NCBI GenBank assembly: GCA_015068825.1
Contig: SVJU01000016.1
Location: 1-46,083 of the forward strand
DNA length: 46,083 bases
Source of the DNA: Oscillospiraceae bacterium
Lineage (GTDB): Bacteria; Bacillota; Clostridia; UMGS1810
Reading direction: 5' to 3'
Positions within the stretch are counted from its first letter, which is position 1. Every line of letters begins with the position of its first letter. Below are positions 1 through 46,083 of this stretch, piece by piece. The position numbers and the translations under genes are program-made. The notes beneath the pieces are model-generated. The model searched no databases. It was not told where the DNA came from and saw nothing but the letters and a program-made list of their open reading frames with translations.

Positions 1-1014
1 AGGGTCTATAAAGCATTTAAACGGTTTTGATTCTCTCGCAAGATTTTCAAGGTCTAAAAATGATAGCTCGTTTCCTTGTTTAATCCAGCTTCTTCTTGAT
101 TCCTGAATAAGCCATAAGCCCATAATGTTTGTTAAATATCTTATTTTATTTCCGCAACCGCCTTCATTTGTGTAAGAAGATTTGTAGCCTTCATCACAAA
201 TAATGGGAGTATCAAGCTCTGTACCAAAGAGCGACCATGTTCCACAGCTTATGTAAACAAAATCTTTATCTTCACAAGGAACAGAAACAACTGCCGATGC
301 GGTATCGTGCGAACCAACTGCAACAACCTTTGCTTTATTTACTTTTAGCTCTTCGCATACATCGTCCGAAAGTTCTCCAACAGTTTCACCAGGCATAATA
401 ATATCGCAAAGTATATCTGTTTTAATTCCAAGTTCTTCTAAAAGCTTAGTGTCATATTCTTTTGTATATGGGTTAAGCATTTGTGATGTTGATGCTATTG
501 TATATTCATTTTTAGCAACACCCGTTAAAAAGAAGTTTAATAAATCGGGTATAAATAAAAAGGTTTTTGCATTGTCTAAAAGATGTTTTCGGTGCTTTGC
601 CATATAAAAAAGCTGATAAAGTGTGTTAAAGTTTATTATCTGAATACCTGTTCTTTTGTATATTTCTTCTGAACTTAGTATTTCAAATGCTTCTTTTGCA
701 CCAATATCGTTTCTTTCGTCACGATAGTGAACAGGATTTGAAATAAGTTCGTCATTTTCGTCTAAAATACCAAAATCAACACCCCATGTATCAATTCCGA
801 TAAGGTCAAAGCCACCATCGTTATTTGCTTTTACAATAGCCTGCTTTATTTCATCCAAAAGGTGAAGAACATCCCACATAAAAGCTTTTCCAACCCAAAC
901 GCCGTTGTTTGGAAAACGGTGAATTTCTTTTAAATTTATTTTTCCGTTATCAAGCGAAGCAATAATACCTCTTCCGCTTGATGCACCAAGGTCGATTGCA
1001 AGAATTTTTTTCAT
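1..1014 (-). CDS. rhaB: Rhamnulokinase (FGGY carbohydrate kinase), 3' end outside window
   Basis: Phosphorylates L-rhamnulose to L-rhamnulose 1-phosphate in the cytoplasm, the second step of rhamnose catabolism. The reading frame is open without a stop for 338 codons from the ATG at 1012-1014 to the window edge. The N-terminus has the phosphate-binding motif DLGASSGR (residues 8-15), which is characteristic of RhaB within the FGGY family. Further on are GIDTWGVDFG, FIPDLLNFFLTG, GSHDTASAV and ISCGTWSLFG, all typical of RhaB. The family usually has about 470-490 residues, so roughly the last 140 are missing. An AAGGAG ribosome site (1023-1028) and a strong promoter lie upstream. The divergent neighbour is a broken GH130 gene. 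Other FGGY kinases are less likely because of the RhaB-type N-terminus. Confidence 0.9.
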   Translation of the reverse strand, partial: MKKILAIDLGASSGRGIIASLDNGKINLKEIHRFPNNGVWVGKAFMWDVLHLLDEIKQAIVKANNDGGFDLIGIDTWGVDFGILDENDELISNPVHYRDERNDIGAKEAFEILSSEEIYKRTGIQIINFNTLYQLFYMAKHRKHLLDNAKTFLFIPDLLNFFLTGVAKNEYTIASTSQMLNPYTKEYDTKLLEELGIKTDILCDIIMPGETVGELSDDVCEELKVNKAKVVAVGSHDTASAVVSVPCEDKDFVYISCGTWSLFGTELDTPIICDEGYKSSYTNEGGCGNKIRYLTNIMGLWLIQESRRSWIKQGNELSFLDLENLARESKPFKCFIDP

Positions 1015-1055
1015 TGTAAAATCTCCTTAAAATCAAGTAGTATAAAGTTAAGATA

Positions 1056-1085
1056 ATTATATAATAAAACTCAGCATTTTGTCAA
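1056..1085 (-). promoter_or_regulatory. Sigma-A promoter of the rhamnulokinase gene
   Basis: On the minus strand TTGACA (1080-1085) is followed after 18 bases by TATAAT (1056-1061). The start codon lies about 40 bases further on. Both hexamers are perfect consensus. Confidence 0.7.
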
Positions 1086-1096
1086 TCAATATTGAC
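1081..1096. promoter_or_regulatory. Inverted repeat, possible operator in the divergent intergenic region
   Basis: GTCAATCAATATTGAC has 6-base arms (GTCAAT/ATTGAC) around a 4-base loop. It overlaps the -35 of the rhamnulokinase promoter, and a TATAAT (1099-1104) facing the GH130 gene lies just beside it. A repressor bound here could control both genes. The operator role is inferred from position only. Confidence 0.4.
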
Positions 1097-1170
1097 GGTA
1101 TAATTTGGTTGTGATATTATGAATTTAAATTAAGTTTTATCAAAAAAGCAACCGAAAAGGAGAAAATATT

Positions 1171-2154
1171 ATGGCTAAAATTATTGGAGCTTCATTACCT
1201 GATATGCCCTGGCAGGATAAACCGAAAGATTGTCAGGACCCAATGTAGAGATATGAACAAAATCCTATTGTCACTCGTCACAATTTAAAGGGAGCAAGAT
1301 CAATATTCAATAGTGCTGTTGTTCCGTTTGAAGACGGATATATCGGTGTTTTCAGAGTTGATGATTTAAGCCTTATTCCAGGTCTGCATGTAGGAAGAAG
1401 TAAAGATGGTATTAACTGGGAAATTGAGCCTGAACTTATAAGTTTCATTGCTGAAGATGAAGAAATTTCTAAATTTTCTTATGGCTTTGACCCTCGTGTA
1501 TGTTTCATTGAAGACAGATATTATCTTACATGGTGTAATGTTATAAACGGCGAAGGAAGTACAGTAGGTGCGGCATATACCTTTGATTTTAAAACCTTTT
1601 ATTAGCTTCCTAATGTTTTTCCTTTATACAATAGAAATGCTGTGTTATTCCCTAAAAAAATTGACGGAAAATTTGCTCTTTTAAACCGTCCTACATCAAG
1701 AGGACATTGTGTAGGCGGAAATATATATTATTCTGAAAGTTATGATATGGAATACTGGGGACATCATCGTATGGTTATTGCGACTACAATGGGCTGGCAG
1801 GGAACAAAAATCGGTGCAGGCCCTATTCCTATTGAAACCGATGAAGGCTGGTTAATGCTTTATCATGGTGTAACACAAATGGCATCGGGAATGATATATT
1901 CAATCGGTGGAGCAATTTTAGATAAAGAAAAACCGTGGAAGGCATTATACAGAACAAAAAATATGATTATGGGACCGGAAGCTACGTATGAACGCTCGGG
2001 AGATTGTGACAATGTAGTATTCCCATGTGCAGCTTTAGCAGACAGTGATACCGGAAGAATTGCTATATATTATGGTGCTGCCGATACTGTTTTAGGTCTT
2101 GCTTTTTGTGAAGTAAATGAAATAATCGACTTTATTAAGAAAAACAGCTATTAA
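1171..2154 (+). pseudogene. GH130 mannoside phosphorylase-like gene with two in-frame TAG codons
   Basis: GH130 enzymes are five-bladed beta-propellers that mostly phosphorolyse beta-mannosides, releasing mannose 1-phosphate. One frame of 327 codons runs from ATG 1171 (AAAAGGAG upstream) to TAA 2154, the normal size for the family. It is broken by TAG at 1246-1248 (codon 26) and TAG at 1603-1605 (codon 145). The first falls where GH130 proteins usually have W, just before RYEQNPIV. The second falls in FKTFY-x-LPNVF, where Q is plausible. Family motifs remain in frame on both sides: GFDPRVCFIEDRYYLTW, YNRNAVLFPKK, GAGPIP and WLMLYHG. There is no frameshift. From the two TAGs the gene should be inactive, but the rest is intact, so recent decay or base-call errors are both possible. 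Only residues from 1642 on form an uninterrupted frame with an ATG. Confidence 0.85.
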
Positions 2155-2166
2155 AATATAAGGTAA

Positions 2167-2201
2167 AAAAGAGTGCATATCATTTATATATGCACTCTTT
2201 T
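2167..2201 (+). terminator. Rho-independent terminator after the GH130 gene
   Basis: AAAAGAGTGCATAT (2167-2180) pairs perfectly with ATATGCACTCTTTT (2188-2201) across a 7-base loop. The stem ends in a T run on the plus strand. Confidence 0.75.
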
Positions 2202-2217
2202 AATTTGTTTTAAACTA

Positions 2218-2246
2218 TTGATATTGCAGGAAATTTGTTGTATAAT
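2218..2246 (+). promoter_or_regulatory. Sigma-A promoter for the EamA transporter gene
   Basis: TTGATA (2218-2223), 17 bases, TATAAT (2241-2246). It lies between the preceding terminator and the EamA start at 2318. Confidence 0.65.
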
Positions 2247-2317
2247 ATTTAGGTTAAATATTATATCTTTATATATAACTTAATTAGTTTTGCTATATTC
2301 TGGAGTGAATTTTACCA

Positions 2318-3190
2318 ATGAAAAAACGCGGATTATTATACATAATACTTGCGAGCATTATGTGGGGCACATCGGGGATTTTTGTGCATTATATCGCACC
2401 AAGCGGAATAACATCCTCGCAGATGACATTTATACGAAGCATTGTTCCTCTTTTGTTTATTGGAATTTATATGCTTTTAAAAGATAAAAAAATGTTTAAA
2501 ACAAACTTAAAAGAGTTGATTTTCTTTTTTATAAGCGGAGCATCTTTTTTTGGTACAGCAACCTTTTATTTTTATTCAATGCTCCTTACATCAATTTCTA
2601 CGGCAGTGGTTCTTATGTATACCGCACCTATATTTGTTATGATTTTTTCGGTATTGTTTCTGGGTGAAAAAATTAATAAACAAAAGCTTATTTCGGTTGC
2701 TGGTATGATTATTGGTTGCTGTTTTGTTTCGGGAATAATAGGCGGTATGAAGTTTAATATACTTGGAATTTTTGTGGGCTTTATGTCGGGAATTTCATAC
2801 GCAGCTTATAATATAATGACAAAAATTGAAATGGAAAAAGGAATAAATCCTGTAAAAACTAATTTTTATGTTTTTGCATTTGCATCACTTATTTGCCTTT
2901 TAGTTGCAAATCCTGCAAAAATTTTGCAGTGTATGGAAGTTAATCCGTGTTTTATAATATCTCTTTTGATAGGAATGGGTATAGTTACTTCAATTCTTCC
3001 GTATTTTATTTACACTCTTGCACTGCGTGAAGTGCCGGCTGGCACCGCATCTTCGCTTGGTATTTTAGAACCTATGGCGGCAACGATTTTTAGTGTAATA
3101 ATTTTTGGCGAAAAGCTTTCTTTGACGGCTTTATTAGGTATTGTGCTTATTTTAGGTTCTGCTTTTCTTATAAGCAGACAAAGTGAATAG
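2318..3190 (+). CDS. EamA/DMT-family transporter
   Basis: A 290-residue integral membrane protein of the drug/metabolite transporter superfamily. Such proteins usually export small metabolites or amino acids across the cytoplasmic membrane. About ten hydrophobic segments are visible, arranged as two EamA halves. The first opens with LLYIILASIMWGTSGIFVHY. The second opens near ILGIFVGFMSGISYAAYNI. Each half ends in the typical pattern with E and G (MIFSVLFLGEKINKQKL and TIFSVIIFGEKLSLTALLG). A weak GGAG ribosome site (2302) precedes the ATG. The gene ends in TAG, followed three codons later by TAA. The substrate cannot be inferred. It may be co-transcribed with the PHP gene 36 bases downstream. 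Confidence 0.9.
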   Translation: MKKRGLLYIILASIMWGTSGIFVHYIAPSGITSSQMTFIRSIVPLLFIGIYMLLKDKKMFKTNLKELIFFFISGASFFGTATFYFYSMLLTSISTAVVLMYTAPIFVMIFSVLFLGEKINKQKLISVAGMIIGCCFVSGIIGGMKFNILGIFVGFMSGISYAAYNIMTKIEMEKGINPVKTNFYVFAFASLICLLVANPAKILQCMEVNPCFIISLLIGMGIVTSILPYFIYTLALREVPAGTASSLGILEPMAATIFSVIIFGEKLSLTALLGIVLILGSAFLISRQSE

Positions 3191-3226
3191 ATTATATAAT
3201 TTTAAAAAATATGTTAAGAGGTAAGT

Positions 3227-4039
3227 ATGAATTTGCAAAATTTACATACGCACACCACATTTTGTGATGGATTAGATACTCCTGAAGAATTAGTTAAAAC
3301 TGCTCTTGAAAAAGGGTTTGATTCAATAGGATTTTCAGAACATTCATATATGTGGGCATCGGATTTTAGCATTAAAATTGGTGACAAAACAAAAGAATAC
3401 AAAGAAGAGATAAACTTTCTTAAACAAAAATACAAAGGTGTAATTGATATATTTTTAGGGCTTGAGGTTGAAATGTATTCAAAGGTTGATTTAGAAGGGT
3501 TTGACTATCTTATAGGCTCTGTTCATTATCTTATGTGTGATGGTGATTGTGTAACCTTTGACAGAGACATAAATTCGGCTAAAAATATTATAAATAAATA
3601 TTTTGGCGGCAGTGGAATTAAATTTGCCAAAGCATATTATCAAACTTTATCTTCGCTTTATAAGTACGGAAATTTTGATATTATAGGGCATTTTGATTTA
3701 ATAACCAAGTATAAAGATATGGAAACTCTTTTTGATATTTCATCAAAAGAATATATTAATGCTGCAATAGAAGCTATGGAGGCTCTTAAAGGTAAAATTC
3801 CCGTTTTTGAGGTGAACACAGGTGCAATTGCAAGGGGATACAGAAAATCACCTTATCCATCTATGAAGATTATAAAAGAATTAAAACAACTTGGATTTGG
3901 TGTTGTCATAACATCTGATTGCCACGATAAAAAATTTTTTGACACAGGCTTTGATGATGCTGCACGATTATTAAAAGAATGTGGATATAAAGAAAAATGC
4001 ATTTTAACTGAAAACGGCTTTAAAGAAGTAGCACTTTAA
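3227..4039 (+). CDS. PHP-family phosphatase, histidinol-phosphatase-like
   Basis: A 270-residue PHP-domain metal-dependent phosphoesterase. Metal ligands are visible in HTHTTFCDG (H7 and H9), the SEHS motif (H39), an IGSVHYL stretch, FDIIGHFDLI and a C-terminal TSDCHDK. This is the architecture and length of HisK-type histidinol phosphatases, which convert L-histidinol phosphate to histidinol in histidine synthesis. No other his gene is nearby, so a different phosphate ester is possible. The ribosome site AAGAGG lies just upstream, and EutH follows after 13 bases behind AAAGGAG, so the two are probably co-transcribed. Confidence 0.8.
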   Translation: MNLQNLHTHTTFCDGLDTPEELVKTALEKGFDSIGFSEHSYMWASDFSIKIGDKTKEYKEEINFLKQKYKGVIDIFLGLEVEMYSKVDLEGFDYLIGSVHYLMCDGDCVTFDRDINSAKNIINKYFGGSGIKFAKAYYQTLSSLYKYGNFDIIGHFDLITKYKDMETLFDISSKEYINAAIEAMEALKGKIPVFEVNTGAIARGYRKSPYPSMKIIKELKQLGFGVVITSDCHDKKFFDTGFDDAARLLKECGYKEKCILTENGFKEVAL

Positions 4040-4052
4040 AAGGAGAAAAACA

Positions 4053-5141
4053 ATGAATTATCTTACAATAGCTATAGTAACATTTTCTGTTCTTGGTGCA
4101 TTGGACAGAATTTTTGGAAATAAATTCGGACTTGGAAAAGAGTTTGAAAAAGCATTTGGGCTTTTAAGCTCAATGGCTCTTAGTATGATTGGTATGATTG
4201 TTATATCACCTGCTATTGCAAACCTTATGAAGCCTGTATCAGACTTTTTTGTAAATGTACTTAATATAGATGCATCTATAATTCCTGCATCACTTTTTGC
4301 TAACGATATGGGCGGAGCACCGCTTGCAACCAAACTTGCAATAAATAAAGAAATCGGCGCTTATAATGCACTTGTTGTTTCGGCAATGATGGGTGTTACG
4401 GTATCTTTTACAATTCCGTTTGCACTCGGTGTAGTGCCTAAAGAAAAGCACGATGATTTGTTTTTGGGACTTTTGTGTGGTATAGTAACAATTCCGTTTG
4501 GATGTTTTGTTTCAGGTCTTATTTGTAAATTGAAAATTTCAGAGCTTATTATTGATCTTATACCGATTGTTATTTTTTCGGCAGTTATTGCTGTTGGACT
4601 TATTTGTGTACCAAATCTTTGCATAAAAATATTTAAAATTTTTGGTGTGTTTATAACTGCAGTAATAACAATTGGACTTGCACTTGGGATTATAAGATTT
4701 CTTACAGGATACGAGGTTATAAAAGGCCTTGCAACAATCGAAGAAGGTGCTGACGTTTGTGTTAATGCGGCAATTGTTCTGTCGGGTTCATTTCCTCTTG
4801 TGTATCTTTTTGCTAAGGTTTTAGCAAAACCACTTAAAGCAATCGGTGATAAAATTGGTTTAAACGAAATATCTGTAGCAAGCTTTATTTCAAGCTTGGT
4901 TTCAAGTTCAACTGCTTTTGGAGTAATGGATAAAATGAACAAAAAAGGTGTTGTAATGAATTCAGCATTTGCAGTATCGGGTGCGTTTGTTTTTGGTAGT
5001 CACCTTGCGTTTACCTTAGCTTATAATGGTGAATATGTGCTTCCTGTAATTGTTGGAAAGCTTGTTTCAGGAATATTTGCACTTATTCTCTCTTACATAA
5101 TTTTTGATAAAATGAACAAACAAAAAGGAGATATAAAATGA
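4053..5141 (+). CDS. eutH: EutH-family membrane transporter
   Basis: A 362-residue polytopic membrane protein with about ten helices that resembles EutH, annotated as the ethanolamine permease of eut operons. Family-like stretches include the N-terminal LDRIFGNKFGLGKEFEKAF, SLFANDMGGAPLATKLA, SASMMGVT-like VSAMMGVTVSFTIPFALG and the late VASFISSLVSSSTAFGVM and AFAVSGAFVFGSHLAF. No ethanolamine ammonia-lyase or microcompartment gene is present in the window. Instead its 3' end overlaps the larA-like gene by four bases (ATGA), so the two are translationally coupled. This suggests that the permease serves the racemase substrate, perhaps a hydroxy acid, rather than ethanolamine. Family assignment is firm, the substrate is not. 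Confidence 0.85.
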   Translation: MNYLTIAIVTFSVLGALDRIFGNKFGLGKEFEKAFGLLSSMALSMIGMIVISPAIANLMKPVSDFFVNVLNIDASIIPASLFANDMGGAPLATKLAINKEIGAYNALVVSAMMGVTVSFTIPFALGVVPKEKHDDLFLGLLCGIVTIPFGCFVSGLICKLKISELIIDLIPIVIFSAVIAVGLICVPNLCIKIFKIFGVFITAVITIGLALGIIRFLTGYEVIKGLATIEEGADVCVNAAIVLSGSFPLVYLFAKVLAKPLKAIGDKIGLNEISVASFISSLVSSSTAFGVMDKMNKKGVVMNSAFAVSGAFVFGSHLAFTLAYNGEYVLPVIVGKLVSGIFALILSYIIFDKMNKQKGDIK

Positions 5142-6415
5142 AAAAAGTATTGTTTCACTATGGAAAAGAAAAAATAGGATATGACTTTGAAAACGAAAAT
5201 CTTTTGGGTGTTTTAACATCATCTATTGATGAGTATGTTGCAAAAGATGGTGAGGTTGAGCTTGTAAAAAAAGCATTGGAAAACCCTGTAGGATCAGAAA
5301 AACTTCGTGACCTTGCAAAAGATAAGAAAAAAATTGTTATTATTGCAAGCGACCATACTCGTCCTGTACCAAGTAAGGTTATTATACCTTATATGCTCAA
5401 TGAAATACGCTATTACAATAAAGAGGCAGAAGTAACCATTCTTATAGCAACAGGCTGTCACAGAGGTACTACAAAAGAAGAATTAATAAATAAATTCGGT
5501 GAAGACATTGTAAAAAATGAAAATATATATATTCACGATTGTGACGAAAGAGAAAAAATAGTAAATATTGGTACACTTCCTTCGGGTGGAGCGTGCGAAA
5601 TCAATAAAATTGCATATGATGCAGACCTTCTTGTTGCAGAAGGTTTTATTGAGCCGCACTTTTTTGCAGGCTTTTCGGGCGGTAGAAAAAGCGTGCTTCC
5701 CGGAATTGCATCAAGAACAACAGTGCTTGCAAACCATTGCTCTGAATTTTTAGATAACGAAAATTCAAGAACGGGTATTTTATTAAATAACCCTATACAT
5801 AACGATATGCTTTGGGCAGCAAAAACAGCAAAGCTTAAATTTGTTGTAAATGTTGTGTTAAATGCTGATAAAAAAGTTATATATGCAGTAGCAGGCGACA
5901 TGGAAAAAGCACACGAAAAAGGAACTTCATTTTTATCAGAGCTTTGCGGAGCAAAAGCACTTATGGCAGATATTGTAATATCTACTAACGGAGGCTATCC
6001 GCTTGACCAGAATGTTTATCAGGCAGTAAAGGGTATGACAGCGGCAGAAGCAACAGTAAAAGAAGGCGGAGTAATTATTATGCTTGCCGCATCAAACGAC
6101 GGCACAGGCGGCGACCATTTTTATCATCAGCTTGCAGATGAAGAAGATATTACAAAAACAATGAAAATTTTCAGAGAAAGAAAAAGAAGTGAAACCCTTC
6201 CTGATCAGTGGCAGTCTCATATACTTATAAGAATTTTAATGCGTTCAACTGTTATATATGTTTCCGAAATGGATGATGCTATAATAGAAAAAATGCATAT
6301 GATACCGGCTCATTCGATTGATGAGGCAATAAAAAAAGCAAAAGAAATTCTTAACAAAGAAAATCCAACAATAACTGCAATTCCTGATGGTGTGTCGGTT
6401 GTTGTTAAAAAATAA
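5138..6415 (+). CDS. larA: LarA-family nickel-pincer racemase
   Basis: A 425-residue cytoplasmic enzyme of the lactate racemase family. LarA uses a nickel-pincer nucleotide bound to a lysine to interconvert alpha-hydroxy acid stereoisomers by hydride transfer. The key residues described in Lactobacillus plantarum LarA occur here at the same numbers: D72 and R75 (SDHTRP), H108 (TGCHRG), H174 and K184 (EPHFFAGFSGGRKS) and H200 (LANH). The later Q-x-x-x-Q-A-V-K stretch is also kept. It should therefore be active if the cofactor is available. The cofactor genes larB, larC and larE are not in the window. The family racemises several different hydroxy acids, so lactate is only one candidate. Ribosome site AAAGGAG lies inside the end of eutH. 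Confidence 0.88.
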   Translation: MKKVLFHYGKEKIGYDFENENLLGVLTSSIDEYVAKDGEVELVKKALENPVGSEKLRDLAKDKKKIVIIASDHTRPVPSKVIIPYMLNEIRYYNKEAEVTILIATGCHRGTTKEELINKFGEDIVKNENIYIHDCDEREKIVNIGTLPSGGACEINKIAYDADLLVAEGFIEPHFFAGFSGGRKSVLPGIASRTTVLANHCSEFLDNENSRTGILLNNPIHNDMLWAAKTAKLKFVVNVVLNADKKVIYAVAGDMEKAHEKGTSFLSELCGAKALMADIVISTNGGYPLDQNVYQAVKGMTAAEATVKEGGVIIMLAASNDGTGGDHFYHQLADEEDITKTMKIFRERKRSETLPDQWQSHILIRILMRSTVIYVSEMDDAIIEKMHMIPAHSIDEAIKKAKEILNKENPTITAIPDGVSVVVKK

Positions 6416-6436
6416 TTATAAGGCGGAGAGATGTAG

Positions 6437-7264
6437 TTGTTTGAGTTAGATACAAAATTAAAATATTTATTGGTTGGAATTATAACATTTGTTATGGTTT
6501 TTATTGGTGTTGTTGGCGGATTTTCTTTTAATAAACTAAAAAACAATAAAGATAATCTCCCTGAAAAGTTAAAAAGCGAAAGAAACCTTCTTGTTGTGCT
6601 TCTTGATGACAGAAAAACAAATGTGGAAGGTATGTATTTAATAAACATAAATCCAAAGGATGAAATTATATCATCTGTTGCAATTCCAAAGAGTATAGAA
6701 ATTAATATAAATGACGAAATAAAGCCTTTTGAGAGGGCATATACCGAAAATAAAACCGATGATATAATTATAGCACTTGAGAAGAAAACAGGTATAAAAA
6801 CAAATAATTATTTATGTGTTGACAAAATATTTGTTGAGAATTTTTATAAAAATATTGGTGATATAAAATGCTCTTTACCAATGAATGTTTCGTTTTTGGA
6901 ATATTCATTTAATGCGGGCGAAAATGTACTTGATGCAACAAGCTTTGCCAACCTTTTTATGTATATTAAAGTTAATCTTTCGGGTGATAATGCAAAAAAG
7001 GCAGAACTTAATCTTGTAAAAAGTGCTTTTGAAACTCTTTGTGGAAATAAAGTATCTTTGGAAAAAACAGAAAAAATATTAAATCTTGTAAAAAACGCAA
7101 AGGGAAATATTGCAAGCTATGATTTTGAGGATTATGTAAAAATATTTGCATCAATAAAAACAAAAAATGTTCTATCAAAAGAAATAACAGGTAAATATGA
7201 ATATAAAGAAGGCGAGATGTTTTATTTAACTGATAAAATATCAAAGGATAAATTTTTTAAATAA
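6437..7264 (+). CDS. LCP-like (LytR-CpsA-Psr) membrane protein, degenerate
   Basis: A 275-residue protein with one N-terminal transmembrane helix (about residues 10-30) and an extracytoplasmic domain. The pattern LLVVLLDDRKTNVEGMYLIN, then NPKDEIISSVAIPKSIEI, resembles the first strands of LCP domains, which attach glycopolymers to peptidoglycan. Catalytic LCPs normally have GSDxR and a conserved IPRD at these places. Here LLDDRK and IPKS stand instead, and later conserved arginines are not obvious, so catalysis is doubtful. The start is TTG 6437, eight bases after GGCGGAG. The ATG at 6431 is followed at once by TAG and is too close to the ribosome site. It follows larA by 21 bases. Confidence 0.6.
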   Translation: MFELDTKLKYLLVGIITFVMVFIGVVGGFSFNKLKNNKDNLPEKLKSERNLLVVLLDDRKTNVEGMYLININPKDEIISSVAIPKSIEININDEIKPFERAYTENKTDDIIIALEKKTGIKTNNYLCVDKIFVENFYKNIGDIKCSLPMNVSFLEYSFNAGENVLDATSFANLFMYIKVNLSGDNAKKAELNLVKSAFETLCGNKVSLEKTEKILNLVKNAKGNIASYDFEDYVKIFASIKTKNVLSKEITGKYEYKEGEMFYLTDKISKDKFFK

Positions 7265-7268
7265 CAAA

Positions 7269-7296
7269 AAAGGGCAGAAATTATTTTCCGCCCTTT
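7269..7296. terminator. Bidirectional terminator hairpin between the LCP-like gene and the microprotein cluster
   Basis: AAAGGGC (7269-7275) pairs with GCCCTTT (7290-7296), extended inward by GAAA/TTTC past one mismatch. On the minus strand the stem is followed by six T, so it best serves the microprotein genes. On the plus strand it closes the LCP-like gene. Confidence 0.7.
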
Positions 7297-7327
7297 AAAG
7301 TTTAAATGTTAAATTAAATAATTTACC

Positions 7328-7507
7328 TTAACAGCAGCAGTTGTCATCGTTTGAGAAAAGAAGCCATATGATTACTATTGCGCCTATAATTATCCAGATG
7401 TTATTTCCCGAAAAAATTCCACCACCAGAATGATGGTTGCAGCAAGGGTCACAGCATGGATCGCAATGGTCGTTTTTTGGCTCACAAACATTACAACAAT
7501 CTATCAT
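7328..7507 (-). CDS. Cysteine-rich single-helix microprotein, 59 residues
   Basis: A small gene with a clear GGAGG site seven bases before ATG (7505-7507). The N-terminal half is soluble and rich in Cys, His and Asp: IDCCNVCEPKN, then HCDPCCDPCCNHH. One transmembrane helix follows (NIWIIIGAIVIIWLLF, about residues 36-51). The protein ends NDDNCCC. Eleven of its 59 residues are cysteine. It is last in a set of three similar genes. The layout is like short proteins of spore-forming Firmicutes annotated as high-cysteine or YjcZ-like sporulation proteins. Function is unknown, and metal binding or disulfide cross-linking in a spore layer is an inference. Confidence 0.8.
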   Translation of the reverse strand: MIDCCNVCEPKNDHCDPCCDPCCNHHSGGGIFSGNNIWIIIGAIVIIWLLFSNDDNCCC

Positions 7508-7525
7508 ATTTATATACCTCCGAAA

Positions 7526-7645
7526 TTATTGGCAGCAGGATGTGTTGTCATCACCGCAGTTAATGAATAACAAAAGAATAAGGATTAGGAACCATAAAAG
7601 TGTACTGCCGTTTTCACCGCAGCAGTTATTTGAAAAACCGAACAT
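7526..7645 (-). CDS. Cysteine-rich single-helix microprotein, 39 residues
   Basis: ATG (7643-7645) is preceded by a full GGAGG. The protein has a short N-terminus with a Cys pair (GFSNNCCGENG), a hydrophobic helix (TLLWFLILILLLFI) and a C-terminus with a lone Cys and a Cys pair (NCGDDNTSCCQ). It shares the Cys-Cys / helix / acidic-Asn / Cys-Cys layout with its two neighbours. It is the middle gene of the set, 18 bases upstream of the 59-residue gene. No enzymatic domain can be present at this size. Confidence 0.8.
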   Translation of the reverse strand: MFGFSNNCCGENGSTLLWFLILILLLFINCGDDNTSCCQ

Positions 7646-7685
7646 CAGCTTAACCTCCTTTAAATAAATTTTTGATGTTTTTTAA

Positions 7686-7781
7686 TTATTCACAGCATCC
7701 AAAAAGTAGTAAGAACACCAAAATAAAGAACAATATACCATCGTTGCCATTAAAAAGATTCAGGCAGCATCCTTTTGTCAT
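7686..7781 (-). CDS. Cysteine-rich single-helix microprotein, 31 residues
   Basis: First gene of the three-gene minus-strand set. GGAGG lies seven bases before ATG (7779-7781). The 31 residues read TKGCCLNLFNGNDG, a hydrophobic helix (ILFFILVFLLLF) and GCCE. A Cys pair lies on each side of the membrane segment. The likely transcription start is about 40 bases upstream, at a sigma-K-like promoter. The perfect ribosome site and the repeated layout make coding very probable. The function is unknown. Confidence 0.78.
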   Translation of the reverse strand: MTKGCCLNLFNGNDGILFFILVFLLLFGCCE

Positions 7782-7826
7782 AATTAACACCTCCATAAGA
7801 TAATCTTTTTGTTTGACTTTCAATAG

Positions 7827-7854
7827 TATATTATGTAAATTGATTTATAAGTGT
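7827..7854 (-). promoter_or_regulatory. Sigma-K-like promoter for the microprotein cluster
   Basis: On the minus strand AC (7853-7854) is followed after 17 bases by CATAATATA (7827-7835). This fits the Bacillus sigma-K pattern AC-N16/17-CATAnnnTA exactly. No convincing TTGACA/TATAAT pair exists at this place. The region is very AT-rich, so chance agreement is possible. Confidence 0.45.
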
Positions 7855-7887
7855 TACACATAACTTTTAAATAAAGGAATGATTTTT

Positions 7888-9000
7888 ATGAAAGCAATAA
7901 TACTCACAATTTCAGCAGGGGGCGGTCATAATACCGCCGCAAAGGCAATATCAGAATGTCTTAATCAAAGGGGAATTGAAGTAGTAACTATTGATGCGTA
8001 TAAATATTTTAATAAATATTTAAGTGATACTGTAGAAAAAGGATATTTGTTATCTACTAAATATGTTCCAAAACTTTATGGCAGAGTTTACAGAATTGCT
8101 GAAAAAAAGGCAGATACCGATATAAAACTTAAAATGGGTGCTTTTGGTTCTGTACTTGTTTTCAGAAAATTTGCCCGTTTCATAAAGTCACAAAATGCCG
8201 ATGTGATAATTGCTACACATCTTTTTGCAGGCGAGCTTTTAACAGAGCTTAAAGAAAGAAATGATATGCAGGCAAAAACAATAGGTATTGTAACCGATTT
8301 TACAGTTCATCCGTTCTGGGAAGAAACCGATCTTGATTATTATGTAACTGCATCAGAACTTATGGATTATCAGATGGAAAAAAGGGGGATTTCAAAAGAA
8401 AAACTTTTGCCGTTTGGAATTCCTGTTCATCCTAAATTTTCTAATAAAATGACAAAATTACAGGCAAGAAAACAGCTTGGTATTCCAAATAAAAATACGG
8501 TTTTTGTAATTGCAGGAAGTATGGGTTTTGGTGATGTTGTAAAGCATATAAAAAATCTTGATAAATCAACTCTTGATTTTCAGATTGTTTGTGTTTGCGG
8601 AAACAATAAAAAACTAAAAGAACATCTGGAAGATATTGAAATAAATAAAACTATGTTTGTATATGGCTTTGTAAATAATGTTGATGTTATAATGGATGCA
8701 TCAGATTGTATTGTTACAAAACCCGGTGGTCTTACTACAAGTGAGGCTCTTGCAAAAGGAATGCATCTTATTTTAATAGATCCGATTCCAGGACAGGAAG
8801 ACAGAAACTCTGAATTTTTGTTAAATATTGGTGTTGCTACAAAGGTTACAAAAACATTTCCTGTTGATGAAGCAGTGTATATGTTTTATAACAATAAAAC
8901 TAAAACAAAGTATTATGACAAAATAATTGACGCGGTATCCAAAGCTGATGCCGGTGAAAAATTAGGTGACTTTATTGAAAACTTATGTAAAGAAAATTGA
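7888..9000 (+). CDS. MGDG synthase/UgtP-like glycosyltransferase
   Basis: A GT28-type glycosyltransferase of about 370 residues that probably adds sugar from a UDP-sugar to diacylglycerol at the inner membrane face, giving glycolipids and anchors. The N-terminal half has the family motif ILTISAGGGHNTAAKAI and the TDFTVHPFW stretch. The C-terminal nucleotide-sugar site is seen in VFVIAGSMGFGDV, VYGFVNNVDVIMDASDCIVTKPGGLTTSEAL and DPIPGQEDRN. ATG 7888 is preferred over ATG 7879 because AAAGGA (7873-7878) is then nine bases away and the protein begins, as is usual, just before the first strand. MurG is less likely because of the GGGHN motif and the DAG-type N-terminus. It overlaps cca. Confidence 0.87.
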   Translation: MKAIILTISAGGGHNTAAKAISECLNQRGIEVVTIDAYKYFNKYLSDTVEKGYLLSTKYVPKLYGRVYRIAEKKADTDIKLKMGAFGSVLVFRKFARFIKSQNADVIIATHLFAGELLTELKERNDMQAKTIGIVTDFTVHPFWEETDLDYYVTASELMDYQMEKRGISKEKLLPFGIPVHPKFSNKMTKLQARKQLGIPNKNTVFVIAGSMGFGDVVKHIKNLDKSTLDFQIVCVCGNNKKLKEHLEDIEINKTMFVYGFVNNVDVIMDASDCIVTKPGGLTTSEALAKGMHLILIDPIPGQEDRNSEFLLNIGVATKVTKTFPVDEAVYMFYNNKTKTKYYDKIIDAVSKADAGEKLGDFIENLCKEN

Positions 9001-10186
9001 TTTGCCCAAAGAAATATCAGATGTTTTAAAAATATTGAATGATAATGGATTTGAGGCGTATGTTGCAGGGGGTGCTGTTAGAAATTTTCTTCTTGGAAGA
9101 AAAATAGATGATTATGATATTACAACAAACGCAACTCCGGATAAGGTAAAAAAGCTTTTTAAAAAAAGTTTTGATACAGGCATTAAACACGGTACTGTAA
9201 CAGTTGTTACAAAAAACTATAATGTTGAAGTTACAACATACAGAGTGGATAAAGATTATAAAGACCACAGGCGTCCGGAAAATGTTGAATTTACAAAAAA
9301 TCTTGAAAACGACCTTGCGCGCCGTGATTTTACCATCAATGCTCTTGTTTATAATCCAAAAGAAGGCATAAAAGATGCTTTTTGCGGGATTGAGGATTTA
9401 AAAGCAAAAAGAATTAAAGCAGTAAATGATGCCAATTTAAGATTTTATGAAGATGCTTTAAGAATACTTCGTGGTATTAGATTCAGCTTAACACTTGGTT
9501 TTGAAATTGAAGATAGCACTTTAAATGCAATGAATAACAACGCAAAATATCTTATGAATATAAGTGTTGAAAGAATAAAAGAAGAATTTACAAAAATTCT
9601 TTTATCAGAGCATTTTGAAAGGATAGAGGCTGTTTTAAAAACCGATGTTTTTAAAAATATTATTCCCGATATTTATAATCTTGATAAAGATAGCATTTTA
9701 AAAATAAAATCAGCTTCTAATAATTCTTGTGTAAAATGGGCGGTTTTTATATATCTTACAAATAAGAAAAATTGTGATGAAATTTTAAGAAGATATAAGT
9801 TTTCTAACCAAGAGAAAAAGAAAATAAGATTTTTTATAAAAAATTCCGATTTTGCTTTTTGTGATGATAAAGTAAAGCTGAAATTATTTATGAGCGAAAA
9901 TTTAGAATTTATAGAAGATTTTAATCTCTATATGAAATCTTTGGGAAAATATTTTCCTTATAAATTATACAAAAATGTTTTAAAAAATAAAGAGCCTTTT
10001 AATATAAAAATGCTTGATATTGATGGCAGTGATATAAAAAAAATAGTATCAGATGATAAAATAATTGGAAAGGTTCTTCAACATTTACTGGATTGTGTAA
10101 TAGAAAATCCTGATTACAACAAAAAAGAAAAACTTAAGGTTAAGGCGGAAGAATATATATGGAAATTAAATCATACGCAAAAATAA
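8966..10186 (+). CDS. cca: CCA tRNA nucleotidyltransferase / poly(A) polymerase family
   Basis: Adds or repairs the 3'-CCA end of tRNAs. The class II polymerase head domain is clear: YVAGGAVRNFLLGRKIDDYDI carries GG and the metal-binding DxD, followed by HGTVTV, EVTTYR and RRDFTINAL. The RNA-binding middle follows with EDALRILRGIRF and the neck helices. At about 400 residues it has normal length. The start is uncertain. GTG 8966 overlaps the preceding gene by 35 bases, and TTG codons at 8975 and 9002 are alternatives, none with a good ribosome site. The 3' end overlaps ispE by 28 bases, so the genes are co-transcribed. Confidence 0.88.
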   Translation: MTLLKTYVKKIDLPKEISDVLKILNDNGFEAYVAGGAVRNFLLGRKIDDYDITTNATPDKVKKLFKKSFDTGIKHGTVTVVTKNYNVEVTTYRVDKDYKDHRRPENVEFTKNLENDLARRDFTINALVYNPKEGIKDAFCGIEDLKAKRIKAVNDANLRFYEDALRILRGIRFSLTLGFEIEDSTLNAMNNNAKYLMNISVERIKEEFTKILLSEHFERIEAVLKTDVFKNIIPDIYNLDKDSILKIKSASNNSCVKWAVFIYLTNKKNCDEILRRYKFSNQEKKKIRFFIKNSDFAFCDDKVKLKLFMSENLEFIEDFNLYMKSLGKYFPYKLYKNVLKNKEPFNIKMLDIDGSDIKKIVSDDKIIGKVLQHLLDCVIENPDYNKKEKLKVKAEEYIWKLNHTQK

Positions 10187-11058
10187 ATCTCGGACTTGAT
10201 GTTATAAGAAAAAGAGAAGATAATTATCACGAGCTTAAAATGATAATGCAGACAATTTCTCTTTACGACATAATAAAAATTGATGTTTTTGAAAATGAAC
10301 ATTTTAACGAGGAAGATAATGCATTTAATTTAACTCAAAAGAGTAAAATTAAAATAATGTGCGATAATCCTTTTGTTCCGTGTGATAACACAAATATTGT
10401 TTTTAAAGCGGCAAAAGTTTTTTTGGAATATACAAAAAAAGAAAGAGATATTAAAATTGAAATTGAAAAAAATATTCCCATAGGAGCAGGTTTAGCTGGC
10501 GGAAGCAGTAATGCCGCTGCGATTTTTGAAGGATTAAACAATCTTTTAAATACAAATCTTTCAAAAGATGAGCTTGCTAAAATATCACTGTCGGTTGGTG
10601 CAGATGTTCCGTTTTGCATAATGAAGGGATGTTTTATTTGCGAAGGGATAGGTGATATTTTAACCCCTTTAAAAAATGATTTGAAATTAAATATTCTTCT
10701 TGTAAAGCCGTCATTTTCGGTTTCTACACCAACTGTTTACAAAAATTTAAAATTAAGTGAAAATTCAACCCATGCTGATATTGATAAAATAATCAAAAAT
10801 ATAAAAGAAAATAATGTATCCGATTTGTGTAAAAATCTTAAAAATACTTTGGAAGATGTTACATTAAAAATGCATCCTGAAATTGTGAATATAAAAAATG
10901 AGCTTATACATCTTGGTGCTGATGCATCACTTATGAGTGGAAGCGGTCCGAGTGTTTTTGCCATTTTTACAAATGAGGATAAAATTAAAAATGCATATAA
11001 AATAATGAAATCAAAGTATGATGAAACATTTTTGACAACAAATTTAAATAATGTATAA
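10159..11058 (+). CDS. ispE: 4-diphosphocytidyl-2-C-methyl-D-erythritol kinase
   Basis: GHMP kinase of the non-mevalonate isoprenoid pathway that phosphorylates CDP-methylerythritol. The 299 residues match the family length. Visible motifs are the N-terminal SYAKINLGLDVIRKREDNYHEL, the ATP-binding PIGAGLAGGSSNAAA and ADVPFCI in the middle, and the GHMP C-terminal LMSGSGPSVFAIF. The start ATG is eight bases after AAGGCGGAAG and lies inside the end of cca. A sigma-F-like promoter for spoIIR overlaps its stop codon. Confidence 0.95.
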   Translation: MEIKSYAKINLGLDVIRKREDNYHELKMIMQTISLYDIIKIDVFENEHFNEEDNAFNLTQKSKIKIMCDNPFVPCDNTNIVFKAAKVFLEYTKKERDIKIEIEKNIPIGAGLAGGSSNAAAIFEGLNNLLNTNLSKDELAKISLSVGADVPFCIMKGCFICEGIGDILTPLKNDLKLNILLVKPSFSVSTPTVYKNLKLSENSTHADIDKIIKNIKENNVSDLCKNLKNTLEDVTLKMHPEIVNIKNELIHLGADASLMSGSGPSVFAIFTNEDKIKNAYKIMKSKYDETFLTTNLNNV

Positions 11059-11081
11059 TTTTTAATAAAATTGCCGACAAT
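11053..11081 (+). promoter_or_regulatory. Sigma-F-like promoter of spoIIR
   Basis: GTATA (11053-11057), 15 bases, GCCGACAAT (11073-11081). The Bacillus sigma-F pattern is GYATA-N15/16-GGnnAnAnT, and only one fixed base differs here. spoIIR is a known sigma-F target, so position and type agree. The -35 overlaps the ispE stop. Confidence 0.55.
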
Positions 11082-11112
11082 TATGGTATAAATTTATTTT
11101 GGAGGTTACAAA

Positions 11113-11748
11113 ATGAAAAAGTTTATGCCGTTTATAGTTGTCGGCATTGTTGCGATTTTTTTTGTTTCAACATATTTTGACAAAGTCGAATCAGCGCTTT
11201 CCGACAATGTTTTAAGACTTCATGTAATTGCAAACAGCGATTTGGATTCTGACCAGAATTTAAAATTAAAAGTACGTGATGAAATTTTAAAAAATGCAGA
11301 TGATATTTTTATAGATAATACCGATATAACAAAAGCAAAAGAAAATGTAAGATGTAATCTTGATAAAATAGAAGAAATTGCAAAAAACACTATTAAAGAA
11401 AACGGATATGATTATAAAGTTAAGGTGTCTTTTGGAAAAAGTGATTTTCCTACAAAGGTGTATGGCAATATAACACTTCCGGCAGGAAGCTATGAGGCAT
11501 TAAAGGTTGAAATAGGGGAGGCAAAGGGGAAAAACTGGTGGTGTGTAATGTTTCCGCCACTTTGTTTTGTAGATGCAAGTACGCCCAAAATGGATGATGA
11601 TGCACTAAAAATTTTAAAAGACACTCTTTCGGAGGATGAATACAATCTTATAACAAATAGCGATAATGCCAATATAGAAATAAAATTCAAAATATACGAA
11701 ATGTGGCAAAATGGAAAACAAAAGGTAAAAGTTCTTTTAAAAAGATAA
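11113..11748 (+). CDS. spoIIR: Stage II sporulation protein R
   Basis: Forespore-made signalling protein that activates the SpoIIGA protease and hence sigma-E in the mother cell. The 211 residues start with a membrane/export segment (FMPFIVVGIVAIFFVSTYF). The family signature follows: LRLHVIANSDLDSDQNLKLK, then VRDEIL. Later come the conserved FPTKVYGNITLPAGSYEAL and KNWWCVMFPPLCFVD. GGAGG precedes the ATG at normal spacing. The gene has its own sigma-F-like promoter and ends at a strong terminator. Confidence 0.93.
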   Translation: MKKFMPFIVVGIVAIFFVSTYFDKVESALSDNVLRLHVIANSDLDSDQNLKLKVRDEILKNADDIFIDNTDITKAKENVRCNLDKIEEIAKNTIKENGYDYKVKVSFGKSDFPTKVYGNITLPAGSYEALKVEIGEAKGKNWWCVMFPPLCFVDASTPKMDDDALKILKDTLSEDEYNLITNSDNANIEIKFKIYEMWQNGKQKVKVLLKR

Positions 11749-11784
11749 AAAAATACCGCTTTAATTTATAAAGCGGTATTTTTG
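11749..11784. terminator. Bidirectional terminator between spoIIR and the NSS transporter
   Basis: AAATACCGCTTTA and TAAAGCGGTATTT form a 13-bp stem around a short AT loop. A runs lie on the 5' side and T runs on the 3' side, so it works for both convergent genes. Confidence 0.85.
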
Positions 11785-11790
11785 TTTGTA

Positions 11791-13176
11791 TTATTTAAAA
11801 AGTAATGAAATCCATCCCTGTGCCCATACAAAAATGATTATAACAGGAAGAATATACTTAACATAGATCTTTACCCATGCTGGAAATTTGGGACCTTTTT
11901 CACCGGTGTTTGCTTCGTTTATAAAGTTGCTCCAGCCCCAGCCTTTTTTGTTGTAAGTACAAAAGATTACATATAAAAGCGAGCCAAGTGGTAATAAGTT
12001 ATTGCTTATGATAAAGTCTTCAATATCCATAATACCTTTTGAGCCAATGGCTACATTTGATAAAACATTAAATCCAAGTATGCAAGGAAGTGATAAAACC
12101 ATCATAAGAATAATATTTATAACTGCAATTTTTCTTCTGTTAAGCTTTGTAAGCTCAATCCAGAAAGACATAATGTTTTCAAATACTGCAACAACAGTTG
12201 AAAAAGCTGCAAATATCATAAATAAGAAGAATAAAATACCTACAATTCTTCCGCCAGGCATTGCGTTAAATATGCTTGACAAGGTTGTAAATAAAAAGCT
12301 TGCTCCAACTGTTCCTGCATCAGCAGTAACACCATTGTTGTAAGTAAAGCAGGCAGGGAATATTATAAGACCTGACATAAGAGCAACTAATGTATCAAGA
12401 GATACAATGGTAACAGTTTCGCCTAAAAGTCTTCTTTCTTTGCCAATGTAGCTACCAAATATTGCAATTGAGCCTATACCAACACTTAGTGTAAAGAAAG
12501 CCTGCCCCATAGCGGCAGAAATTACAGTCCATACACCTGCATTTTTAAAGTTTTCCAATGATGGAATAAGGTAGAATTTCAGCCCATTAGCCGCATTGGA
12601 AAGTGTGCAGGCATATACTGCCAATCCAATCATAAGTGCAAAAAGTGCAAGCATCATATATTTTGTTATTCTTTCAACGCCTTTTTGAAGACCAAGCGAA
12701 CAAATACCAAAACAGATTAAAATAACTGCAAATGTAGATATAAGTATAAGTGGCAGATTTGTTACTGTTGCTCCAAAAAGTGCACCAAGCTCATCACCTT
12801 TAAGCGGCATAATTGAGCCTGTTAAGTATTTGCCAAAGTATATAAGCATCCATCCTGAAATTGTGGTGTAAAACATCATTAAAAGATAGTTTCCGCCAAT
12901 TCCAAGATACTTCATTAAGTGCCATTTCTGACCTTTTTGCTCAAGTACCTCAAATGATGAAGCAATACTTCTCTGGCTTGCTCTTCCTACTGCAAGTTCG
13001 CAAGTCATAGCCGGAATTCCCAAAAGAATTAAAAATGCAATGTAAACTAATACAAAAAATGCGCCACCGTAGCCACCTGTCATAATGGGGAATCGGTAAA
13101 CATTTCCAAGCCCGATTGCACAACCGGCAGAGATAAGAATAAATCCTAATCTCGAACCAAACTTTTCTCTGTTCAT
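11791..13176 (-). CDS. Neurotransmitter:sodium symporter (SNF/NSS) family transporter
   Basis: A 461-residue sodium-coupled amino acid transporter in the cytoplasmic membrane. The family N-terminus is very clear: RLGFILISAGCAIGLGNVYR holds the unwound helix 1 site for sodium and substrate, followed by RFPIMTGGYGGAFF and the CELAVGRASQRS segment. About eleven to twelve helices are visible, as in bacterial MhsT/TnaT homologues. Likely substrates are hydrophobic amino acids, but the exact one is unknown. The gene has a strong promoter and stands alone. Confidence 0.93.
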   Translation of the reverse strand: MNREKFGSRLGFILISAGCAIGLGNVYRFPIMTGGYGGAFFVLVYIAFLILLGIPAMTCELAVGRASQRSIASSFEVLEQKGQKWHLMKYLGIGGNYLLMMFYTTISGWMLIYFGKYLTGSIMPLKGDELGALFGATVTNLPLILISTFAVILICFGICSLGLQKGVERITKYMMLALFALMIGLAVYACTLSNAANGLKFYLIPSLENFKNAGVWTVISAAMGQAFFTLSVGIGSIAIFGSYIGKERRLLGETVTIVSLDTLVALMSGLIIFPACFTYNNGVTADAGTVGASFLFTTLSSIFNAMPGGRIVGILFFLFMIFAAFSTVVAVFENIMSFWIELTKLNRRKIAVINIILMMVLSLPCILGFNVLSNVAIGSKGIMDIEDFIISNNLLPLGSLLYVIFCTYNKKGWGWSNFINEANTGEKGPKFPAWVKIYVKYILPVIIIFVWAQGWISLLFK

Positions 13177-13206
13177 AAAATTATCCTCCGTAAAAAATAT
13201 ATACTA

Positions 13207-13236
13207 ATGATATCATAAAAATATATATTATGTCAA
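13207..13236 (-). promoter_or_regulatory. Promoter of the NSS transporter gene
   Basis: On the minus strand TTGACA (13231-13236), 18 bases, TATCAT (13207-13212). An ACGGAGGA ribosome site follows just before the start codon. Confidence 0.6.
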
Positions 13237-13252
13237 TTTGAAAATAAATACC

Positions 13253-13271
13253 CCCCACAACGAAAGTTGTA
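13253..13271 (+). repeat. 19-bp direct repeat, left copy
   Basis: CCCCACAACGAAAGTTGTA, identical to the copy at 14217-14235 that forms most of the rpsI terminator. This left copy keeps the 5-bp ACAAC/GTTGT stem but lacks the closing GGGG, and no minus-strand gene ends here. It looks like a duplicated fragment of the rpsI downstream region. Confidence 0.8.
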
Positions 13272-13337
13272 TATAAAAGGAAGTTGTATAATATAAATAA
13301 ATTATGTTTAAATGTTGGTGTGAGAAAATAAAAGACC

Positions 13338-13368
13338 AAGCACCGCTTATAGATTGTAGTCGGTGCTT
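13338..13368 (-). terminator. Terminator of the unknown membrane protein gene
   Basis: AAGCACCG (13338-13345) and CGGTGCTT (13361-13368) pair across a 15-base loop. T-rich sequence follows on the minus strand. It lies nine bases after the stop of the upstream minus-strand gene. Confidence 0.6.
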
Positions 13369-13376
13369 ATGTAGTT

Positions 13377-13937
13377 TTATTTATTTTTTATTTCAGTCAA
13401 AAGTTTGATTATTTCAGCAAAACCAAGATATATTGTTCCGCTTATAAAGGAAGTACACCAATAAACAAAAGCGATAGCAAAGGAGAATTCTATTTTAGTA
13501 TCGGTGTGTGTAAAATAATAGTATTTTACTTCTTCCTCTACCTCTGTTATTCCAAATAGAATACCAGCAATAAAGCCAACTATAAATATAACGTACGCTA
13601 TTACAGTTAGTGATATTGCAACAGAATTATATCTGTTAAAATTATTATGAATTATATCTTCTGTTTGTTTGGAATATTTCTTTATTTCCTCATATTCTTC
13701 ATCAGTAACTTCAACAGGAACTTTCTTATAATACTTATTAGTGGAGTTTATGCTATCCCATTCGTAACAGGAGAACTCATCACTTTGTTTATTGTCAGGT
13801 GAATATACTTTTTCAAATAAACCCAAGTCAATTAAAGTTTTTTTCTTTACTTCTTCCTGTTTTTTATTTAGTTCGTCTTGCTTTTTTAATTCTTCTTCTT
13901 TTTTTGTTTCAAAAAAAGCTTTTAATTTTTCGTTCAT
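13377..13937 (-). CDS. Unknown protein with coiled-coil N-terminus and two membrane helices
   Basis: I do not recognise this 186-residue protein. ATG 13937 is chosen because GGAGGAG precedes it directly. A longer frame to 14006 has no ribosome site. The first 45 residues are highly charged (ETKKEEELKKQDELNKKQEE), likely a helix or coiled coil. Then come LIDLGLFEKVYSPDN and a V-T-D-E-E-Y-E-E-I segment, and two helices (VAISLTVIAYVIFIVGFIAG and a later FAFVYWCTSFISGTIYLG-like region near the C-terminus). Lysine content is high. It lies alone in a segment bounded by 19-bp direct repeats beside rpsI and could be acquired cargo. Confidence 0.75.
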   Translation of the reverse strand: MNEKLKAFFETKKEEELKKQDELNKKQEEVKKKTLIDLGLFEKVYSPDNKQSDEFSCYEWDSINSTNKYYKKVPVEVTDEEYEEIKKYSKQTEDIIHNNFNRYNSVAISLTVIAYVIFIVGFIAGILFGITEVEEEVKYYYFTHTDTKIEFSFAIAFVYWCTSFISGTIYLGFAEIIKLLTEIKNK

Positions 13938-14039
13938 TTTTATCTCCTCCAAAATATGTGTATAAAATATTATACTCGGAAACTCGGTTTGTGATGTAGA
14001 AATCAACTAAAAATTATGTGTTTAATTATTTGACTGCAC

Positions 14040-14113
14040 AAAACGACTGACTTGTGATATGCACCTCCAAAAGTGTCTAACTTTTGGGGTTCACTTCATT
14101 GTGTAGTCGTTTT
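14040..14113. repeat. Long imperfect hairpin
   Basis: Outer arms AAAACGACT (14040-14048) and AGTCGTTTT (14105-14113) close an inner hairpin CCAAAAGTGTCTAACTTTTGG whose arms CCAAAAGT/ACTTTTGG pair perfectly. The intermediate arms pair only partly. The T run after the outer arm on the plus strand resembles a terminator, but no plus-strand gene precedes it. The inner CCAAAAGT-type sequence resembles ends of some IS3-family elements, so a small relic is possible. Confidence 0.5.
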
Positions 14114-14216
14114 TTAGTTTTTGATATTTTAAAATTATAAACCCTACTAAAAAACATACTGTATAAAAGGTTGAAACCCCTTGAAGCGTTTTTTTGCGGC
14201 AAACCAATAAAACAAA

Positions 14217-14235
14217 CCCCACAACGAAAGTTGTA
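14217..14235 (+). repeat. 19-bp direct repeat, right copy
   Basis: CCCCACAACGAAAGTTGTA, identical to 13253-13271. Here it is part of the functional rpsI terminator. The two copies enclose about 945 bases with the unknown membrane protein gene. Confidence 0.8.
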
Positions 14236-14239
14236 GGGG
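14217..14239 (-). terminator. Rho-independent terminator of rplM-rpsI
   Basis: On the minus strand CCCC-T-ACAAC, loop TTTC, GTTGT-GGGG and then TTTGTTTTATT. It has a GC-rich stem with one bulge and a T-rich tail, 20 bases after the rpsI stop. Confidence 0.85.
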
Positions 14240-14258
14240 TGTAATAAACGAAAACTGA

Positions 14259-14651
14259 TTAACGTTTTGAGAACTGTGGAGCTCTTCTTGCAGCTTTTAA
14301 GCCGTATTTCTTTCTTTCTTTCATTCTTGGGTCTCTTGTTAAGTAACCTGCAGCTTTAAGTTCTTTTCTGTTTTCAGCATCAACCTGAAGTAGCGCTCTT
14401 GCAATACCGTGTCTGATAGCACCAGCCTGACCTGTGAAACCGCCACCTGCAACTTTACAGATAACATCAAATTTACCAAGATTATCAGTAGCAACCAATG
14501 GCTGTCTAACGATAACTTTTAGTGTTTCTAAACCAAAATAATCATCAATTGTTCTGTTGTTTATTTTAATTTCGCCTTTACCGGGAATAAGTCTAACTCT
14601 TGCGATAGATTTTTTTCTTCTTCCTGTACCGTAAAACTGTGCGTTTGCCAT
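14259..14651 (-). CDS. rpsI: 30S ribosomal protein S9
   Basis: Component of the small ribosomal subunit whose C-terminal tail reaches the P-site tRNA. The 130 residues match bacterial S9 throughout: [16 protein letters not shown] at the N-terminus, [19 protein letters not shown] in the middle and the conserved end RRAPQFSKR. It follows rplM by 14 bases, the usual rplM-rpsI order. The 3' end of rpsI is a known integration site for some integrative elements in Firmicutes, which is relevant to the repeats downstream. Confidence 0.98.
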
Positions 14652-14665
14652 GTTTCTTCTCCTCC

Positions 14666-15103
14666 TTATCTTATTTCACCTGTGTACATTTCAGGTTTCT
14701 GTGCTTCGTGCATATGTTCGCTACCCTTATAAACTCTAAGACGAGTAAGAGAATTTGCACCGATTGTGTTGTGAGGAAGCATACCTTTAATTGCTAATGT
14801 CATAGCTTTTTCAGGTTTTTCCTGCATTAAGATTTTGTACTTAACTTCTTTTAAGCCACCAACATAGCCTGTGTGATATCTGTAATATTTCTGTTCAAGT
14901 TTTTTACCTGTTAAAACAGCTTTGTCAGCGTTGATAACGATAACAAAATCACCACAGTCAACATGAGGTGTAAATGTAGGTTTGTTTTTACCTCTTAAAA
15001 TTGAAGCAGCAGCAGCAGCAACTCTACCAAGTGGCTTGTCTGTTGCGTCGATGATATACCATTTTCTTTCAACTTCGTTTGGCTTAGCCATAAAAGTACT
15101 CAT
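14666..15103 (-). CDS. rplM: 50S ribosomal protein L13
   Basis: Early-assembly protein of the large ribosomal subunit. The 145 residues show the family pattern [67 protein letters not shown] and the GMLPHNTIG segment. ATG 15101-15103 is preceded by GGAGG and the N-terminal extension STFMAK is common in clostridial L13. Transcribed with rpsI from a strong promoter. Confidence 0.98.
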
Positions 15104-15183
15104 ACTTTTTACCTCCGTATTTTTAGTATTTAGATTTTATTAAATTAAGTATGAAATTACATACAATTTAGTAACCGCATTAT

Positions 15184-15212
15184 ATTGTAATACAAAACAT
15201 TTGATATGTCAA
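15184..15212 (-). promoter_or_regulatory. Promoter of rplM-rpsI
   Basis: On the minus strand TTGACA (15207-15212), 17 bases, TACAAT (15184-15189). The transcript leader is about 75 bases and has a small GTATG/CATAC hairpin, which could be an L13 autoregulatory leader, though I cannot confirm this. Confidence 0.75.
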
Positions 15213-15317
15213 GCACTTTTTTTAAAAAAATTAATTTGTTTTTTGCAAACTTTTAAAAGCTCTGTTTTTCTTCGATTTTCTTCGTTTTTCTAATATCTTA
15301 ATTTCGCAAAAAAGTAT

Positions 15318-15346
15318 TTGACCTTGGAGATTAAAAGTGATATACT
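15318..15346 (+). promoter_or_regulatory. Promoter of the membrane protein gene at 15391
   Basis: TTGACC (15318-15323), 17 bases, TATACT (15341-15346). The ATG with AGGAG (15378-15382) follows 45 bases later. Confidence 0.7.
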
Positions 15347-15390
15347 TGTTTTTATAACATTATAATAAAGAAAAAACAGGAGATTTTAAT

Positions 15391-15927
15391 ATGAAAGGTA
15401 TATTTAAACAAAGTGTAGCTTTTTTAGGATATCATGCTATTTATTCGGTATTGTCTTTGATATTTATGCTTCCATTTTCAAGTCTTATTTATTACAATGA
15501 CGGAGTAACAAGACCAATTGGCGGAATTTTTTATACATTTGTAATTTTACTTCTTTATCTTCCTTGTATTTATTCAAATATGTGGAAATTAGGCAAAAAT
15601 CATACAAAAAAAGTAAGCGAGGTAAAACCAAATCCGATTATTGCGCTCAAAATTTCTATTATTTCAGAAATACCGACAGTTATAATATTTATTCTTATGG
15701 TAATATTTCACTTAAAAAATCCTGATGGCTTTAATTTGTTCTATACAATATATAAAGTATGGCAGGCAATTTATATTGGTATAATTGATATAGCAAAACC
15801 GCTTTATGTAGTTATAATTTTTGTTCCTGTGCTGTTTGCATATTTAGGATATGTTGCAGGAAGTAAGAATTTTGAATTTGCCGAAAAATATATTTATCCG
15901 TTAATGTTTAAGAAAAAGAAATCATAA
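15391..15927 (+). CDS. Unknown four-helix membrane protein
   Basis: I do not recognise this 178-residue protein. Hydrophobic segments lie near residues 10-35, 43-65, 88-107 and 135-158, with a positively charged loop (KLGKNHTKKVSEVKPN) and a lysine-rich C-terminus (MFKKKKS). The layout resembles YesL-like membrane proteins but without a clear match. It has its own promoter, a good AGGAG site and is followed after about 40 bases by cwlD, so it may be transcribed with it. Confidence 0.75.
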   Translation: MKGIFKQSVAFLGYHAIYSVLSLIFMLPFSSLIYYNDGVTRPIGGIFYTFVILLLYLPCIYSNMWKLGKNHTKKVSEVKPNPIIALKISIISEIPTVIIFILMVIFHLKNPDGFNLFYTIYKVWQAIYIGIIDIAKPLYVVIIFVPVLFAYLGYVAGSKNFEFAEKYIYPLMFKKKKS

Positions 15928-15969
15928 AAACCACTTAATTTGCATAATAATTCCCTAAGAGGTGTTGTT

Positions 15970-16680
15970 ATGCAAATTTTTAAAAGTTTAAGTATTTATG
16001 TTTTTTGCATCTTTATAATTGTAATTTCATTATTTATTAATATATCAAATGTTTCTTTTTCAAAAGAAACTCTCGCCACACCTTTAGCCGGAAGGGTAGT
16101 TGTGCTTGATGCAGGTCATGGAGCGCCTGATGGGGGTGCTGTTGGAATAAGCGGAACACTTGAAAAGGATATTAACTTATCTATTACAAAAAAATTGCAG
16201 TCTCTTTTTGAAAAAACAGGTACTTATGTAATTTTGACAAGAAGTGATGATAATAATATTTCTCCTGGTAAAAGTGGAAGAATAAGAGATATCAAGCGGG
16301 GAGATTTAAAGGCTCGTAAAGATTACCGTGACAATTCGGGTGCAGATTTGTTTTTAAGCATACATATGAACAAATTCCCTGAAGAAAAATACAAAGGAGC
16401 ACAGGTTTTTTATTCAAAATCGCCCGATAAAAGTAAAATCCTTGGCGAAACAATACAAAATTCTTTAAAAGAAAATCTTGATATAAATAACAATCGTATT
16501 GCAAAGTGTGCTGATAATTCAATTTACATATTAAAAGACAGCCAAATTCCGTCAGTAATAGTAGAGTGTGGTTTTTTGTCAAATTATGAAGAAGAAAAGC
16601 TTTTAAAAGATGATAACTATCAGGAAAAAATTGCGTGGGCAATTTATCTTGGTGTTTTACAATATTTTGAAAATTTATAA
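15970..16680 (+). CDS. cwlD: N-acetylmuramoyl-L-alanine amidase, CwlD-like
   Basis: Zinc amidase that cleaves the stem peptide from muramic acid. CwlD does this during spore cortex formation as the first step to muramic-delta-lactam. ATG 15970 follows AAGAGGTG at five bases and gives 236 residues, close to Bacillus CwlD. A frame extending to a TTG at 15940 is rejected. There is an N-terminal export helix, then Amidase_3 motifs: VVVLDAGHGAPDGGAVG (zinc His), the metal-ligand Glu in LEKDINLSI, DLFLSIHMNKFP (zinc His) and the catalytic PSVIVECGFLSN. Sporulation use fits the nearby spoIIR and spoVB. Confidence 0.88.
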   Translation: MQIFKSLSIYVFCIFIIVISLFINISNVSFSKETLATPLAGRVVVLDAGHGAPDGGAVGISGTLEKDINLSITKKLQSLFEKTGTYVILTRSDDNNISPGKSGRIRDIKRGDLKARKDYRDNSGADLFLSIHMNKFPEEKYKGAQVFYSKSPDKSKILGETIQNSLKENLDINNNRIAKCADNSIYILKDSQIPSVIVECGFLSNYEEEKLLKDDNYQEKIAWAIYLGVLQYFENL

Positions 16681-16705
16681 TAAAAACAATCTGGAGGTAC
16701 AAAAG

Positions 16706-18526
16706 ATGAGTAAAGGTAATATTAAAGTAAATACCGATAATTTAATGCCTATTATTAAAAAATGGCTTTATTCGGACAAGGATATTTATTTAAGAGAAAT
16801 TGTTTCAAATGCGCAGGATGCCATTATGAAACTAAAAAAATTAAATGCTATAGGCGAGGCTGATGTTAAAGAAGCTGAATACAGAATTGATGTAATTTTA
16901 AACAAAACACAAAAAACAATCAAGGTTTGCGATAATGGTATTGGTATGACAGAAGATGAAGTTGAAAAATATATCAATCAGGTTGCTTTTTCGGGTGCAG
17001 AAGATTTTATTGCAAAATACGAAAACTCTAAAGATAAAGAAGGTCAGATTATAGGTCATTTCGGTCTTGGATTTTATTCTGCATTTATGGTATCTCAAAA
17101 AGTTGAAATTGATACTTTATCTTATAAAGAGGGTTCAAAAGCTGTTCACTGGGAAAGTGACGGCGGTGCTGAGTATGATATATCAGAAGGAACAAAAGAA
17201 ACAAGAGGTACCGTTATTACAATGCACCTTAATGAAGATAGTTTGGAATTTAACGATATTATCGAACTTAGAAAAACACTTATTAAATATTGCGGATTTT
17301 TGCCTATAAATATTTATTTAATTGATGAAGAAAAAGAAGTTAAAGAGGGAGAAGAAATAAAAGAAACTCCTATTAACGATACAAATCCATTGTGGCTTAA
17401 AAATCCAAATGAGTGCACAGATGAAGATTATAAAAGCTTTTATTCAAAAGTGTTTATGGATTTTAACGAACCACTTTTCTGGATACACCTTAATGTTGAT
17501 TTTCCGTTTAATTTAAAGGGTATTTTGTATTTCCCGAAATTAAACCACGAGCTTCAGAGCATTGAAGGTCAGATTAAGCTTTATAATAATCAGGTATTTA
17601 TTGCCGATAATATAAAAGAAGTAATTCCTGAATATTTAATGCTTTTAAAAGGTGTTATAGATTGCCCTGATCTTCCTCTTAATGTGTCAAGAAGCTTTTT
17701 ACAGAATGATGGTTATGTAACAAAGGTTTCAAATCACATCATCAAAAAAGTTGCAGACAAGCTTTCAGGGCTATTTAAAACAGAAAAAGAAAAATACGAA
17801 AAATACTGGGATGATATTAATCCATTTGTTAAATACGGTTGCCTTCGTGATGAAAAATTCTATGACAGAGTAAAAGATATTCTTTTATTTAAGGATATTG
17901 AAGGAAATTATAAAACCTTAAAGGATTTTGAAAGTGAAGAAACAAAAGAGGTTTATTATGTAACCGATAAAGATGCACAGATGCAGTACATTGAAATTTT
18001 AAAACAGGAAAATATAACACCTGTTCTTTTGTGCGATATGATAGATAATCACTTTGTAAGCTTTTTGGAGTATAAAATTTCTGAAATTAAATTCAAAAGA
18101 GTAGATTCTTTTATAGGTGACAGTTTAAAAGATAACATTGAAAGTGAAGAAGAAATCAAAGCTAAAATAACCGATATATTTAAAAATATTGTTGGCGAAA
18201 ACATAAAAATTGAAGTATCACCTTTAAAATCAGAAGATGTAACTGCACTTTTTGTTTTATCTGAAGAAGAAAGAAGAATGCAGGAAATGGCAAAGATGTT
18301 TGGAAATATGGCATTTAATGCACCAAATCCAAATGAAACATTTGTTGTAAACAGTAAAAATGCGCTTGTTAAAAAGATTATCGAAACTGAAGATAATGAA
18401 ATTAAAGAGCTTCTGGCAAAACAGGTTTACGATATGGCACGTCTTTCTCATAAAACACTTTCTGGTGATGATATGACTGCATTTATAAAAAGAAGTAACG
18501 AGCTACTTATAAAACTTGCAAAATAA
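16706..18526 (+). CDS. htpG: Molecular chaperone HtpG (Hsp90)
   Basis: Cytosolic ATP-dependent chaperone dimer. ATG 16706 with GGAGG nine bases upstream gives 606 residues, in line with short clostridial HtpG. A longer frame back to 16610 overlaps cwlD and has no ribosome site. The GHKL ATPase motifs are clear: YLREIVSNAQDAI (the Mg-binding Asn is kept, with AQDA where SSDA is common), VCDNGIGMT and GHFGLGFYSAFM. The middle domain has the catalytic-loop region PDLPLNVSRSFLQND. The dimerisation region lies at the C-terminus. Confidence 0.95.
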   Translation: MSKGNIKVNTDNLMPIIKKWLYSDKDIYLREIVSNAQDAIMKLKKLNAIGEADVKEAEYRIDVILNKTQKTIKVCDNGIGMTEDEVEKYINQVAFSGAEDFIAKYENSKDKEGQIIGHFGLGFYSAFMVSQKVEIDTLSYKEGSKAVHWESDGGAEYDISEGTKETRGTVITMHLNEDSLEFNDIIELRKTLIKYCGFLPINIYLIDEEKEVKEGEEIKETPINDTNPLWLKNPNECTDEDYKSFYSKVFMDFNEPLFWIHLNVDFPFNLKGILYFPKLNHELQSIEGQIKLYNNQVFIADNIKEVIPEYLMLLKGVIDCPDLPLNVSRSFLQNDGYVTKVSNHIIKKVADKLSGLFKTEKEKYEKYWDDINPFVKYGCLRDEKFYDRVKDILLFKDIEGNYKTLKDFESEETKEVYYVTDKDAQMQYIEILKQENITPVLLCDMIDNHFVSFLEYKISEIKFKRVDSFIGDSLKDNIESEEEIKAKITDIFKNIVGENIKIEVSPLKSEDVTALFVLSEEERRMQEMAKMFGNMAFNAPNPNETFVVNSKNALVKKIIETEDNEIKELLAKQVYDMARLSHKTLSGDDMTAFIKRSNELLIKLAK

Positions 18527-18539
18527 GTAAGGTGATAAA

Positions 18540-19712
18540 ATGAATAATTTTGAGTTTTTAACTCCCACAAAAGTATTTTTTGGTAAAGATACTCATTATG
18601 AAGTGGGCAAAATTATAAAAGAATACGGTTTTAAAAATATTTTACTTCATTACGGAAAACAAAGTATTAAAAAAACAGGGCTATATGATGATGTTGTAAA
18701 ATCGCTTAATGAAAATGGCATAAAATTCATAGAACTTGCGGGTGTTGAGCCAAATCCTAAAATGACACTTGTTAAAGAAGGAGTAAAGATATGCCGTGAG
18801 AATAAAATTGATTTTATATTAGCGGTTGGCGGCGGGTCTGTAATAGATTCTGCAAAGGTTATTGCAGACAGCATTTTTTATGATGGCGAAATATGGGATT
18901 TTTTTGAAAGAAAATCAGCTCCCAAAAAAACTTTAAAAGTGGGTACTATATTAACAATCAGTGCATCGGGCAGCGAAATGAGTGATTCTGCGGTAATAAC
19001 AAACGAAGACGGCATAAAAAGGGGATGCTCTTATCCTTGTCACAGACCGCTTTTTTCTATACTGAATCCCTCTCTTACTTTTTCTGTTAATAAATATCAG
19101 ACTGCGTGCGGTATTGTGGATATTATGATGCATACAATGGAAAGATATTTTTCACTTCCTACAAATTTGCCGCTTACTGATTCTATTGGCGAAAGTATTA
19201 TAAAAAATACAATAGATGCAGGAAAGGTTGCATACGAAAATCCAAGCGATTATAATGCCAGAGCAACACTTATGTGGGCGGGAGCGCTTTCGCACAATTC
19301 ACTTACCGGAATGGGTAAAAAAGTATTTATGCCGTGTCATCAGATGGAGCACGAAATAAGCGGTATGTACGATTTTGTAACTCATGGTGCAGGGCTTGCT
19401 ACTGTTTGGCCTGCATGGGCTAAATATGTATATAAAAATGATATTGATAAATTTAACCGATACGCAAAAAATGTATGGGGAATAGAGGTGGACTTGGATA
19501 ATCCACAAAAAAGCGCCTATGAAGGTATAATCGCAACAGAAAACTTTTTTAAATCAATCGGTATGCCAACTACGCTTTCTGAGCTTGGTATTGACGATAA
19601 AAATTTAAGAGAGCTTTCAAAAAGATGTACTTTTTATGGAAAAAGAATTCTTCCGGGTATAGTTGAGCTTGATGAGGATAAAATATTTGATATTTACAAT
19701 TTAATGAAGTAA
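18540..19712 (+). CDS. Iron-containing alcohol dehydrogenase, butanol dehydrogenase type
   Basis: Reduces aldehydes such as butyraldehyde to alcohols with NAD(P)H in fermentation. The 390 residues match the BdhA/YqhD branch. The N-terminus FEFLTPTKVFFGKDTHYEVG is typical. The nucleotide-binding motif is AVGGGSVIDSAK, followed by LTISASGSEMSD. Iron ligands are the Asp and His of GIVDIMMHTMERYF and two His in MPCHQMEHEISGMYDFVTHGAG. The start is 14 bases after htpG, behind AAGGTG. The exact substrate and cofactor preference are not visible. Confidence 0.9.
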   Translation: MNNFEFLTPTKVFFGKDTHYEVGKIIKEYGFKNILLHYGKQSIKKTGLYDDVVKSLNENGIKFIELAGVEPNPKMTLVKEGVKICRENKIDFILAVGGGSVIDSAKVIADSIFYDGEIWDFFERKSAPKKTLKVGTILTISASGSEMSDSAVITNEDGIKRGCSYPCHRPLFSILNPSLTFSVNKYQTACGIVDIMMHTMERYFSLPTNLPLTDSIGESIIKNTIDAGKVAYENPSDYNARATLMWAGALSHNSLTGMGKKVFMPCHQMEHEISGMYDFVTHGAGLATVWPAWAKYVYKNDIDKFNRYAKNVWGIEVDLDNPQKSAYEGIIATENFFKSIGMPTTLSELGIDDKNLRELSKRCTFYGKRILPGIVELDEDKIFDIYNLMK

Positions 19713-19721
19713 CCGTTAATT

Positions 19722-19751
19722 TCGGCAGAAAACATATTCTGCCGATTTTTT
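19722..19751 (+). terminator. Rho-independent terminator after the alcohol dehydrogenase gene
   Basis: TCGGCAGAA (19722-19730) pairs with TTCTGCCGA (19737-19745), loop of six, then TTTTTTA. Confidence 0.85.
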
Positions 19752-19785
19752 ATGCAAAAAATTCTGTATATTTTCAATTTATGTA

Positions 19786-19814
19786 TTGCATAAATTAATA
19801 AAAAAGTGTATAAT
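19786..19814 (+). promoter_or_regulatory. Promoter of nadK-argR-recN
   Basis: TTGCAT (19786-19791), 17 bases, TATAAT (19809-19814), right after the preceding terminator and 35 bases before the nadK start. Confidence 0.7.
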
Positions 19815-19848
19815 TTTATTATCTATAAAGTTTTTGGGGACTGATATA

Positions 19849-20709
19849 ATGAAAACAGTTGCGCTTTTATCAAATCAGCGAAAGGATAAAGATTTTATCA
19901 TTGCCAGAAAGGTATTTGAAATTTTAAAAGAAAATTTTCAGATTATAAGCAGTGCCGATATGAAAATAGACGGTATAAAATATGTAACAGAAGCCGAGCT
20001 TTTAAACAGTGCGGATGCTGTTATAGTGCTTGGCGGTGATGGAACAATAATAAGAACTTCAAGAATGGTATGTAAAAAAAATATTCCAATACTTGGTATA
20101 AATATGGGACATCTTGGGTTTTTGGCAGAAATCGAAAAATCTAATCTTGAAAGATATCTTAAAAAGTTTATCGACGGAAAATATACATTTGAAAAACGAT
20201 GCATGCTTTATGCATGTGTTGAAAGAAATGGTCAGAAAATTGCAAAATTCAATGCGCTTAATGATGTTGTTATTTCGTGCACATCGTTTAAAAGAATGGT
20301 TGATTTGGAGCTTTTTGTGGATAATGTTAAAATTAACGAATACTCTGCCGATGGAGTTATACTTTCAACTCCAACAGGCTCAACTGCATATTCTCTTTCT
20401 GCAGGTGGTCCTGTTATAGACAGCTCGCTTGATGTAACTGTAATAACACCTATTTGTCCGCATCTTTTAGCAGTCCGTCCTGTAATAGTACCAAGCGAAA
20501 AAACCATAAAGGTAAGAATTAAAGAAAAAACAAACAGACACTCAATGCTTACAATAGACGGACAGGAAGGTTTTGACCTTGAGCATGGAGATGTTATTAA
20601 AGTAACAAATTCAAATTATAAAACTACACTTATTAAGCTTTCAGATAAAAGCTTTTATGATGTTCTTAAATATAAATTGTCTGAAAAACCTAAAAAGAAT
20701 GATTTTTAA
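19849..20709 (+). CDS. nadK: NAD kinase
   Basis: Phosphorylates NAD to NADP. ATG 19849 is chosen because the promoter -35 lies at the start of the longer frame (19786). It gives 286 residues, the family norm. Motifs are VLGGDGTIIRT, LGINMGHLGFLAE, the catalytic-site segment STPTGSTAYSLSAGGPVI and the C-terminal TIDGQEG. First gene of the conserved clostridial nadK-argR-recN cluster. Confidence 0.95.
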   Translation: MKTVALLSNQRKDKDFIIARKVFEILKENFQIISSADMKIDGIKYVTEAELLNSADAVIVLGGDGTIIRTSRMVCKKNIPILGINMGHLGFLAEIEKSNLERYLKKFIDGKYTFEKRCMLYACVERNGQKIAKFNALNDVVISCTSFKRMVDLELFVDNVKINEYSADGVILSTPTGSTAYSLSAGGPVIDSSLDVTVITPICPHLLAVRPVIVPSEKTIKVRIKEKTNRHSMLTIDGQEGFDLEHGDVIKVTNSNYKTTLIKLSDKSFYDVLKYKLSEKPKKNDF

Positions 20710-20736
20710 TTAAGATGCGAAAGGAATTTTATTAAA

Positions 20737-21189
20737 ATGACAAAAAGCGAAAGACAAACTAAAATACTTGATATAATCGCAAATAATGTTATTTCTACTC
20801 AGGAGGAGCTTGTTAAAAGACTTAACGAAGAAGGATATAATGTTACACAGGCAACAACATCAAGAGATTTGCAGGAGTTAAGAATTACAAAATTAATGCT
20901 TTCTGATGGTACATACAAATATGCGGTTGCAAAGCTTCCGGAGATTAGTATAAACGAAAAAATGCGAACAGTTTTTACGCAGTGTTTAATGAGTGTTGAT
21001 TATGCAAATAACATTGTTGTTATAAAAACTTTTTCAGGAGCAGCTCAGGCGGTTGCTGCAGCTCTTGATTCTTTTGTGTGGGACGAAATAATTGGTTCTA
21101 TTGCAGGTGATGACACAATTATGGTAGTTGTAAGAAACGAAAAAAGTGCAAAACAGCTTGCGGTTAAATTATCAAGATATATTAAATAG
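20737..21189 (+). CDS. argR: Arginine repressor ArgR
   Basis: A 150-residue hexameric transcription factor that represses arginine synthesis genes when arginine binds. The N-terminal winged helix includes TQEELVKRLNEEGYNVTQAT followed by TSRDLQELRI. The C-terminal oligomerisation and arginine-binding domain ends with GSIAGDDTIMVVVRNEKSA, where the GDDT motif contacts arginine. It sits between nadK and recN, its usual place in Firmicutes. No clear Arg box pair was found in front of it. Confidence 0.95.
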   Translation: MTKSERQTKILDIIANNVISTQEELVKRLNEEGYNVTQATTSRDLQELRITKLMLSDGTYKYAVAKLPEISINEKMRTVFTQCLMSVDYANNIVVIKTFSGAAQAVAAALDSFVWDEIIGSIAGDDTIMVVVRNEKSAKQLAVKLSRYIK

Positions 21190-21201
21190 AGGTGCTGATA
21201 T

Positions 21202-22902
21202 ATGTTAACTCATTTAAGCATAAAAAACCTTGCGGTAATAGACAGTGCGCAAATTGATTTTACAAATGGTTTTAATATTTTAACAGGTGAAACAGGTGCT
21301 GGTAAATCTGTAATTATAAATTCTATAAATATCATAAAAGGTGAAAGATGCTCAAAGGACCTTATAAGAACAGGTCAGACAAGTGCCCGTGTTGATGCGA
21401 TTTTTGAAGTTTCGCCTTTTGTAAAACAAGAAATAGAAGAAAAGCTTGGTATTGAAATTGAAGATGATGAAGTTATGATTTCAAGAGAGTTTAATCTTGA
21501 AGGAAAGAATAATGTGCGCATTAATACAATTCCTATAACCACTTCAATTTTAAAAGAAATTGGTGAATCTTTAGTTAATATACATGGTCAGCACGATACA
21601 TCAAAGCTTCTTTATAAGAAAAATCATATTGCATTTTTAGATGAATTTGGTGGCGAAAATTTAAATAATATTTTTGAAGAATATAAAGCTATTCATACAA
21701 GGTACATAGAAGTAAAAGAAGAGCTTGAATCTCTTTCTGAAGATGAAAATGAAAAGGCAAGACGGCTTGATTTGTTAAAATATCAGATAGAAGAAATTGA
21801 AGTTGCAAATCTTTTGCCCGATGAAGAAGATGAACTTATTGAAAGACGCAATTTACTTGCCAATGCACAAAAAATTTCAAAGTGTGCTCTTTTAGCATTT
21901 GATTATCTTTATGATGGCGAAAATTGTCATTCTTCGGCACATGATAATATCTGGAATGCAATAAAGCAAATAGAAGAAATATCCGGCTTTAATGCACAGA
22001 TTGAAACAATTTTAAAAGAGCTTACCGATATTACATATGTTCTTTCGGATAATTCTCATGCACTTAAAAAGATTGCAGATAATCTTGATGCAGATGAATA
22101 TGAGCTTGCAAACATTGAGGAAAGACTTGACGAAATTTATAATTTAAAAAGAAAATACGGAAATTCAATTAATGATATTCTTGCTTATTTAAAAGATATA
22201 AAAAAAGAATATGAAGATATAGAAAATTCGGATGAAAGAATTAAAAAGCTTGAAGAAGAACTTAAAGAGCTTGAACTTAAGCGTTTAAAAAAAGCAACTG
22301 ATTTAACACTTTGCCGAAAGAAAAATGCAAAGATTTTAACAGAAAAAATACTTGATGAATTAAAAGATCTTGAAATGGCAAAAACCGTTTTTGAAGTTAA
22401 AATCGAAGATTGCGAATTTACATTAAACGGAAAAGATGATGTTGAATTTTTGATAAGTACAAATGTTGGCGAAATGCCAAAACCGCTTTCAAAAATCGCA
22501 TCAGGCGGTGAAATGTCAAGAATAATTCTTGCTATAAAAAGTGTTATTACAACTGAAAAATATGCAAATACCCTTATTTTTGATGAGGTTGACACGGGTG
22601 TCAGCGGAAAAACTGCTCAGAAAATAGGCGAAAAACTTTATGCAATGAGTAAGGATAATCAGGTTATCTGTATAACACATCTTTCGCAGATTGCGTCATT
22701 TGCAGATAATCATCTTTTTATAGAGAAAAAATCTGACGATGGAAGAACAGCAACTACTATTACACCACTTGATGAAGAAAGAAGAATTGATGAAATTGCA
22801 AGAATTTTAGGCGGTGAGGTTATAACCGACCTTACAAAAGAAAATGCAAAAGAACAGCTTGAAATGGCTAAGAATATAAAAGAAAAAACGGAGGGAAAAT
22901 AA
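21202..22902 (+). CDS. recN: DNA repair protein RecN
   Basis: SMC-like ATPase that acts early in double-strand break repair. The 566 residues show an N-terminal head with Walker A (LTGETGAGKSVIINSI), a QHDTSKLL segment, a central coiled coil rich in Glu and Lys (roughly residues 150-370), then the signature KIASGGEMSRIILAIK, Walker B (TLIFDEVDTGVSG) and the switch His in ICITHLSQIA. Length and layout are normal. The dCMP deaminase ATG follows its stop codon immediately. Confidence 0.96.
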   Translation: MLTHLSIKNLAVIDSAQIDFTNGFNILTGETGAGKSVIINSINIIKGERCSKDLIRTGQTSARVDAIFEVSPFVKQEIEEKLGIEIEDDEVMISREFNLEGKNNVRINTIPITTSILKEIGESLVNIHGQHDTSKLLYKKNHIAFLDEFGGENLNNIFEEYKAIHTRYIEVKEELESLSEDENEKARRLDLLKYQIEEIEVANLLPDEEDELIERRNLLANAQKISKCALLAFDYLYDGENCHSSAHDNIWNAIKQIEEISGFNAQIETILKELTDITYVLSDNSHALKKIADNLDADEYELANIEERLDEIYNLKRKYGNSINDILAYLKDIKKEYEDIENSDERIKKLEEELKELELKRLKKATDLTLCRKKNAKILTEKILDELKDLEMAKTVFEVKIEDCEFTLNGKDDVEFLISTNVGEMPKPLSKIASGGEMSRIILAIKSVITTEKYANTLIFDEVDTGVSGKTAQKIGEKLYAMSKDNQVICITHLSQIASFADNHLFIEKKSDDGRTATTITPLDEERRIDEIARILGGEVITDLTKENAKEQLEMAKNIKEKTEGK

Positions 22903-23394
22903 ATGAGCAAAAGACGGGATAAAATAAACTATTATCTTGATATTGCCGAGGCGGTTTCAAAAAGAGGAACGTGTTTAAGAAGAAATTACGGAAGTATTAT
23001 CGTAAAAAATGATGAAATCATTTCAACAGGCTATACAGGTGCACCACGAGGCAGAAAAAATTGTATTGATTTAGGATTTTGCATGCGTGAAAAACTTAAT
23101 ATTCCAAGAGGAGAAAGATATGAGCTTTGCAGAAGTGTTCATTCTGAGGCAAATGCCATAATTTCTGCAGAACGCTCAAAAATGCTTAATGCTACCCTGT
23201 ATCTTGTTGGTACAGACGCAAAAACGGGTGAGTTTGTAGAAAATGCATCATCCTGTTCAATGTGTAAAAGAATGATAATAAATGCAGGAATAAAAGAGGT
23301 TATTGTAAGAAGTAAAAAAGATGAATACAAAGTCGTTTCGGTTTCAGACTGGATTGAAAATGATGATTCATTATCAGGAGAAATGGGATATTGA
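22903..23394 (+). CDS. Deoxycytidylate (dCMP) deaminase family protein
   Basis: Zinc deaminase of 163 residues that converts dCMP to dUMP for thymidylate synthesis. Catalytic motif HSEANAI provides the zinc His and the catalytic Glu. The second zinc site is SSCSMCKRMI. An RRNYGSIIVKNDEIISTGY N-terminus and the extra Cys in CIDLGFCMRE fit the dCMP/ComEB group. Competence protein ComEB is a relative. It starts directly after recN with GAGGG as ribosome site, so it belongs to the same operon. Confidence 0.88.
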   Translation: MSKRRDKINYYLDIAEAVSKRGTCLRRNYGSIIVKNDEIISTGYTGAPRGRKNCIDLGFCMREKLNIPRGERYELCRSVHSEANAIISAERSKMLNATLYLVGTDAKTGEFVENASSCSMCKRMIINAGIKEVIVRSKKDEYKVVSVSDWIENDDSLSGEMGY

Positions 23395-23423
23395 TATTAT
23401 CACTTGCTTTTTTGGAGGCGTAA

Positions 23424-23891
23424 ATGATAAACATTGAACTGATTTTGTTTTTTTTAAAGTACTTTTTTGTAATACTCACATTTTTGTTTATTTCAAGTGT
23501 TATACGACTTATTTATCTTGATATAACAGATACATCAAGATATCTTTCGACAGTTGAAGAAGCATATGCGTACCTTAAACTTATAAATTTGAAAGAGGCT
23601 TTCAGTTTTAAGGTTTACGAAAGCTACGGAATAGGTGAAAGCACTACAATTGGCAGAAAAAGAAACTGTGATATAAGAATAAGCTGTCCTTATTTATCTA
23701 AAATGCACGCACGCATTTTTCTTTACAACAATAAATTCTATGTTGAGGATTTGGGCAGTACAAACGGCACTTTTGTAGGCAAGCATCAGGTACTTGAAAA
23801 GCCTGTAAGAATTAAAGACGGTGATAAGTTATCCTTTGGCGGATTGAGTTTTTTGTTCGTTGAGGTTTTTGAAGAGCCAGAGGAGGAATAA
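23424..23891 (+). CDS. Membrane-anchored FHA-domain protein
   Basis: A 155-residue protein with one N-terminal helix (about residues 5-27) and a C-terminal phosphothreonine-binding FHA domain. The domain is clear: TTIGRKRNCDIRI, the SKMHARI segment with the binding Ser and His, and DLGSTNGTFVG. It is set right before a SEDS glycosyltransferase gene, only five bases away. FHA proteins near SEDS genes are known in Gram-positives, where kinase signals control cell-wall synthesis. A Ser/Thr kinase gene is not in the window. Ribosome site GGAGG is good. Confidence 0.88.
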   Translation: MINIELILFFLKYFFVILTFLFISSVIRLIYLDITDTSRYLSTVEEAYAYLKLINLKEAFSFKVYESYGIGESTTIGRKRNCDIRISCPYLSKMHARIFLYNNKFYVEDLGSTNGTFVGKHQVLEKPVRIKDGDKLSFGGLSFLFVEVFEEPEEE

Positions 23892-23896
23892 AAATT

Positions 23897-25129
23897 ATGA
23901 CAAAGCTTAGAATAAAAAGTGTTGTATATTTATTCCTAATCAATATTATAGGTTTTTTAAGTGTGATTTTGTTAAATGATGATGTGCTGATAAAAGAAAA
24001 AATGGCATATTCGGCAATTGTTTTTTTTACTGCAGTAGTTTTAATTTATTCGCTTTTGCTCATTTTTAAAATGGGAGATGTATACCTTTATCTTCTGGCA
24101 ACATTTTTGGTAAGCATTGGTCTTATAATGCTTTTCAGACTTAATTTTGAAGAGTTTGGATATAAACAGACTGCGTGGTTTTTTATCGGCATAGGCTTGT
24201 TTTTGATATCGTATGTATTTATGCGGTTTATAAAAATATGGAATAAACTTTTGATTTTTTATGTCGTATGCACATTTTTGATATTTTTAATAACCCTTAT
24301 TTTCGGACAGAATATAAACGGGGCGAAAAACTGGATAAAACTTGGAGCTTTTTCAATTCAGCCTTCCGAAATAATAAAAATATTTTATGTATTTACTCTT
24401 GCGTGTTTTATATCTCATAAACATACAGAGGAGCATTTTTTTGAAAGAAAATATTTTTCATTTAAACTTGGCGATATTTTAATGTCAGCTTATGTTTATG
24501 CTTGTGTAGGATGTTTTGCAATACTAAATGAATGGGGAACAGCGCTTTTGTTCTTTTTAACATATTTTGTTGCAATGTTCATTTATGATAAAAGCTTAAA
24601 GCTTGTTTTTGTAAATGGTGTTATGTCGGCTTTTATCGGATTTCTTGGATATATGTTTACCGACCAGATTGCAACAAGAGTCAAGATTTGGATAAATCCG
24701 TGGAAGGATATGCAGGGCAAAGGCTATCAGATAACACAGTCTCTTTTTGCAATTGTAACAGGCGGATTTTTTGGAACAGGTCTTGGTAAGGGTGCGCCGT
24801 ATTCAATTCCGGAGAGCCATTCCGATTTTATTTTTTCTGCTATTTGCGAAGAAATGGGGCTTTTTATTGGTGTTGCAGTAATTATATCATATTTTATATT
24901 TGCATACAGAGGCGTGAAAATAGCACTTAAAACCAAAAACGATTTTTATAAGGCGTGTGCTATACTTTTAACAACAGTATTTGCATTTCAGACTTTTATA
25001 ATAATAGGCGGAGTTATAAAAATGATTCCTTTAACAGGAATTACACTTCCTTTTGTAAGCTATGGCGGAAGCTCTATTGTATCAAGCTTTATAATGCTTG
25101 GTATTATGGTTGCAATATCATCAAATTAA
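23897..25129 (+). CDS. SEDS-family peptidoglycan glycosyltransferase (FtsW/RodA/SpoVE type)
   Basis: A 410-residue polytopic protein that polymerises lipid II into glycan strands. Typical stretches are NGAKNWIKLGAFSIQPSEII, NEWGTALLFFLTY, the IWINPWKDMQGKGYQITQSL loop, FGTGLGKGAPYSIPESHSDF, FIFSAICEEMG and the C-terminal PLTGITLPFVSYGGSSI. SEDS enzymes work with a class B penicillin-binding protein, which often lies next door. Here none follows. Whether it serves elongation, division or spores cannot be decided from sequence. Confidence 0.93.
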   Translation: MTKLRIKSVVYLFLINIIGFLSVILLNDDVLIKEKMAYSAIVFFTAVVLIYSLLLIFKMGDVYLYLLATFLVSIGLIMLFRLNFEEFGYKQTAWFFIGIGLFLISYVFMRFIKIWNKLLIFYVVCTFLIFLITLIFGQNINGAKNWIKLGAFSIQPSEIIKIFYVFTLACFISHKHTEEHFFERKYFSFKLGDILMSAYVYACVGCFAILNEWGTALLFFLTYFVAMFIYDKSLKLVFVNGVMSAFIGFLGYMFTDQIATRVKIWINPWKDMQGKGYQITQSLFAIVTGGFFGTGLGKGAPYSIPESHSDFIFSAICEEMGLFIGVAVIISYFIFAYRGVKIALKTKNDFYKACAILLTTVFAFQTFIIIGGVIKMIPLTGITLPFVSYGGSSIVSSFIMLGIMVAISSN

Positions 25130-25145
25130 ATATTGTTTTTTAACC

Positions 25146-25184
25146 GAAAGCAAAATATTTTAGAATATTTTGCTTTCTTTTTTT
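25146..25184 (+). terminator. Rho-independent terminator after the SEDS gene
   Basis: GAAAGCAAAATATT (25146-25159) pairs with AATATTTTGCTTTC (25164-25177), loop TTAG, then seven T. Confidence 0.88.
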
Positions 25185-25223
25185 AGATAATATTCATATA
25201 AAACTATATTTTAAAGAGGTTAT

Positions 25224-26264
25224 ATGAATATGAAAAAAATTGCTTTTTTTGATACCAAGCCTTATGACAAAATTTATTTTGATAAATTCAAAGATGAGTT
25301 TGGATTCGAAATAAAATATTTTGAATCTAAATTAAACCCCGATACAGCTCACATGGCAACAAAATATGATGCAGTGTGTGCGTTTGTAAACGATGATATA
25401 GGCAAAGAAACAATAAAAGAGCTTTGTGAAACAAATGCAAAAATTGTTGCAATGAGGTGTGCTGGTTATAACAATGTTAACTTTAAAGAAGCCTACGGAA
25501 AAATTCATATTGTACGCGTTCCTGCATACTCTCCTTATGCAGTTGCCGAGCATACAATGGCGCTGCTTCTTTGCTTAAACAGAAAAATCCACCGTGCATT
25601 CAACCGTACAAGAGAGTATAATTTCAGTCTTAATTCTCTTATAGGGTTTGATCTTAATCAAAAAACAATCGGTATAATCGGAACAGGAAAAATAGGAAGA
25701 ACCTTTATCGATATATGTAAAGGATTTAAGCTTAATGTAATTGCGTATGACCCGTACCCTCAAAAAAATTCCGATATAAAATATGTTACCTTTGATGAGC
25801 TTTGTACAGAGAGTGATATTATTTCTCTTCATTGTCCTTTAAATAAAGATACTAATCATTTAATAAACGAAAAAGCTATTGAAAAAATGAAAAAAGGTGT
25901 GTATATATTAAATACATCAAGAGGTTCTTTAATAGACAGTGAAGCACTTTTAAATGCGTTAAAAAACAAAAAGGTCGGTGCGGCGGCGCTTGATGTTTAT
26001 GAAGAAGAAACAGACTTTTTCTATGAGGATTTATCCTTTAAAATAATAAATGATGATGTTTTATCAGGACTTATTTCTATGCCTAATGTTATTGTTACAT
26101 CACACCAGGCATTTTTAACCCACGAGGCACTTAAAAACATTGCTTATGTTACACTTTCCAATTTATCGCATTATTTTAATAATGAAAACCTTGAAAACGA
26201 AATCTGTTATAAATGCCATAAAGGTGAAGAATGTTCAAGAAAAGAAGGAAAGCGGTGCTTTTAG
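25224..26264 (+). CDS. D-2-hydroxyacid dehydrogenase (D-lactate dehydrogenase type) with Cys-rich tail
   Basis: NAD-dependent enzyme of 346 residues that likely reduces pyruvate to D-lactate. The Rossmann motif is TIGIIGTGKIGRTFIDI, preceded by SPYAVAEHTMALLL. Active-site Arg is in LNTSRGSLID, Glu in ALDVYEEE and His in TSHQAFLT. FDLNQKT and the overall length fit the LdhA branch. The C-terminus is unusual: after YFNNENLENE it ends CYKCHKGEECSRKEGKRCF, with four Cys spaced C-x2-C-x5-C-x7-C. ATG 25224 and 25230 are both possible starts behind AAAGAGG. The yetF-like gene starts one base after its stop. Confidence 0.88.
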   Translation: MNMKKIAFFDTKPYDKIYFDKFKDEFGFEIKYFESKLNPDTAHMATKYDAVCAFVNDDIGKETIKELCETNAKIVAMRCAGYNNVNFKEAYGKIHIVRVPAYSPYAVAEHTMALLLCLNRKIHRAFNRTREYNFSLNSLIGFDLNQKTIGIIGTGKIGRTFIDICKGFKLNVIAYDPYPQKNSDIKYVTFDELCTESDIISLHCPLNKDTNHLINEKAIEKMKKGVYILNTSRGSLIDSEALLNALKNKKVGAAALDVYEEETDFFYEDLSFKIINDDVLSGLISMPNVIVTSHQAFLTHEALKNIAYVTLSNLSHYFNNENLENEICYKCHKGEECSRKEGKRCF

Positions 26265-26265
26265 A

Positions 26266-26949
26266 GTGGCTATTGCTTTTGTAAGAACCATAATTGTATA
26301 TTTTTTGGTGATAATTGCAGTAAGAATAATGGGAAAGAGGCAAATTGGTGAGCTTCAGCCATCCGAGCTTGTTGTCGCCATAATGATATCCGATCTTGCC
26401 ACAGTTCCTGTGTCAGATATTCAGATTCCGCTTGCTGCAGGAATAATACCAATTTTAACACTGATAATTTTTGAGGTTTCTATATCTTTTTTAACCTTAA
26501 AAAGCGATATTGCACGAAATATTATAACAGGTAAACCCACTTATTTGATAAAAGAAGGAAAACTTCAACAAAAGCAAATGGAAAGCTTAAGATATAATCT
26601 GGAAGATTTATTAGAGGAATTAAGACTTAAAGATTGTCCTGATATTTCAAATGTTCATACTGCTATTTTAGAAACAAATGGTGAGCTTAGTATTGTTTTA
26701 AAATCTGACAGTAAAAATGTTACTGTTAAAGATTTAAATATAAGTCCGCCTCAGGAAAAGGTGCCTTATGTTTTAATATCGGACGGAAAAGTAAGAAACG
26801 AGCATTTAAAAGAGTTGGGGAAGGACGAAAAATGGCTTTATAAAAAATTAAAAGAGAGAAATATAGCAAGTGCAAAGGAGGTGTTTTTGTTGTCGGTTGA
26901 TGCCGACAACACAATTACCATACAAATAAAGGAGTGTGCAAAAAAGTGA
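26266..26949 (+). CDS. YetF/DUF421 family membrane protein
   Basis: A 227-residue protein with about three N-terminal helices and a soluble C-terminal domain. GTG 26266 is preferred, one base after the preceding stop. A longer frame from 26140 runs inside the dehydrogenase gene. The family hallmark follows at once: RTIIVYFLVIIAVRIMGKRQ, GELQPSELVVAIMISDLATV, then ITGKPTYLIKEGKL and a region with RLKDCPDISNVHTAILETNG. Such proteins are common in spore formers, and Bacillus relatives are linked to spores and membrane, but the molecular role is not established. Its TGA overlaps the DUF4363 start. Confidence 0.88.
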   Translation: MAIAFVRTIIVYFLVIIAVRIMGKRQIGELQPSELVVAIMISDLATVPVSDIQIPLAAGIIPILTLIIFEVSISFLTLKSDIARNIITGKPTYLIKEGKLQQKQMESLRYNLEDLLEELRLKDCPDISNVHTAILETNGELSIVLKSDSKNVTVKDLNISPPQEKVPYVLISDGKVRNEHLKELGKDEKWLYKKLKERNIASAKEVFLLSVDADNTITIQIKECAKK

Positions 26950-27326
26950 AAACCTTTATTTTTTCAATGATACTTCTTTTTCTCATAGTTTCTCTTCTTG
27001 TATTCAATTTTTTCAGTATAGAGAAAAAAAGCAACGAGCTTAATGCTATTCTTCAAAAGCTTGAGGAAAGCATTAAAGAAAAAAATAACGAAAAGATTTC
27101 AAAATATTTAAACGATGCAATACTGTTCTGGGAGGATAAAAAAGATGTTTTATTTGCCGTTTCAAATCATAAAGACCTTGATGAACTGTCGCAGATATTC
27201 AAAAAACTTAAAATAAGAATTACACAAGGAAGATATGATGAGGCAATTGAAGAAATACATCTTGCAAAATTTCATCTTGATGATATAACATCAAATGAGC
27301 TGCCGTTGTTTTCAAATATATTTTAA
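26946..27326 (+). CDS. DUF4363-like small membrane-anchored protein
   Basis: A 126-residue protein with one N-terminal helix (MKTFIFSMILLFLIVSLLVF) and a helical exterior domain rich in Lys and Glu, containing LNAILQKLEESIKEKNNEK, FWEDKKDVLFAVSNHKDLDE and EAIEEIHLAKFHLDDI. This fits DUF4363, which typically follows a yetF-like gene in clostridia. GTG 26946 overlaps the upstream TGA as GTGA and has AAAGGAG eleven bases before it. GTG 26934 is an alternative with no room for a ribosome site. Function unknown. Confidence 0.82.
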   Translation: MKTFIFSMILLFLIVSLLVFNFFSIEKKSNELNAILQKLEESIKEKNNEKISKYLNDAILFWEDKKDVLFAVSNHKDLDELSQIFKKLKIRITQGRYDEAIEEIHLAKFHLDDITSNELPLFSNIF

Positions 27327-27335
27327 CGCATTAAG

Positions 27336-27392
27336 CCCCTTATTTTATCATAATTATGTAATAGTGTATTATGTAAAAGATAAGGGGATTTT
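27336..27392 (+). promoter_or_regulatory. Hairpin that takes in the spoVB ribosome site
   Basis: CCCCTTAT (27336-27343) pairs with ATAAGGGG (27380-27387), and the stem extends inward by TTTA/TAAA and CATAAT/ATTATG. T6 follows, as in a terminator. The AAGGGG strand is also the spoVB ribosome site, so the hairpin may both end upstream transcripts and limit spoVB translation. A weak TATTAT (27367-27372) in the loop could start transcripts that lack the left arm. Confidence 0.55.
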
Positions 27393-27394
27393 TT

Positions 27395-28900
27395 GTGACA
27401 AAAAAACATTTTGTTTTAAATACATTTATAATTACCTTAACTTCGTTTTTTTTAAAAGGTGCAGGAATGTTTTTTAAGGTGTATTTGTCAAATAAGATTG
27501 GCGCAGAGGGGATGGGGCTTTATCAGCTTATATTTTCGGTTTACATATTTTTAATTGCTCTTACAAGCTCGGGAGTGACAATAGCCGTTTCAAGCATAGT
27601 TTCGTGTCAGATTGATAAATGTGCGCAAAAACGTATAAGATACATTGTAAGATGTGCGCTTTTTTATGTTTCGGTAATATCTTTTGCCGTTTGCTTAATA
27701 ATGAACTTTTTTGCAGATGAAATATCAGTTTATTTTGTTAAAGATATAAGATGCACAGAATGTATAAAAATTCTTTGTATAAGTCTTGCTTTTATAGGAT
27801 TTTCGGCAGTTTTTAAAGGTTATTTTACGGCAAAAAACAAAGTTTATCATATATCCAATTCGCAGATACTTGAAGATTTTATAAAAATTTTTACCGTTAT
27901 GTTCATATTTTCAAAATATGGTGTTAAAGATATTGTAACCTCCTGTAAAATTATAATGATTTCAATTGTACTTGGCGAAGCAGCATCGTGTTTATTTCTT
28001 TTTACTTTTTATAAAAAGTCGGTTAAGGGTGTTGGAATTTTAAAAGACAAACTAATATCTAATAAGCTTTATTCAACTATTTTTACAATTTCGTTAGGTG
28101 GCATAATATCGTCATTTTTGCACACAACTGAAAATGTTCTTATACCATCGGGACTTTTAAAATATGGTAATTCATCAAATAAGGCTCTCTCGCTTTATGG
28201 AGAATTAAAAGGTATGGCAATGCCACTTCTTCTGTTTCCGTCATCGGTTATATCTGCTTTTTCAACACTTCTTGTGCCGGAGGTTTCAAAATTAGGGGCT
28301 CTTAATCAGAACAAAAAAATTAATTATACAATTTACAGAGTTTTTCAGATAACACTTGTAATAAGTATTTTAATAATGGGAATTTTTGTTTCTTATTCCG
28401 ATAAAATTTCTATGCTTATATATAAGAATAAAGAAGTTGGAACAATAATGAAAATTCTGTCTTTCTATCTTCCGTTTATGTATCTTGATGGTGTAATATT
28501 TGCTTTTTTAACAGGACTTGGCGAACAAAAAACAGCAACAAAAATAATGAGCATAGATTCATTTATACGAGTTTTGCTTGTATATTTTTTAGTTCCAAAA
28601 TTTGGATTTTACGGAATTATAATAATGCTTTATATAAGCAATTTTTTAACACCTGTATGGGGTGGAATTGAGCTTCTAAGAAAAACAGGAGCAAAAATAG
28701 ATTTAATAAAGCTTTTATTTTTGCCATCGCTTTCGGTTTTGTTTGCTATTGTTTTTTCAAAAGTATTTTCGGGGAAAAACCTTATGATAAATATGGTTTG
28801 TGTAAGTGTTATTTATATTGTTTTTATAAGGTGCTTAAATGTTGTTACAAGTGATGATGTTAAATGGATGTTATCTGTTTTTAAAGTAAAAAGAAAATGA
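27395..28900 (+). CDS. spoVB: Stage V sporulation protein B-like lipid flippase
   Basis: A 501-residue membrane protein of the MOP exporter superfamily with about 14 helices. SpoVB and relatives move lipid-linked precursors across the membrane for spore cortex synthesis. The N-terminus FIITLTSFFLKGAGMFFKVY, then LSNKIGAEGMGLYQLIFSVY, is typical, as are ISLGGIISSFLHTTENVLIP and FPSSVISAFSTLLVPEVSKL. GTG 27395 lies eight bases after AAGGGG. Other MurJ-like or polysaccharide flippases are the alternative, but sporulation context and N-terminus favour SpoVB. Confidence 0.88.
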   Translation: MTKKHFVLNTFIITLTSFFLKGAGMFFKVYLSNKIGAEGMGLYQLIFSVYIFLIALTSSGVTIAVSSIVSCQIDKCAQKRIRYIVRCALFYVSVISFAVCLIMNFFADEISVYFVKDIRCTECIKILCISLAFIGFSAVFKGYFTAKNKVYHISNSQILEDFIKIFTVMFIFSKYGVKDIVTSCKIIMISIVLGEAASCLFLFTFYKKSVKGVGILKDKLISNKLYSTIFTISLGGIISSFLHTTENVLIPSGLLKYGNSSNKALSLYGELKGMAMPLLLFPSSVISAFSTLLVPEVSKLGALNQNKKINYTIYRVFQITLVISILIMGIFVSYSDKISMLIYKNKEVGTIMKILSFYLPFMYLDGVIFAFLTGLGEQKTATKIMSIDSFIRVLLVYFLVPKFGFYGIIIMLYISNFLTPVWGGIELLRKTGAKIDLIKLLFLPSLSVLFAIVFSKVFSGKNLMINMVCVSVIYIVFIRCLNVVTSDDVKWMLSVFKVKRK

Positions 28901-28924
28901 CGGATTTTATAAAATCCGTCATTT
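28895..28924. terminator. Bidirectional terminator between spoVB and the HAD gene
   Basis: A perfect palindrome with AAATGACGGATTTT on the left arm, ending in ATTT. It includes the spoVB stop codon TGA and serves both convergent operons. Confidence 0.8.
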
Positions 28925-28933
28925 AAGTTTAAG

Positions 28934-29890
28934 TTACCTTTTAAAAATATCAAAAAGCTTTTTATCAAGATAATCTTCAATTATAATATTTGAGCCAAGT
29001 TTTTTATGTAGCTCTCTTTGATAGGTGGCGTCTTTTGGAAGACGGCTTATAACAAGACTTCCCATTTCGTATCCGGCAAAAATTTCTGCGCGGCCATCAC
29101 CTATAACAAGAACATTTTTGCCGTCTGCACCAAGCTTTTTGAGAAGATTTTTCATTATTATTTCTTTGGGGAGCTTTTCGGTCCATGTAGAGCCGATAAT
29201 ATCCTTTGCAATGCCATCATCACCAATAGTGTAGCCAAGAGTTTCGACTTCTTGGTGCATTCCCATACCTTTTTCAACAACAGCACCTGTTACAAAATAG
29301 TTTTCAACACCGTTCTTTTTTAAAAATTTCAAAAACTCCATGGAACCTTTAATTTGAAATTTTTCGGGATTTTTCTTTGCAATTTCAAGATTTTTATCAC
29401 GGCAAAAACCATTTAAAACTTTTTCATAAAGTTTAAATAATCTTGGCGTTTTTTCTATTAGCATATCTTTAATAGCATTAGTTTCACCCATATTGTCAAA
29501 GCACTCTTCACCTTGCCATATTCTTTTTATTATTTCGCTGTTAAGATTTTTATCACATTCAACTTTTATGTTTCCTTCTTCAACAGAGCGTCTTATTGCC
29601 CATTCCATTTGTGTAAGGGCAGAAAGCCCTGCAGATTCAATGCAAAATTTATCTGTTTCTTCAAGCTTTTGGCTTCCTGCAAGATTAATTAATCTTTTTT
29701 TGTTTTCGTCACTGTCGAAATCATCGGGAAGACCGTTTACTATTACATCATAAAGACATATACTCATGACAGGTGGCCAGTCACGGATTAAAGAATGAGT
29801 GCCGTCAATGTCGTGAAAAGCATATTTAATTTCAAAATCATTAAAATCGTTTATTACAATATCTGTTTTTGTGTTGTGTGCATATAGCAT
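28934..29890 (-). CDS. HAD-superfamily phosphatase-like protein
   Basis: A 318-residue HAD protein, last in the GH38 - GH130 - HAD operon. The catalytic motif AFHDIDGTHS (D27 and D29) is near the N-terminus, a long cap region spans about residues 40-190, VENYFVTGAVVEKG carries the motif II Thr, and NVLVIGDGRAEIFAGY is the metal-binding motif IV. In this setting a sugar phosphate is the obvious substrate, perhaps mannose 1-phosphate or another product of the GH130 enzyme. That is inference from context. A mutase role is less likely as the cap is large and unusual. Confidence 0.8.
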   Translation of the reverse strand: MLYAHNTKTDIVINDFNDFEIKYAFHDIDGTHSLIRDWPPVMSICLYDVIVNGLPDDFDSDENKKRLINLAGSQKLEETDKFCIESAGLSALTQMEWAIRRSVEEGNIKVECDKNLNSEIIKRIWQGEECFDNMGETNAIKDMLIEKTPRLFKLYEKVLNGFCRDKNLEIAKKNPEKFQIKGSMEFLKFLKKNGVENYFVTGAVVEKGMGMHQEVETLGYTIGDDGIAKDIIGSTWTEKLPKEIIMKNLLKKLGADGKNVLVIGDGRAEIFAGYEMGSLVISRLPKDATYQRELHKKLGSNIIIEDYLDKKLFDIFKR

Positions 29891-29909
29891 TTATAATCAC
29901 CTTTCTTGC

Positions 29910-31082
29910 CTAAAATGTATGTTTTCTTAATTCTTTTATAAGCTTATTATAATCAAGCTCCATATAGCAGGCTTTTTCATCTGCTGCTCCATAGCTTACA
30001 ATAAGCTTATCACCATTTTTGTCGATATCAGTAAAAAATACTGCTGGTGTCTTTGATTTGTTAGGTTTTTCAAAATCTTCGGTGTCGGTAATCCATTTCT
30101 CTTTGCAAAGATGCGTGATTTTTGGAAAATCATTATCAACCTCTTTCAATATCATAAAAGATTGAGCATAGCCTTTTACCTCATCTTCTTTTCCGTGAAA
30201 GTTTAAAAGCCATTCGCCATTTCCCATTTTAACGGGCGGAGTGCTTCCTCCGACTTTTTCTTTTTGCCAGCTTTCAGTTGGTGAGTAGAGTATTTTTCTT
30301 TTATTTGCATTATTTGCAAAATCAAAAAGAGAATCTGCGCAGGAAATCATAATAGATGGCTTCTTTTGTGTAAATCCATCATAGTTATAAGGACAATACG
30401 GTCTGTGTATCATTACATATTGCATTTTTCCATCGATTTTCATTTTTTCAGGGAACAAAAACACATCTCTGTCTTCACCTTTTTCTGGAGAAGTAAGATT
30501 TGTTACATAAGTAAAAGCTTTATCATAATCTTTTATATAAAGGGCATCGAGATTTACTTTGTATAAAAGTGTAACGGTTGGATTTTTTTGCGTTGAAAAA
30601 GGATTGCTTTCATCTTTTGCCCATTGGGGCATACATTGCTGGGGGTCATCGTGCTCCCAGAAAGGCCCGGGAGGAAACATTCTTGTAGCAACTGTTAAAT
30701 AACATTCATCTTCAACCCAGAACATTCTTGGGTCTTCAATGCAACCGTTCATATAGGCAGGAACTTTTTCACCCTTGATGTTTTTTGTGTATAAGTCATC
30801 AAGTTCAAAATTAAGTTGCGGTGCAAGTGCAGGTTTTTCAAAATCAAAAGTGAAATTTTCGCCATCGTCATCTGAATATCCGTAAGCAAGAAAAATAGGA
30901 TAGGGAAGCGGTTTTTCGGGAAATCTTTTTTCTTCATACGGGCCTGTTGTGCGAACAAGCATATGAATTCTTTTGTTCTTATTATCAATAAGAATGGAAG
31001 GATTCAGAACCATATAGCTTGCCCATGATGTGTCTTCTTGCGGTGTTAAAATACATCGCCTTTTAATAACAATATTTTCCAT
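29910..31082 (-). CDS. GH130-like beta-propeller glycosidase or phosphorylase
   Basis: A 390-residue five-bladed propeller protein. The blade starts are visible in LNPSILIDNKNKRIHMLVRT, GCIEDPRMFWVEDECYLTVA, DRDVFLFPEKM and PPVKMGNGEWLLNFHG. The EDPR motif holds the catalytic Asp of GH130 enzymes. These act on beta-mannosides, most by phosphorolysis and some by hydrolysis. The protein has no export signal, so it acts inside the cell. It lies between the GH38 gene (15 bases upstream) and the HAD gene, suggesting stepwise breakdown of imported manno-oligosaccharides. GH43/GH32-like propellers are the alternative. Confidence 0.8.
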   Translation of the reverse strand: MENIVIKRRCILTPQEDTSWASYMVLNPSILIDNKNKRIHMLVRTTGPYEEKRFPEKPLPYPIFLAYGYSDDDGENFTFDFEKPALAPQLNFELDDLYTKNIKGEKVPAYMNGCIEDPRMFWVEDECYLTVATRMFPPGPFWEHDDPQQCMPQWAKDESNPFSTQKNPTVTLLYKVNLDALYIKDYDKAFTYVTNLTSPEKGEDRDVFLFPEKMKIDGKMQYVMIHRPYCPYNYDGFTQKKPSIMISCADSLFDFANNANKRKILYSPTESWQKEKVGGSTPPVKMGNGEWLLNFHGKEDEVKGYAQSFMILKEVDNDFPKITHLCKEKWITDTEDFEKPNKSKTPAVFFTDIDKNGDKLIVSYGAADEKACYMELDYNKLIKELRKHTF

Positions 31083-31097
31083 AATTATCTCCTTTGT

Positions 31098-33461
31098 TTA
31101 CCATTCAATAAGATTTATTTCTTTTCCAGTGTGTGTAAATGTTTTAATTTCGTTATGAGATATGTTTGTTTCTATTTCTTTGCCAAATATTTTGATTTTA
31201 ACATTATCATTTTTGCCGTTTATTTCGTAAAATCTTATGATATCATCGTTTAAATCTTCGCCTTCTTTAATAGCCGAAACCATAATATTTTCACTGTCAC
31301 ATTCAAAACCAGTAAACTTCATAGGGAGTTTTCCAGTGTGAAAACTATCCATTATTGGTAAAAGCTTAATGCTTAATTCATTTGCGTTTTTATCTGCTTT
31401 AAGATTGTTTTCGTAAGGAAATATCGAATATGAAAATTCGTGTATGCCTTGTTCGGCATATTCACAAAATTCATCTCTTTTTCCAAAATGGTCTGCATAA
31501 ATTGCACTTCTTAATACTGTAAGACGGACAAAACCATCTTTTGTGTCGTAAGCATATTTTGAATCGGTTGCAACACAAAGATTATCTGTTGCAAACCATA
31601 AATTGTGGCACTCTTCGCCGGTGTTTTCATCTCTTATAATAGTTCCATAAGCGATTTTTGAAATTATCTTGTTGCCGCATGGAAAACAAAATTTTAAAGT
31701 TCTGTGCTTTTCGTGAAAATCTATTTTTGTATTGACAGTTAAAACTTTACTGTCATCAACCAAAGTGTAATCTCTTTCAAGGTAAGAATTATTGTATTTT
31801 GTATTAATTCGCAGTGTAATTCTCACATTTCCGTCTTCAACGATAGAAAACTTTGGATTGTCAAATGTGCCGATTGTATCACCGAGAATTTCTTTATCGT
31901 GTGCCCAGGTATCGCAGTCTGTTTCGTCAAGTAAAACAGCACTGCAAGGTTTATCTATAATATATTTTTTGCCTTCTTTATCATAGAATTTTGCAATGTC
32001 ACCTGTTACTTTATCAAATTCGACCTTGATTTTGTTGTTTTCCAAGGAAGTATCAGTTATTTTAAGATTGCTTTTAAAGGTTGCCTTACTCTCTTTTTCT
32101 GCAAACAATTGGTATACTGCATATCCAAGCGGTTCAACCTCAGCAATGAATGATGTATGATATTTGTCGTCTGAATTGGTCTGGTCACCGCGAATAAGCT
32201 GAAATGGAATTTCATTGCCGTTAAAGTCGGTTATTTTTTTAGCATTCTGATTAATACTTACAGGCATTTTTACTTTCCAGGTGTGTGGATTAAATACAAC
32301 AACAGGAGTTCCTAAAACTTCGTGTTCCCATATTTTCCATTGCTCAGGCGCTTTGTAAGAGGGGAGAGTTTCGCCCTGCAAGGTGTCAATATTCTGACAA
32401 ATTTTCTGCATAGCAAAATTTATTGCCTGCTCGGTTATGCTTAGAGTTTCTCCGTAAAGATATGCGGCGTCTTCATAAGCTTTTTTTATTGAACAACCTC
32501 CTAAAATATCATGGAATTGGTTAAATAAAACATTTTTCCATGCTTTGTTAAGCTTTTTATGAGGATATTTTGCACCTGTAAGTTTTTTTGCCATAACGCA
32601 TAGTTTTTCGGCAACAATAAGATTGTTTTCGCATCTTCTGTTATACTGTTTTACAAAGCTTGTTGCACTGTAGCATCCTCTTGCGTGGTGTTGCAATTCA
32701 TCTTTAACAACTTTGAGATTTTCTTTATCAATACTGTCAAAATATTCATCAGGTGTCGAATATACGGCATCCTCAATGTTTAATTTGTTTATTTCATCAA
32801 TCAGTTTTATTGTTGGTCCTCCACCATGATTACCAACACCATAAAATGCCATATAATCCATATTTTCTTTGTCGGCTTTTTCTTTCAAAATTGTAAAGTT
32901 TTCCATTCTTGATAAATCATAATTATAGAAAAAGGGTATACGATATGTTACAATGCGGCTTTCATCATCGCTTTCCCACATAAAAAGACTTTCTTTTATA
33001 TCTTTTTCGTGGGGCATAGGTCGCATAAAAACATAATTATCTATTTCGCTTAATTTTAAAATTTTAGGTAAGTTTGCGTTATGACCGAATGAGTCCACAT
33101 TGTAGCCTGTTTTTGCAACAATACCAAATTTTTCTTTAAAATATCGTTGTGCTATGAGAGAATGACGGGCAAAGCTTTCACCATCGGGAATATTACAGTC
33201 GGGTTGCAAAAACCATCCGCCAACTATATTCCATCTTCCTTCTTTTACTCTTGTTTTTATTTCTTCAAACATATCAGGATCTATTTTTTCAATCCATTCA
33301 TAATATACACTGCATGCGCTTGTAAATTTAAAGTCATCAAAATCACACATTCTGTCAAGCGCACTTCTAAAAGTTGCACGTATTTCCGAAAAACCCTCCT
33401 GCCATCTCCACAACCACACGGGGTCAAGATGTGCGTTTCCTACAAGATATAGTTTTGCCAT
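31098..33461 (-). CDS. GH38 alpha-mannosidase
   Basis: A 787-residue cytoplasmic exo-alpha-mannosidase that probably removes alpha-linked mannose from imported glycans. The zinc site begins with NAHLDPVWLWRW (H11 and D13), and the nucleophile is D123 in GYNVDSFGHNANLPKIL. HHARGCYSATS and NQFHDILGGCSI are further conserved catalytic-domain stretches. The middle helical bundle and C-terminal beta domains follow, at normal length for bacterial GH38. There is no signal peptide. Start ATG has GGAG 8 bases upstream. It is first in the operon and divergent from an AraC gene that is the likely regulator. Confidence 0.93.
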   Translation of the reverse strand: MAKLYLVGNAHLDPVWLWRWQEGFSEIRATFRSALDRMCDFDDFKFTSACSVYYEWIEKIDPDMFEEIKTRVKEGRWNIVGGWFLQPDCNIPDGESFARHSLIAQRYFKEKFGIVAKTGYNVDSFGHNANLPKILKLSEIDNYVFMRPMPHEKDIKESLFMWESDDESRIVTYRIPFFYNYDLSRMENFTILKEKADKENMDYMAFYGVGNHGGGPTIKLIDEINKLNIEDAVYSTPDEYFDSIDKENLKVVKDELQHHARGCYSATSFVKQYNRRCENNLIVAEKLCVMAKKLTGAKYPHKKLNKAWKNVLFNQFHDILGGCSIKKAYEDAAYLYGETLSITEQAINFAMQKICQNIDTLQGETLPSYKAPEQWKIWEHEVLGTPVVVFNPHTWKVKMPVSINQNAKKITDFNGNEIPFQLIRGDQTNSDDKYHTSFIAEVEPLGYAVYQLFAEKESKATFKSNLKITDTSLENNKIKVEFDKVTGDIAKFYDKEGKKYIIDKPCSAVLLDETDCDTWAHDKEILGDTIGTFDNPKFSIVEDGNVRITLRINTKYNNSYLERDYTLVDDSKVLTVNTKIDFHEKHRTLKFCFPCGNKIISKIAYGTIIRDENTGEECHNLWFATDNLCVATDSKYAYDTKDGFVRLTVLRSAIYADHFGKRDEFCEYAEQGIHEFSYSIFPYENNLKADKNANELSIKLLPIMDSFHTGKLPMKFTGFECDSENIMVSAIKEGEDLNDDIIRFYEINGKNDNVKIKIFGKEIETNISHNEIKTFTHTGKEINLIEW

Positions 33462-33511
33462 AATTATCTCCTTGAAGTTTATATAATTTAATTTTACATT
33501 GTAATTAAAAT

Positions 33512-33541
33512 ATTGTAAATTTTAATTATTTATGATACAAT
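33512..33541. promoter_or_regulatory. Superimposed divergent promoters (AraC plus strand, GH38 minus strand)
   Basis: Plus strand: TTGTAA (33513-33518), 17 bases, TACAAT (33536-33541). Minus strand: TTGTAT (33535-33540), 17 bases, TACAAT (33512-33517). Each -10 lies on the -35 of the other, so the two promoters occupy the same 30 bases and should compete for RNA polymerase. Confidence 0.55.
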
Positions 33542-33571
33542 TAAGAAAATCAACGATTTGGCGGTGATGAA

Positions 33572-34402
33572 ATGAAAGATAAATATCTTATGGATATTGT
33601 GATGAAACAAGATGAGAAAAATTATGAAATAGAAGATAAAGTTATTATTACAGAAAAAAATTTAAAAAAGGGTAAGAATGTAGATGTTCATTGGCACGAT
33701 TATTTTGAACTTGAAATAATTCTGTCCGGCGAAGCTGAACACATATATAACAACGAAAAATACCTTATTACCAAAGGAAATGTTTTTTTGATGTCTTATT
33801 GTGATTTTCATGCCTTAAAATGCCTTACTGATGTTGATATAGTGAGTATAAGATTTTTTAATAATTTTCTTGATAAAGAGCTTACCGACTACATATCAGT
33901 AGGCGCGGGCAGATTCAATGTAAGGTTTGATGAAAATGAGTTTGAAGAAATCATAAAACAATTGGATAAAGTTTTTTGTGAAGTAAGAGATAATAAGTTT
34001 TTCAAAAGCAACGCTGTTAAAAATTATATTTCGCAGATTATAATAGATATAGTAAGAAAATCAAATATAAACAGTGCAGTCAATATGTCATCAACTGTTC
34101 AAAAAGCAATAGAACACATTTACATGAATTTTCGTTTTGATATTTCTGTTGAAAAGGTGGCGGAAAAATTCAATACCTCACCAAATTATTTTGGTACGGT
34201 ATTCAAAAAAAATGTAGGCGTATCGTTTAATGAATATGTAAGTATGATAAGATTAAAATATGCCTGTAATCTTTTGAAAAATACAGATTTAACAGTTAAA
34301 GAAATTGCATTTTCAGCAGGATTTAATTCTGTTGAATATTTTATGTATGTATTCAAAAAAAAGCTTTTTATGACACCAAATATGTATAGAAACAATACAT
34401 AA
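33572..34402 (+). CDS. AraC-family regulator divergent from the mannosidase operon
   Basis: A 276-residue regulator. The N-terminal cupin-like sensor has the sugar-pocket pattern VHWHDYFELEIILSGEAEH and KGNVFLMSYCDFHALK. The C-terminal pair of helix-turn-helix motifs is complete: ISVEKVAEKFNTSPNYFGTV and KEIAFSAGFNSVEYFMYVFK, ending with the MTPNMYR box. It is divergent from GH38 through shared promoter sequence, so it likely senses a mannoside and controls that operon. GGCGGTGATGAA gives a ribosome site before ATG 33572. Confidence 0.9.
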   Translation: MKDKYLMDIVMKQDEKNYEIEDKVIITEKNLKKGKNVDVHWHDYFELEIILSGEAEHIYNNEKYLITKGNVFLMSYCDFHALKCLTDVDIVSIRFFNNFLDKELTDYISVGAGRFNVRFDENEFEEIIKQLDKVFCEVRDNKFFKSNAVKNYISQIIIDIVRKSNINSAVNMSSTVQKAIEHIYMNFRFDISVEKVAEKFNTSPNYFGTVFKKNVGVSFNEYVSMIRLKYACNLLKNTDLTVKEIAFSAGFNSVEYFMYVFKKKLFMTPNMYRNNT

Positions 34403-34424
34403 TCAGTGCATAAAAAGCTAAAAA

Positions 34425-35222
34425 TTATTGTTTGTACCGCGCATTATATTCGGATGGCGACACACCCATATATTTTTTGAATAACCGGCTGAAATAATAT
34501 ACACTTTCAAATCCGAGTGTATCAGAAATTTCGCTTATAACACTTTCTTCGCAAAGCAGCATACATGCTGCTTTTATTCTTAAACCGTTGCGGTAATCTA
34601 CCGGGGTTTTTCCAGTCACTTTTTTAAATAATCTGTACATATGAGTTTCACTCATATAGCAAAGCTTGCTTAGCTTTGATGCACATATTTCTTCAGTATA
34701 ATGGTCGTGAAGATATACAATTGCAGGAACAATTTTGCTTTGCATAGTGGCGGAATAATTAAAATTAAGGTCAGAGAGCATTTCATAAATAGTTGACATT
34801 GCCTTAAATTTACCACCAAATTCTGCACAGTTTTTCACAAGTGAAATAGTGTTTTTAAAAAAAATACTGTCTGCATTGTGTGTTACAAGCCAGGGAGTTC
34901 TGCAAAAAATTACTTCTTCCATATCATCCATATCGGTGATAGTAAAGCTTATACGGTAGAAAGTAATGCTTTCGCTCTCGATTGTGAGTTTATGTACCGA
35001 GCCTTTTGGAAGATATATAAGAGTTTGTGGTTTTATATCGCAGCTTCCGCCTTCCCATTCATATTTTCCTTCCCCATCTTCAACAAGTAAAAATCCGTTT
35101 AATGAACGGTTTTTTATTGTCGTAGTACGGTATTTTGGCGTTTGCTTTATTGCCGAAAGAGATGTTAGCGCAAATTTGGTTTTGTGCAAATCTGAAAATG
35201 GAATTATCTTCAAAAAAATCAC
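34425..35222 (-). CDS. AraC-family regulator, 5' end at a junction
   Basis: A 265-residue regulator with a cupin-like N-terminus (GFLLVEDGEGKYEW, IKPQTLIYLPKGSVHKL) and a complete double helix-turn-helix at the C-terminus (CASKLSKLCYMSETHMYRLF, ISDTLGFESVYYFSRLFKKY, MGVSPSEYNARY). The only long start is GTG 35222, without a clear ribosome site, and upstream sequence is at once the reverse strand of a xylanase carbohydrate-binding domain. It has no room for a promoter of its own. The N-terminus may therefore be altered by the same break that removed the start of the xylanase gene. Confidence 0.82.
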   Translation of the reverse strand: MIFLKIIPFSDLHKTKFALTSLSAIKQTPKYRTTTIKNRSLNGFLLVEDGEGKYEWEGGSCDIKPQTLIYLPKGSVHKLTIESESITFYRISFTITDMDDMEEVIFCRTPWLVTHNADSIFFKNTISLVKNCAEFGGKFKAMSTIYEMLSDLNFNYSATMQSKIVPAIVYLHDHYTEEICASKLSKLCYMSETHMYRLFKKVTGKTPVDYRNGLRIKAACMLLCEESVISEISDTLGFESVYYFSRLFKKYMGVSPSEYNARYKQ

Positions 35223-35229
35223 TTCTTTT

Positions 35230-37659
35230 ATGGCTCAGATTGCAGATGTTGAGGGTGAAAATCATCAGGAAGCGCCTTTGTATATAGCTGTGTTTAATGA
35301 CTCTGAATCAACAAATCCTAAATACGAAACAGCTTTTACTGTAAAAAAAGGCGTGTGGACAAAGCTTTATGTAGATGTTACCATTGCTACAACAAAGTAC
35401 ACAACTTTTGCTGTTCGATATCCTGATGAAGATGGTCTTACACTTAATGTAGTTGTTGATGATTATAAAATTGAAGAGATAAATAATACCATAACAGTGC
35501 AGTCATCAGGTTTTTATAATGCAATAGATAAAACTGTAAGAACTGTTAAAGCAGATGGATATGGTAAAAATGATTATGTTCTTTCAGCTGACATAACCAA
35601 TGTTGGTGATAAGGAGAAAGAAGTAACTTTAGTTTCAGCAGGATATAAAGATGGAATACTTACAAACGTTAATCTTGACAAAAAAAGTGTTCCTGTTGGC
35701 AAAAGTGAGCAAAATCTTGCTATTGCAATAGAGGATGATGCAGCTTACGATTACATAAAAACTTATGTGTGGAGTGGTGAGCATGTATTTCCTTTATCAA
35801 ACTCCCAAACTCTTACCAAGGAAGATACTTCATCACCAATACTTCCTGAGGTTTCTGTTTCTAATAAAGAAAGTAATCTTCCTTCAGGAACATATATTTT
35901 AAAAGAAACTGCAATTTTTTCAAGTGATTACGCAACTGCAAATTTTAAAGGCTTTTCTTCACAAACTACTTATACCGAAACAGGTGAGTATTCTACAGAT
36001 TATGGAAGAGTAAGCTATACTCAAATGAAGAATACCGATTCATCACTTCCGTTTGGACATAAGATTGGTGTAACAGTAACTGCATATCCTGAAGGAACTG
36101 ATATTGGTGGTAGAATTGTAACAAGACCAAATACCGAATCGATTTCAAAAGGTGATAATGTTCTTATTTCCTTCTGGGCAAGGGTAACCAGCTCAAGTCA
36201 GGATGATGGTGGCGGTGTTATTGGATTAAAATTCCAAAACGGCGCTCCAAATTACGAATTTTCATTAAATAGTACTGTTGCTACCACATCTGAGTGGACA
36301 AAACATTACATTTCGTTCACCTCTGAATATGACCATCCAAAAGGAAACAGTCAGCTTATGCTAAGGTTTTCAAATGCCATTCAAACTATTGAATTAGCAG
36401 ATTTTTCTATGGTTAATTACAAAGATAGTGTATCTTTAAATGACATGCCAAAAACGAGCTATACATATTATCAGGGTATGGAAGAAGATGCTACATGGAG
36501 AGAAGAAGCTGATGAAAGAATTGAACAGTATCGTAAACGTGATATTTATGTTACTGTAAAAGATGCCAATGGAAACGAAGTTGAAGGAGCAACTGTTTCT
36601 GTTGATATGACATCGCATTATTTTGATTTTGGCGGTATGATTTACGAGGAACCCGGATATTATGAAGAAAATCCAAGTGAAACATATAGCGAGAATATGT
36701 TTGATGCAATAAAAGAAAATTTTAATACTATCGTTATAGGAAATAATTTAAAATGGCCAAGATGGGAAACAGCAAAGTATAAAGAGAGAGCACTTAATGT
36801 AATAGCATGGGCAAAAGAAAACGGATTAAAAGTAAGAGGACATAATCTTATATGGGATAGTCCGTCACATATGCCTGATTATATAGTGGATATTTTTGAC
36901 GATGGAACAGCACTTATGAATAGAATACATTCGCATATTAAAGATATTGTGACTACAACAAAAGACGATATTTATGAGTGGGATGTTATAAATGAGCCTA
37001 TTTTAAATGACGGGATCAGACAAAAATATGGATATGCTCCTTATGCAAAGTTTTTTGAGTGGGCAAGAAAATACAATCCTAATGCAAAGCTATATGTAAA
37101 TGATGCCAGCGTTTTAGGTGTAAATTCCAGAAACTATATTCAGTTAAAGGAATTTCTTGCTGAAATGGCGAATTATAATGTTGATTATGATGCAATAGGT
37201 TTAGAAGGACATTTTAAAGCTCCGTGCAGTATTACAGAGTTTTACAATCAGCTTGAAGAACTCGCAGAATTTGGTAAAGAAATAAAAATTACAGAATTTG
37301 ACGTAAATACAGAAGATGATATAAAAGCACATTTTGCAAAGGATTTACTTACAATATGCTTCAGCCATCCAAAAGTAAACGGATTTTTAATGTGGGTATG
37401 GTGGTCAGACAACACAAAAAGTGTAATGTATAACTCAAATTCTCAAATTAAACCTTCAGGCGAACAAATGATTGACTTGATTTATAATAAATGGTGGACA
37501 AACAACCGAGGTAAAACAGCTTATGACGGAAGGTATATTTCAAGAGGTTTTTATGGTGATTACACAATTACAGTTTCTAAAAACGGAGTTTCAAATCAGG
37601 AAAAGGTAACTGTAAAACCAAATTCAGATAATAAATTCACAATTGTGATTGGAGAATAA
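35230..37659 (+). CDS. GH10 endo-xylanase with CBM-like modules, 5'-truncated
   Basis: Endo-1,4-beta-xylanase. The frame stays open upstream to 34966, but that part is the reverse complement of the AraC gene and is not real. Homologous sequence begins near 35221 at SFMAQIADVEG, which aligns with SFWARVTSSSQ of the second module, so about half of the first CBM-like domain and any signal peptide are missing. ATG 35230 has no ribosome site. A second CBM-like domain spans about 35,870-36,430. The GH10 barrel follows, with RGHNLIWDSPSHMPDYI, acid/base Glu in WDVINEPIL and nucleophile Glu in IKITEFDVN. A short Ig-like tail ends the protein. Without export it should not reach xylan. Truncation or misassembly cannot be told apart here. 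Confidence 0.85.
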   Translation: MAQIADVEGENHQEAPLYIAVFNDSESTNPKYETAFTVKKGVWTKLYVDVTIATTKYTTFAVRYPDEDGLTLNVVVDDYKIEEINNTITVQSSGFYNAIDKTVRTVKADGYGKNDYVLSADITNVGDKEKEVTLVSAGYKDGILTNVNLDKKSVPVGKSEQNLAIAIEDDAAYDYIKTYVWSGEHVFPLSNSQTLTKEDTSSPILPEVSVSNKESNLPSGTYILKETAIFSSDYATANFKGFSSQTTYTETGEYSTDYGRVSYTQMKNTDSSLPFGHKIGVTVTAYPEGTDIGGRIVTRPNTESISKGDNVLISFWARVTSSSQDDGGGVIGLKFQNGAPNYEFSLNSTVATTSEWTKHYISFTSEYDHPKGNSQLMLRFSNAIQTIELADFSMVNYKDSVSLNDMPKTSYTYYQGMEEDATWREEADERIEQYRKRDIYVTVKDANGNEVEGATVSVDMTSHYFDFGGMIYEEPGYYEENPSETYSENMFDAIKENFNTIVIGNNLKWPRWETAKYKERALNVIAWAKENGLKVRGHNLIWDSPSHMPDYIVDIFDDGTALMNRIHSHIKDIVTTTKDDIYEWDVINEPILNDGIRQKYGYAPYAKFFEWARKYNPNAKLYVNDASVLGVNSRNYIQLKEFLAEMANYNVDYDAIGLEGHFKAPCSITEFYNQLEELAEFGKEIKITEFDVNTEDDIKAHFAKDLLTICFSHPKVNGFLMWVWWSDNTKSVMYNSNSQIKPSGEQMIDLIYNKWWTNNRGKTAYDGRYISRGFYGDYTITVSKNGVSNQEKVTVKPNSDNKFTIVIGE

Positions 37660-37923
37660 CAAAAAATGAAAAACATAATTTTAAAGATTCACAATGAAGG
37701 CTTTGATGTTTATGTTAAATTCTAATTATGAATAAATTTATTTTATATAATCAGGTTGTTTAAAAATCGCTTTCTTTTGTTTGATTTAAACTTTAAGAGT
37801 TATATTCTAATAAAAAACATACCGAGCGTTTTGTGCAAAAAACATATCGCTATGTGTATTGAAAATAAAAAATTACTGTGTTAATATCAAGTTGTAATTA
37901 AAATTATGTTCAGGAGTGATATT

Positions 37924-38964
37924 ATGACAGCAGAACAAATAAAAGAAGCAGCCAAAAGACTTGGCGCAGATATTGTAGGTATTGGTTCAATAGATAGGTG
38001 GGAAGGAGCTCCTGCCCAGATGGACCCGCGATATATTATGCCCAAAGCAAAATCAGTAATTGCTATGGGGTTCAGGGTATTTCGCGGAAGTTTAAGAGGT
38101 ATTGAAGAAGGAACCTTCTTCTCAAACTACTCTTCTATGGGATACGGTGGTATTACATATATGTATATGCCACAAACTTGTATAAATTTATGTAAGCTTA
38201 TCGAGGATGAAGGCTACGAAGCAATTCCTATAGGCCATCAGAGCGACTGGCGTGCAATAGATAACATCGGAAACTTGAAAGAAAACTTTTCAAGACCTGT
38301 TGAACCGGGTAAACCATATCCTGATATTATGGTTCATTTAAGAATCGCAGGATTTTTATGCGGTCTTGGTGAAATCGGCTGGAGTAAAATGCTTTTAACT
38401 CCCGAATTTGGTCCAAGAGTTCGTATTGGTATTATTCTTACCGAAATGGAGCTTGAACCTGATCCGATTATGGAGCCGGGAACACTTTGTAATCGCTGTA
38501 TGGCGTGTGTTCGTGAATGTCCCGGTGGATGTATTCCTAAAGATAAATCTGTAAAGGTTAATCTTGCAGGTTATGATGTAGAATGGGCAGATGTTGACCT
38601 TATTGGTTGTGATGATACATTTAAAGGCGCCGAAAAAGCAAAAGAAGGAGAAAAAGGCGATTATATTGCTAAACGCCCGGGTGAGTTTAAACCTGCTTTC
38701 TTCTCGCCATTTTATAAAAAACCGCATAATCTTTATAACACAGGACAGGCAATTTGTGGTGCTAAGGGTTGTACAAGAGCTTGTATGATAAGCTTGGAGT
38801 CAAGAGGTGTTCTTAAAAACAAATTCAAAAGTCCCTTCCGTACCAAAAAACTATGGAGTATGGATTGGTCGCCTGAGGGAATTGCAAATGATCAGCCTGC
38901 ACCATATACACCGCCTTATGCAGGAAGAGATAATTCTGACAAAAAGGCTGATGATGCTGATTAA
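37924..38964 (+). CDS. QueG/reductive-dehalogenase-like two-cluster Fe-S protein
   Basis: A 346-residue cytoplasmic redox protein of unknown function. ATG 37924 is chosen because AGGAG lies seven bases upstream. ATG 37906 would put that site inside the gene. A ferredoxin motif CNRCMACVRECPGGCIP (Cys 189, 192, 195 and 199) can hold a [4Fe-4S] cluster. A second set, CGAKGCTRAC (Cys 278, 283 and 287), may help form another. The segment RIAGFLCGLGEIGWSKML resembles the GLGWIG region of epoxyqueuosine reductase QueG, which is related to corrinoid reductive dehalogenases. It has no Tat signal. It heads a three-gene set with a U32-like protein and an AraC gene. Corrinoid binding is inference only. 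Confidence 0.72.
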   Translation: MTAEQIKEAAKRLGADIVGIGSIDRWEGAPAQMDPRYIMPKAKSVIAMGFRVFRGSLRGIEEGTFFSNYSSMGYGGITYMYMPQTCINLCKLIEDEGYEAIPIGHQSDWRAIDNIGNLKENFSRPVEPGKPYPDIMVHLRIAGFLCGLGEIGWSKMLLTPEFGPRVRIGIILTEMELEPDPIMEPGTLCNRCMACVRECPGGCIPKDKSVKVNLAGYDVEWADVDLIGCDDTFKGAEKAKEGEKGDYIAKRPGEFKPAFFSPFYKKPHNLYNTGQAICGAKGCTRACMISLESRGVLKNKFKSPFRTKKLWSMDWSPEGIANDQPAPYTPPYAGRDNSDKKADDAD

Positions 38965-38976
38965 AGGAGAATTGTA

Positions 38977-40008
38977 ATGAAGTTTGCCGTTGGTTTTCAG
39001 TTAAGCGAAGGAAACGAAGAAAATTTTTCGAATATAGTGAAATCTTATAAAGATAACATATCCGAAGTGTTTTTTGCGTGGCAGGATATTCCATCAGGAA
39101 GAAGTGGTGTTGCATCACTTCATGGATATACCGACTGGAATGCCCAAAAAAGGGTAGAGGATGAGCTTCGTACCATTAAAAAAATGGGCATAAAACTTGA
39201 CCTTTTGTTTAACGGAAACTGTTATGGTGAGTATTCATTATCAGAAAAGCTTTCAAATAATGTTGTTTCGGTTATAGAACATCTTGAAAATGAGGTGGGT
39301 GGTGTAGATATTGTCACCACCACTTCACTTATGATTGCACATACTATAAAAAAGCATTTTCCGCATATCGAACTAAGAGCATCTGTGAATATGAAAATAG
39401 GCACAGTTAAAGGTATGGAATATGTTTCGGATTTGTTTGATTCTTTTTATGTGCAAAGAGAATATAACCGTGATTTAGAATATATCAAAGAATTAAAAAA
39501 ATGGGCAGATAAAAATAATAAAAAGCTTCTTATGCTTGCTAATAGCGGATGTTTTTCTCATTGTTCTGGTCAAACATTTCATGATAATCTTGTGTCGCAT
39601 GAAGCTCAAATTTGTGAAGTGTTAAATATCGATGATTTTAATCCTTATGTTTGCAGACGGGTTTTAAAGGATAGGGGAAACTGGCATAAAATCTTGCAAA
39701 ACACATGGGTAAGACCAGAGGATATACACAACTATGAAGGATTATTTGATACTATAAAACTTGCAACAAGAATGCATACACTTCCGGGAATGGTTATTGC
39801 ATCTTATGTAAGAGGAAGTTTTTACGGAAATACTCTCGACCTTTTTGAACCTGGCTACGGAAGAGTGCTTGCTCCGTATGTAATAGACAACTCAGCTTTT
39901 CCTAAAGATTGGTTTGAAAAAACAACAGGTTGTAATAAAAAGTGTCATGAATGTAACTATTGTAAAGAAGTATTTGAAAAAGTGCTTGTTAATCAGGAGA
40001 ATATGTAA
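38977..40008 (+). CDS. Peptidase U32-like Fe-S protein
   Basis: A 343-residue TIM-barrel protein like the U32 group. Members such as UbiU/UbiV and RlhA use an Fe-S cluster in oxygen-independent hydroxylation, while others are called collagenase-like peptidases. Four cysteines (C192, C196, C213 and C226) in LANSGCFSHCSGQT and after it fit a cluster site. The C-terminus TTGCNKKCHECNYCKEVF adds a C-x3-C-x2-C-x2-C set that could bind a second cluster. It starts twelve bases after the QueG-like gene behind AAAGGAG and overlaps the AraC gene by one base. The target, protein, RNA or small molecule, is unknown. Confidence 0.72.
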   Translation: MKFAVGFQLSEGNEENFSNIVKSYKDNISEVFFAWQDIPSGRSGVASLHGYTDWNAQKRVEDELRTIKKMGIKLDLLFNGNCYGEYSLSEKLSNNVVSVIEHLENEVGGVDIVTTTSLMIAHTIKKHFPHIELRASVNMKIGTVKGMEYVSDLFDSFYVQREYNRDLEYIKELKKWADKNNKKLLMLANSGCFSHCSGQTFHDNLVSHEAQICEVLNIDDFNPYVCRRVLKDRGNWHKILQNTWVRPEDIHNYEGLFDTIKLATRMHTLPGMVIASYVRGSFYGNTLDLFEPGYGRVLAPYVIDNSAFPKDWFEKTTGCNKKCHECNYCKEVFEKVLVNQENM

Positions 40009-40844
40009 TGGCTATTCTTAATTGGAAAAATATAAATATCAGTGATGTCTGTATTTATGATATTTCTTTTGTGTCAGGATTTAGAAAAGCTGGCAGAACG
40101 GTGAATTTTAAAGAACATGGCCGTTCTAAAAATGCAATTTTGTATATTGAACAAGGCTCTGCTGATTTTTTTGAAGAGGGTAAAGCTACAAAGACGGCTT
40201 CAAAAGGTGATTTGGTACTTATACCAAAAGGTGACCGATATATCGTAAAATTCAAAGAGGATGATACAAAGATATACCTTGTAAATTACGATATGATTTT
40301 ACCTGACAGTACACCTGTTTGTTTTGCTGATGAGATAGAAATTATTATGCATACAATGGCAGCGGCATATATTAAAGAGATACTTTCCAAAATCGAAGCA
40401 AGCTTTTTAAGAGAGGATAACGCAGCAATTTTCAGAAGAAAAGAGCTTGTGTATCGGCTTTTGTCAAATATATTTCAGGATGAATGGTCAACGCTTTTGC
40501 CAAATAATCCCAAATTTTCTAATATTGCCAAGGGGATTCGTATGCTTCAGCAGACATATCTTGAAAACATTCCGATTTCGCATATTGCAAAAGCTTGCAA
40601 TATCGGTGTAAGCTCGTTCAGGAGATTGTTTACTGAATGTTATGGAATTTCGCCTGTAAATTACAGGAATCAGCTTCGTATAAGACGTGCAAAGTTGCTG
40701 CTTCGTGACGGTGGATATACCATATCAGAGGTAGCGGAAGAATCGGGCTTTTCAAACGTAGCTTATTTTTGCAGATATTACAAAAAAATGGTTGGCGAAT
40801 CTCCCGGAAAAGTACTTTTTAAAGCTAAATCTAAATCAGAATAA
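40008..40844 (+). CDS. AraC-family regulator of the Fe-S cassette
   Basis: A 278-residue regulator whose start codon shares a base with the stop of the U32-like gene, so it is translated from the same transcript. The N-terminal cupin-like region has ILYIEQGSADFFEEG and ASKGDLVLIPKGDRYIVKF. The C-terminal DNA-binding domain is complete: PISHIAKACNIGVSSFRRLF, SPVNYRNQLRIRRAKLLL and EVAEESGFSNVAYFCRYYKK. The target is unknown. It could regulate its own operon or the two copied promoter modules directly downstream. Confidence 0.9.
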   Translation: MAILNWKNINISDVCIYDISFVSGFRKAGRTVNFKEHGRSKNAILYIEQGSADFFEEGKATKTASKGDLVLIPKGDRYIVKFKEDDTKIYLVNYDMILPDSTPVCFADEIEIIMHTMAAAYIKEILSKIEASFLREDNAAIFRRKELVYRLLSNIFQDEWSTLLPNNPKFSNIAKGIRMLQQTYLENIPISHIAKACNIGVSSFRRLFTECYGISPVNYRNQLRIRRAKLLLRDGGYTISEVAEESGFSNVAYFCRYYKKMVGESPGKVLFKAKSKSE

Positions 40845-40850
40845 AATGTA

Positions 40851-40880
40851 AAAAAGCACATTGTAAGCAATGTGCTTTTT
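40851..40880 (+). terminator. Rho-independent terminator of the Fe-S cassette
   Basis: AAAAAGCACATTG (40851-40863) pairs perfectly with CAATGTGCTTTTT (40868-40880) across loop TAAG. Confidence 0.88.
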
Positions 40881-40895
40881 ATATTTTCGTTTGTA

Positions 40896-40963
40896 GAAAA
40901 TATTGAAAAACAGATAGAATTTTTTCATAGACATTTAAAAAAAGGATGGTATAATAATATCAT
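40896..40963 (+). promoter_or_regulatory. Promoter module, copy 1 (isomerase-like gene)
   Basis: Contains AAAAACAGATAGAATTTTT, then TCATAGAC and TATAAT (40950-40955). The -35 (TAGACA, 40928-40933, spacing 16) is imperfect, as in activator-dependent promoters. Nearly the same sequence lies in front of the ABC importer (41885-41953). CAGATAGAAT at 40911-40920 is the best candidate for a regulator site. Confidence 0.65.
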
Positions 40964-40991
40964 GAAATAATAATGCTTCAGGGGGAGAAAT

Positions 40992-41804
40992 ATGAACGAA
41001 AACAGCTTTTGGAATTTGGGAGTTTCATCGTGCTTATATGGGAATTTTAATGATGAATTTTTAAAGCAGTTACAACAAAATGATATTCATTATACAGAAA
41101 TAAGCGGTGGCAGAAATTCATTTTTTTAAGATACAGATTTTGTTAAAAATGCCGATAAAAATTTTAAAAATGCTTTAACATACGAAGTAACAATAAATTC
41201 GATTCACCTGCCGTTTGTACCTCCGAGTGAGGTTGATTTAAAGCAGTCATACGGTGAAATTTATAATAATACAATTAAAATATATACAGAACTTATAAAA
41301 GCTTCTGCAAATGCCGGAATAAAGTATGCAGTAATACATTCAGGGCTTGGAGTAAAGCCGGAGCAGGACAGAAACGAAGTTTATAACATTGTTTGTTCTA
41401 ATCTTAAAAAGTTATGTGAAATATCAAAAGAAGCCGGAATAAAGCTTGCGATTGAAAATTTAAAACCAGCAGCTATAGGCGGAACAAAAGAGGAAATTTA
41501 TAGCCTTATTAATGAAATAGATGACTTAGGCGTGTGCTTTGATACAAACCATTCTCTATGTCAGACAAATGAAGATTTTATAAGACTTATAAAAGATCGT
41601 ATAGTAACTCTTCATGTATCTGATTATGATTTTGTTGATGAACAACATTGGTTACCACTTTGTGGAAAAATTAATTGGAAGAGTATTATTAACGAACTTA
41701 AAAAAGTGGGTTATGACGGAATATTTACATACGAGGTTCCGTCAAAGGATTCAGTTACTGTAGCTGAAATCAAAGAGAATTATATTAAGCTGATGAATTT
41801 ATAA
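40992..41804 (+). pseudogene. Sugar phosphate isomerase/epimerase-like TIM barrel with one in-frame TAA
   Basis: A xylose-isomerase-like TIM barrel protein (AP endonuclease 2 family) of 270 codons, behind GGGGGAG. Codon 46 (41127-41129) is TAA, in ISGGRNSFF-stop-DTDFVKNAD. All later codons stay in frame, and family features are seen: INSIHLPFVPP, YAVIHSGLG, KLAIENLKPA, GVCFDTNHSLC, VTLHVSDYD and IFTYEVPS, with likely metal ligands in E, D, H and H. Internal start sites after the stop would lose the first two strands of the barrel. It has a copied promoter module and its own terminator, so expression signals are intact. A single base change or a sequencing error would explain it. Confidence 0.82.
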
Positions 41805-41811
41805 AAATAAG

Positions 41812-41845
41812 CAATCTTGTTATTTGATGACAAGATTGTTTTTTT
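41812..41845 (+). terminator. Rho-independent terminator after the isomerase-like gene
   Basis: CAATCTTGT (41812-41820) pairs with ACAAGATTG (41830-41838), loop of nine, then seven T. Confidence 0.85.
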
Positions 41846-41884
41846 ATTGCTATATAATGCCAGGAAATACTTGCAATAATTATA

Positions 41885-41953
41885 GAAAATGTTAAAAAAC
41901 AGATAGAATTTTTCCATAGAAGTTAAAAATGCGGTTTGGTATAATATTATCAT
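41885..41953 (+). promoter_or_regulatory. Promoter module, copy 2 (ABC importer)
   Basis: AAAAAACAGATAGAATTTTT, CCATAGA, GGTATAATATTATCAT. TATAAT is at 41940-41945 and the -35 is poor (TAGAAG, 41917-41922, spacing 17). CAGATAGAATT (41900-41910) lies 40 bases before the -10, against 39 in copy 1, so the geometry is kept. Confidence 0.65.
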
Positions 41954-41987
41954 AGGTTACAAATGTTTATTTTAAGGAGGAAAAAAT

Positions 41988-43640
41988 ATGAACAAAAAAT
42001 TAAGCGGTGTTGTAGCGGTGATTCTTTGCGTGAGTATGCTGTTTGCAGGTTGCGGCAAAGAAGAAAACATTACCGTTTCAACCGAAAACGACAAAAATGT
42101 AACAGAATCAGGTGCGCTGCCTATTGTGAAAGAGAAAATAACTCTTGAAATAGGTCTTAAAAGCAACCCGAAGGTAGAAGATTTCGATACAAATGCCTTT
42201 ACACTTTTTCTTGAAGAAAAAACAGGTATAGATTTGGAGTTTTTTACCTTTGCATCAACAGGCGCAAATGAAAAGCTTAATGTAATGCTTGGCTCAAACA
42301 CAGAGCTTCCCGAAGTGTTAATGGGTTTTTCATTAAAAGACAGTGTCTTTTTAGATTATGCCGATCAGGGAATTTTTGTTCCACTTAATGACTATATCGA
42401 AAAATACGGCTATTGGACAAAAAAGATGTTTGAAGCATCTTTAACAGAAGACCTTGAAAGATATATGATTTCGGCAGACGGAAATTACTACTGGATGCCG
42501 TCATATACAGAACAAAGAGGTAATGAGTATGGTGGTAAAGCATGGATAAACAAAAAATGGCTTGATAAGCTTGGCCTTGAAGTTCCAAAAACAACAGAGG
42601 ATTTAAGAGAAGTTTTAAAAGCTTTTAAAACTAAAGACCCCAACGGCAACGGCAAGGCAGATGAAATTGGGTTTACAGGCAGTAAAGACGGCTGGAACGA
42701 AGCTGCTTGGAAATTTTTAACAAACTCATTTGTATATCATAATTATGCCGATATGGTAACAGTTGACGATAACCATAAAGTAAGCTATACATATGTAGAC
42801 CCTGAATTTAAAGAAGCATTGAAATACTTAAATTCATTGGTTGAAGAAGGCTTGTTTGATGTTCAGTCATTTACACAGGATAAAAACATATTCAGAGCAC
42901 TTGCAGCTAGCGAAGATGTTGTGCTTGGAGTATTTGCGACAGGCTCGCCTGACGTAATGCACAGCGAAAATATGGAAAGATTAAAAGAATATGTTGCACT
43001 TCCGCCCCTTGAAGGACCGAAAGGCGTGGCTTATGCATATAAAAACACATCTGCACCAAAATGTATGGGTGTTATAACAAAATATTGTGAAAATCCTTTG
43101 GCAGCATTCAGACTTATGGACTTTATGCTTTCAGAAGAAGCTACATTGTTTTCTCGTTACGGTGTTAAAGGAACAGACTGGACAGAAGCAAAAGAAACAG
43201 ATATCTGCTTGTTTGGCGATATAGGTGTCAAACCGAGAATTAACCAGATTCTTGAATATGGTGCTAAGCAGAACTCTCATTGGTATCAGATTAATCCTGA
43301 ATTTCGTTCTTCTCCCATTGCAGAAGGTATGACATGGGATGGCGACGAGCTTAATGGTGAATATTACAAAGCAAACGCGCTTAAAGAATATATGGGCAAA
43401 GAGCCTAAAAACATATTTGTAAAAGCACTTTATACTCCTGAAGAAAGTGAAGAATACAATGAGCTTTATAATACAATACATAATTATGCTACCGAAAACG
43501 TTGCAATGTTTGTAACAGGCAGGAGAGATGTAGATAAAGAGTGGGATACTTTCCAGAAAGAGCTTGACAATATGGGGTTGGAAAGATTTATCGAACTTAC
43601 TCAGTCAGGCTATGACAGATTCAGAGGTGCCAAAGAATAG
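41988..43640 (+). CDS. ABC transporter sugar-binding lipoprotein
   Basis: A 550-residue extracellular solute-binding protein (LplA/YtcQ-like, large family 1 type). The N-terminus is a lipoprotein signal with lipobox LFAGC, so Cys 22 would be lipidated and the protein held at the outer membrane face. Family stretches are LTLFLEEKTGID-like FTLFLEEKTGIDLEFFTF, KKWLDKLGLEVPKTTEDLRE and KTKDPNGNGKADEIGFTGS. Such proteins bind oligosaccharides, often from plant polymers or host glycans. AAGGAGG precedes the start. Two permease genes follow, 24 and then 14 bases apart. Confidence 0.92.
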   Translation: MNKKLSGVVAVILCVSMLFAGCGKEENITVSTENDKNVTESGALPIVKEKITLEIGLKSNPKVEDFDTNAFTLFLEEKTGIDLEFFTFASTGANEKLNVMLGSNTELPEVLMGFSLKDSVFLDYADQGIFVPLNDYIEKYGYWTKKMFEASLTEDLERYMISADGNYYWMPSYTEQRGNEYGGKAWINKKWLDKLGLEVPKTTEDLREVLKAFKTKDPNGNGKADEIGFTGSKDGWNEAAWKFLTNSFVYHNYADMVTVDDNHKVSYTYVDPEFKEALKYLNSLVEEGLFDVQSFTQDKNIFRALAASEDVVLGVFATGSPDVMHSENMERLKEYVALPPLEGPKGVAYAYKNTSAPKCMGVITKYCENPLAAFRLMDFMLSEEATLFSRYGVKGTDWTEAKETDICLFGDIGVKPRINQILEYGAKQNSHWYQINPEFRSSPIAEGMTWDGDELNGEYYKANALKEYMGKEPKNIFVKALYTPEESEEYNELYNTIHNYATENVAMFVTGRRDVDKEWDTFQKELDNMGLERFIELTQSGYDRFRGAKE

Positions 43641-43663
43641 AGAGTAAAAGGAGAGAATTTGCA

Positions 43664-44635
43664 ATGAATGTTAATACATCGGCATCGTATTCAAAAAAAG
43701 AATTAAAAGAGATAAAAAAGAATCGCCGGATTAAAACAAGAAACAGAGTTGTTGCAAGTTGGCAACTTTATGTGTTTTTAATACTTCCCCTTGTTTATCT
43801 CATTTTGTTTCATTATTATCCAATGGTTGGTGCGCAGATTGCATTTAGAAAGTATAAAGCGGTAAAAGGAATGTGGAGAAGCGATTGGGTAGGCTTGTAT
43901 CAGTTTAAAAAAATGTTTTCTACTCCAAAGTTTTTCGATGTGTTTAAAAATACATTGACCTTGTCAATATATTCACTTGTTATTAATACACCGGCAAGCA
44001 TAATTTTTGCGTTATGCTTAAATGCGGTACGAAACAAATATTTTAAAAAGTCAATACAAATGCTTTCATATATGCCGCATTTTATATCAACAGTTATAAT
44101 GGTAGGACTTTTAATTCAGATATTAAACCCGAGAGTAGGTCTGTACGGACAGATTGCGTCAATGTTGGGATTAACTGCAACCGACCTGTTTTCAAATCCC
44201 GATGCATTTCCGCATGTTTATGTTTTTTCAGCCACATGGCAGGGGTTAGGATGGAGTTCAATAATATATATTGCCGCGCTGTCAAGTGTTGATACAGAGC
44301 TTTATGATGCATCGCAAATAGACGGTGCAACAAGATTTCAGCAGCTTATACATATTGACTTTCCAAGTATACTTCCAACAGTTGTAACGCTTTTAATACT
44401 TAATGTCGGAAAGGTTATGAGTGTAGGTTATGAAAAAGTTTTGCTTATGCAAAATCCTCTTAACTTAAGCACAAGTGAAATTATTGGAACTTATTCATAT
44501 AAAGTAGGTTTGCAGTCGGGAACGGATTATTCTTACGGTGCTGCAATTGGACTTTTCAATTCTGTTGTTAACTTTATCTTGCTTATAACAGTAAACAAAA
44601 TATCTAAAAAAGTAACAGAAACAAGCTTATGGTAG
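43664..44635 (+). CDS. ABC sugar permease, LplB-type
   Basis: A 323-residue inner-membrane permease with six helices. The positive N-terminus (ELKEIKKNRRIKTRNR) precedes helix 1 (WQLYVFLILPLVYLILFHYY). The ATPase-contact EAA loop is YDASQIDGATRFQQLIHIDF. LplB-type proteins pair with LplC-type ones and a large binding lipoprotein to import oligosaccharides. No ATPase gene is present, and these systems usually borrow a shared MsmK/UgpC-like ATPase encoded elsewhere. Confidence 0.93.
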   Translation: MNVNTSASYSKKELKEIKKNRRIKTRNRVVASWQLYVFLILPLVYLILFHYYPMVGAQIAFRKYKAVKGMWRSDWVGLYQFKKMFSTPKFFDVFKNTLTLSIYSLVINTPASIIFALCLNAVRNKYFKKSIQMLSYMPHFISTVIMVGLLIQILNPRVGLYGQIASMLGLTATDLFSNPDAFPHVYVFSATWQGLGWSSIIYIAALSSVDTELYDASQIDGATRFQQLIHIDFPSILPTVVTLLILNVGKVMSVGYEKVLLMQNPLNLSTSEIIGTYSYKVGLQSGTDYSYGAAIGLFNSVVNFILLITVNKISKKVTETSLW

Positions 44636-44648
44636 GGGGCGAAAAGAT

Positions 44649-45551
44649 ATGTCAAATTTAAATAAACCAACAAAAGTTAAATTATCAAGCGGCGACCGCA
44701 TTTTCTACATTGGTGTAGATGTTATGATGATAATTATAGGTCTGCTTGTTGCGGTGCCGATTTTGCATATTATTTCGGCATCAATTTCGCAACCGTCTGC
44801 CGTAACACAAGGAAAGGTTTTTCTTCTGCCACAGGGCTTTAGCCTTGAAGGTTACAAAGCAGTTTTCAGAGATGATAACATTCTTTCGGGCTACGGAAAC
44901 ACAATTTTATACACAGTTTTAGGTACAGTTATTAATGTATGTCTTACAATAGCGGCAGCATATCCTTTATCAAGAAAAGATATGCCCGGCAGAAACTGGA
45001 TAATGTTTTTATTTACATTTTCTATGATGTTTTCAGGCGGACTTATTCCAACATATTTACTTGTAAGAGACCTTAAAATGATAAATACAATCTGGGCGCT
45101 TTTGTTACCGTATGCCATAAATACATATAATATGATTGTTGCACGAACATTTTTTGCATCAACCATACCCAAAGAACTTTTGGAGGCAACACGAATTGAT
45201 GGTGGAGATGATTTTACTTTCTTCTTTAAAGTTGTTGTGCCGCTTTCAAAATCAATTATCGCGGTTTTATCGCTATATTATGCAGTAGCGGCGTGGAATT
45301 CATATTTTTCGGCATTCCTGTATTTAAACGACCAAAAAAAATTCCCACTTCAGCTTGTGCTTCGTGATATTCTTATTGGAAACACAATGTCAAGCGAAAT
45401 GGCAGAAAGTGCTTCGGTTGTTCAAAACGACCTTTCAGGTATATTAAAGTATGCATCAATCATTTGTGCATCACTTCCTGTATGGATTATATACCCAATT
45501 GTTCAGAAGCACTTTGTTAAGGGGGTAATGATTGGCTCGATAAAAGGGTAA
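44649..45551 (+). CDS. ABC sugar permease, LplC/YtcP-type
   Basis: A 300-residue partner permease with six helices. Helix 1 is MMIIIGLLVAVPILHIISAS and the segment SQPSAVTQGKVFLLPQGFSL is typical of this group. The EAA loop is EATRIDGGDDFTFFFKVVVP and the C-terminus ends PIVQKHFVKGVMIGSIKG, as in YtcP homologues. It follows its partner by 14 bases behind GGGGGCG. A REP-like element lies directly after the stop codon. Confidence 0.93.
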   Translation: MSNLNKPTKVKLSSGDRIFYIGVDVMMIIIGLLVAVPILHIISASISQPSAVTQGKVFLLPQGFSLEGYKAVFRDDNILSGYGNTILYTVLGTVINVCLTIAAAYPLSRKDMPGRNWIMFLFTFSMMFSGGLIPTYLLVRDLKMINTIWALLLPYAINTYNMIVARTFFASTIPKELLEATRIDGGDDFTFFFKVVVPLSKSIIAVLSLYYAVAAWNSYFSAFLYLNDQKKFPLQLVLRDILIGNTMSSEMAESASVVQNDLSGILKYASIICASLPVWIIYPIVQKHFVKGVMIGSIKG

Positions 45552-45559
45552 AGAATTAG

Positions 45560-45669
45560 AGCCTTCTCCAAGAATGGAGAAGGTGGCGGCATTAGCCGTC
45601 GGATGAGGTTGAATCTAAAAAACACCTCACCACCGCTTAAAAGCGGAGCCTCTCCTCAAGGAGAAGCCT
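45560..45669. repeat. REP/MITE-like folded intergenic element
   Basis: About 110 bases with terminal inverted repeats AGCCTTCTCC and GGAGAAGCCT (one mismatch). It contains several hairpins: CCTTCTCC/GGAGAAGG, GGC-ATTA-GCC, CCGCTT/AAGCGG and CTCCTCAAGGAG. GGATGAGG and CACCTCACC are a further pair. The same kind of element, CTTCTCC and GATGAGG repeats, is common between genes of gut clostridia. Only one copy is in this window. It could also act as a 3' mRNA stabiliser or weak terminator. Confidence 0.7.
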
Positions 45670-45745
45670 AGTTATGTTTAATAATCAATTTAATCTATAC
45701 ACCGATTGAAAAATAAAAATTTAAAAAAATTGGAGGAATTAAAAA

Positions 45746-46083
45746 ATGAAAATGTTAAAAAAACTTGTTGCGCTTGCACTTTGTGCAGTGCTAATTTGTG
45801 CATCAATGTGTTTTACAGCTTTTGCGGAGGAGTATACTTATGAACAAATAGCTATATTATCTCCTAGTTCATCTACAAATTTCAGTCGTGGAAATCCGAC
45901 TATTACTTCTGATTACAACTATAGCGATGTTGGTGGTAGATCAGCAATATGCACAGTTACGACGAACACTTGTTATGTAAGTACCAGTTCAACAGCAACT
46001 GGCTTTTGCGATGCATCTAGTATTGAAGTTGGTAGCAAATACAGATATTCTGCAATGGCTATGATTTCTCCTGATGCCGCAGT
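45746..46083 (+). CDS. Secreted protein of unknown function, 3' end outside window
   Basis: The first 112 codons of an exported protein. GGAGG (45732-45736) precedes the ATG. A signal peptide is clear: MKMLKKLVALALCAVLIC, then ASMCFTAFA, with probable cleavage before EEYTYEQ. The mature part is rich in Ser and Thr, with SPSSSTNFSRGNPTITSDYN and YVSTSSTATGFCDASSI. KYRYSAMAMISPDA resembles the strand in CBM-like modules (compare VLISFWARVTS in the GH10 protein), so a carbohydrate-binding or cell-wall enzyme is plausible. Nothing firmer can be said from this part. Confidence 0.8.
   Translation, partial: MKMLKKLVALALCAVLICASMCFTAFAEEYTYEQIAILSPSSSTNFSRGNPTITSDYNYSDVGGRSAICTVTTNTCYVSTSSTATGFCDASSIEVGSKYRYSAMAMISPDAA

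Follow-up and report, generated by a model that had tools for sequence, protein, structure and literature searches.

An RdhA/QueG-superfamily protein and a divergent protein of predicted U32 fold form a conserved gene pair behind a putative AraC-type operator in an Oscillospiraceae bacterium

Within the window, i.e. the whole stretch of 46,083 nucleotides that was analysed, the ORF check confirmed as real a cassette of three genes on the + strand, coding respectively for an RdhA/QueG-superfamily protein with a predicted cobamide and two predicted [4Fe-4S] clusters (gene 1), a divergent protein of predicted U32 fold with two conserved four-cysteine sets (gene 2) and an AraC-family regulator (gene 3). 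We consider it rather probable that the cassette is an operon for an inducible, cytosolic, anaerobic and cobamide-requiring redox enzyme pair with a small-molecule substrate. More tentatively, and with somewhat less than even confidence, we propose that it represents a new class of anaerobic enzymes pairing a cobamide reductase with a U32 oxidase-type protein; the two would work as one small-molecule system, with one or three reductase subunits and an AraC control that draws in B12. The gene order, the co-occurrence, the folds, the conserved residues, the operator and the sharing of its site with B12 genes were all computed here.

Gene 1 (37924..38964, 346 aa), gene 2 (38977..40008, 343 aa) and gene 3 (40008..40844, 278 aa) are spaced by 12 and -1 bases, and a single intrinsic terminator with a 13-pair stem and a T-rich tail is found on the same strand at 40851..40880; the gaps and the common end announced by the original prediction were thus borne out by the ORFs and by the hairpin. 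An alternative in-frame ATG is available for gene 1 at 37906, the start at 37924 being preferred because of the AGGAG at 37912-37916 and of the homologue alignment. Taken as a whole, one operon is the best explanation for the three genes, and a fairly likely one. Downstream of the cassette, an ORF resembling a sugar isomerase (40992-41807, about 270 codons) is interrupted by an in-frame TAA after 45 codons and is therefore a pseudogene or contains a sequencing error. At 34425-37659 of the window, a GH10 xylanase ORF has a called start (34966) that falls within an AraC gene of the opposite strand (34425-35222), so that the true start is probably further downstream.

The Pfam search with gene 1 returned weak ferredoxin matches only. 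With the NCBIfam profiles, 49.6 bits were obtained for RDH (RdhA, TIGR02486; residues 143-210 only) and 33.2 bits for QueG (TIGR00276), both matches being confined to the first cluster region; since these scores are far under the respective cut-offs of 160 and 200 bits, gene 1 stands outside both curated families. Its identity to reductive dehalogenases is about 25%. An AlphaFold2 model of gene 1 was built from 47 homologues (pLDDT 89.7) and compared with known structures by Foldseek and VIA-align. The best matches were RdhA 8q4h (Z 16.4), PceA (4ur3, Z 16.2) and QueG (Z 16.2), NpRdhA being matched too, and the next one was the human B12 chaperone MMACHC (Z 9.2). Because RdhA, QueG and then MMACHC are the best matches of the model, the predicted fold is the cobamide-binding one of the RdhA/QueG superfamily, nitroreductase-like as in the dehalogenases PceA, NpRdhA and BhbA. 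The structure prediction proposed earlier for this protein thus recovered this fold, from which binding of a cobamide by gene 1 may be presumed.

The motifs of two [4Fe-4S] clusters, as in RdhA, are present in gene 1 as C189xxC192xxC195xxxC199 and C229, C278, C283 and C287. Seven of these eight cysteines are invariant and C278 is replaced in 9 of the 47 homologues. The arrangement of the clusters is shared with QueG; for the label QueG-like initially given to gene 1, RdhA-like is the better choice in view of the two profile scores.

Two positions of gene 1 are compatible with the active site of RdhA. R167, invariant in the 47 homologues and in three paralogues of a second cluster (see below), aligns with Lys488 of NpRdhA and Arg305 of PceA (numbering from the PDB sequences), whereas E. 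coli QueG has a Phe at this place. Position 79 lies 17 residues ahead of a conserved Gly in 47/47 homologues, the same distance that separates Tyr246 from its own Gly in PceA. It is occupied by Tyr in 38 of the 47 homologues and by Glu in all three tandem paralogues, suggesting that an RdhA-like chemistry may vary. Tyr81, which a gapped profile alignment had given as the equivalent of PceA Tyr246, was dropped in favour of Y79, for which the ungapped spacing matches. In PceA, Tyr246 and Arg305 line the pocket (PMC5500849). On the basis of position, and not of a solved structure, Y79 and R167 are therefore the candidate counterparts of the RdhA active-site Tyr and Arg/Lys. Asp134, present in 46 of the 47 homologues, is at or beside the position of PceA Asn272 and of the catalytic aspartate of QueG.

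These residues, and the fact that the best sequence and fold matches of gene 1 are PceA and NpRdhA, would suit a true non-respiratory reductive dehalogenase acting on natural organohalides, with the U32 protein as electron supply or second step. We nevertheless regard such an enzyme as rather unlikely here: the RDH score reaches less than a third of its cut-off, the paralogues carry Glu at position 79, neither a leader peptide, twin-arginine or other, nor an RdhB anchor was seen with gene 1, and no RdhA with a U32 partner was found in the open-licence literature. The gene 1 type also differs from the dehalogenases in having a U32-fold protein as partner in nearly all cases and in occurring as three paralogues in the second cluster. 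To our knowledge, only the reductive dehalogenases and QueG have been characterised within the RdhA/QueG superfamily.

Gene 2 gave 18.1 bits with Pfam PF01136 (Peptidase_U32), for which the cut-off is 22.4, and 11 of its 51 homologues match this family at E 0.001 or better. The sequence search yielded no PDB match for gene 2, and a PHROG match of 22 bits concerned a group of unknown function. The AF2 model (pLDDT 91.4) was superimposed on the U32 protein 5D88 with a Z of 18.7 over 225 residues, the next matches being unrelated barrels at 12.2, and points to the U32 TIM-barrel fold. As in the U32 oxidases UbiU/UbiV, TrhP and RlhA, four conserved cysteines are found in the predicted barrel (C82, C192, C196 and C226), and one of them lies near the start of the barrel, a feature known from UbiV (PMC6747719). 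They are spaced CX109CX3CX29C, in contrast to the CX6CX15CX3/4C motif of the U32 oxidases (PMC6747719), and an extra C-terminal set, C319xxxC323xxC326xxC329 (CX3CX2CX2C), is present. Each of the eight cysteines is conserved in 50 or 51 of the 51 homologues, in agreement with the four barrel cysteines and second C-terminal set read from the sequence at the outset. Because there are two conserved four-cysteine sets, gene 2 likely carries two [4Fe-4S] clusters, as judged from its sequence. A further difference from the U32 oxidases lies in the partner of gene 2, which is RdhA-like instead of being a second U32 protein.

When 84,980 species genomes were scanned, gene 2 proved to have 370 relatives, of which the best 79 loci were analysed; many genomes of the survey are metagenome bins. 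These best 79 of the 370 loci belong to gut Clostridia of herbivores, to digesters and to Armatimonadota, Lentisphaerota, Kiritimatiellota, Planctomycetota, Chloroflexi, Zipacnadia/WS1, Verrucomicrobiia and one Spirochaetales bin. A gene of the gene 1 type (RDH) directly precedes the U32 gene in 57 of the 79, usually at a distance of a few bases or with an overlap, and follows it in 3; in six more loci (L070, L076, L101, L107, L108 and L115), the two adjoin with a start call or a spurious ORF between them. The neighbourhood across genomes, a check that had been put forward with the original prediction, therefore came out in its favour. Among 391 genomes of the class, the U32 clade was detected in 22 (E<1e-70), all 22 of which also hold the RDH clade (E<1e-50), and the RDH clade occurs without U32 in six (G026, G063, G084, G126, G149 and G254). 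The RDH and U32 distance matrices correlate with an r of 0.70 (0/5000 permutations). No description of an RDH-U32 pair was found in the open-licence papers, and an earlier description elsewhere is possible.

When neighbouring genes were clustered, only RDH, U32 and AraC were frequent, Gfo/Idh/MocA coming next with 11 loci, and neither this clustering nor the Pfam tally revealed a conserved dedicated transporter or downstream enzyme beside the pair. In the Pfam tally, the 99 neighbouring genes showed no recurring glycan family, and the cassette is also carried by groundwater, digester, soda-lake and cold-seep bacteria, habitats being taken from the bin names. These results do not support the glycan region and the plant or host compound that had been suggested for the cassette. 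The idea of an inducible anaerobic redox pathway, which had been advanced together with them, finds support in the AraC operator and in the control shared with B12 uptake, both described below, so that only the redox half of the first interpretation is upheld.

Other arrangements of the same genes were observed. On contig C39 of the same genome (L007 3208-8194), a second cluster combines a divergent AraC gene with a U32 gene (43% identity to gene 2) and three tandem RDH genes; this order was met again in further families of the class, and the form with U32 and three RDH genes is present in many other genomes. This second cluster adjoins GH43 and CBM9 genes. Upstream of the second cluster type, 21-bp direct repeats occurred in only 3 of 6 loci, and no claim is made for them. 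In a third form, an AraC gene stands opposite two RDH genes without U32 (L173, L174 and L175). Fusions of RDH modules of 750-850 aa also exist (L165 4757-7315, 852 aa; L131 6151-8421, 756 aa), in which the middle module is devoid of cluster cysteines, and these natural fusions suggest that RDH modules can work together. In genome G027, many diverged RDH-like genes are scattered on contigs C5, C22, C35, C43, C51, C55, C84, C160 and C174, several of them opposite AraC-type genes, which suggests an expansion for different inducers.

The regulator announced as an AraC sensor was recognized as such: gene 3 has an AraC-type helix-turn-helix (HTH_18, 77.7 bits for a cut-off of 33.6, E 8.5e-22) and an N-terminal cupin-like sensor whose score is just below the AraC_binding cut-off. 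Upstream of gene 1, a putative AraC-type operator and a promoter were newly found at 37827-37887, a region absent from the original prediction. The operator (37827..37863, + strand) is made of two direct-repeat half-sites 21 bp apart, CGTTTTGTGCAAAAAA at 37827-37842 and CGCTATGTGTATTGAA at 37848-37863. It corresponds to a 40-bp element upstream of the gene 1 homologues, in which the half-sites, with the same 21-bp spacing, have the consensus TGTCGTTTTGTGTAATAAA and CGTTTTGTTTCTTG, and which is kept in 18 of the 19 loci with a co-oriented AraC as third gene. The promoter located by pattern scan (37859..37887, + strand) has a -35 box TTGAAA at 37859-37864, a spacer of 17 bp and a -10 box TAATAT at 37882-37887, and a -10-like box follows the operator at near-constant spacing in the other loci. 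With a leave-one-out matrix, the true operator was ranked first in 17 of the 18 loci; that of the window scored 25.9, the next best of 92,088 positions reaching 10.7, and no site above 12.1 was detected in the loci lacking a co-oriented AraC gene. Half-site 2 overlaps the -35 box in the window, and a direct-repeat operator lying against the -35 box of its target is the layout expected for AraC-type activation.

With a relaxed operator pattern, two matches were obtained in the own genome (G000), one in the window and the other at C56:4463-4496 (minus strand). About 110 bp downstream of the latter comes a cobalamin riboswitch, and behind it an ECF transporter operon that encodes a CbiQ-like T component together with two fused ATPases and an S component. 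On this contig (L184, 426-4496), the two ATPases and the S component form a single 897-aa protein behind the riboswitch and the AraC-type operator. A search through 21 cassette-bearing genomes yielded further operator sites before cobalamin riboswitches. A matrix trained on the cassette promoters only gave, near cobalamin riboswitches, scores of 16.7 (G000), 17.3 (G003), 21.7 (G008), 40.6 (G393) and 42.0 (G395). In these five genomes, own included, the operator matches are 36-108 bp upstream of riboswitches, the G395 site having an AdoCbl-II riboswitch at a comparable distance. Over the 120,596 positions of the riboswitch loci scanned, only four scored at least 15 and all four are these riboswitch-associated sites, the fifth (G395) having been scanned separately. 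Two other operator matches, G066:C25 and G397:C68, have no B12 riboswitch and were taken as unproven or chance. The genes behind the riboswitch-associated sites include ECF transporter parts and DUF4430 proteins, DUF4430 being a domain in common with the transcobalamin C terminus (PMC4350170). We infer from the shared pattern that the AraC protein of the cassette may bind the B12-gene sites too. Such a control resembles that of PocR, an AraC-family activator over the pdu and cob operons which commands both diol use and B12 synthesis (PMC3162504), in that a B12-dependent enzyme system and a B12 supply would be switched on together; unlike with PocR, the second target here is a set of B12-uptake-type genes behind a riboswitch.

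The operator common to the cassette and to the B12-uptake-type genes, together with the resemblance of the gene 1 fold to the B12 chaperone MMACHC, could also mean that the cassette handles the cobamide itself, for instance by reductive processing of imported B12, the AraC protein then responding to a cobamide or to the redox state. This appears improbable, as gene 1 is much closer to the catalytic RdhA and QueG (Z 16) than to the chaperone, as the diverged multi-copy paralogues speak for different substrates, like the additional U32 partner, and as most of the other cobalamin riboswitches scanned in the 21 genomes are without operator site.

The own genome carries another QueG-type gene (G000 C36:103584-104276), which scored 188 bits for the QueG cut-off of 200, and strong canonical U32 matches were found on two other contigs. 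One internal TAA is present within the QueG-type match, compatible with a pseudogene or an assembly error. In view of the low profile scores and of these separate QueG-type and U32 genes, neither gene 1 nor gene 2 is the orthologue of a known tRNA enzyme; such an orthology had been named as refuting the original prediction, which thus passed this check too. Gene 1 further differs from QueG by its AraC regulation and its sporadic occurrence. RNA modification of the QueG or U32 kind is usually constitutive. The possibility that the two proteins modify a tRNA or rRNA base in two steps, to which the closeness of gene 1 to QueG and the RNA-modifying activity of QueG and of the U32 proteins TrhP and RlhA (PMC11574389, PMC6599085) lend some credit, is very improbable, given that only about 22-28 of the 391 genomes of the class possess the clade, that it is controlled by a local AraC switch, that it has many diverged copies in some genomes and that it coexists with the separate genes just described.

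For the inducible small-molecule redox pair that we favour, the following scheme can be proposed. The AraC protein would sense a small molecule and bind the 21-bp direct repeat at the -35 box, turning the operon on, and, through the matching site before riboswitch-controlled B12-uptake-type genes in the own and at least four other genomes, more cofactor would probably be imported simultaneously. Gene 1 would bind a cobamide as well as two [4Fe-4S] clusters and would use an active site containing Tyr79 and Arg167 for an RdhA-type reductive cleavage of a C-X or C-O bond, and gene 2 would either work on the same substrate or hand electrons to gene 1. The reductive chemistry, the small-molecule nature of the substrate and the role of the U32 protein are what we infer from the features described above.

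The presence of the RDH-U32 pair across many anaerobe phyla and of its operator before B12 genes suggests an as yet unnamed reaction that depends on B12. The characterised U32 oxidases act on RNA and on ubiquinone precursors (PMC11574389). If our reading is true, the RdhA/QueG fold would have a further function and another U32 protein would have a small-molecule role, and the import of B12 by gut and sediment bacteria would become easier to explain. The operator offers a direct handle for finding the inducer.
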